DNA of 33,704 nucleotides, taken from NCBI GenBank assembly GCA_023488435.1, contig JAMDCK010000036.1:1-33704 (forward strand), written 5' to 3'. The DNA is from Actinomycetota bacterium (GTDB lineage Bacteria > Actinomycetota > Coriobacteriia > Anaerosomatales > UBA912). The position numbers were made by a program, and so were the translations under genes. The first letter of the stretch is position 1; each line of letters begins with the position of its first letter. Positions 1 through 33,704 of the stretch are shown in pieces. Below the pieces are notes generated by a model that was given only the letters and a program-made list of their open reading frames with translations, had not been told where the DNA came from and did no database searches.

Positions 1-178
1 GAATCCAGCCCTCCTCGGCAGACCAATCGGAGAAGGTGAAGGGGACGCGCTCGCCCAGGCCGTTGACGCGCAGGATGAAGAACTGCCCCGCGCGCACCTT
101 GCGGGCGACCCTGGGCGCTTCGACGCAGAGCTCGAACACTCCGTCGGAGAGTTGACGTCTTTCGATGATCCGATACAA
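1..178 (-). CDS. NfnA-type FAD/NAD-binding oxidoreductase subunit, N-terminal fragment
   Basis: This is the first 59 codons of a minus-strand gene that leaves the window at base 1. The translation opens with YRIIERRQLSDGVFELCVEA and continues with APRVAR, AGQFFILRV and a GERVPFTFSDW segment. That pattern is typical of the N-terminal FAD-binding barrel of the sulfide dehydrogenase / ferredoxin:NADP oxidoreductase subunit family (NfnA, SudB, GltA-linked). Members oxidise or reduce NAD(P) through FAD and usually pair with a GltD-like large subunit, which would lie outside this window. The start is read as TTG (178..176) because a GGAGG (189..185 on the minus strand) lies six bases upstream. The 55-bp gap to the divergent apbE must hold both promoters. 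Family assignment is good; NfnA versus dihydroorotate dehydrogenase electron-transfer subunit cannot be settled from this fragment. Confidence 0.75.
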   Translation of the reverse strand, partial: MYRIIERRQLSDGVFELCVEAPRVARKVRAGQFFILRVNGLGERVPFTFSDWSAEEGWI

Positions 179-219
179 ATTGCGCCTCCGGAATCCGGCG
201 AAGACAAGTAATGTGGCAG

Positions 220-225
220 TATAAT
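220..225 (+). promoter_or_regulatory. -10 box for apbE, possibly leaderless
   Basis: A perfect TATAAT lies eight bases before the apbE ATG at 234. A transcript starting six or seven bases after this box would begin at about 232, leaving essentially no leader. No Shine-Dalgarno sequence precedes the ATG. No convincing -35 box was found 16-18 bases upstream, so this rests on the -10 alone. Confidence 0.4.
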
Positions 226-233
226 CCGGAATC

Positions 234-1226
234 ATGACTCCTGCACCCACTTTTTTGCGACGGCCCGAATTGCGCCGAATCATCCTCGGCACGCTTCTGG
301 CCGCCTTGTTGGCGCTGACGACAACGGGTTGCGCCAGCGCGTCCAAGCCAACTCTGGATGCGCGCAACGCGCTGGGAACGGTCGTGAGCGTCACCGCATA
401 CCCCGCCGAAGGAGTCGAGGATGCCGAGACACTCCGGCCGGCGATCGACGCCGCCTACGGGCGGATGTTCGAGGTCGAGCGGGCACTGGATGTCCACGAT
501 CCCGACTCGGCGATCGCGCGACACAACGCCGAGGGCGGGAGTATCCCCCAGGAAGCCCAGGTCATCCTAGCAGCGATCGAGCGCCTTGGAGTCGGCGAGT
601 ACTTCTCCCCCCACTTGCTCGATGTGGTCGCACTCTACGACTTCGAGGGAGAGCGCAACGTGCCTTCCCCGGATGAGCTGACTGCGGCGCTCGCCAGCCG
701 TCGCTACGACTTCGGCGGTGCCGCCAAGGGACTCGCGCTCGATCAGGCCGCCGCTGAGCTTTCGGCCTCACCCGACGTCCAAGCGGCGCTGGTGACTGCG
801 GGCAGCACGACCATAACGCTGGGCGGCAAGCCGGATGGCTCTCACTGGCGCATCGGCATCGAGGACCCGCGGGACCCGGAGTCGACATTCGCTTCGATCG
901 AGACGCGCGGCAACCTCACGGTCTCGACATCCGGCGACTACCAGCGCTACTTCGAGCGCGATGGGGTCCGCTACCACCACATCCTCGACCCGGCCACGGG
1001 GCTCCCGGCATCCGGGTTGCGCTCCCTGACCGTCGTCGGCGAGATATCCGCCCTGGATTCCGACATCCTCTCGACGGCGCTCTTCGTCATGGGTCCCGAA
1101 GCCGCCGAGGACTACGCGAGATCCCACGGCTTGGGGCTGGTGATGGTCACCAGCGATGACCAGGTCATCGTGATTGAGGGCCCCACCGGCGCCGAGTGGA
1201 CGATCACCGAGTCGCGTCAGCGCTAG
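234..1226 (+). CDS. apbE: FAD:protein FMN transferase (ApbE), lipoprotein
   Basis: Transfers FMN from FAD to threonine residues of target flavoproteins such as Rnf/Nqr subunits, on the outer face of the membrane. The 330-residue protein has a lipoprotein signal with a hydrophobic stretch at residues 16-29 and a lipobox-like TTGC with Cys33. Family motifs follow in order: NALGTVVSVTAY (45-56), DFGGAAKGLALD (159-170), STSGDYQRYF (231-240), HHILDPATG (248-256) and DSDILSTALFVMG (275-287), which holds the metal-site Asp and Thr. The usual GG in the 'lvnaGG' strand reads GS here (190-191), a mild deviation. The start at 234 has no ribosome-binding site but sits just after a TATAAT. The gene stands divergently from an NfnA-like flavoprotein, consistent with flavin-based electron transfer, though its own target is not visible here. 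Confidence 0.93.
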   Translation: MTPAPTFLRRPELRRIILGTLLAALLALTTTGCASASKPTLDARNALGTVVSVTAYPAEGVEDAETLRPAIDAAYGRMFEVERALDVHDPDSAIARHNAEGGSIPQEAQVILAAIERLGVGEYFSPHLLDVVALYDFEGERNVPSPDELTAALASRRYDFGGAAKGLALDQAAAELSASPDVQAALVTAGSTTITLGGKPDGSHWRIGIEDPRDPESTFASIETRGNLTVSTSGDYQRYFERDGVRYHHILDPATGLPASGLRSLTVVGEISALDSDILSTALFVMGPEAAEDYARSHGLGLVMVTSDDQVIVIEGPTGAEWTITESRQR

Positions 1227-1246
1227 TCGCCCAGTCGGCCCCGGAT

Positions 1247-1275
1247 TTGCTCCAGAGGTACGTCGATGGTATAGT
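1247..1275 (+). promoter_or_regulatory. Sigma-70-type promoter for the M23 peptidase gene
   Basis: TTGCTC (1247-1252) and TATAGT (1270-1275) are separated by exactly 17 bases. Transcription would start near 1282 and leave a leader of about 65 bases before the ATG at 1347. The promoter lies in the short gap after apbE, so the peptidase can be expressed separately. Confidence 0.5.
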
Positions 1276-1346
1276 GACCAGTGATTCAAGCCTTCCGTGG
1301 CAATTGTAAAACTGAATCCCTGCACGCCAACCGGAGGATATACTGC

Positions 1347-2585
1347 ATGAACCGAAGCCGCGCATATCTTGCGACATTCCTCTCCCTGATATTGTTACTA
1401 GCCACCGTCGTTCCGGCGCCTGGCCTTACACGCGCACAGCTTGAGCAGTCCCGTCAGCAGGCCGCCGAAGCACGTGAGCGTGCAGCGAATGCCCGGGAGC
1501 AGGCCGCTGATGAACAAGCCGAAGCCGATGTCTTGCGCCGAGAGGTCGATCTGCTCGATGGGCAGATGTCCGCGCTCACCCTGGAAATCCGGGCGCTCCA
1601 GCCTCAGATTCAAGCCGCGAACGAGCGCACAACTCAACTGAACAACGAGGTCGCAGCATTGCGGGAGAAGATCGCCCAAAAGGAGGCCGAGATCGCCAAG
1701 GTCGAGGCGGACCACACCAATCAGACGGAACTCCTATCTGAACGACTCACCACCACTTACAAGCAAGGCAACGAGTTCTTCCTGGAGATCATTTTCCAGG
1801 CTGCTGATCTGAGGGACTTCATCGCACGAACCACGCTCGTTCAGCGGGTGATGGAATCCGACAGGGAGATCATGCTCCGACTGGAGGAGACCCAGGCCAA
1901 CCTAGAGCGCATCAGAGCCGAACATGCGCTCGCACTTGAATCCGTCGAGATCAAGCGCCAAGAGGCCGCTCTCATCGAGAACAACTTGCGCAAACTAAAC
2001 TCCCAGCGCCAAACGGCCCTCAACCAGCAACAGGCCGCCCAAGCCCAGAAGTCGACACTCCTTGCCGAGACAACCGCCAATGCTGAGCGTCTCCGCAAAC
2101 TAGCAGACGACGAGGATCGGGAGTCGGCCAGCATCGAAGCTGAGTTGCGCAACCGCATGTCCCAAGGGTCGGGCACCTTCGACGGTGAGATGGCCTGGCC
2201 CACACCCGGGTTCTACAGGGTCTCCTCCGGCTTCGGTCACCGCACTCACCCGATATTCGGTACTAGGCGCATGCACTGGGGCATCGATATCGCCGGCCCC
2301 GGAATCAACGGGGAGGCGGTTGTATCTGCCGAAGACGGCGTAGTGGTTTCAGCGGGCCATCGCAGAGGCTCCGGAGTCACGGTCATCGTGGACCACGGCA
2401 ATGGGGTCTCAACCCTCTACGCTCACCTCTTGACCGGTAGCATCGACGTCCGGGTGGGCGAACAGGTCGAGCGCGGACAGCGCCTGGCTTCCGTGGGCTC
2501 CACCGGCTTTTCCACAGGACCCCACCTGCACTTCGAGGTCCGCATCAACGGGAGACCCGTCGACCCGATGCCGTACCTGCGCTAG
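1347..2585 (+). CDS. Coiled-coil M23 family peptidoglycan endopeptidase (EnvC/PcsB-like N-terminus)
   Basis: Secreted or membrane-anchored murein hydrolase that probably cuts peptide cross-links in peptidoglycan during growth or division. The 412-residue protein starts at ATG 1347, with CGGAGGA eight bases upstream; an earlier in-frame GTG at 1281 would place the signal peptide internally. Residues 6-26 form the signal/anchor helix. Residues about 28-275 are a long coiled coil rich in Gln, Glu and Ala, with a PcsB-type central segment (about 128-180). Residues about 284-412 are the M23 (LytM) domain with intact zinc ligands: H310 and D314 in MHWGIDIA, H360 in YAHL, and H393/H395 in GPHLHFEV. 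This architecture is typical of FtsEX-controlled hydrolases or activators; with all ligands present it is likely active. The stop is only three bases from the convergent pth stop. Confidence 0.9.
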   Translation: MNRSRAYLATFLSLILLLATVVPAPGLTRAQLEQSRQQAAEARERAANAREQAADEQAEADVLRREVDLLDGQMSALTLEIRALQPQIQAANERTTQLNNEVAALREKIAQKEAEIAKVEADHTNQTELLSERLTTTYKQGNEFFLEIIFQAADLRDFIARTTLVQRVMESDREIMLRLEETQANLERIRAEHALALESVEIKRQEAALIENNLRKLNSQRQTALNQQQAAQAQKSTLLAETTANAERLRKLADDEDRESASIEAELRNRMSQGSGTFDGEMAWPTPGFYRVSSGFGHRTHPIFGTRRMHWGIDIAGPGINGEAVVSAEDGVVVSAGHRRGSGVTVIVDHGNGVSTLYAHLLTGSIDVRVGEQVERGQRLASVGSTGFSTGPHLHFEVRINGRPVDPMPYLR

Positions 2586-2588
2586 CGG

Positions 2589-3158
2589 CTACTGCTTCGA
2601 GTTGAACTCGCGCATCGCCGAATCCACCCCGTGCGCCAGTAGGTGCTTCACGCACTCGGCGGCCTGCCCAATCGATACCTGCAGGTCCTCCCACGCCTCG
2701 CCACGCAGCGGCTGCAGCACATAGTCAGCTCCCGACATCCGACCTTCAGGGCGCCCGACTCCGATCCTGACCCTGATGTAACCCTCGGATCCCAGCTCGT
2801 CGGTGATCGAGCGCAGTCCGTTGTGCCCAGCATGGCCGCCCCCCGCTTTGACCCGCAAGCTGCCGTTGGGGATGTCGATGTCGTCGTGCACCACGACAAT
2901 GCGGTCGACAGCATACTCATACTTCGCGGCCAGCTTTGCGATCGCCTTCCCACTCACATTCATGTAGGTGAGTGGCTTGACCAGAAGTAGAGAATCGCCG
3001 TCCAGCACCGCCGAGGAGGTCAGCGCACCCGCCTCGTTCTTCCAATAAGCCGCCGAAAGATCCTCGCCGAGCGAGTCGATGACCAAGAACCCGGCGTTAT
3101 GCCGGGTTCGAGTGTATTCCGGGCCAGGGTTACCAAGGCCCGCGATCATCCATGACAT
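2589..3158 (-). CDS. pth: Peptidyl-tRNA hydrolase
   Basis: Cleaves the ester bond of peptidyl-tRNAs released from stalled ribosomes, recycling tRNA in the cytoplasm. The 189-residue length is usual for bacterial Pth. Signatures are MIAGLGNPGPEY at the N-terminus with N10, the catalytic H20 in TRHNAGF, LTYMNVSG (63-70), HDDIDIPNG with D92/D93, and GGGHAGHNGLRSI (107-118). It is the last gene of the minus-strand run glmU-prs-rplY-pth, eight bases after the rplY stop, so it is probably cotranscribed with rplY. The same rplY-pth adjacency is found in Bacillus (ctc-spoVC) and in mycobacteria. Confidence 0.97.
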   Translation of the reverse strand: MSWMIAGLGNPGPEYTRTRHNAGFLVIDSLGEDLSAAYWKNEAGALTSSAVLDGDSLLLVKPLTYMNVSGKAIAKLAAKYEYAVDRIVVVHDDIDIPNGSLRVKAGGGHAGHNGLRSITDELGSEGYIRVRIGVGRPEGRMSGADYVLQPLRGEAWEDLQVSIGQAAECVKHLLAHGVDSAMREFNSKQ

Positions 3159-3166
3159 CGAGGCTT

Positions 3167-3808
3167 CTAATCCTTGTCCGAAGAGTCGGATCCGGAACCT
3201 ACCAACTCGGGCTCACCCGGGACGGAGGCGCCCTCGACCTCGCTCACAGTGGAGCGCATGGCGATCGAGCAGATGACACCCGCTGGATCGTCGATGACCG
3301 TGACGCCTTTCGGGACGACGATATCGGCTACAGTCATGGTCGAACCGAGCTCCATGTCAGACATATCGACATCGATGAAATCCGGCAGTTTCGCAGGCAG
3401 TGCCTCCACGGTGACTTCGCGGATTTCGTGAAGCATGATGCCGCCCTCTTTGACCCCCGGCGCATCGCCAACGAAGTGGAGGGCCACCGCTACTTGAATC
3501 GGGCGATCCAACCGTATCGCCAACAGATCCACATGGAGGATTTCGCTCTTGATGGCGCCCCTCTGGATCTGCCTGATCATCGTGTCCACCGGCTTGGCTG
3601 TACCCGCGATGTGAAGCTCCAGCAAACCGGGCGCACCCGCATGGCTTTGGATGAACTTGTCGAACTCGTGCCGCTTCAGAGAGACAGGAATCGTCTCCCG
3701 CCCGGGCCCATACAAAACGGCGGGAATCAAGCCGTCCTTGGCCAGACGACGGTTGGCTTTTCCGATGACTTCCCTCGGCAGGGCAGTGATCACCGTTGAA
3801 TCGGTCAT
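3167..3808 (-). CDS. rplY: Ribosomal protein bL25, long CTC form
   Basis: Binds 5S rRNA in the large ribosomal subunit; the long form is the general-stress protein Ctc of Bacillus. The 213 residues give an N-terminal bL25 domain (about 4-95, with GKANRRLAKDGLIPAVLYGP and LHVDLLAI) followed by the CTC/TL5 beta-domain (about 96-190) and an acidic Ser/Asp-rich tail. The ATG at 3808 has a good AAGGAG upstream. The 60-base gap to prs contains a TATAGT (3866..3861 on the minus strand) that could be part of an internal promoter, but no convincing -35 was seen. Confidence 0.95.
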   Translation of the reverse strand: MTDSTVITALPREVIGKANRRLAKDGLIPAVLYGPGRETIPVSLKRHEFDKFIQSHAGAPGLLELHIAGTAKPVDTMIRQIQRGAIKSEILHVDLLAIRLDRPIQVAVALHFVGDAPGVKEGGIMLHEIREVTVEALPAKLPDFIDVDMSDMELGSTMTVADIVVPKGVTVIDDPAGVICSIAMRSTVSEVEGASVPGEPELVGSGSDSSDKD

Positions 3809-3868
3809 GGGTATGACTCCTTTCCCCGGCGAGCTGAGTATTCAGCGAGGCCTACAGTAGACTATACC

Positions 3869-4837
3869 CTAGAGTTGGAAGTCGGGGTCGAAGAGCTCCG
3901 AAACCGACTCGTTGCAGTAGACGTTTTGGATCGCGTGCGAGAGGAGGGGCGCGACCGACAACACGCGAATCTTCCCGCCGGTACGCTCCTTGGGCACCGG
4001 CAGCGTGTTGGTCACAATGACCTCGGTGATCGGCGAGGCTTCGATCCGCTCGTAGGCTGGCGCCGAGAAGATGCCATGCGTGGCGGCGACATAAACAGCT
4101 CGCGCACCGGCATTCACCAGCGCTTTAGCTCCCTCGGTGACCGATCCTCCCGTGTCGATGATGTCGTCGGCAACGATGCAGACCTTATCGGCGACATCTC
4201 CGATCACGTACGTGATCTCTGCGACGTTATGTTGTGGCCTGCCCTTGTGCATGATCGCAAGCTCAGCACCGAGCATGTCGGCGAGTTTCTTACACACTTT
4301 GACCCGACCGACGTCGGGTGAGACGACGACGCAGCCATCAAGATTGAGTGACTCGATGTAGTCGGCTAGGATCGGCAAGGCGGTGAGGTGGTTCACCGGC
4401 TGGTTGAAGAAGCCCTGAATCTGTCCCTGATGCAGGTCCATGGCGATGACGCGGTCCACGCCTGCGGTTGTCATGAGGTCGGCCACCAACTTGGCTGTGA
4501 TCGGCTCGCGAGCCGCTGATTTCTTGTCCTGCCGAGCATACCCGTAGTGGCTGACTACCGCCGTGATCGACCTCGCGCTCGCCCGTTTGGCTGCGTCAGT
4601 CATGATCAACAGCTCCATCAAGGTGGAGTTGACTGGCTCACAGATGGATTGCACGAGAAAGACATCGGCGCCGCGGACTGATTCGAGGAACCTCACGTAA
4701 ATCTCGCCGTTGGCGAACTCCTTGATCCTGACGTTTCCTAGCTCCACCCCGAGATGCTTGGCGACTCCTTCGGCAAGCTCAAGGTTGGAAGTGCCGGAAA
4801 AGACCATCATCCTGCTGTCAGTCTCGATCAAGTGCAC
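3869..4837 (-). CDS. prs: Ribose-phosphate pyrophosphokinase (PRPP synthetase)
   Basis: Makes PRPP from ribose 5-phosphate and ATP for purine, pyrimidine, histidine, tryptophan and NAD synthesis. Landmarks are FSGTSNLELAEGVAKHLG near the N-terminus, the ATP-loop FANGEIYVRFLESVRG, the flexible-loop YGYARQDKKSAAREPI with its Lys/Arg pair, MDLHQGQIQGFF, SPDVGRVKVCKKLAD, and the PRPP motif VCIVADDIIDTGGSVTEGA. The start is placed at GTG 4837 because AAAGGAG ends five bases upstream. This gives 322 residues, the family norm; an upstream ATG at 4894 would add a 19-residue tail lying wholly inside glmU. Only two bases separate it from the glmU stop, so the two genes are cotranscribed and probably coupled. 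Confidence 0.96.
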   Translation of the reverse strand: MHLIETDSRMMVFSGTSNLELAEGVAKHLGVELGNVRIKEFANGEIYVRFLESVRGADVFLVQSICEPVNSTLMELLIMTDAAKRASARSITAVVSHYGYARQDKKSAAREPITAKLVADLMTTAGVDRVIAMDLHQGQIQGFFNQPVNHLTALPILADYIESLNLDGCVVVSPDVGRVKVCKKLADMLGAELAIMHKGRPQHNVAEITYVIGDVADKVCIVADDIIDTGGSVTEGAKALVNAGARAVYVAATHGIFSAPAYERIEASPITEVIVTNTLPVPKERTGGKIRVLSVAPLLSHAIQNVYCNESVSELFDPDFQL

Positions 4838-4839
4838 CT

Positions 4840-6228
4840 TCACTCCTTTGTGTCGTCCGGACCCTTGCGTCGACTCTGGCGCCGCTCGGCCCAACCTGGG
4901 ACTTGCCGCTGCTCACAGCGCTCTATCCCAAGTGCGCCATCGGGCACATCCGAGGATATCGCAGAGCTTGCCGCCGTGACCGCATCACGTCCGATGCGCA
5001 CGGGTGCTATCAGCATGGTATCAGACCCGACGAAGGCGCCGTCCTCAATGATGGTCTTGGATTTACGCGCGCCGTCGTAGTTGCAAGTGATGCTCCCCGC
5101 TCCGACGTTGACGTTCCGCCCGATCGTAGCGTCGCCGATGTACGAGAGGTGCGGGACCTTGGAATCTGGTCCGACCTCGGAGTTCTTGATCTCGACGAAA
5201 GCACCCGCTTTCGCGCCTTCCATCAGCACGGTACCGGGACGCAGATAGGTGAACGGACCTACAGTCGCGCCGTCGCCGATTCGCGCGGACAGCACCACCG
5301 ACGAGTCCACCCTGGCTGCGCCGCTGATTTCGGAATCCTCGATCCGGCTAGAAGGACCGATGTGACATCCGTCCTCGATCACAGTGTTCCCAAGGATGGT
5401 CGTCATTGGTTCGATCACGACATCCCGCCCGATCCTGACCTCGGGGCCGATCCAGACTGTGGACGGATCGGTCATCGTGACTCCCGCGAGCATGTGCTGC
5501 TCGTTGACTCGCGCCTGCAGCCATGCGGTTGCCTCGGCAAGTTGGACGCGGGTGTTGACGCCCAGGAGCTCCTGCGCGTCTTCGACCTTCGCCGATACGA
5601 CACCCAACCCCTCCTCGCGGAAGAGCGACACCATGTCTGTCAGGTAGAATTCGCCCTGCGAGTTCTCAGAGCCGACGCGATCCAGATGCTCGAAGAGCGC
5701 CTGAGCGTCGAAGCAGTAGGTCCCTGTGTTGACTTCGCGGATCGCAAGCTGCTGTGCGGTGGCGTCCTTGTGCTCGACGATGCCGAGCATGCTGCCGTCC
5801 TGGCCCCGGACGATGCGCCCGTAGCCCGAAGGGTCGTCGACCTCGGCGGTAAGCACCATGACGGCCGCCGAAGAACCCTCGCGAAGATCGATCATCGACC
5901 GGATCGTCTCGGGACGGATGAGCGGGGTGTCCCCGCTGAGGACCACCAGCGAGCCTTCGACTCCCGCCAACGCATCCTTCGCACATAGCACAGCGTGGGC
6001 GGTTCCCAGCTGGCACTCCTGTCGCACGAAGGTGACTCCTGAAAGCAAGGACTCGACGGCCTGGGCCTTGTGACCGGTGATCACGACGACTTCGCAGCCG
6101 GCCTTCTCGGCGGACTCTGCAACCAGACGCACCATCGGGACGCCGAGGACTCGGTGGGCGACTTTCGGCAGGTCGGAGCGCATGCGTGTGCCTTCGCCTG
6201 CAGCTAGGATCAGCGCGACCGCAGACAT
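4840..6228 (-). CDS. glmU: Bifunctional UDP-GlcNAc pyrophosphorylase / glucosamine-1-phosphate acetyltransferase
   Basis: Performs the last two steps to UDP-N-acetylglucosamine, the precursor for peptidoglycan and other glycans. The 462-residue protein has the N-terminal nucleotidyltransferase domain (about 1-228: LILAAGEGTRMRSDLPKVAH, GTAHAVLCA, LSGDTPLI, EVNTGTYCFD). A left-handed beta-helix with hexapeptide repeats follows (about 250-440), containing RPGTVLMEGAKAGAFVEIKNS, the catalytic His of HLSYIGDA, and CNYDGARKSKT. AAGGAG stands just before the ATG. The gene follows tRNA-Gln on the same strand with no obvious terminator between them, and it precedes prs as in Bacillus and mycobacteria. 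Confidence 0.97.
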   Translation of the reverse strand: MSAVALILAAGEGTRMRSDLPKVAHRVLGVPMVRLVAESAEKAGCEVVVITGHKAQAVESLLSGVTFVRQECQLGTAHAVLCAKDALAGVEGSLVVLSGDTPLIRPETIRSMIDLREGSSAAVMVLTAEVDDPSGYGRIVRGQDGSMLGIVEHKDATAQQLAIREVNTGTYCFDAQALFEHLDRVGSENSQGEFYLTDMVSLFREEGLGVVSAKVEDAQELLGVNTRVQLAEATAWLQARVNEQHMLAGVTMTDPSTVWIGPEVRIGRDVVIEPMTTILGNTVIEDGCHIGPSSRIEDSEISGAARVDSSVVLSARIGDGATVGPFTYLRPGTVLMEGAKAGAFVEIKNSEVGPDSKVPHLSYIGDATIGRNVNVGAGSITCNYDGARKSKTIIEDGAFVGSDTMLIAPVRIGRDAVTAASSAISSDVPDGALGIERCEQRQVPGWAERRQSRRKGPDDTKE

Positions 6229-6273
6229 TTGACGCTCCTTACGGTAGGGGGCCAGGGACTTGAGTTGGCAATA

Positions 6274-6348
6274 TGGCTGGGGCGGTAGGATTCGAACCTA
6301 CGGATGGCGGATCCAAAGTCCGCTGCCTTACCGCTTGGCTACGCCCCA
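6274..6348 (-). tRNA. tRNA-Gln (anticodon TTG)
   Basis: A 75-nt cloverleaf read on the minus strand with an encoded CCA. The acceptor TGGGGCG pairs with CGCCCCA, the discriminator is G, the anticodon stem GCGGA/TCCGC encloses loop CTTTGGA, and the T-arm is GTAGG-TTCGAAT-CCTAC. The anticodon TTG reads CAA and, by wobble, CAG. It lies between spoVG and glmU on their strand. Confidence 0.97.
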
Positions 6349-6359
6349 GGGCATTCCAA

Positions 6360-6388
6360 ACTTTATGGAAGGGGCCGTAGTGCGTCAA
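6360..6388 (-). promoter_or_regulatory. Promoter for tRNA-Gln (and possibly glmU-prs-rplY-pth)
   Basis: On the minus strand TTGACG (6388..6383) is followed after 17 bases by TAAAGT (6365..6360), with the tRNA 5' end eleven bases beyond. The -35 is near consensus. It falls in the 56-base gap after spoVG, so the downstream block could be driven from here. Confidence 0.55.
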
Positions 6389-6404
6389 CCATATTTTTCT
6401 GCGT

Positions 6405-6686
6405 TCAGCAAACGGCTTCGCGAAATGCCGCCAGCCCGCCCTCCTGTTGGAACTGATCGAGAACGACCTGCTGTATCTGGAGACGGGTCTCTGTGTCGAC
6501 CGGATGGCAGACATCCCGGAACTTGCCCGTAGGAAGACGCCTCGAGGGCATTGCCACGAACAAACCCTTGTCCCCGTTCACGATCCTAAGGTCATGTATG
6601 ACGAAAGCGTCATCGATCACGATACTCGCCAGTGCGCACACCTTGTGCATCGCCACCGGTCGCAATACCACCTTCGTAATGTTCAT
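6405..6686 (-). CDS. spoVG: SpoVG family regulator
   Basis: Small nucleic-acid-binding protein of the SpoVG family, which in Bacillota affects septation, sporulation and RNA regulation; its role in non-sporulating lineages is unclear. The start is the ATG at 6686, preceded by a GGGGG-rich site, giving 93 residues. An upstream ATG at 6740 would add 18 residues not seen in the family. Family signatures are MNITKVVLRPV, ALASIVIDDAFVIHDLRIV and GLFVAMPSRRLPTGKFRDVCHPV (residues about 35-57), followed by a helical tail. Its place between the ispE side and glmU matches the Bacillus spoVG-glmU arrangement. Confidence 0.94.
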   Translation of the reverse strand: MNITKVVLRPVAMHKVCALASIVIDDAFVIHDLRIVNGDKGLFVAMPSRRLPTGKFRDVCHPVDTETRLQIQQVVLDQFQQEGGLAAFREAVC

Positions 6687-6772
6687 GTCGCCCCCGTTTG
6701 CCCAATCTCTTTGCCCTAGCGTGCACCTTACCGGCGACACGACTCCTAAAGCGGTTATTCGCCGCCGTCCCC

Positions 6773-7534
6773 CTAGCTCCTGCCACTTCTCGCGTACAAG
6801 ACCTTCTCGGCGACGATGACATCGATGGGCTTGTCGACATCAGCGCCTATGGCAGCTCTTGCCGAGAAGACCGCAGCCCCTGGCCCCCCTAGAAGCTGGG
6901 TCATCTTCTTCTCGACGTCGACGACTCGGAGTCGGCCCGTCACGAGTTTGACCACGAAGCTGAATCCTAGTGCCCCGGCCATGCGCAGCGCCGACTTCCT
7001 GGTGTCGAACAGTTTCTGCCCGATGATTTTGTTGCGCTCCCCGAGCTGAGGATTCACCAACATCATGTTGCCGCCGGTGATTTCACCCTCGACCAAACGG
7101 ATGTAAGTTCGCTTACTCCCGGGGAACTGCTCGATCATGTCTTGCTTTCGGACCAGCGGGTAGACGAAATCAGCGTTGGTCGCTAGGGCCGCTGCGATGA
7201 AGTCCTCGATGTCCTCCGAACACAACGCGGGTAGATCTCCCGTGATGATCAGCGCAGGTCGATCGCTGCGAAAGGCCCCCAAGCCCGCGAGGATGTTCTT
7301 GAAGAACGCCTGATCGGCGACGACGAGTTTGTCGACCTTGTTCACCCAGAGGCCCAAATCCTCTGCAGTGGGGACCACTACGGCGACTTCGGCGATGCTG
7401 GGGGCTTCTTTCAGCGCATCAACGACCCACTCAACCATCGGTTTTCCGGCGATGGGCAGCAATCCCTTGAACCTTGCATCCGGATCGATGACCTCTCCGG
7501 CCCCTCCTGCCAGAACGACTGCGTCCACTTTCAT
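6773..7534 (-). CDS. MobA/GlmU-like nucleotidyltransferase family protein
   Basis: A 253-residue Rossmann-like nucleotidyltransferase. The glycine-rich loop VVLAGGAGE (residues about 6-14) is followed by FKGLLPIAGKPMVEWVVDAL, whose Lys contacts the nucleotide in this superfamily, and by the metal-site ITGDLPAL. The C-terminal half lacks a beta-helix or any other partner domain. The substrate is unknown: MobA-like, IspD-like and sugar-1-phosphate transferases share these features. The start is ATG 7534, which overlaps the ispE stop as ATGA and has AAGGAGC upstream inside ispE, so it is translationally coupled to ispE. In Bacillus this position is taken by purR-yabJ. Confidence 0.85.
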   Translation of the reverse strand: MKVDAVVLAGGAGEVIDPDARFKGLLPIAGKPMVEWVVDALKEAPSIAEVAVVVPTAEDLGLWVNKVDKLVVADQAFFKNILAGLGAFRSDRPALIITGDLPALCSEDIEDFIAAALATNADFVYPLVRKQDMIEQFPGSKRTYIRLVEGEITGGNMMLVNPQLGERNKIIGQKLFDTRKSALRMAGALGFSFVVKLVTGRLRVVDVEKKMTQLLGGPGAAVFSARAAIGADVDKPIDVIVAEKVLYARSGRS

Positions 7535-8424
7535 GCGGAAGCTCCTTCGTATGCGACAGGCGGGATGGTCGAGGTCGTATGTGTCGGTGCTGACCACCAA
7601 CCGCGGTCTTGGGCCTTCCTGGCCAGAAGCTCAGCCACTTGGGCATCGGCGCAGATCGCGAATACCGCAGAGCCGCTCCCGCTGACCGCGCAACCAAGCG
7701 CCCCATGGTGTGAGGCGCACACATCGAGCACGCCGGCGATCTCGGGGCACAGATGGATGGCCGCATCGTTGAAGTCGTTGTGGATGCTCTGCGCGACTGC
7801 AAGCCGATCGTTGCGTTCGCATGCATCAAGCAGTCGCGCCTGATCACCGCTCGCCGACGAACCGATATCGTCGAAGGTCTTGTATGCGACCGCGGTCGAT
7901 ATCGAATCCTCTGGCTTGATCAGGACGACATCGAGTTCGGGAGTGGGCAGTCGAGTCTGGAGTTCATCGCCCCTACCGCCGAGAAGCGCGGTGCCGCCGC
8001 CGAGGAAGAAAGCTACGTCTGCCCCTAGGGAGCGAGCCACCTCTCGCAGCATTGGTGAATCCGGCGCAATGCCGAAGTGCCGAGCAAGCATCCGCAGAGT
8101 AGCCGCAGCATTTGAGCTGCCTCCGCCGAGACCTGCCCCGTGAGGGATGCGCTTCACGACCTCGATGCGAAAGTTGGGCGCCCTGTCCAGCGCTGCACAA
8201 ATTGCGACGGCGGCCTTGTAGATAAGGTTCTCCTCCGCCGGAACACCGATGTCCGGCTCGACAACCACATCGAGGCACCCGGCGGGATGACATCTGAGCG
8301 AGTCACCCAAAGCCAGCGTCTGCATCACAGTCGTGACCTCGTGGTATCCATCAGAGCGCACGTCTCCGACACCGAGATAGAGATTGATCTTTGCAGGTGC
8401 CTCGGTCGCAATCTCAAAAGTCAT
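7531..8424 (-). CDS. ispE: 4-diphosphocytidyl-2-C-methyl-D-erythritol kinase
   Basis: GHMP kinase that phosphorylates CDP-methylerythritol in the MEP route to isoprenoids. The 297 residues show the N-terminal APAKINLYLGVGDVRSDGYHEV, which carries the catalytic Lys and substrate residues, the ATP-binding PHGAGLGGGSSNAAATL (about 93-109), an acidic SLGADVAFFLGGG segment and the C-terminal CAVSGSGSAVFAI glycine loop. The length is normal. It sits between veg and a nucleotidyltransferase, as expected from the veg-ispE order in Bacillus and the ksgA-ispE order in mycobacteria. Confidence 0.96.
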   Translation of the reverse strand: MTFEIATEAPAKINLYLGVGDVRSDGYHEVTTVMQTLALGDSLRCHPAGCLDVVVEPDIGVPAEENLIYKAAVAICAALDRAPNFRIEVVKRIPHGAGLGGGSSNAAATLRMLARHFGIAPDSPMLREVARSLGADVAFFLGGGTALLGGRGDELQTRLPTPELDVVLIKPEDSISTAVAYKTFDDIGSSASGDQARLLDACERNDRLAVAQSIHNDFNDAAIHLCPEIAGVLDVCASHHGALGCAVSGSGSAVFAICADAQVAELLARKAQDRGWWSAPTHTTSTIPPVAYEGASA

Positions 8425-8458
8425 GGTCGTCCTAGAAACAGCGGCCCGGAATAATGCT

Positions 8459-8486
8459 CTTCGGCGGATAAGGATCCACGCCGAAG
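8459..8486 (-). terminator. Hairpin after veg, without a U-tract
   Basis: A perfect 8-bp stem (CTTCGGCG/CGCCGAAG) encloses a 12-base loop. It begins eight bases after the veg stop and lies in the 70-base gap before ispE. It is followed on the minus strand by AGCATTATTCC rather than a T-run, so it is at best a U-less terminator or an mRNA-end stabiliser. Confidence 0.4.
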
Positions 8487-8494
8487 GTTGCTGG

Positions 8495-8776
8495 TCAGTT
8501 CAGCCAGGGAAGAAGGCTCTCGCCGTTGTCGCAGTCCGTGAGCTCGACCGTGCCGGTCAGAACGTCAACGTAGCTATAGGACACACGTGCTGTACGCTGC
8601 CTTTTCTCCTCGACCTTGACGACGAACAGTGCCGGGTGCGTCTGCTCAAGGACCCCCTCACGCTCTACGATCTTGGAGCGACCCATGTTGGCCCGAAGGC
8701 GCATGCGGGTTCCCATCATGGCTTCAAGATCGGTTCGGATTCTTCCTACACGCATGATCTGCTCGGTTACTTCCAT
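8495..8776 (-). CDS. veg: Veg family protein
   Basis: A 93-residue protein of the Veg family, a short beta-rich protein made at high level in Bacillus and linked there to biofilm-gene control; its biochemical activity is not established. Recognisable segments are IRTDLEAMMGTRMRLRANMG (residues about 14-33) and a KIVEREGVLEQTHPALFVV strand region, followed by a C-terminal acidic and hydrophobic tail. The ATG at 8776 has AAGGAGG eight bases upstream. Its own near-consensus promoter lies just upstream, and a hairpin follows the gene. Both suggest a mostly monocistronic transcript, as in Bacillus. The neighbours rsmA and ispE also match Bacillus order. Confidence 0.9.
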   Translation of the reverse strand: MEVTEQIMRVGRIRTDLEAMMGTRMRLRANMGRSKIVEREGVLEQTHPALFVVKVEEKRQRTARVSYSYVDVLTGTVELTDCDNGESLLPWLN

Positions 8777-8803
8777 AGATTCGCCTCCTTGAACATCTGA
8801 CGT

Positions 8804-8832
8804 ATTATAGCGGAGTCGCCCAGGAAACTCAA
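8804..8832 (-). promoter_or_regulatory. Strong promoter for veg
   Basis: On the minus strand TTGAGT (8832..8827), a 17-base spacer and a perfect TATAAT (8809..8804) form the best promoter match in the window. The start point would be near 8797, giving a leader of about 20 bases with AAGGAGG before the veg ATG. The -35 overlaps the rsmA stop codon. The veg promoter is also very strong in Bacillus. Confidence 0.7.
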
Positions 8833-9698
8833 GGTAAAAGGCGGTATTCTGCTAGCGCCCGAGCCAGCTCCACAAAATCGTCGGTACCAAGCGTCTCGGC
8901 ACGAAGATTCCCGTCGATTCCTGAGGCGGTCAAGGCCTCGTCGATGTGAGCGATATCCGCCGAAAGTCCGGCTCGCAGCGAGTTGCGCAGCGTCTTTCGG
9001 CGATGCGAGAAGGCCGCTTGTACGGCCGCAAAAATCGACTCGAGGTCAGCGATATCCGCCGAAGAACCGACTCGCTCCAAGCGGATGACCGAGGAGTCCA
9101 CGTTGGGAGGGGGCATGAAGCACGACCGTGGGACCTGGAAGCGACCGGCAGGACGGGCCAGGAAGCCCAGCTTGACCGTGTAGGCGCCGTACTGCTTCGA
9201 TCCGGGCGATGCCGCGATGCGGTCGGCTACCTCTGACTGGACCATCACCACTGCGGATCTCAAGGTCGGGACCTCGAGGAACAGGTCGAGTAACACGGTC
9301 GCAGCGATGTTGTAGGGCAGGTTGGCTACGAGTGTGGTCGGTGGGCCAGCGGGGGTCATGAGGCCAGCGACATCCACCTTGAGGGCGTCGCTGTGGACGA
9401 CAATCAGGTTGCCTGACTCGGCTTGCAGCCGTTTTAGAATCGGGATGAGGCGATCGTCGCGCTCCACCGCAACGACCTGACCGGCTTTTGAGCACAAAGC
9501 GACGGTAAGTGTCCCGATGCCTGGGCCGATCTCGAGCACGGCCTCGGTTCCAGAGAGAGCTGCAAGCTCCAATATCCTGCCAACGACGTTGTCGTCGACC
9601 AAGAAGTGCTGCCCGAGCGATTTCTTGGTGTAGAGGTCGTTGGCCTTGAGAACGGCGAGCGTCGAGGCCGGGGAGGCCAAGCGGGAGTGAGTTGCCAC
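8829..9698 (-). CDS. rsmA: 16S rRNA (adenine1518/1519-N6)-dimethyltransferase
   Basis: Dimethylates two adjacent adenines in helix 45 of 16S rRNA late in small-subunit assembly. The 289 residues contain KKSLGQHFLVD (25-35), the SAM-binding VLEIGPGIGTLT (about 54-65), VVAVERDDRLIPIL, the catalytic NLPYN motif in VANLPYNIAAT, and a helical C-terminal domain with FSHRRKTLRNSL. The start is a GTG at 9698 with GAAGGG upstream and gives about 17 residues before the conserved core. It lies 16 bases after the DUF348/3D gene, as in the Bacillus yabE-ksgA and mycobacterial rpfB-ksgA arrangements. Confidence 0.96.
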   Translation of the reverse strand: MATHSRLASPASTLAVLKANDLYTKKSLGQHFLVDDNVVGRILELAALSGTEAVLEIGPGIGTLTVALCSKAGQVVAVERDDRLIPILKRLQAESGNLIVVHSDALKVDVAGLMTPAGPPTTLVANLPYNIAATVLLDLFLEVPTLRSAVVMVQSEVADRIAASPGSKQYGAYTVKLGFLARPAGRFQVPRSCFMPPPNVDSSVIRLERVGSSADIADLESIFAAVQAAFSHRRKTLRNSLRAGLSADIAHIDEALTASGIDGNLRAETLGTDDFVELARALAEYRLLP

Positions 9699-9714
9699 GC
9701 ATCGTGCCCTTCGG

Positions 9715-10737
9715 CTATTGGAGGATGATGATGGTCACGGTGCGACGACCCCAGGCGATGGCTTCGGCTTCCGTGTCAAAGCACAAGTCGATCTTGTTGC
9801 CCTTGATCGCACCGCCAGTATCGGCGGCGATCCCGTAGCCGTACCCGGGAACGTAGAGCCTGGTGCCCAAGGGGATGACCCTAGGGTCGACGGCGATGAT
9901 GCCCCGCTGGGCTCTGGCGCCGGTAGCAGTGCGCGTTCCGACTCCGTTGACTCCTGGCGCGTACGCTGTAGCGGTGACCGTCAACCTATCGCCTTCGGCG
10001 GATCGGCTGGAACTGCTCGAGGTCCGCGTGAACGAGGCGGGTGCCACCCTGGGGCGAGTACCGCGTTCGACCACTTCATCGACAGGCTGTCGAACGACTC
10101 TCTCGGCAACGAAACGCTTCTCCGAGAACTCCCCGTCCACCATCACGACGTGATAGGTCCGCACTACCTCACCGGGAACGCCCTCAGTGACGACTTCGGT
10201 CTGACCTGCTGGCCTGGAGGCATCGGCACGCTCGACCTGCTCGTATGGAAGCGCAACGGGTTCCTCGACGACCCGGGTGACAACCTCGCTAACAGTGATG
10301 TCCAATCCGGCCGTGAGTGTCGTGGTGAGTGCGGGGATGACTCTCAGGTCATCGCCCGGCTGAATTCCCGCGGCTACAAGTGCTTCAATGACCGTCGCTC
10401 CGACCACATCGATTTCGACGCGCTCGTCGTCCATCGAGATGGATACCGGTGTGGCCTCGCGAACAACGATCGTCATTCCCTCGCTGACAGGCGAGTCTTG
10501 GGATGGAGTCACCAGATGGCTGCATGACAGGTCTACGCCTGCCTGCTCGAGCAGAACGCCGACGGTCTCGGCCTGTGTCTCGATCTGTCGGGGCTCACCA
10601 TCGATTATGAGGGTGACCTCGTCTTGTGCCCAAGTGAATCCGGCGATACTGAGTGCGAGTACGACTAGTGTGATGAAGACTGCGACAAACTGGTACGTTT
10701 TCAGGAATCCGGCCGGTCTATCCGGCTCTACTCCCAT
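9715..10737 (-). CDS. DUF348-G5-3D domain cell-wall protein (YabE type)
   Basis: Membrane-anchored extracellular protein thought to remodel peptidoglycan. The 340 residues contain a short cytoplasmic N-terminus, one membrane helix (about 14-37), two DUF348 repeats (about 40-95 and 97-150), a G5 domain (about 155-228, with [21 protein letters not shown]), a Ser/Arg linker and a C-terminal 3D domain (about 251-340). The three aspartates that name the 3D fold are seen as D284 (AVDP), D306 (ADTGG) and D317 (IDLCF). 3D domains are double-psi barrels related to MltA lytic transglycosylases. The start is ATG 10737 with AGGGG upstream. Mycobacteria have RpfB, with an Rpf muramidase domain, at this position; Bacillus has YabE. 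Transglycosylase activity is inferred. Confidence 0.9.
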
Positions 10738-10788
10738 ACATCCCCTACGGTCCTCGGTTACATTTCGGCAACGAACAAGCGACCTCGA

Positions 10789-10817
10789 AGTATAGCCCAA
10801 CCCCGGTGGTCGCACAA
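10789..10817 (-). promoter_or_regulatory. Promoter for the DUF348/3D gene
   Basis: On the minus strand TTGTGC (10817..10812), a 17-base spacer and TATACT (10794..10789) precede the ATG at 10737, leaving a leader of about 45 bases. It sits back to back with the ilvD promoter. The leader is too short for a ydaO-type riboswitch. Confidence 0.55.
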
Positions 10818-10835
10818 ACCCGCAGGTCGTCCTCT

Positions 10836-10864
10836 TTGCCCATGCGCGAGTGTTGGCTTATACT
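10836..10864 (+). promoter_or_regulatory. Promoter for ilvD, leaderless geometry
   Basis: TTGCCC (10836-10841), a 17-base spacer and TATACT (10859-10864) lie directly before ilvD. Only eight bases separate the -10 box from the ATG at 10873, the same spacing as at apbE. The mRNA is therefore predicted to begin at or within two bases of the start codon. Confidence 0.6.
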
Positions 10865-10872
10865 CCAAAAGC

Positions 10873-12552
10873 ATGAAAACTAGAAGCGATCAGATGAAGT
10901 CCGGGTTCGCCCGCACACCCCACCGAAGCTTGCTCAAAGCCGACGGCCTCACCGACGAGCAGATAGCGCGGCCGTTCGTTGCTGTCATCAACTCGGCGAA
11001 CGAGATAATCCCAGGTCACACTATGCTCGACCAGATCGCGCAGGGCGTGAAAGCCGGCGTGCTCATGGCTGGCGGAACCCCGCTTGAGATCTCAACGATC
11101 GGTGTGTGCGACGGTATCGCCATGGGACATCAGGGCATGTGGTCCTCGCTCCCCAGCCGCGAGGTGATTGCCGACTCGGTCGAGATCGCAGTCAACGCTC
11201 ACGCATTCGATGCGGTCGTGATGATCCCCAACTGTGACAAGGTCATACCGGGGATGCTGATGGCCGCTGCACGCCTAGACCTGCCGACGGTGGTGATCTC
11301 GGGTGGCCCAATGCTTGCAGGGCGCAACCTTTCCGGCCAGCCGGTGTCAGTCGAGACCGTCTTCACAGCAGTCTCAAAGTTTGAGGCCGGTCTAATCACC
11401 GAGGAGGAGCTCTCTCACCTCGAAGACCACGCCTGTCCCACGTGTGGCAGCTGCGCCGGCATGTTCACCGCGAACTCCATGAACTGCCTCATCGAGGCGC
11501 TGGGCATCGGCCTTCCTGGTAACGGCACCGTTCCGGCGGTCTACTCGGAGCGCATACGCATGGCCAAGCGGGCGGGACAGCACGTCATGCGCCTACTCGC
11601 CGAAGGGGTCACCGCACGCGACATCATCAATCCCACGTCGATTCGCAACGCGATCACCGTGGACATGGCCTTCGGCGGAAGCTCGAACACCGTGCTGCAC
11701 ATCACCGCGCTGGCGCACGAGGCCGACCTCGAGCTGACCTACGATGACTGGTCCGCGATCTCCGCGCGGACGCGCGCGCTGGTCCGCATCAGCCCAGCTA
11801 GCGATATCTACATAGAGTCCCTGCACGAGGCCGGCGGCATACCTTCGCTGATTCGAGAGCTCGACCGAGCTGGACTCATCGAACGCGATGCGATGACCGT
11901 CACGGGGCAGACGATCGGCGAGATCGCCGACAAAGCCCGAAAGGCCGACGGGACCGTCATCCGCAAGATCGAGAACCCGCACTTCCACGAGGGCGGACTG
12001 AAGATCCTGCGCGGGAACCTCGCCCCCGATGGCTGCGTGGTCAAGCAGTCGGCGATCCCCAAGGACATGAGGCGCCTCACCGGACCTGCGCGCGTCTTCG
12101 ACGAAGAAACCTCGGCAGTCGCTGCGATACTCGGAGGCGGGATCAACCCGGGCGACGTAGTCGTCATCCGTTACGAGGGCCCAAAAGGCGGTCCCGGGAT
12201 GCCCGAGATGCTCGCGCCTACCGCTGCGATCTCGGGGATCCCCGAGCTGGCCACGACTTGCGCGCTCGTCACCGACGGGCGGTTCTCGGGAGCGACCAAA
12301 GGGCCTGCTATCGGCCATGTGGCACCTGAGGCGATGGTCGGCGGCCCGATCGCACTTGTGCACGAGGGCGACCCGATCACTATCGACATCGACGCCGGCA
12401 CCCTGACGGTCGACGTGCCCGATGAGGTGCTGGCCGCCAGGCTCGCCGAGTGGGCCCCTCGTCAGCCTCGGGTAACGAAGGGCGTACTCGCTCGGTTCGC
12501 CGCGCTGGTTTCCTCGGCGGATAAGGGTGCGGTCCTCAGGCCAGGGCCGTGA
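10873..12552 (+). CDS. ilvD: Dihydroxy-acid dehydratase
   Basis: Dehydrates 2,3-dihydroxy-isovalerate and dihydroxy-methylvalerate to the keto acids of valine, isoleucine and leucine synthesis. The 559 residues carry the iron-sulfur and substrate motifs [13 protein letters not shown] (77-89), [10 protein letters not shown] (119-128, C121) and [18 protein letters not shown] (187-204, C194). The position that is Cys in [2Fe-2S] enzymes (TPCN) reads IPGH here (46-49), as in the oxygen-sensitive [4Fe-4S] E. coli type. No Shine-Dalgarno sequence precedes the ATG, consistent with the leaderless promoter. No other branched-chain genes are nearby, and the phosphoesterase gene follows after four bases. 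The gene interrupts an otherwise conserved tatD to DUF348-protein order. Confidence 0.96.
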
Positions 12553-12556
12553 TTCG

Positions 12557-13264
12557 ATGAGCATCGACGCCACGACCCCTGCCGAACCGAAAGCTTCCGC
12601 TAGCGCTACCCGAAGGATCGCGCTCTTCTCCGATGTGCATGGGAACCTCGAGGGACTCGACAGGGTGCTTGCCGACATCGCCGCAAGCGGCATCCATGAG
12701 CGCTTCTGCCTGGGCGACCTGGTGGGCTACGGCCCCGATCCCGCCGGAGTCATCGCCCGCATCAGAGAGCTGGACATCCCGACGATCCGCGGCAACTACG
12801 ACGACGGGGTCGGCGCGCATCGGGGCGACTGCGGGTGCTCCTTCGCCACCGAGGCAGAGCGGGCATGCGGCATACTCAGCTACGAGACCACCGTACGCGC
12901 GCTATCCACGACCGAGCGCGCATGGCTCGCCGAACTCCCCCTGGAGCTGCGCCTCGAGCACCGAGGGCTGCGCATCCTGCTGACTCACGGCAGCCCCAGG
13001 CGGATCAACGAGTACCTCACTCCGGATCTGCGCCCCGAGCTCCTACTCCAACTCGCCGAAGATGCGCGGGCGGACGTCGTCTGCGTCGGGCACGTCCACA
13101 TCCCCTACCATCGCCGCATCGAGCGTGCCGGCGGCGGCGGTCCCGTCCACTTCATCTGCGTCGGCTCAGTCGGCAAGCCGAAGGACGGGGATCCGCGCTC
13201 TGCTTGGGTCGAGCTGCTACTTGGCGATGACGGCTCGGTAGATACTGCGGTCCACCGGGTCTAG
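12557..13264 (+). CDS. Calcineurin-like metallophosphoesterase (YfcE/MJ0936-like)
   Basis: Predicted dinuclear-metal phosphodiesterase of 235 residues. Metal-site motifs are all present: FSDVHGN (24-30, D26/H28), LGDLVGYGPDP (52-62, D54), RGNYDD (78-83, N80), LLTHGSP and GHVHIPY. The family is cytoplasmic and hydrolyses phosphodiesters of varied or unknown identity. The N-terminal 18 residues are polar and Ala/Ser/Thr-rich. A GDCGC cysteine pair at about residues 90-94 is unusual. The start is ATG 12557, four bases after the ilvD stop, with a weak ribosome-binding site, so translation probably depends on ilvD. Its TAG stop shares the palindrome CTAG with the stop of the convergent flavoprotein gene. 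Confidence 0.88.
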   Translation: MSIDATTPAEPKASASATRRIALFSDVHGNLEGLDRVLADIAASGIHERFCLGDLVGYGPDPAGVIARIRELDIPTIRGNYDDGVGAHRGDCGCSFATEAERACGILSYETTVRALSTTERAWLAELPLELRLEHRGLRILLTHGSPRRINEYLTPDLRPELLLQLAEDARADVVCVGHVHIPYHRRIERAGGGGPVHFICVGSVGKPKDGDPRSAWVELLLGDDGSVDTAVHRV

Positions 13265-13878
13265 AGCGCTCGGCGGGTCCTAGCCAGCTCCGTCACACGC
13301 CACCCGATGTCTTGCGCAGCTCGCAGGGAGTCCGGATACCGCGCGATGTCGCCGAACCCGTCTGGGCCTTCGACGACCAGCTCCTCGGCGTAGTCGACCT
13401 CGAGGTTTGCGAACACGCTGCGTGTGGGGATAACGGCGGCTTCGTGGCCGTACGGATCGCCGCCCGCGCCGACCAACAGCAGCGCACCCGGGCGGCGCGT
13501 CGCGACCGGCGTTGTCCGGTCTTCTCGGCGGATGGCGTACCGACGCGCCCAGTAAGGCTGGCAGCGATCGTAGAAACCCTTGAGCGTGGCGGTGACCGTC
13601 GCGAAGTACACCGGCGAGGCCACGACGATCGCCTCGGCACGGTCGATCCGCGGGTAGATCGCGGTCATGTCATCGCGCAGAACGCAGTGGCCCGTCGATG
13701 AGCAGCCACCACAGTTGATGCACGGCTTGATCGTGTGGTCCGCGAGCACCAGCCAATCAGCGACCCCGCCGGCCACCTCGATGCCCTCTGCACAGGCGTC
13801 GAGTAGCTGCGAGCTGTTCCCCTGCCGCCGAGGAGACCCCGCGACGCACAGGACCAGTGGCCGCCGGTCCGCGTCCAT
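13261..13878 (-). CDS. Flavodoxin-fold NAD(P)H-dependent reductase with iron-sulfur-flavoprotein-type cysteine cluster
   Basis: A 205-residue FMN-binding protein. VLCVAGSPRRQGNSSQLLDA (9-28) forms the phosphate-binding loop, and VVASPVYFATVTATLKGFYDR is the second flavin contact. Cysteines at 53, 56, 59 and 65 (CINCGGCSSTGHC) match the compact CX2CX2CX(4-7)C motif that binds a [4Fe-4S] cluster in archaeal and clostridial iron-sulfur flavoproteins. The next residues, VLRDDM, also fit that family. It probably carries electrons between ferredoxin-like donors and small acceptors. Its ATG directly follows the tatD TAG with no gap, so it is the last gene of the metG-tatD run on the minus strand. 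Confidence 0.85.
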   Translation of the reverse strand: MDADRRPLVLCVAGSPRRQGNSSQLLDACAEGIEVAGGVADWLVLADHTIKPCINCGGCSSTGHCVLRDDMTAIYPRIDRAEAIVVASPVYFATVTATLKGFYDRCQPYWARRYAIRREDRTTPVATRRPGALLLVGAGGDPYGHEAAVIPTRSVFANLEVDYAEELVVEGPDGFGDIARYPDSLRAAQDIGWRVTELARTRRAL

Positions 13879-14772
13879 CTAGTCCCTCCGACAGAACAGG
13901 CGGCGCGTGTTGGCGTCAATCGCCGAGGCGAACTCTGTCCACCCGACGTCTTTGGCTTCGGCGATGGCTGCAGCGACGAGGACCGCCAGCGCGGGCTCGT
14001 TCGTGGCTCCCCTGTACGGCTCGGGCGCTAGGAACGGGCAGTCGGTCTCAACGAGGAGCCGATCGAGGGGAACGCTGGCCGCAACCTCCATCAGCTTGGA
14101 CTTCCGGAAAGTTACGGGTCCTGCGAAGGAGATATGGCATCCCAGTTCCAAGAAGACCTCGGCATCTGCGACTTCGCCAGTGAAGCAATGGATCACGCAG
14201 CCCGCCTTGGGTAGCCCCACTTCTCGGAGGATATCGGCGCCTTCGGCGTACGCCTCCCTCAGGTGCACGATGAGCGGCAAGCCCCGGGCATGAGCCGCCG
14301 CCAGATGCGCACGGAAAGCGAGCATCTGCGCCTCGCGGGGAGAGTGGTTGTAGTGGAAGTCGAGCCCGGTCTCTCCAACCGCGCAGGTTAGCGGGTTGCG
14401 GGTAAGACGCTCAAGCAGGAACTCCATCTCTGGGTAGAAATGCTTCGCGTTGTGCGGGTGGACCCCCACCGCGACGCCAACCTCAGGGGGACTGACGTCG
14501 ACCTCCCACTCCGCCAAGCGCATCGCGGCCTGATCGAGCCAGCCAGAAAGCGCGTCGTAAGTGCCCTCTGGGGACTCCGTGAGGTCGGCTACGGTCAACA
14601 CGAACCCCACGCCTGCCATCGCAGCGCGCTCGAGCGCGCCGGCCGGGTCGTCAAGCATGTCGAGGTGCGCATGGGAGTCCGCGATCGGAGCACCGAGCTC
14701 CGGGAGGTCCACGGTCCTGAAGCGCACTCGCCCAGTGCTGCCTTCTATCGTTGGAAACCGATCACTGTTCAT
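13879..14772 (-). CDS. tatD: TatD family metal-dependent deoxyribonuclease
   Basis: Predicted TIM-barrel metal-dependent DNase of 297 residues, about 40 longer than many homologues because of an N-terminal extension and an insert. Motifs are ADSHAHLDMLDD (metal His pair), GVHPHNAKHF, AVGETGLDFHYNHSPREAQ, LPLIVHLREA, CVIHCFTGEV and LLVETDCPFLAPEPYRG. The start is ATG 14772. It overlaps the metG reading frame by eleven bases, so translation is probably coupled to metG termination; an earlier in-frame start at 14850 would lie deep inside metG. The metG-tatD pair is conserved in Bacillus (metS-yabD) and mycobacteria. Confidence 0.93.
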   Translation of the reverse strand: MNSDRFPTIEGSTGRVRFRTVDLPELGAPIADSHAHLDMLDDPAGALERAAMAGVGFVLTVADLTESPEGTYDALSGWLDQAAMRLAEWEVDVSPPEVGVAVGVHPHNAKHFYPEMEFLLERLTRNPLTCAVGETGLDFHYNHSPREAQMLAFRAHLAAAHARGLPLIVHLREAYAEGADILREVGLPKAGCVIHCFTGEVADAEVFLELGCHISFAGPVTFRKSKLMEVAASVPLDRLLVETDCPFLAPEPYRGATNEPALAVLVAAAIAEAKDVGWTEFASAIDANTRRLFCRRD

Positions 14773-15652
14773 AGATTCGAGGGAACAAGGGGTCGCCTTT
14801 CTCGACAACGCTGCCAGACAAAAGTCCTCCCCATCGCGATTCGCTTGCAAGGTCGGTCACCGAGTGGATGTCCCCCAACCCAAGTCGAGACCAGACCTCT
14901 GCGCTGGTGGACGGCATTATCGGCGCACAATACAGGGCGGCGACGCGGACCGCCTCCAGCGCATGATAGATCACGCGGGCAAGGTCGACTGCGGTTTCCT
15001 CGGACTTGGCCAAGGTCCACGGCTGCGAGTTCTCGATGTATCGGTTGGCCTCCTTGACGAGATCCCACGCTGCCTCGAGCGCTTTGCCGTAGTCGAGCCT
15101 GACCATGGCGTCCTCGTACTTTGCAGGAAGACCCTCGGCGATTGCGCGCAGGGGCGTGTCCGCCGCGATCTCCTCGGCGGAAAGTGCCGGGACGCGACCA
15201 TCGAAGTACTTACCGGTCATGTTGAACAGCCGAGAGCACAGGTTGCCCCAGTCGTTCGCGAGGTCGCCGTTGTACCGCTGGACCATCGATTCGAGCGAGA
15301 TCGATCCGTCGGCACCGAACTGCACGTCGCGAAGGAAGTAGTAGCGATAAGCATCAACGCCGAAACGCTCTGCTAGTTCGGCGGGGCTCTGGACGTTACC
15401 CTTGGACTTGCTCATCTTCTCGCCCTTGGTCAGCAAGAAGCCGTGTGCAAAGACCGACTCGGGTAGTTCGACGCCTGCCGCCATGAGCATAGCGGGCCAG
15501 ATGACGCAGTGGAACCGGATGATGTCCTTGCCCACGAAGTGCACCTGCGCGGGCCAATACCGCTCGAAGCGCTCGGCCAGCTTCGGGTCGTCGGAGCCAT
15601 AGCCAACAGCCGTGATGTAGTTGAGCAGCGCGTCGATCCACACGTAGGTCAC
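14762..15652 (-). pseudogene. metG: Methionyl-tRNA synthetase, 3' fragment (out of frame after duplication)
   Basis: Encodes the C-terminal 296 residues of MetRS: the end of the Rossmann fold, a complete KMSKSKGN loop, and the anticodon-binding helical domain ending LFPRIYEQ. It lies in a different frame from the 5' part because the 668-bp tandem duplication is not a multiple of three. The apparent start at 15652 is a GTG that is an ordinary internal Val codon in the intact frame (NHV-TYVW), and no ribosome-binding site precedes it. Independent translation is unlikely. Joining bases 16983-15747 to 15078-14762 restores one 517-residue frame without a C-terminal tRNA-binding domain, a normal short-form MetRS. 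Confidence 0.85.
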
Positions 15653-16414
15653 GTGGTTATCGGCGAAGGGAAGCGGAACTCCCCAGGAGAACGTCGTCCG
15701 CGAGATCGACAGGTCCTTCAGTCCTCCCCTGACGAAGCTTAGGACTGCGCTTTGCCGTAGTCGAGCCTGACCATGGCGTCCTCGTACTTTGCAGGAAGAC
15801 CCTCGGCGATTGCGCGCAGGGGCGTGTCCGCCGCGATCTCCTCGGCGGAAAGTGCCGGGACGCGACCATCGAAGTACTTACCGGTCATGTTGAACAGCCG
15901 AGAGCACAGGTTGCCCCAGTCGTTCGCGAGGTCGCCGTTGTACCGCTGGACCATCGATTCGAGCGAGATCGATCCGTCGGCACCGAACTGCACGTCGCGA
16001 AGGAAGTAGTAGCGATAAGCATCAACGCCGAAACGCTCTGCTAGTTCGGCGGGGCTCTGGACGTTACCCTTGGACTTGCTCATCTTCTCGCCCTTGGTCA
16101 GCAAGAAGCCGTGTGCAAAGACCGACTCGGGTAGTTCGACGCCTGCCGCCATGAGCATAGCGGGCCAGATGACGCAGTGGAACCGGATGATGTCCTTGCC
16201 CACGAAGTGCACCTGCGCGGGCCAATACCGCTCGAAGCGCTCGGCCAGCTTCGGGTCGTCGGAGCCATAGCCAACAGCCGTGATGTAGTTGAGCAGCGCG
16301 TCGATCCACACGTAGGTCACGTGGTTATCGGCGAAGGGAAGCGGAACTCCCCAGGAGAACGTCGTCCGCGAGATCGACAGGTCCTTCAGTCCTCCCCTGA
16401 CGAAGCTTAGGACT
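15079..16414. repeat. Perfect 668-bp tandem duplication inside metG
   Basis: Bases 15079-15746 are repeated at 15747-16414. The copies are directly adjacent and appear identical at every position in a base-by-base reading. The bases just outside do not match (15078 A versus 15746 T; 15747 G versus 16415 T), so there is no microhomology at the junction. The unit of 668 is 3 x 222 + 2, which shifts the frame. Each copy holds the KMSKS-loop region of metG. Confidence 0.97.
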
Positions 16415-16983
16415 TCGTTGCGACGGGTCTGTGGCTGGATGAAGTCAGGGTTGGCCTCGTAGTGGTCTAGGAGTCGCTGCTGGAACTCGGAGAGCTTGAA
16501 GAACCAGTTGTCCTCGCGGATGAACTCGACCTGCCTACCGCAGCTTGGGCAGGACCCTTCGGCGAGCTGATCCTCGGCCCAGAAGGTCTCGTCGGGGACG
16601 CAGTACCAGCCCTCGTAGGAGCCCTTGTACAGGAAGTCGCCGGCGTGCAGTGCGGTCCAGAACGCCTGGACCCCGGCCTTGTGCCGCTCCTCGGTGGTGC
16701 GGATGAAGTCGTCGTTCGTGATGCCGAGCAGCTCCCACGCCTCAACGAATCTGGGTGCGATCGCGTCGCACCACTCCTGCGGAGACATGCCGTTCTCCTC
16801 GGCGGTTTGGGCGACCTTCTGGCCGTGCTCGTCGAGGCCGGTGAGGAAGAAGACGTCGTGGCCGGTCATGCGCCTGTAGCGTGCGAGGGCGTCCGCTGCG
16901 ATGGTGGTGTAGGCGGTCCCGAGGTGCGGGACGGCGTTCACGTAGTAGATCGGTGTTGTGATGTAGAACGGTTTGCTGCTCAT
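15739..16983 (-). pseudogene. metG: Methionyl-tRNA synthetase, 5' part, truncated by frameshift
   Basis: Encodes MetRS residues 1-412 and then two aberrant residues and a stop (YGKAQS) created where the second repeat copy begins. The catalytic core is complete. It has the HIGH-equivalent PHLGTAY, LTGLDEHGQK, a single CPSC pair in the connective region, WVDALLNYITAVGYG-type sequence (WIDALLNYITAVGYG) and KMSKSKGN. It lacks almost all of the anticodon-binding domain, so the 414-residue product should not charge tRNA-Met normally. A TATAAT (17076..17071 on the minus strand) lies about 90 bases upstream without a clear -35. No second metG is seen in the window. As MetRS is essential, the disruption is either very recent, unstable, or not real. 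Confidence 0.9.
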
Positions 16984-17119
16984 GCTTGTTGTGGCTCCAG
17001 TGCTCCGGTTACAGGCCGCTTCATTCCCGCACCCGAAAACGATATCGTGTCTTTGCAGGACTTATAGGGTATTATAAGCGAGTCTAACTTATTGCACCTC
17101 CGCTCGGAGAGGGCGGTTT

Positions 17120-17977
17120 TCATGGAGGCGTGACCCCACGGTCAGCGCCTCCATGTGCTATTCGGTAGACTTCATTACGCGGAAGGCCAGTCTCCCTGGC
17201 TACTAGCCGGATCGCATCCGAGCGCGTCGCCCCCGCCGAGACCAGCGCATCCAGCGCCTCGCGCACAGCTACTTCATCGACAGTCCGAGGCGCATTCCGG
17301 TCGGGTGGCCCTATCACGATGGCCACCTCGCCCTTCAGGTCTCTTGCCGAGAGGACCTCGGCGACCTCCCCTGAGACGCCCCTGATGACCTCCTGGTGGA
17401 TCTTGGTGAGCTCTCTGGTCACTGCGACGAACCGCGTAGGCATGACTGCGGACACGTCGGCGAGGGAAGCCGCCGTCCGACGTGGAGACTCGAAGAACAC
17501 GAGGGTGGCGGCGAGCTCGCCCAGCGACTCCAGCAATCTCCTGCGCTCGCCCGATTTCCTCGGCAGGAATCCGCCGAAGTAGAAGGGCATCGTGGGAGCA
17601 CCGCTGATCACGAGCGCGGTCAACACGCTGCTCGCGCCGGGGAGCACGTCGACCTCGACTCCGGCCTCGATGGCCGCGGCCACGAGCTCCTCGCCGGGGT
17701 CGGAGAGGCCCGGGGTCCCCGCGTCGGACACGAGTGCGACGACCTCGCCTCCGAGCATCCGCGCGACAAGCTGCCCAGCGCGGCTCGCTGCGGTGTGGGC
17801 GTCGTAGCGCACCACGGGAGTCGCGATATCGTACCTGCCGAGAAGCCGCGAGGTAACCCGGGTGTCCTCGGCGGCTATCACGTCGGCCTCGCGCAACGCG
17901 TCGAGCACTCGCAGGGTCACATCGCCGAGGTTGCCGATCGGCGTAGCGCAGACGAGCAGTCGCCCCGAGTCAGTCAT
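17120..17977 (-). CDS. rsmI: 16S rRNA (cytidine1402-2'-O)-methyltransferase
   Basis: SAM-dependent methyltransferase acting on C1402 of 16S rRNA near the P-site. The 285 residues begin with a short polar tail followed by LLVCATPIGNLGDVTLRVLDALREADVIAAEDTR, the family hallmark (residues about 7-40). LVSDAGTPGLSDPG, GAPTMPFYFGGFLPRKSG and FFESPRR follow, and the C-terminal helical part includes LPRNEVYRIAH. It overlaps the upstream membrane-protein gene by eight bases and precedes metG, as in Bacillus (yabC-metS region) and mycobacteria. Confidence 0.96.
   Translation of the reverse strand: MTDSGRLLVCATPIGNLGDVTLRVLDALREADVIAAEDTRVTSRLLGRYDIATPVVRYDAHTAASRAGQLVARMLGGEVVALVSDAGTPGLSDPGEELVAAAIEAGVEVDVLPGASSVLTALVISGAPTMPFYFGGFLPRKSGERRRLLESLGELAATLVFFESPRRTAASLADVSAVMPTRFVAVTRELTKIHQEVIRGVSGEVAEVLSARDLKGEVAIVIGPPDRNAPRTVDEVAVREALDALVSAGATRSDAIRLVARETGLPRNEVYRIAHGGADRGVTPP
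17121..17155 (-). terminator. Long hairpin at the rsmI 3' end, without a U-tract
   Basis: CATGGAGGCG (17121-17130) pairs with CGCCTCCATG (17146-17155), and TGACC (17131-17135) with GGTCA (17140-17144). This gives 15 base pairs with one bulged base and a 4-base loop. It covers the last codons of rsmI. Downstream on the minus strand the sequence is AAAACCGCCC, so it is not a classical intrinsic terminator; a U-less terminator or 3'-end protector for rsmI is possible. Confidence 0.45.
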
Positions 17978-18983
17978 TCTTGTCGTACGGCGCGATCACG
18001 TATTGCGGTGGAGGCGCTATTTGCGCAGCGTCTTCTCCGGGCACTGCGACCGGCGCCACCGGCATCGGGGGGTCGATGATCCCTTGCGGTGCAGCGGCTG
18101 CGGACTCATCGTCGCGCAGGCGGCGGTAGAAGAGCGTCCAGGCGGCCGAGTGGAAGGTCCACCAAATCATCATGTACAAGGATGCCAGCAGGAATTCGAC
18201 GAATCCAAGCGGGATTTGAAGCAACGGTTCGATCTCAGCGACAATCACATCGAAAACGCCGAACGCGAAGGTGGGGATGGCTAGTGCGATGGACCCGACG
18301 ATGGCGACTGCGAAAAGCAGGAACCACATCGAGATGACTTCTTTGAATCGGTGACGGCTGTCCGAGAAAGCGGCTCCAAGAGACTGAAACACCGGGCGTC
18401 CACTCAGGAGGGCATGCCTGAGTCCGAGCGAAACGAGCAAATCCGACAAGATGCCTGCCACAAACGCTATCGGCAGTCCTATCACAAGTACCCCGCAGAA
18501 CATCAAGAGACCCGCTCCGGCCTCCTCCAGTCCGGCTTCCGGCATGGCCAACAGCGGAACCGCAGCCAGCCCCACGATGATCCCCCCGACGATGATCCCG
18601 GGCGCCCATCCCAGCAGACACACAAAGAGTATGCGGAACCAATTCCGGAATCCTGCCGCCCATCCACCCCGGATGGATACGGCTGTACCCGTTGCCGCAT
18701 CATCGGTCATGCGGACGACTCCGCCATAGGCCGCAACGGAAACTATCTTCAGTATCAAGAGTGCCATCAGGCCGAAAACGACAAGAATGGCGATCAGAGC
18801 GATGTCTTCCCGAAGGTTGGCAAGTGCGGCACCGGGGTCGAAGACGACTTCGTCCACGTTTTCCTGAGGGATCATACGGCTGAGGTAGAAGACCCCACCG
18901 GTTGCGAAGAAACTGAGGGCCCATATCCCCTTGTGCTTCCATGCGATCTGCCATGCCTGCTTCAGCAGTGGTGTGTACTCCAT
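17970..18983 (-). CDS. Uncharacterised polytopic membrane protein
   Basis: A 337-residue integral membrane protein with about six hydrophobic segments (roughly 18-36, 60-88, 117-146, 157-182, 217-245 and 258-286) and a cytoplasmic-looking C-terminal tail rich in Pro, Ala and Val (about 290-337). Stretches such as LLKQAWQIAWKHKGIWALSFF and a GGVVRMT turn resemble the general DUF4013/DUF7544-like class of small-molecule or envelope membrane proteins. I cannot name a family with confidence, and no catalytic motif is seen. It overlaps rsmI by eight bases and lies 40 bases after the DUF362 gene, so it belongs to the minus-strand run. GGAAGG stands before the ATG. Confidence 0.75.
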   Translation of the reverse strand: MEYTPLLKQAWQIAWKHKGIWALSFFATGGVFYLSRMIPQENVDEVVFDPGAALANLREDIALIAILVVFGLMALLILKIVSVAAYGGVVRMTDDAATGTAVSIRGGWAAGFRNWFRILFVCLLGWAPGIIVGGIIVGLAAVPLLAMPEAGLEEAGAGLLMFCGVLVIGLPIAFVAGILSDLLVSLGLRHALLSGRPVFQSLGAAFSDSRHRFKEVISMWFLLFAVAIVGSIALAIPTFAFGVFDVIVAEIEPLLQIPLGFVEFLLASLYMMIWWTFHSAAWTLFYRRLRDDESAAAAPQGIIDPPMPVAPVAVPGEDAAQIAPPPQYVIAPYDKND

Positions 18984-19023
18984 CGAGTCATCCTTCCGGT
19001 GGAAGCGCCGCCTCGGCAGTGCC

Positions 19024-20139
19024 TCAAGCGATTGTGATCAGGTCGTATTTCCTCGTGCCGAGACCAGTCGTCTCAGCATAGGCCATCGAGATTCCACCAT
19101 CAATGCCGGAAACCGATGCGAATTTGTCGACTCCTTCGGCCAATCCCTCACCGCGGGTGCCGTCCAGTCCCCTGGCGCCAGTGACCAGGTCGTAGGCCGC
19201 CTGATCGATGGCCACGATGTCAGTGGACGCCAGGACACCGATATCCTGCACGATGCTCGCATCCGAGAAGTGCCAGCAATCGCAATCCGGGGTCACGCTC
19301 ATCACGAAGGAAAGGTAGATGACCTTGTCCTCCTTGCCGGACAGCGCACCCGCAACATGTTCGACTATCTTCTCCTGGATAGCGGCGGGCTCGGTCTTCC
19401 ACTGGATGGCGATGGCCCCAAAAGGACACGCCGCCACACACTCGCCGCATCCATAGCAAGTGGCAAGATCAATCGCGACCTTGGAGACCGGATCGACCGT
19501 GATCGCATCGACCGGACACCACTTCGCGCACCTTCGGCAGGCAGTACACTTGTCCAGATCCGGCGCAGGCGTGAAGTCGGCGTGCATCCGCTGCTTCGCG
19601 CTGCGTGACCCCAGTCCCATGCCAACGTTCTTGATCGCCCCGCCGAAGCCTGTGGCCTCGTGTCCTTTGACGTGTGTCACGACAACCATCGCATCGGCGT
19701 GGACCGCTGCCGAGCCGATCTTGACGCTATCGAAATGCTTGAATCCTTCGATTGGCACCTCGCACGCTTCGCGCCCGTCGAGTCCATCGGCGATGACGAC
19801 CGGTGCCTCGACAGTGGCATAGCTGAACCCGTTGCGAAGCGCGCAGACGATGTGCTCCACCGCATTGAAGCGCTGGCCTCTGTAAAGCGTGTTGGCGTCG
19901 GTCAGGAACGGCTTGCCCCCGGCATCTTTGACCCGGGTCACCACTTCTCGCACGAACACCGGACTCACGAAGCCGGTGTTGCCCTGCTCGCCGAAGTGCA
20001 GCTTGACTGCAACAAGGTCTTTATCGGCAATCACTTCGCCCAGACCGGCCGAGACCAACAGCTCGCCTGCTCGCGTCACCAACGATCGCTTGCTTGTCGT
20101 TCTGACCGGGGCGAACCATACCTTCGCCGCCGCGCTCAT
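19024..20139 (-). CDS. DUF362 protein with two [4Fe-4S] ferredoxin motifs
   Basis: A 371-residue protein of the DUF362 family, whose function is not established. The N-terminal DUF362 part (about 5-185) has VKLHFGEQGNTGFVSP, DANTLYRG and HVKGHEATGFGGAIKNVGMG. Two classical cluster-binding motifs follow: C198/C201/C204/C208 and C228/C231/C234/C238. The C-terminal part has an extra CDC cysteine pair (in TPDCDCWHFSD) seen in some relatives. Such proteins occur mainly in anaerobes and are presumed to move electrons or bind a cofactor. The ATG overlaps the ROK kinase stop as ATGA, so translation is coupled to that gene. Confidence 0.9.
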   Translation of the reverse strand: MSAAAKVWFAPVRTTSKRSLVTRAGELLVSAGLGEVIADKDLVAVKLHFGEQGNTGFVSPVFVREVVTRVKDAGGKPFLTDANTLYRGQRFNAVEHIVCALRNGFSYATVEAPVVIADGLDGREACEVPIEGFKHFDSVKIGSAAVHADAMVVVTHVKGHEATGFGGAIKNVGMGLGSRSAKQRMHADFTPAPDLDKCTACRRCAKWCPVDAITVDPVSKVAIDLATCYGCGECVAACPFGAIAIQWKTEPAAIQEKIVEHVAGALSGKEDKVIYLSFVMSVTPDCDCWHFSDASIVQDIGVLASTDIVAIDQAAYDLVTGARGLDGTRGEGLAEGVDKFASVSGIDGGISMAYAETTGLGTRKYDLITIA

Positions 20140-21110
20140 CGATTCAGACCTTCCTTGCTGTCGCTCTCCTCGAACGCCAAGGCCGCAGCGCCGAGAACCC
20201 CGGCGTCATTGCCTAGCTCAGCAGGCACCACGCGAACGTCTCGGCGTCCCGCAAGTGCTTCGGCGCCGATCACCTCGGCGGCCCGGTCGATCATGAAGGG
20301 GCATGCTTCACCGATGCCGCCTCCGACCACGATCCTCTGCGGGTTCAGGAGGTTGACGATCCCGACGAGCGTCTTGCCCAGAACGACTCCTGCTTCCATC
20401 AGGATCTCCGTGGCTGCTTCATCGCCCGCGAAGGACGCTTTGATCACGTCTTCGGCGGTGATGACATTGACGTCGCCGCCTGCCATCTCGAGGATTGAAC
20501 GTCCACGATGGGTAGAGGCGACATCCCGGCCCTTCGCGGCGATCGCTGGTCTTCCCAGGTAGCTCTCCACGTGGCCGTTTCCACCGCATGGGCATGGCGG
20601 GCCATCGAGCTGCACCACCATGTGCCCGATCTCCCCGCCCAGTCCTCGGAATCCGCGATAAGGATCGCCGCCGATGAACATTCCGCCGCCGACGCCCGTC
20701 CCCAACGTGATCATCGCAAAGTGCCGTACCCCTTTTGCGGCCCCGTACTTGGATTCTCCGAAGGCAGCCATATTCCCGTCGTTGTCCATCGTCACGTGGT
20801 GTCTCAATCTGGACATCACAAGGGATCTGACATCAACGCCAGCCAGCGGCAGGTTGGTGCAGAACTCAACGCTCTGCCGAGCGAAATCTATCTGAGCCGG
20901 AAGACCGATCCCGATGCCTACGATCTCGCCCTGTTTGACCACATCGGAGACCTCAGCGACCATGTCGATGACCTCGTCGACTATCGCAAAAGGCCCACCT
21001 TTGGGCGTGAGCGACTTGGCGTCCTTTATGATCCGACCCTTGCGTTCAACGAGACCCACCGCGATGCGGGTGCCGCCTACGTCGACGCCGATTGCATAAG
21101 ATGAGCGCAA
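20136..21110 (-). CDS. ROK family sugar kinase (glucokinase-like)
   Basis: Predicted ATP-dependent sugar kinase of 324 residues, probably acting on glucose. AIGVDVGGTRIAVGLV (6-21) is the phosphate-1 motif, MDNDGN (108-113) holds the catalytic Asp (D111), TLGTGVGGGMFIGG the phosphate-2 motif, and GGEIGH (158-163) the substrate/zinc His motif. The zinc loop reads C173-P-C175-G-G-N-G-H180-V-E; the third Cys of the usual CxCGxxGCxE is His. The start is TTG 21110, chosen because AAGGAGG ends a few bases before it. Coupled by ATGA to the downstream DUF362 gene. A ROK transcriptional repressor is excluded by the lack of an N-terminal helix-turn-helix. Confidence 0.9.
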   Translation of the reverse strand: MRSSYAIGVDVGGTRIAVGLVERKGRIIKDAKSLTPKGGPFAIVDEVIDMVAEVSDVVKQGEIVGIGIGLPAQIDFARQSVEFCTNLPLAGVDVRSLVMSRLRHHVTMDNDGNMAAFGESKYGAAKGVRHFAMITLGTGVGGGMFIGGDPYRGFRGLGGEIGHMVVQLDGPPCPCGGNGHVESYLGRPAIAAKGRDVASTHRGRSILEMAGGDVNVITAEDVIKASFAGDEAATEILMEAGVVLGKTLVGIVNLLNPQRIVVGGGIGEACPFMIDRAAEVIGAEALAGRRDVRVVPAELGNDAGVLGAAALAFEESDSKEGLNR

Positions 21111-21172
21111 TTTACCCTCCTTGGGTCCTTAGCCACGAACTTGCTGCCCGCACGCTCACAGCAATACACAAA

Positions 21173-21694
21173 TCAGTAGTCCCAACGGATACCCCTCTGC
21201 TTGATGATTCCCATATCGAACATCTTTGTCATCATCTCGTCCTCAGTGACGCCGAACAATCCCGACAGATACCGATGGTCGTTGAACCACTTCTGCGCCT
21301 GGTCCAACACCAAGTACGCTGGGGTGATGAGCTCGTCGGCAACAATGTCGGCGTCTGCATGATCGACCCCGGCCTGTCTCGGATACGTGCTTGTCGGGTC
21401 TGCCAACAGGATCACCATGTGGGCGACCAGATGAGCAAGTGCCTTCCTGCGGGAATACTCGTCCTTGCTGGAATTCAAGAGGATCACGGGCAAGCCGTCT
21501 TCATTGACCGTGGCTCCGCCGAAGAAATATGGCATCTCCACGTGTCTCACCGGTATACCGTACGCTTCAGCTAGCCGCTCCATGGGCACAGGGGGCTCCT
21601 CTACTCCGGCTTGCTTCAGGGCAGCCTCGGCGATGCTTCGGTAATATGAATCGGTGCGAAGTGGCACGACATCTCTTTCTGTTATTGGAAACAA
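21173..21694 (-). CDS. ImmA/IrrE-like protein with degenerate HExxH (HLVAH)
   Basis: A protein of up to 173 residues with the layout of the ImmA/IrrE N-terminal metallopeptidase-like domain. It has an AYGIPVRHVEMP beta-region, ILLNSSKDEYSRRKALAHLVAHMVIL, and a downstream ADADIVADELITP segment matching the usual 'eAnrFAaelLmP' helix. The catalytic motif, normally HExxH, is H88-L-V-A-H92: both metal histidines remain but the general-base Glu is Leu. It is therefore probably an inactive binding or sensor version. No DNA-binding domain is fused. The start is uncertain: TTG 21694 has no ribosome-binding site, while GTG 21667 has a weak AGAAAGAG and would give 164 residues. It is divergent from the HEAT/HD-GYP operon across a short AT-rich gap. 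Confidence 0.7.
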   Translation of the reverse strand: MFPITERDVVPLRTDSYYRSIAEAALKQAGVEEPPVPMERLAEAYGIPVRHVEMPYFFGGATVNEDGLPVILLNSSKDEYSRRKALAHLVAHMVILLADPTSTYPRQAGVDHADADIVADELITPAYLVLDQAQKWFNDHRYLSGLFGVTEDEMMTKMFDMGIIKQRGIRWDY

Positions 21695-21755
21695 TCATAT
21701 ATATCGGCAACCATTTAAGAAATGTTTCGTCCGTTTACATAATGTCCCGCACGGA

Positions 21756-23711
21756 ATGAGTCGATATCTGCCTTACGGGTCGAGTATCGGCGAAGGAGAT
21801 GAGTTGGACCACGAGGGTAACAGTCTGGCGGAAGAGCTGCTTCGTCTTGTGGCGGTAGCGTCCACAGCAGCGCGACTCTATCCGGCGACCAGTCCGATTC
21901 CGGAAGAGTCCTTGGAGAAGCTGGTCCGGCGATCCAACGAGATCACCAACTCCCTTGGCGGGCTCAGATTCACAATCGACCCCAACGGCTTCGCATTGGG
22001 CGACAAGCCCATGTCGCCGGGACAGACCCAGATCACCTGGCTCGCAGAGACCCTCCACTCCATGCAAGGCGGCCAGCTGGTCATAGCTCCAGGAATCACC
22101 CCCGAGGAGGCCAGATCGTTCATCCACATCGTGAACTCCGATCCCGCATCCGTACGCCAGCGCAGTATCCGCTCACTGCTGACAGGGGCCGGAGTGACCC
22201 ATCTGGCAGTCATCGAGGTGTCGCTGCGCGCCTCGACAGAGGACGGGCTGCTCGGCGTGGACATCATCAATGCGCCCCTGGAAGAGATCGGCACCGAATT
22301 GACCAATGCGGTCACCACTTGGCAACAATCCGCCGAGGAGGGAGCTGGCAGCGATGACTTGTTCACGGTCATGGACCGGATGGAGGAGGCCACCCGCGGA
22401 CTGGCCGCCTCGAGGATCGTCCAAGCCCTCATGATGCTCGACGAGCCCACTAGACTGAACCTGCTTGAGATGTCGCTGAAAACCGACACGGCCGGACAGC
22501 GGATGAGTGGCATGTTCGACGTCATCTCCCGCATGAACCCATCCGCGTTGGCCCGGCTACTCAAGATGACCGCCCAGAAGATGTCCATCGAGCCGGATCG
22601 CCTCGCCCAAGCACTCGAGCTGCCAGCCTCGGTCTTCGAGTCGATCTCGCTATTGTTGTCCCTGCCAAGCCAGTCGGAGAGCGCTGAGATGGCACCCGAT
22701 GCTCCTGACGTTGAGATGATTGCCCTGGAGTTGGCGATGGATGACGCTGGAGACCTTGGTCACCAGCTATCCAAAGCTTCGCCGGTTTTCGCCGCAGGAA
22801 AGGCCCTGCACACCAACGTCACCCTCTCCGCCAAGAGGCCGGATGCGGATTCCATCAAGGCTATCGGGGAATCCTTGGTGCCTGCGATTAGCGCAGGCGC
22901 CTTCAGCGCAGTGATGGGAGCCCTGAACCGCCTTGACGAACTGCAGTCCACGCCGGCGCTTGCACTGGATATCGAGCAAGCCCGCGCTAGGATACAAGAT
23001 GTCCAGGTTCTGCTAGAGGCGTGCAGGTCGGCTTCCACCGATGCCGAAGCGGCGATGGCGGGCGACATCCTCAGGACCGCGGGCTCCACGGGTGCCGACG
23101 CCCTGCTGCTCTTCCTTGCCGAAGCCGATCAGGAACGTCGTTCCCTTTTCCGCCCAGTACTGCGGGGGATGGTCGATCAACTGCTGACCTCTGCTGGAAG
23201 AATGATCCGCACAGAGGATTCCTCGGGGGCGATAAGTATACTGAAGGCACTGGCGTTCATTGCGGACAAGAGGGCGGTCCCTGTGATCGTACAGGCATTG
23301 GAGAACCTTGACGCAGCTGTCCGCAGAAGGGCGGTGACGACACTTGCCGATATAGCCCATAGTGAGAGTCGAACTGCGCTGTCCGGCGCGGTAGCCCACT
23401 GGGATCCCGAGACACAGCGTTTTGCGATTAAGGAGATCGCAAGGGTGGGGGCGACAGAGGCCATTCCTGCATTGGTCAGAATCCTGGAAGACATTAACAT
23501 ATTCGACAGGAACCACGAGCTGAGGAAAGCGATCGTCAGGTGCCTAGGGCGCCTGGATTCGCCGATAGCCAGGCGCTCGCTTGAAAAACTGGCGAGCAGA
23601 CGATTCATCTTAGGCAGACAGGGCAAGGAGTTGCGATTCCTTGCGCGGCAAGCACTCGTGGAGTCTCCACAATCTGTACAGCCGATCGACATGGGAGCGG
23701 AAAAATCATGA
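21756..23711 (+). CDS. HEAT-repeat protein sharing its N-terminal domain with the adjacent HD-GYP protein
   Basis: A 651-residue cytoplasmic protein with no signal peptide. Residues about 25-157 form an alpha/beta domain that aligns with residues 40-172 of the next gene product: ELLRLVAVASTAARLYP aligns with ELVRALAVAHTNSQLYP, and LLTGAGVTHLAVIEV with LLESQGATGVTVAET. A helical middle region (about 180-480) follows. HEAT-type repeats lie at about 500-635 (for example AVPVIVQALENLDAAVRRRAV and EAIPALVRILED). HEAT arrays bind proteins. The ATG at 21756 lacks a clear ribosome-binding site; CATAAT (21738-21743) is a weak -10 candidate. Its stop overlaps the next start as ATGA, so the two products are made together and may form a complex. 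Function unknown. Confidence 0.85.
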   Translation: MSRYLPYGSSIGEGDELDHEGNSLAEELLRLVAVASTAARLYPATSPIPEESLEKLVRRSNEITNSLGGLRFTIDPNGFALGDKPMSPGQTQITWLAETLHSMQGGQLVIAPGITPEEARSFIHIVNSDPASVRQRSIRSLLTGAGVTHLAVIEVSLRASTEDGLLGVDIINAPLEEIGTELTNAVTTWQQSAEEGAGSDDLFTVMDRMEEATRGLAASRIVQALMMLDEPTRLNLLEMSLKTDTAGQRMSGMFDVISRMNPSALARLLKMTAQKMSIEPDRLAQALELPASVFESISLLLSLPSQSESAEMAPDAPDVEMIALELAMDDAGDLGHQLSKASPVFAAGKALHTNVTLSAKRPDADSIKAIGESLVPAISAGAFSAVMGALNRLDELQSTPALALDIEQARARIQDVQVLLEACRSASTDAEAAMAGDILRTAGSTGADALLLFLAEADQERRSLFRPVLRGMVDQLLTSAGRMIRTEDSSGAISILKALAFIADKRAVPVIVQALENLDAAVRRRAVTTLADIAHSESRTALSGAVAHWDPETQRFAIKEIARVGATEAIPALVRILEDINIFDRNHELRKAIVRCLGRLDSPIARRSLEKLASRRFILGRQGKELRFLARQALVESPQSVQPIDMGAEKS

Positions 23712-25195
23712 CAGACCAACTCGAAGGTACACCCACGGCCCCGAAGCCTGATGTCCCGTTTGAAAGCCCAGGCGGCGCTGGGGTCAGACCGGCCGTTCCT
23801 TTCGCCACCCCTGACAGGCTGGCTCGCGCAAAGGAGCTGGTTCGCGCTTTGGCGGTGGCCCACACGAACTCGCAACTCTACCCGCTGGCGCATCCGCTGC
23901 TGACCGATTCCATCGACGATCTGGTCTCCGCCGTCGGGGAGATCGGGGCACTTGGATTCGACCAGGTGACCGTGAATCTATACAAGCGGACGGTTTTCGT
24001 TGAGAACCAGGTCTTCCCCGAAGAGAGCGTGACCTACCAAAAGCTTGTCGACGACTTCCTCGTCAGGGGCATCTCGGCAATCACGTTCCTCGACGGATTC
24101 TCCAGGAAAGACGCGAAGGCGCTTGTGAATCTGCTCGCCGAGACCTCAATACCCGATGCCGAGGCCGCGCGACGGCTCCTCGAGTCACAGGGGGCCACCG
24201 GTGTGACCGTCGCCGAGACGACCACACTCGACGGAACCGAAGGAGAGTCGCAGCAGCGAGCCAACAAAGTGAAAGCCCGGGAGGTTTACGACACGGGGCT
24301 CTCTGCAATGCGCGATGTCGAGACCAGGATGAAACTCGGGAAGGCGATCGAGACAGATCTCCTGCACGATTTCATCAGCTCCATGATGGAGAGCCTGTTC
24401 AGTGACCCCGCAGCTGTCCTCGGCCTTACGGCGATCAAGAGTCACGACGACTACACTTTGAACCATGCTATAAACGTGTGTATCCTTTCGCTTTCGCTGG
24501 GGGCGTCGTTTGATCTGGACGAGGATTCACTTAGGTCTCTGGGCCTTTCGGCATTGCTCTATGATATCGGCAAGGTGCATATTCCTGAGGATATCCTGAA
24601 TAAACCCGGCCCCCTGACCAGCGACGAGTGGGCTGTCGTCAAGGATCACACCGTGGAAGGCGCCGAGCTCCTCAAGCGCATCCAGCTAATCGATCACATG
24701 CCGATGGTCGTTGCCCACGAACACCACTTCCGACATGACATGCAGGGGTACCCTGATATCGGGCCCGGGGATGGTCAGCATCTGTTCAGCAAGATAGTCG
24801 CCCTGTGTGACGCATACGACGCTATGACGACGCGCCGACCTTTCCGTCGAGAAATCCGCCCGGACAAGGCGCTGGCCGTCCTCATGCAGGGACGCGGCAA
24901 GGCTTACGACCCCTCCGTCACCAAGGCATTCATCGCACTGCTGGGCATCTATCCGATGGGTGCGATAGTCCGCCTAGACGACGACTCGCTCGCTGTGGTC
25001 TTCAGGGTGAACAACGACGACCTACTGCACCCCCGCGTGAAGATCCTGGCCGATCCCGAAGGGCGCTGGTTGCCCGAGCCATCAACCGTGGATCTGCGGG
25101 TGGTCGACCCACAGACGGGCGAGCATGTCAGGGCCATCAAGGAGTGCATACCTGCAAGCGAAGCAGGTATCGATGATGCCTGGCAGTACCTCTAG
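23708..25195 (+). CDS. Degenerate HD-GYP ('YD-GYP') domain protein with shared N-terminal domain
   Basis: A 495-residue cytoplasmic protein. Residues 1-36 are a Pro-rich flexible tail, and residues about 40-172 are the domain shared with the preceding HEAT protein. A helical linker follows, then an HD-GYP-type domain (about 240-445). HD-GYP proteins hydrolyse cyclic di-GMP with a metal centre. Here the HD pair is Y285-D286 (LLYDIGK), the HHE is H339-H340-F341, and DGxGYP reads D344-M-Q-G-Y-P349. H253, H314 and D368 are retained. Loss of the HD histidine resembles the unconventional YN-GYP protein of Bdellovibrio. It could bind c-di-GMP without cutting it, or use an altered metal site. Residues 446-495 form a C-terminal beta tail. 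Coupled by ATGA to the HEAT gene. Confidence 0.88.
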   Translation: MTDQLEGTPTAPKPDVPFESPGGAGVRPAVPFATPDRLARAKELVRALAVAHTNSQLYPLAHPLLTDSIDDLVSAVGEIGALGFDQVTVNLYKRTVFVENQVFPEESVTYQKLVDDFLVRGISAITFLDGFSRKDAKALVNLLAETSIPDAEAARRLLESQGATGVTVAETTTLDGTEGESQQRANKVKAREVYDTGLSAMRDVETRMKLGKAIETDLLHDFISSMMESLFSDPAAVLGLTAIKSHDDYTLNHAINVCILSLSLGASFDLDEDSLRSLGLSALLYDIGKVHIPEDILNKPGPLTSDEWAVVKDHTVEGAELLKRIQLIDHMPMVVAHEHHFRHDMQGYPDIGPGDGQHLFSKIVALCDAYDAMTTRRPFRREIRPDKALAVLMQGRGKAYDPSVTKAFIALLGIYPMGAIVRLDDDSLAVVFRVNNDDLLHPRVKILADPEGRWLPEPSTVDLRVVDPQTGEHVRAIKECIPASEAGIDDAWQYL

Positions 25196-25205
25196 AGTGC
25201 TGGAA

Positions 25206-26450
25206 TCAGGATCCCGCCAAAGGATCGCCGAAGTGCCGCCAGTAGATCATCCAGAATGAAACGTTGCCGCTCATGTGGGGCGTGTATCGGTACAGGGTGT
25301 GTGTCGCCGCATTCGCCGGGCGAACCACGCTCCCGCTGATCCTGAGCTCTCCGCCAGGGGTGAAGCCCGCTGTGTTCCTGTCCAGGACGCGGGCTCCGTG
25401 CCAAATCTGTCTGCCGAAACCCTGGAACTGGGGCAACGTTCTACTGTCCATCTTCCCGCAGCCCATCGCCCAATCCAGGGCCCTTTGGTCGGGGTTTCTG
25501 CGGGACAACAAAGACTGCTCTTTCTGTAGAGTCGCCAGAATCACCTTAGGGCTGACGTTCCATGCCAGCGCAGCTTCCTCGATCATCTGGGCGGTGCTCA
25601 TCATCACTCCGGCATGATTGGGGGCCCGGAAGTCTGCGAGAATCCCGGTCTGGCGCTCTAGGAACTGCTGGATCTGAGCAGCATTCATCGAGCGCGACGC
25701 CCTGAAGTTCGCATCGGTGATTATCAAATCCGGCGAGAAGCCATCGGGGGAGACTACCGATCCCGATACAGCTTGAGCCGCTGCCGCCGCTGCAGCCTCT
25801 GCGGCAGCCTGCCTCATCAGCTGGGCCAGGTCTGCGCCGAGCGCCTCGGCTCTAGCCTCCTGCTCGGTGATGTCCTTCTCGATTCGCTCACGTGCGAGGT
25901 CCGCCTCCTCCTGGAGATCGACCAGCCGCTCTTCTCTGTCGCTCAGAGTATGCCGAAGCCATTCGCTCTCCACCCGTGCGATCCTCATGTCCCTCAGAAG
26001 GTGGGCATCGCGCTCATTGATCAGGGAGAGATACTTATAGCGGGCGAACAGATCCGCAAGGGATTCAGCTTGGAACAGCAGTGTGATGGTGCTTTCCCAC
26101 TCTCCTTGGTACAACTCGATCGCTCTGTCTACCAGCGCATTTTGTTTCTTGGCGAGTTCTGCATCAGCAACAGCTATCTGGGCTTCGACGTCGCTCACCT
26201 CGAGGCGCGCGGCCTCAAGTCTCTGCCCAATGCTCAGATACTCATTGATCTGCTGTTCTAGGGCGACCCTTGAGCGCTCGAGGGCATCACGCGCCGCTTG
26301 CTCCTCTGCACGCCTGGCTTCGATAGCAGCATTCGTCGATGCGCTGGCGCCTGGTTGGGCGAGACTGACGACGGGCGCAGTCCAAATCAGCGCAACTGTC
26401 AGTAGCGCCGTCAGAATACCGCTATGCGCCTTGGTGGAGAATGCCTGCAT
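25206..26450 (-). CDS. Secreted PcsB-type coiled-coil protein with C-terminal lysozyme-like domain
   Basis: A 414-residue exported protein, probably a peptidoglycan hydrolase. The signal peptide covers residues 1-31 (cleavage near SLAQ). A long coiled coil (about 38-228) follows and includes a PcsB-like segment (RAIELYQGEWESTITLLFQAESLADLFARYKYL, about 109-141). It ends in an Ala-rich linker. Residues about 255-412 form a compact domain with VSPKVILATLQKEQSLLSRR, WAMGCGKMD and GFGRQIWHGARVLDRNTAGF, resembling the lysozyme/glucosaminidase-like tail of some actinobacterial wall proteins. E311 of QKEQS is the likely catalytic acid. The start is ATG 26450, with AAGGAA eight bases upstream; an earlier in-frame start would bury the signal peptide. 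The convergent HD-GYP stop is only ten bases away. Confidence 0.8.
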   Translation of the reverse strand: MQAFSTKAHSGILTALLTVALIWTAPVVSLAQPGASASTNAAIEARRAEEQAARDALERSRVALEQQINEYLSIGQRLEAARLEVSDVEAQIAVADAELAKKQNALVDRAIELYQGEWESTITLLFQAESLADLFARYKYLSLINERDAHLLRDMRIARVESEWLRHTLSDREERLVDLQEEADLARERIEKDITEQEARAEALGADLAQLMRQAAAEAAAAAAAQAVSGSVVSPDGFSPDLIITDANFRASRSMNAAQIQQFLERQTGILADFRAPNHAGVMMSTAQMIEEAALAWNVSPKVILATLQKEQSLLSRRNPDQRALDWAMGCGKMDSRTLPQFQGFGRQIWHGARVLDRNTAGFTPGGELRISGSVVRPANAATHTLYRYTPHMSGNVSFWMIYWRHFGDPLAGS

Positions 26451-26473
26451 ACGATCGATTCCTTGCCTGAAAG

Positions 26474-26848
26474 CTATGTCTTCGATGAGCCGTCCGCAAA
26501 CAATGACAGCAGGAACGAAACGACGCTCACGACTATCCCTCCCAGGAACGCCGACCAAAAGCCGTCAATCGCGAATCCAATTCCGAGAAGGTCGCTGGAA
26601 ATCCAGGCTGCCGCCCAAAGGACAAAGGCGTTTATGAACAGCAAGCCTATGCCGAGGGTGAGGACGACGAAGCCGCACGTGAGAAAAGTCAGCAGCGGCC
26701 TGAGCGTGGCGTTGAGGAGTCCTAGCACGATCGCAGTGATGCCGAACGCGATGAAGGCGCTATCCCCTTCCACGGTGATCCCGGGCACCAGAAAAGCAGC
26801 AACCACCAAAGCAATCGCATTTATCAGCCAGCGAATCAGCAGGTGCAT
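26474..26848 (-). CDS. Phage holin family 4-type small membrane protein
   Basis: A 124-residue protein with four hydrophobic helices (about 4-23, 31-48, 55-80 and 94-117), matching the 'phage_holin_4' (YvlD-like) family of bacterial membrane proteins. Despite the family name, members are ordinary chromosomal genes of unknown function. FLVPGITVEG (19-28) and GLLNATLRPLL (43-53) are typical of the family. The start is ATG 26848, with GAGGTGGAAG upstream. An upstream in-frame ATG at 26929 would add a Cys-rich, unlikely N-terminus. It lies 23 bases before the coiled-coil hydrolase gene and is likely cotranscribed with it. No other phage genes are present. Confidence 0.88.
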   Translation of the reverse strand: MHLLIRWLINAIALVVAAFLVPGITVEGDSAFIAFGITAIVLGLLNATLRPLLTFLTCGFVVLTLGIGLLFINAFVLWAAAWISSDLLGIGFAIDGFWSAFLGGIVVSVVSFLLSLFADGSSKT

Positions 26849-26943
26849 CTTCCACCTCTCTGTCTCGAACAGCCTCCATACACATCCGCAACCGGACGAG
26901 CATAGATAAAATAGCACGTGTAGTGTCATGTAAGAAATGTTGT

Positions 26944-26957
26944 GCCTCGATCGAGGC
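26944..26957 (-). terminator. 14-bp palindrome downstream of tRNA-Asp
   Basis: GCCTCGATCGAGGC is a perfect palindrome 15 bases beyond the tRNA-Asp 3' end. As RNA it folds into a 5-bp stem with a GATC loop, followed on the minus strand by ACAACATTTCTT. It may be a weak terminator, or a binding site; evidence is slight. Confidence 0.3.
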
Positions 26958-26972
26958 TTGGCGTGAAGTGTG

Positions 26973-27049
26973 TGGCGGGAGTGACGGGGCTCGAACCCGC
27001 GACCTCTGGCTTGACAGGCCAGCGCTCTAACCGACTGAGCTACACCCCC
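26973..27049 (-). tRNA. tRNA-Asp (anticodon GTC)
   Basis: A 77-nt cloverleaf on the minus strand with an encoded CCA. The acceptor GGGGGTG pairs with CACTCCC (one G-U), the discriminator is G, the anticodon stem CTGGC/GCCAG encloses loop CTGTCAA, and the T-arm is GCGGG-TTCGAGC-CCCGT. Anticodon GTC reads aspartate codons. Confidence 0.97.
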
Positions 27050-27087
27050 GAGAGTTCGGGGTCTTCCCGAAGAAGACAGCGAACGGG

Positions 27088-27117
27088 ATTGTACATTGTT
27101 ACCGGCCTTGCTGTCCA
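27088..27117 (-). promoter_or_regulatory. Promoter for tRNA-Asp
   Basis: On the minus strand TGGACA (27117..27112), an 18-base spacer and TACAAT (27093..27088) lie about 38 bases before the tRNA 5' end. The leader can form a GTCTTC/GAAGAC stem-loop (27077..27061), perhaps a processing signal. Confidence 0.45.
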
Positions 27118-27257
27118 GCCAATCGGTTTCTTAGGGGAGTACAAGCATGCCCCAACGGCTTATCCGAGCGATTAGGGAGCCTACGCGACACCCATTGGGT
27201 ATCAATAGTTTAGACAGAACGCTTCCCATGGCGAGTCTCAATAACGGAGGTGGACCG

Positions 27258-27449
27258 ATGAAAGCTGTAATCGACAAGGACAGGTGTGTCGGCTGCGGCG
27301 AGTGCGAAGAGTACTGTCCCGAGGCATTCCGGGTCGACGAGTCGGGTATCGCAATCTTCTTTGCCGAGGAGATGGGTGCCGAACTGTACGGCACAATCAG
27401 GGACTGCGCAGACATCTGCCCGGTTGAAGCGATCATGATCGTGGGATAG
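27258..27449 (+). CDS. Monocluster [4Fe-4S] ferredoxin
   Basis: A 63-residue electron carrier. C10, C13 and C16 (CVGCGEC) together with C54 (ICP) supply the four cluster ligands. C20 and C50 are placed like the disulfide pair of Thermotoga maritima ferredoxin (C20/C43). The single-cluster pattern and acidic composition fit a low-potential carrier in an anaerobe. The start is ATG 27258 with CGGAGGTGG upstream. It is a lone plus-strand gene between minus-strand tRNA-Asp and tRNA-Val; its upstream 208 bases show no convincing plus-strand promoter. Confidence 0.93.
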   Translation: MKAVIDKDRCVGCGECEEYCPEAFRVDESGIAIFFAEEMGAELYGTIRDCADICPVEAIMIVG

Positions 27450-27495
27450 GTGCCCGTGATGATGACTCGTACACGATTGCCCGCGCAAGTGAGAG

Positions 27496-27570
27496 TGGTG
27501 GGCGATGAGGGATTTGAACCCCCGACTTCCTCCTTGTAAGGGAGGCACTCTCCCGCTGAGTTAATCGCCC
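27496..27570 (-). tRNA. tRNA-Val (anticodon TAC)
   Basis: A 75-nt cloverleaf on the minus strand with an encoded CCA. The acceptor GGGCGAT pairs with ATCGCCC, the discriminator is A, the anticodon stem CCTCC/GGAGG encloses loop CTTACAA, and the T-arm is GGGGG-TTCAAAT-CCCTC. It lies 27 bases downstream of carB on the same strand, with no separate promoter seen, so it may be cut from the carB transcript. Confidence 0.97.
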
Positions 27571-27597
27571 GTCTCGGCTAAGCGCATCTGTGACATC

Positions 27598-30500
27598 CTA
27601 CATCATCTCGGCATGATATTGCTGTAGCGACTTGACTCCGTCACAAGATGCCCGTCTAGCTGATATCCCATTCACCGCCGCCACCGCAGCAGCCGTGGTT
27701 GTGATATAGGGAACCTTGTATTTGATCGCAGCTCTTCTGATGTAGGAGTCGTCATACTCGCTGATCCTGCCGGCCGGCGTGTTGATGACGAGTTGGATTT
27801 CTCCGTTTTTGATCGCGTCCTCGATGTTCGGTCGCCCCTGATGCAGTTTCCTGATAACGGTCGCTGCGATTCCGTGCTCCGCCAGATACCCACAGGTACC
27901 TTCTGTTGACCGGATCTTGAACCCCAGTCGAACGAACTCTTGAGCAGCCGGAAGTATCAGCTCCCGATCACGCTCTGCAACCGTAATTAGCACGCATCCT
28001 TCCGTCGGAAGCTTGGCTCCAGCTGCTTCCTGAGACCGATGATACGCAAGACCAAAGCTGCTCCCCATACCGAGCACTTCACCAGTGGACCTCATCTCAG
28101 GTCCGAGCACAGGATCCACCTCGTGAAACATATTGAAGGGGAAGACCGCCTCTTTGACCCCGAAGTGCGGGAATGCTTTATGTACCGTGCTCGCGTCAGA
28201 CAGCCCGTCGCCCAACATGGCCCGAACCGCGAGTTTTACCATCTCTACACCGCAGACTTTGGACACTATCGGCACCGTCCTCGAAGCGCGAGGATTGGCC
28301 TCCAGAACGTAAAGCGTGTCCCCAGCGATCGCATACTGGACATTCATCAAGCCGACCACGTTGAGCTCTACTGCCATCTTACGAGTGTAGTCTTGGATGA
28401 GCGCAAGATTCTCGGCAGATATCGAGACCGGCGGAATGACGCAGGCCGAGTCCCCTGAGTGGATACCGGCATACTCGATGTGCTGCATGACGGCTGGCAC
28501 GTAGGCGAATAGGCCGTCGCAAACTGCATCGGCTTCACACTCGATGGCATTCTCGAGAAATCTATCGATCAACAGCGGATGGTCCGGCGTGATCTTGGCC
28601 GCCGACTCAACATAGCGCAGCAGCATGGACTCGTCGTGGACGATCTCCATCCCTCGTCCGCCTAACACGTAGCTTGGGCGGACCATGAGCGGGTATCCGA
28701 TGCGCCGAGCCACCGAAAGAGCCTCGTCTAGCGCATAAGCCATTCCGGCGGCAGGCATTGGAATGCCGAGCATCCCCATCATCTGGCGGAAACGCTCGCG
28801 GTCCTCGGCAAAATCTATGGCCTCAGGCGAAGTGCCGAGAATCGGTATCCCGGCTGCCTCAAGTTGGGCGGCTAGGTTCAGTGGAGTCTGCCCTCCGAAC
28901 TGAACGATGACCCCTTCGGGCTGCTCCTTCTCATAGATGGCGAGAACGTCTTCGAGAGTCAACGGCTCGAAGTAGAGTCGGTCGCAAGTATCGTAATCTG
29001 TCGACACGGTCTCGGGATTACAGTTGACCATGATCGTTTCGAAACCGAGTTCTTTGAAGGCGAAAGCCGCATGGACACAGCAGTAGTCGAATTCGATTCC
29101 CTGTCCTATTCGGTTGGGGCCACCTCCCAAGATCATGATTTTGCGCCGAGAACTCGTTTCTACGGCATCCACAGCGTTGTAAGTGGAGTAGTAGTAGTCT
29201 TTGCGGCCCTCGACGCCCGACACAGGAAGCGGCTGGAATCCCTGCGCGATTCCCAACGTCTTGCGCCGCTCTCGGATCGCGGCTTCATCGGCTCCTAGCA
29301 GCATTGCCAGGTATGCGTCAGAAAATCCGTCCTTCTTGGCCCTCTCAAGCAGATCGTCGGGAAGGACTGCTGGGCGCGAGCCAGAACCAGCGAGGCCCTT
29401 GGGGCCTGCAAAAGTCAGTATCTCGGTCTCCAGCTCGACGAGTTCGAGCATCTGCTCGATGAACCACCGCTTGACGAAGGTCTTTTCGTGGAGTCGATCG
29501 ACGGTAGCACCCTTCCGAAGCGCCTCATACATGATGAAGTGGCGCTCGCTGGAAGGATGCGTCAGCATGTCCACGAGCTCTTCTAGAGGTCGCTCGTGAA
29601 AGTCTTTGGCGAAACCGAGCCCATGCCTTCCAATCTCGAGCGAGCGAACAGCCTTGTTTAGGGCTTCCTTGTAGTTGCGCCCCACGGACATCACTTCGCC
29701 CACGGCCCGCATCTGCGTTCCAAGCTCATCGATCGCTCCGGGAAATTTCTCGAAGGCCCACCTGGCGAACTTCACCACGACGTAATCACCCGAAGGCGTG
29801 TACTTGTCGAGGGTTCCATCACGCCAATAGGGAATCTCATCCAGAGTCAGGCCGCAGGCTAACATTGCGCTTATCAGCGCGATCGGCAGTCCCGTGGCTT
29901 TACTTGCCAACGCCGAGGAGCGGGATGTGCGCGGGTTGATCTCAATGACCGTGATGCGACCCGTGGTTGGATCATGGGCAAGCTGGACATTCGTGCCGCC
30001 GATCACTCCTACCGCGTCGACGATGTCATAAGCGTGCTGTTGCAGACGTTGTTGCACGGCTGGCTCAATGGTAAGCATAGGGGCAGTGCACAGAGAGTCG
30101 CCCGTGTGGACTCCCATGGGGTCGACGTTCTCGATGAAACAGACTGTGATTTTCTTGCCGGTGGAGTCCCGAATTATCTCGAGTTCAAGCTCTTCCCATC
30201 CCAGCACCGACTCTTCGATTAGTATCTGGCCCACTCGGCTGGCGTGGATGCCACGAGCAGCTATAGTTCGGAGCTCCTCGATGTTGTATGCCAGCCCGCC
30301 TCCGGTTCCACCCATTGTGAAAGCCGGACGAACCACCACCGGATAGCCTAGGTCGGCTGCAATGAGTTCAGCGTCTTTGACTGTTGTCACGACGGTGCTC
30401 TTAGGCATGTCGATACCGAGCGCATCCATCGTTTGCTTGAAGATCAGTCGATCTTCACCCCGCTGTATCGCATCCTCGCTGATGCCGATGATCTTGACGT

Positions 30501-30834
30501 TATAGCGATCGAGCACCCCGGATTGAGCCAGTTCCGCTGACAAGTTCAGAGCCGTCTGACCACCTAGGTTCGGTAAGAGGGCGTCCGGGCGTTCTTTTTC
30601 GATTATCTGTGTGATCGTCTCCACGTTGAGTGGCTCGATGTATGTGGCATCAGCCATGATCGGGTCTGTCATTATCGTCGCAGGGTTGGAGTTGACCAGC
30701 ACGATTTCATACCCCAACGACCGCAGAGCTTTACACGCCTGAGTCCCCGAGTAGTCGAATTCACATGCTTGGCCGATGATGATCGGGCCAGACCCGATGA
30801 TCAGCACCTTCTTGACATCGTCTCGGCGCGGCAT
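27598..30834 (-). CDS. carB: Carbamoyl-phosphate synthase large subunit
   Basis: Makes carbamoyl phosphate from bicarbonate, ammonia and two ATP for pyrimidine and arginine synthesis. The 1078-residue length is normal. The N-terminal carboxyphosphate half (about 1-400) opens with KKVLIIGSGPIIIGQACEFDYSGTQA and has an ATP-grasp with VVRPAFTMGGTGGG and EINPRTSRSSALASKATG. An oligomerisation region follows. The second, carbamoyl-phosphate half opens with KIMILGGGPNRIGQGIEFDYCC and contains LMVRPSYVLGGRGM and LEANPRASRTVPIVSK. The C-terminal MGS-like regulatory domain (about 935-1078) has GFKIRSTEGTCGYLAEHGI. The small subunit carA, often adjacent, is not next to it. The ATG at 30834 has GAGAGGGG upstream. 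A small CTCAA-GATT-TTGAG inverted repeat (30846-30859) sits in the leader. Confidence 0.97.
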   Translation of the reverse strand: MPRRDDVKKVLIIGSGPIIIGQACEFDYSGTQACKALRSLGYEIVLVNSNPATIMTDPIMADATYIEPLNVETITQIIEKERPDALLPNLGGQTALNLSAELAQSGVLDRYNVKIIGISEDAIQRGEDRLIFKQTMDALGIDMPKSTVVTTVKDAELIAADLGYPVVVRPAFTMGGTGGGLAYNIEELRTIAARGIHASRVGQILIEESVLGWEELELEIIRDSTGKKITVCFIENVDPMGVHTGDSLCTAPMLTIEPAVQQRLQQHAYDIVDAVGVIGGTNVQLAHDPTTGRITVIEINPRTSRSSALASKATGLPIALISAMLACGLTLDEIPYWRDGTLDKYTPSGDYVVVKFARWAFEKFPGAIDELGTQMRAVGEVMSVGRNYKEALNKAVRSLEIGRHGLGFAKDFHERPLEELVDMLTHPSSERHFIMYEALRKGATVDRLHEKTFVKRWFIEQMLELVELETEILTFAGPKGLAGSGSRPAVLPDDLLERAKKDGFSDAYLAMLLGADEAAIRERRKTLGIAQGFQPLPVSGVEGRKDYYYSTYNAVDAVETSSRRKIMILGGGPNRIGQGIEFDYCCVHAAFAFKELGFETIMVNCNPETVSTDYDTCDRLYFEPLTLEDVLAIYEKEQPEGVIVQFGGQTPLNLAAQLEAAGIPILGTSPEAIDFAEDRERFRQMMGMLGIPMPAAGMAYALDEALSVARRIGYPLMVRPSYVLGGRGMEIVHDESMLLRYVESAAKITPDHPLLIDRFLENAIECEADAVCDGLFAYVPAVMQHIEYAGIHSGDSACVIPPVSISAENLALIQDYTRKMAVELNVVGLMNVQYAIAGDTLYVLEANPRASRTVPIVSKVCGVEMVKLAVRAMLGDGLSDASTVHKAFPHFGVKEAVFPFNMFHEVDPVLGPEMRSTGEVLGMGSSFGLAYHRSQEAAGAKLPTEGCVLITVAERDRELILPAAQEFVRLGFKIRSTEGTCGYLAEHGIAATVIRKLHQGRPNIEDAIKNGEIQLVINTPAGRISEYDDSYIRRAAIKYKVPYITTTAAAVAAVNGISARRASCDGVKSLQQYHAEMM

Positions 30835-30944
30835 TGAGCCCCTCTCTCAAGATTTTGAGTCCTGTTTGATTGTAATGCTTCCAGTCAGCAAGAAATAGCC
30901 TCAGATCAATGCTGCGGATATGCCAAGGCCCTACACTAAGACTT

Positions 30945-31997
30945 CTACTCGACTTCGATCACATGAAGAGTGAACCCATCCTCCTGTTCGATGTCCCTAA
31001 ACTCGACTGCAACCAAAGTGTTGTGGTCAGCCGCGAATATCATCTCGAACCGCACTCCCGATTCTTCGGTTAGGTTCACATGACGGCTCATATCAGTCGC
31101 GTCGTACATTAGAAGATGCTGCCGGCTGTCGACAACGGCGACCCTAGAGCCGATGATTTCGAAGTAGTACACGGCTCTGTCCACGATCACAGGCCGAAAC
31201 TCACTGGTGGCCGTCGAGTAGTAGCCAAACTGCTGAACGCTCCAGTCCCACTCGTAGTAGTTGTCGAAATTGATCGAGTAGAACCTATCCCTGAAGGCCA
31301 ATGCGTATCCAGGGTATTGGAATTGGATGGCTCCCACCGGAAAATCCTCCACCGTAATCTCGTCGGGATTGACACCCCCGATCTGCGCCACTCGATAATA
31401 ACCTTCTCCATCGCGGACATCGGTCCAAAGCAATCTGCCGTCCTCGAGGTCCAAGAACGCATTGTAGTAGCTTGGTATTTCGATATCGGCCACTTTGTGA
31501 GTGCTCCCAGTGGCTAGGTCATGGAACACTACGTCGTACTCGCCGTCCTCTCCCAAGTCCATCCACGCAACGGTTCCCCCGTCCAGTGCTGGGGCGAATA
31601 CCGGCTGGGAGGACGCCACCACCGAGGTCTCTCCACCTCGGCGCGGCCGAGCCATTACCTCTTTGTCCGACTCCCAAACGAGCCATTCCTGATTCACCCT
31701 CATCCAGGAAATCTCTTCGGGCCAGGTCATGACGATCTTCCGCTGGCCCGTTTTGGGATCGACAGAGACGATCGTATCGTTGATCTTATTGCCGACATCC
31801 ACAATAAGATACAACTGCCCGTCCACGGAGTTGACCGAACCATACTCGCGGTATGGAAGGTCTAGGGTCGATGCCGCAGAATAGAGATCTGCCGCTGAGC
31901 CGTCGTCTCTTTGAGGACTCCCTTCGCTTCGACACCCCAACAGCCCCGCTGAGGCCACAACAAAGGCCAAGAACAACACCAACTGTATTCGCTTCAT
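30945..31997 (-). CDS. Lipoprotein with TolB-like beta-propeller repeats
   Basis: A 350-residue exported lipoprotein. The signal has helix LVLFLAFVVASAG and lipobox LLGC with Cys22; the mature protein starts with a polar Ser/Glu/Asp linker. The rest is all-beta with repeated blades of the form 'G.vaW.d...yDvvfhDLATG' (for example GGTVAWMDLGEDGEYDVVFH, DGRLLWTDVRDGEGYYRV and GSRVAVVDSRQHLLMYDATD), as in TolB or YncE-type propellers. No catalytic residues are recognised, so a binding or scaffold role on the outer membrane face is possible. The start is ATG 31997 with GGGAGGAG upstream. It follows the C39-like peptidase gene after 73 bases on the same strand. Confidence 0.8.
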   Translation of the reverse strand: MKRIQLVLFLAFVVASAGLLGCRSEGSPQRDDGSAADLYSAASTLDLPYREYGSVNSVDGQLYLIVDVGNKINDTIVSVDPKTGQRKIVMTWPEEISWMRVNQEWLVWESDKEVMARPRRGGETSVVASSQPVFAPALDGGTVAWMDLGEDGEYDVVFHDLATGSTHKVADIEIPSYYNAFLDLEDGRLLWTDVRDGEGYYRVAQIGGVNPDEITVEDFPVGAIQFQYPGYALAFRDRFYSINFDNYYEWDWSVQQFGYYSTATSEFRPVIVDRAVYYFEIIGSRVAVVDSRQHLLMYDATDMSRHVNLTEESGVRFEMIFAADHNTLVAVEFRDIEQEDGFTLHVIEVE

Positions 31998-32035
31998 CCC
32001 GCTCCTCCCGTCGAAAAGTCCCCACCCCATCGAGG

Positions 32036-32061
32036 TCGGGAGCCAGTCACCCGACTCCCGA
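32036..32061 (-). terminator. Hairpin between the C39-like peptidase and lipoprotein genes, without a U-tract
   Basis: TCGGGAG (32036-32042) and CTCCCGA (32055-32061) form a 7-bp stem with a 12-base loop, starting ten bases after the C39 stop. CCTCGATGGGG follows on the minus strand, so no U-tract is present. It could limit read-through into the lipoprotein gene. Confidence 0.35.
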
Positions 32062-32070
32062 ACTCTCATG

Positions 32071-32913
32071 CTACCAAACCATGGCTAGGTTCGTTCCATC
32101 CTGATCAGCCCTGAAGCATGCTCTGAACAGCCCGTTCACAGTTGTACTTCCAACTGGGTCCCAAAAGATTCCAAAGAAGCGACTATCGAAATGTGGATCG
32201 ACACTGCGCATCCTAACCGGCGCCGTCCTTTCATCGTAACCGCTTACCGATACATAGTGCCGTGCAGCATGTCCGCGGTATCGCGGAATGTATTGCGTCT
32301 CCGCCAGAATGATAGGAACCGAGCCCGGTGAGGCCGAAAGCGAACTTCCGATGCGCAAAATGAACGCCTGTCTAGGATTTGACTGGTTAGTCAAGTCGGA
32401 AGCGACGTACGTGAATCTACCAAACGTGCCGCTATAGGAATTGAGTGCCCTGGCAATGCCGGTGCTGGTACTTCCTTCAGGGACAGTGCCTATGCGTCCG
32501 GCCAGGGTGGCCTGAGACGGAAGCGCTACAGCAGATCTGCTGAAGGTTCTGTGCCAGCTGAGACTCTGCCTTGCTGAGGCAGGGCCACACCAATTAGTCC
32601 TCTCCTGCCTGAAGGCAGGGACGCTCTTGGTGACCAGTCCGAAACGACCCTCCTCGATAATGCCCAGCGCCCCGATTGTGCCTGAAGCCACTGCTGCGCC
32701 TGACTCAAGTGCCCTCTCCTTGGCGACAGTCAGATCCTCCCACATCTTGGCCTCCGCAGCAGTCAGAGTCGAATCATCAGCCAGTGCGCCCGTCACGGAT
32801 GACCCGGAAGCTACTGGTGCCGCGAATGCGGAGCTGGCTGTCAGTGCTCCCACCAGCGCGACCCCCACCACGAGTCGGATGACCCGTGGCAACCTCGCTT
32901 GTCTCGAAATCAT
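32071..32913 (-). CDS. Secreted C39-like (papain-fold) cysteine peptidase
   Basis: A 280-residue exported protein. The signal peptide is residues 1-31 (SSAFA, cleavage before APVAS). A helical pro-region of about 60 residues (about 48-85) follows. The catalytic domain has the C39-like triad: C109 in TNWCGPASARQSL with its oxyanion Gln equivalent nearby, H219 in RHYVSVSGYD, and D239 in RSVDPHFD. No ABC-transporter half is fused, so it is not a classical bacteriocin-processing transporter. It more likely processes a wall or secreted protein. The ATG at 32913 has GAGGGGGAT upstream. It precedes a propeller lipoprotein on the same strand, which might be a partner or substrate receptor. Confidence 0.83.
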   Translation of the reverse strand: MISRQARLPRVIRLVVGVALVGALTASSAFAAPVASGSSVTGALADDSTLTAAEAKMWEDLTVAKERALESGAAVASGTIGALGIIEEGRFGLVTKSVPAFRQERTNWCGPASARQSLSWHRTFSRSAVALPSQATLAGRIGTVPEGSTSTGIARALNSYSGTFGRFTYVASDLTNQSNPRQAFILRIGSSLSASPGSVPIILAETQYIPRYRGHAARHYVSVSGYDERTAPVRMRSVDPHFDSRFFGIFWDPVGSTTVNGLFRACFRADQDGTNLAMVW

Positions 32914-33157
32914 GATATCCCCCTCGATATCTCAACTTGCCACAACAATACTCGGCGCATCCGATGGGCCTCTCCCCAGCACCATCGGTGCATTCTTACT
33001 AGGCTTCCATAGGCAACACCCTCTCTGCTTATGTCCCCTGACAGACCCCTTCGGCTATTCGTAAGCCCGCAATCCGAAGGCGTGCTTCAGTTGTAGCAAC
33101 GGGGCCTATAAGGAACCTACACATTATCGAAAACGTGTCGCGCGATGCTCCGCCCGC
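32914..33157 (-). other. Intergenic leader of the C39-like peptidase with several hairpins
   Basis: This 244-base gap holds no ORF I can support. On the minus strand a TATAGG lies about 215 bases before the C39 start, which would give a long leader. Predicted stems are CCTTCGG/CCGAAGG (33048-33054 with 33074-33080), and two mutually exclusive ones: CCGATGG/CCATCGG (32961-32967 with 32982-32988) and GCACC/GGTGC (32979-32983 with 32987-32991). I match it to no known riboswitch. Confidence 0.35.
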
Positions 33158-33704
33158 TTACTGAGATGCGGGGTGTGGCCAGCGCCATTCGCGTATGGCC
33201 GGTAGGTCCTCTCCGTACTTGTTGATGTGCTCACGGTGCTCGACTAAGGCGTCGCGGATGAACTGCCCGGCGTATCCGGCGATCGGGGCGAGCGCTGAGA
33301 CGCGGTCGATCACATCCCCAAACAGGTGGTACCGGTCGATGTCGTTGCGCACGGCCATGTCGAAGGGGGTGGTCGTGGTCCCTTCCTCCTTGTAGCCGCG
33401 GACGTGCAGGTTCTTGTGGTTGGTGCGCCTGTAGGCGAGGCGGTGGATCAGCCAAGGGTAGCCGTGGAAGGCGAAGATGATTGGCGCGCTCGTGGTGAAG
33501 AGCGCATCGAACTCCTTGTCGGTCAGGCCGTGCGGATGTTCCTCGGGAGGCGTGAGCGTCATCAGGTCGACGACGTTGACCACTCGGACTTTGAGATCCG
33601 GTGCCCACTCGCGCAGCAGTGCGACCGCGGCGAGCGTCTCGAGCGAGGGCACGTCGCCGCAGCAAGCCATCACGACATCCGGCTGCCCGCCGAAGTCGTT
33701 GCTC
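33158..33704 (-). CDS. Xylulose-5-phosphate/fructose-6-phosphate phosphoketolase, C-terminal fragment
   Basis: The last 182 codons of a gene whose 5' part lies beyond base 33704. Phosphoketolase splits xylulose 5-phosphate or fructose 6-phosphate with phosphate to acetyl phosphate plus a shorter sugar phosphate, using thiamine diphosphate. The fragment shows the C-terminal domain hallmarks: [64 protein letters not shown] and NDIDRYHL. An apparent start at 33673 is internal, because the conserved [11 protein letters not shown] segment continues upstream. Acetate kinase or other partner genes are not in view. No clear terminator follows the stop. Confidence 0.93.

Follow-up and report, generated by a model that had tools for sequence, protein, structure and literature searches.

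HD-GYP proteins are usually viewed as single proteins, each with its own sensory domain, and such sensory domains typically lie N-terminal to the HD-GYP domain. Another route of cyclic-dinucleotide perception is seen in LapD, a degenerate c-di-GMP receptor in which a degenerate EAL domain is carried by a membrane protein. The closest described relatives of the protein discussed below are HD-GYP c-di-GMP phosphodiesterases such as PmGH (4mcw) and PA4781 (4r8z), of the Y/F (binuclear) subfamily. In PmGH, the H221A substitution essentially abolished activity, and members of the Y/F subfamily normally carry a Tyr at the position of PmGH E185 (PMC4159591). The YN-GYP protein PA2572 still regulates although no activity is detectable (PMC3411652).

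The window (the whole 33,704-nucleotide stretch of DNA analysed, from an actinomycetotal genome of 1.7 Mb that is 96% complete) encodes an HD-GYP protein, here B, directly downstream of a HEAT repeat protein, here A (Table 1). B shares with PmGH and PA4781 the GYP, HHxxxxD and D-lysine elements and the Tyr at the PmGH E185 position, but it carries an unnamed N-terminal domain (NTD) where those proteins have a known sensory domain, it has a near-constant HEAT neighbor, and the window's copy has a Tyr for the histidine of the HD motif. This histidine is also replaced by Tyr in PA2572, which however has a receiver domain and Asn for Asp, whereas B keeps the Asp and the other ligands next to a HEAT protein. 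LapD resembles the role proposed here for B, as a former turnover domain senses the nucleotide and passes its state to a partner protein, but its degenerate domain is an EAL domain, it is a membrane protein and its sequence is unrelated to B. A more distant likeness is PP2A, where an alpha-solenoid scaffold A subunit lies beside a metallo-phosphatase; the model of A does match PP2A scaffold chains among many solenoids, but these matches are unspecific, the catalytic parts are not homologous and PP2A has no shared domain. In an open-access subset of full texts, no paper with both HD-GYP and HEAT repeats deals with such a pair, and none speaks of "YD-GYP" or of HD-GYP together with "pseudoenzyme"; absence from this subset is not proof of novelty.

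Table 1. Features of the NTD-HEAT/NTD-HD-GYP pair in the window and of the two further pairs in the same genome (positions in the window unless a locus is given)
Feature	Position	Strand	Basis
RBS-like AAGGAG, 5 nt 5' of TTG 21804	21793..21798	+	Sequence; M at that column in several orthologues
Gene A, NTD-HEAT scaffold protein	21804..23711	+	ORF; HEAT_2 E 3.6e-16; 26-orthologue alignment
NTD-A with LYP motif	21816..22262	+	NTD profile match; homology to NTD-B; AlphaFold2
All-helical solenoid of A	22278..23663	+	AlphaFold2 helices H175 to H636; Pfam HEAT_2/HEAT_PBS; PDB matches are alpha-solenoid scaffolds
Basic loop SRRFILGRQGKELR between last helices of A	23595..23636	+	Tail alignment, by eye
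ATGA overlap, start of B/stop of A	23708..23711	+	Sequence; -4 is the commonest spacing (36/76 pairs)
Gene B, NTD-HD-GYP protein, 495 aa	23708..25195	+	ORF; HD_5 E 3e-23; 30-orthologue alignment
NTD-B with LYP motif	23816..24265	+	NTD profile match; AlphaFold2, residues 35-169 mostly high pLDDT
HD-GYP domain of B, residues 243-404	24434..24919	+	Pfam HD_5; aligned to PmGH 4mcw, E 4e-28
Tyr285 codon TAT, in place of HD-motif histidine (PmGH His221)	24560..24562	+	Tyr in 45/45 window-type B proteins
Beta-rich C-terminal tail of B, residues 413-495	24944..25192	+	AlphaFold2 strands
Pair 2, NTD-HEAT and NTD-HD-GYP	Locus L067, 11495-13672 and 13669-15114	+	4-bp overlap
Pair 3, NTD-HEAT and NTD-HD-GYP	Locus L067, 4850-6841 and 3537-4853	-	4-bp overlap

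Both genes were found where a sequence-only reading of this DNA had placed them, except for the start of A. The ATGA overlap between the two genes was borne out by the sequence. The start of A, however, is probably TTG 21804 and not ATG 21756, as an AAGGAG lies 5 nt before this TTG and several orthologues start with Met there. The protein is about 635 aa long from the TTG and 651 aa from the in-frame ATG. Minus-strand genes encoding an M78 peptidase, ROK and DUF362 proteins were found upstream of the pair in 16-18 of 45 loci; they face away from the pair and imply no pathway, and conserved neighbors were therefore set aside as a functional clue. Downstream of B, many relatives (loci L079-L116) carry a histidine-kinase-like ORF with a SHELRTPI motif on the minus strand at a distance of about 1-2.5 kb, in place of which the window has genes for PcsB-like coiled-coil and Phage_holin_4_2 proteins. 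In most Desulfuromonadales loci (L119-L142), a convergent minus-strand gene for a short HEAT protein (about 190-200 aa) lies about 0.05-0.2 kb after B.

As judged from sequence comparison and structure prediction, NTD-A and NTD-B are homologous. One-against-one phmmer searches gave an E value of about 5e-9 in both directions, and the Smith-Waterman score of 89 compares with a mean of 31 (sd 5, maximum 56) for 1000 shuffles. Aligning the two orthologue profiles with hhalign gave a probability of 96.7% and an E value of 3e-10 over 133 columns, against 1.3% with reversed columns; the shuffles and reversed profiles rule out a chance likeness. AlphaFold2 models of A and B, built separately from separate alignments and with high pLDDT over most of the NTD, agree in the succession of secondary-structure elements (H-H-E-E-E-H-E-H-H-E), which spans residues 16-154 in A and 35-169 in B. 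The proposal of the sequence-only reading that the two N-terminal regions align along their whole length was thus upheld by the pairwise searches, the profiles and the predicted structures alike, and its view of a duplicated domain placed on two different effectors is strongly supported by this homology.

The shared domain, which the sequence-only reading did not recognize as a named family, still has no name. When 24 NTDs were scanned against Pfam, no family was common to them, and the three families that each matched one NTD (E 0.025-0.053) were taken as chance. Searches against Pfam, NCBIfam, PHROGs, PADLOC and PDB sequences gave no convincing match; the best PDB profile match, to the designed protein Octarellin V.1 (E 1.7e-5 over 42 residues), was taken as chance, as were two further PDB sequence matches with E values above 1. 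Foldseek searches with the full-length models of A and B returned confident matches to HD-GYP and alpha-solenoid chains only. Across phyla, only the Tyr and Pro of LYP are near-invariant in the NTD, which would be easier to reconcile with a domain that contacts another protein than with one that forms a ligand pocket.

The adjacency of the two genes is nearly constant. An NTD-HEAT gene lies directly upstream of the NTD-HD-GYP gene in 76 of the 78 cases with at least 2.4 kb of upstream sequence, with an overlap of exactly 4 bp in 36 of the 76, in a set of loci that was collected by HD-GYP or NTD similarity and in which related genomes are over-represented. The two exceptions are L079, where the NTD-HEAT frame is split in two just upstream, and L117. 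When the window's genome and 60 others of the same order were surveyed for the window-type pair, 51 carried both genes, seven carried neither (five of these from one genus) and three carried A only; the latter three are incomplete, with A at contig ends. The co-occurrence on which the sequence-only reading depended was therefore found, and functional coupling of A and B is strongly supported by this adjacency, by the joint absence in seven same-order genomes and by the duplication of whole pairs described below. Pairs were found in other Actinomycetota, Desulfuromonadales/Geobacteraceae, Syntrophaceae, Thermodesulfobacteriota and Candidatus Stahlbacteria. The NTD profile matched in 62 of 397 Actinomycetota genomes and in 120 of 297 genomes from the phylum of a Desulfuromonadales locus, and in none of 299 genomes from the phylum of a gammaproteobacterial locus. 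Stand-alone NTD-HEAT proteins without an adjoining HD-GYP partner also exist, and one 1390-aa protein (locus L185, 2021-6193, minus strand) joins NTD-HEAT to a diguanylate cyclase domain in a single GGDEF-AAA_16-NTD-HEAT chain.

In a tree of 93 NTDs, the HEAT-type and HD-GYP-type domains fell on two sides, with 3 label changes compared with 32 in shuffles, the exceptions being a small number of HEAT proteins that stand alone or have long branches. This separation suggests that the NTD was probably duplicated once, anciently, and that the two genes were then inherited together. A tree with all HD-GYP NTDs constrained to one clade was slightly better (p-AU 0.53), making such a clade compatible with the data, not proven. 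The window's genome harbors three NTD-HEAT/NTD-HD-GYP pairs, with pairs 2 and 3 on another contig (locus L067, G000 contig C58), and the same three are carried by same-order relatives, including Anaerosomatales. As pairs 1, 2 and 3 form separate matching groups on the A and B sides of the NTD tree, duplication occurred by whole pairs. Within pair 1, the distances of NTD-A and NTD-B correlated with an r of 0.88 (partial 0.44), the highest of the domain pairs tested, all of which reached at least 0.80; the support from this is weak, as a single species history underlies all the domains. The HD-GYP protein of pair 3 in the window's genome has Asn for the D368 equivalent and GFP for GYP; two relatives keep those residues.

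Pairs 2 and 3 (L067, 3537-15114) diverge, flanking genes for CNNM/CorC, a methyltransferase, MurJ and Maf. CNNM and Maf are again found between pairs 2 and 3 in a second genome (G039); that genome and a third (G014) also have the gene that follows pair 2. Near pair 3, two relatives have a GGDEF-EAL gene (L068, 3044-4669) and a GGDEF-motif ORF (L069, 745-2499), respectively. The window's genome itself encodes six GGDEF proteins, one EAL protein and four MshEN domains, which indicates that cyclic-dinucleotide signaling is present; a search for PilZ in this genome gave no match.

The HEAT repeats of A were recognized in its last third (residues 494-613, numbered from ATG 21756), with Pfam scores above the curated cut-offs for both HEAT_2 (59.6 bits vs 27.7) and HEAT_PBS (27.4 vs 20.9). 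The best NCBIfam names, phycobilin lyase and NblB, were rejected because the score (29.8 bits) is far below the cut-off of 300, and so was a defense-system reading, for which a single weak HEAT match was the only hit. Near the end of A, a basic, partly aromatic loop is conserved among NTD-HEAT proteins from several phyla in an alignment read by eye, making it a possible docking or ligand site.

B belongs to the HD-GYP family, its HD_5 match covering positions 7-170 of 170, and it lacks an intact HD motif: it has YD where the other paralogous pairs carry HD. The YD noted in the sequence-only reading is real and invariant among orthologues. Among 99 distinct B-type proteins, every one of the 45 window-type members has Tyr at the HD-motif position, and each of the other 54 has His. 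Every other conserved ligand is present in the window's B, along with the D183/K225 pair, and an alignment of 30 B orthologues shows no variation at H253, D286, H314, H339, H340, D368, K289 and D247 or at G347, Y348 and P349. L114, which has the window-type Tyr but branches deepest, outside the main group, has also lost the lysine. The near-complete loss of activity in PmGH H221A and the lack of detectable activity in PA2572 make ordinary phosphodiesterase activity in the window's B doubtful. A simple dead enzyme, on the other hand, would not usually retain all the remaining ligands. The earlier description of a "pseudo-signalling enzyme" hence suits the window's paralogue but not the system in general, because the full set of ligands of Y/F-subfamily HD-GYP proteins is intact in most of the other pairs.

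We give an even chance to a model where the operon encodes a two-subunit cyclic-dinucleotide complex, with the window's paralogue serving as a receptor or regulator; here we infer the complex, its ligand, its output and the loss of activity. The NTDs derived from one ancient duplication would hold the alpha-solenoid scaffold A and the HD-GYP subunit B together, B would bind c-di-GMP or a related cyclic dinucleotide, and paralogues with an intact HD motif would probably hydrolyze it. The scaffold could relay the state of B to a target or position the enzyme beside the target. The invariant His-to-Tyr change would disable the usual metal center of the window's paralogue, and this copy would then most likely act as a receptor or regulator, not as an ordinary phosphodiesterase. 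A complex is supported by the NTD homology, the adjacency, the joint presence and absence, the whole-pair duplication and the NTD distance correlation, although the last is also expected from shared ancestry and the stand-alone NTD-HEAT proteins argue against a complex. A role in cyclic-dinucleotide signaling is supported by the GGDEF fusion of one NTD-HEAT protein and by the GGDEF, EAL and MshEN domains of the window's genome.

The partners need not touch each other. Each NTD could instead dock independently on a third component that both recognize, such as a pole, membrane or pilus machine, while the operon only equalizes their dose, a model that we find unlikely but still credible. Such docking is favored by the occurrence of the NTD in stand-alone HEAT proteins and in the GGDEF-AAA-NTD-HEAT protein and by the four MshEN domains of the genome, but the NTD-A and NTD-B lineages are distinct and have stayed paired across phyla, which better fits two specialized halves of one contact. 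The NTD could also be a small-molecule sensory domain, with A and B as parallel outputs of one signal. This is decidedly improbable as, beyond the LYP Tyr and Pro, no conserved set of polar pocket residues is seen, even if sensory domains typically sit, as the NTD does, ahead of an HD-GYP domain.

Against a receptor role for the window's B stand the retention of all other conserved ligands and of the D183/K225 pair and the low confidence of the AlphaFold2 model in the HD-GYP core. The tyrosinate of purple acid phosphatases serves as a metal ligand, and the Tyr of B could likewise replace His in a working enzyme with an altered metal choice, substrate or rate. The occurrence of Tyr alone at this position, as well as the invariance of the eight ligand and lysine-pair residues listed above, which decay should have eroded more, would favor such an enzyme. 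It nevertheless seems improbable to us, as PmGH H221A has essentially no activity left, the natural YN-GYP protein PA2572 shows none and the deepest Tyr branch, L114, is without the lysine too. The two-subunit complex with a receptor or regulator in the window's pair remains our preferred model.

Taken more broadly, we tentatively propose, at somewhat less than even confidence, a widespread system built on an ancient heterodimerization domain that brings together a HEAT scaffold and an HD-GYP cyclic-dinucleotide enzyme in lineages that include Actinomycetota and Desulfuromonadales, with one of three Anaerosomatales complexes having become, through a fixed His-to-Tyr change, either a dedicated cyclic-dinucleotide receptor or a tyrosine-liganded variant enzyme. 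If true, a conserved unit of two genes whose scaffold and HD-GYP products share a duplicated domain would explain how many entries from anaerobic and environmental bacteria annotated as "HEAT repeat protein" and "HD domain protein" belong together. A genome with three paralogous pairs, of which one has a fixed YD, would then represent a natural experiment on the passage of an HD-GYP enzyme to a receptor.
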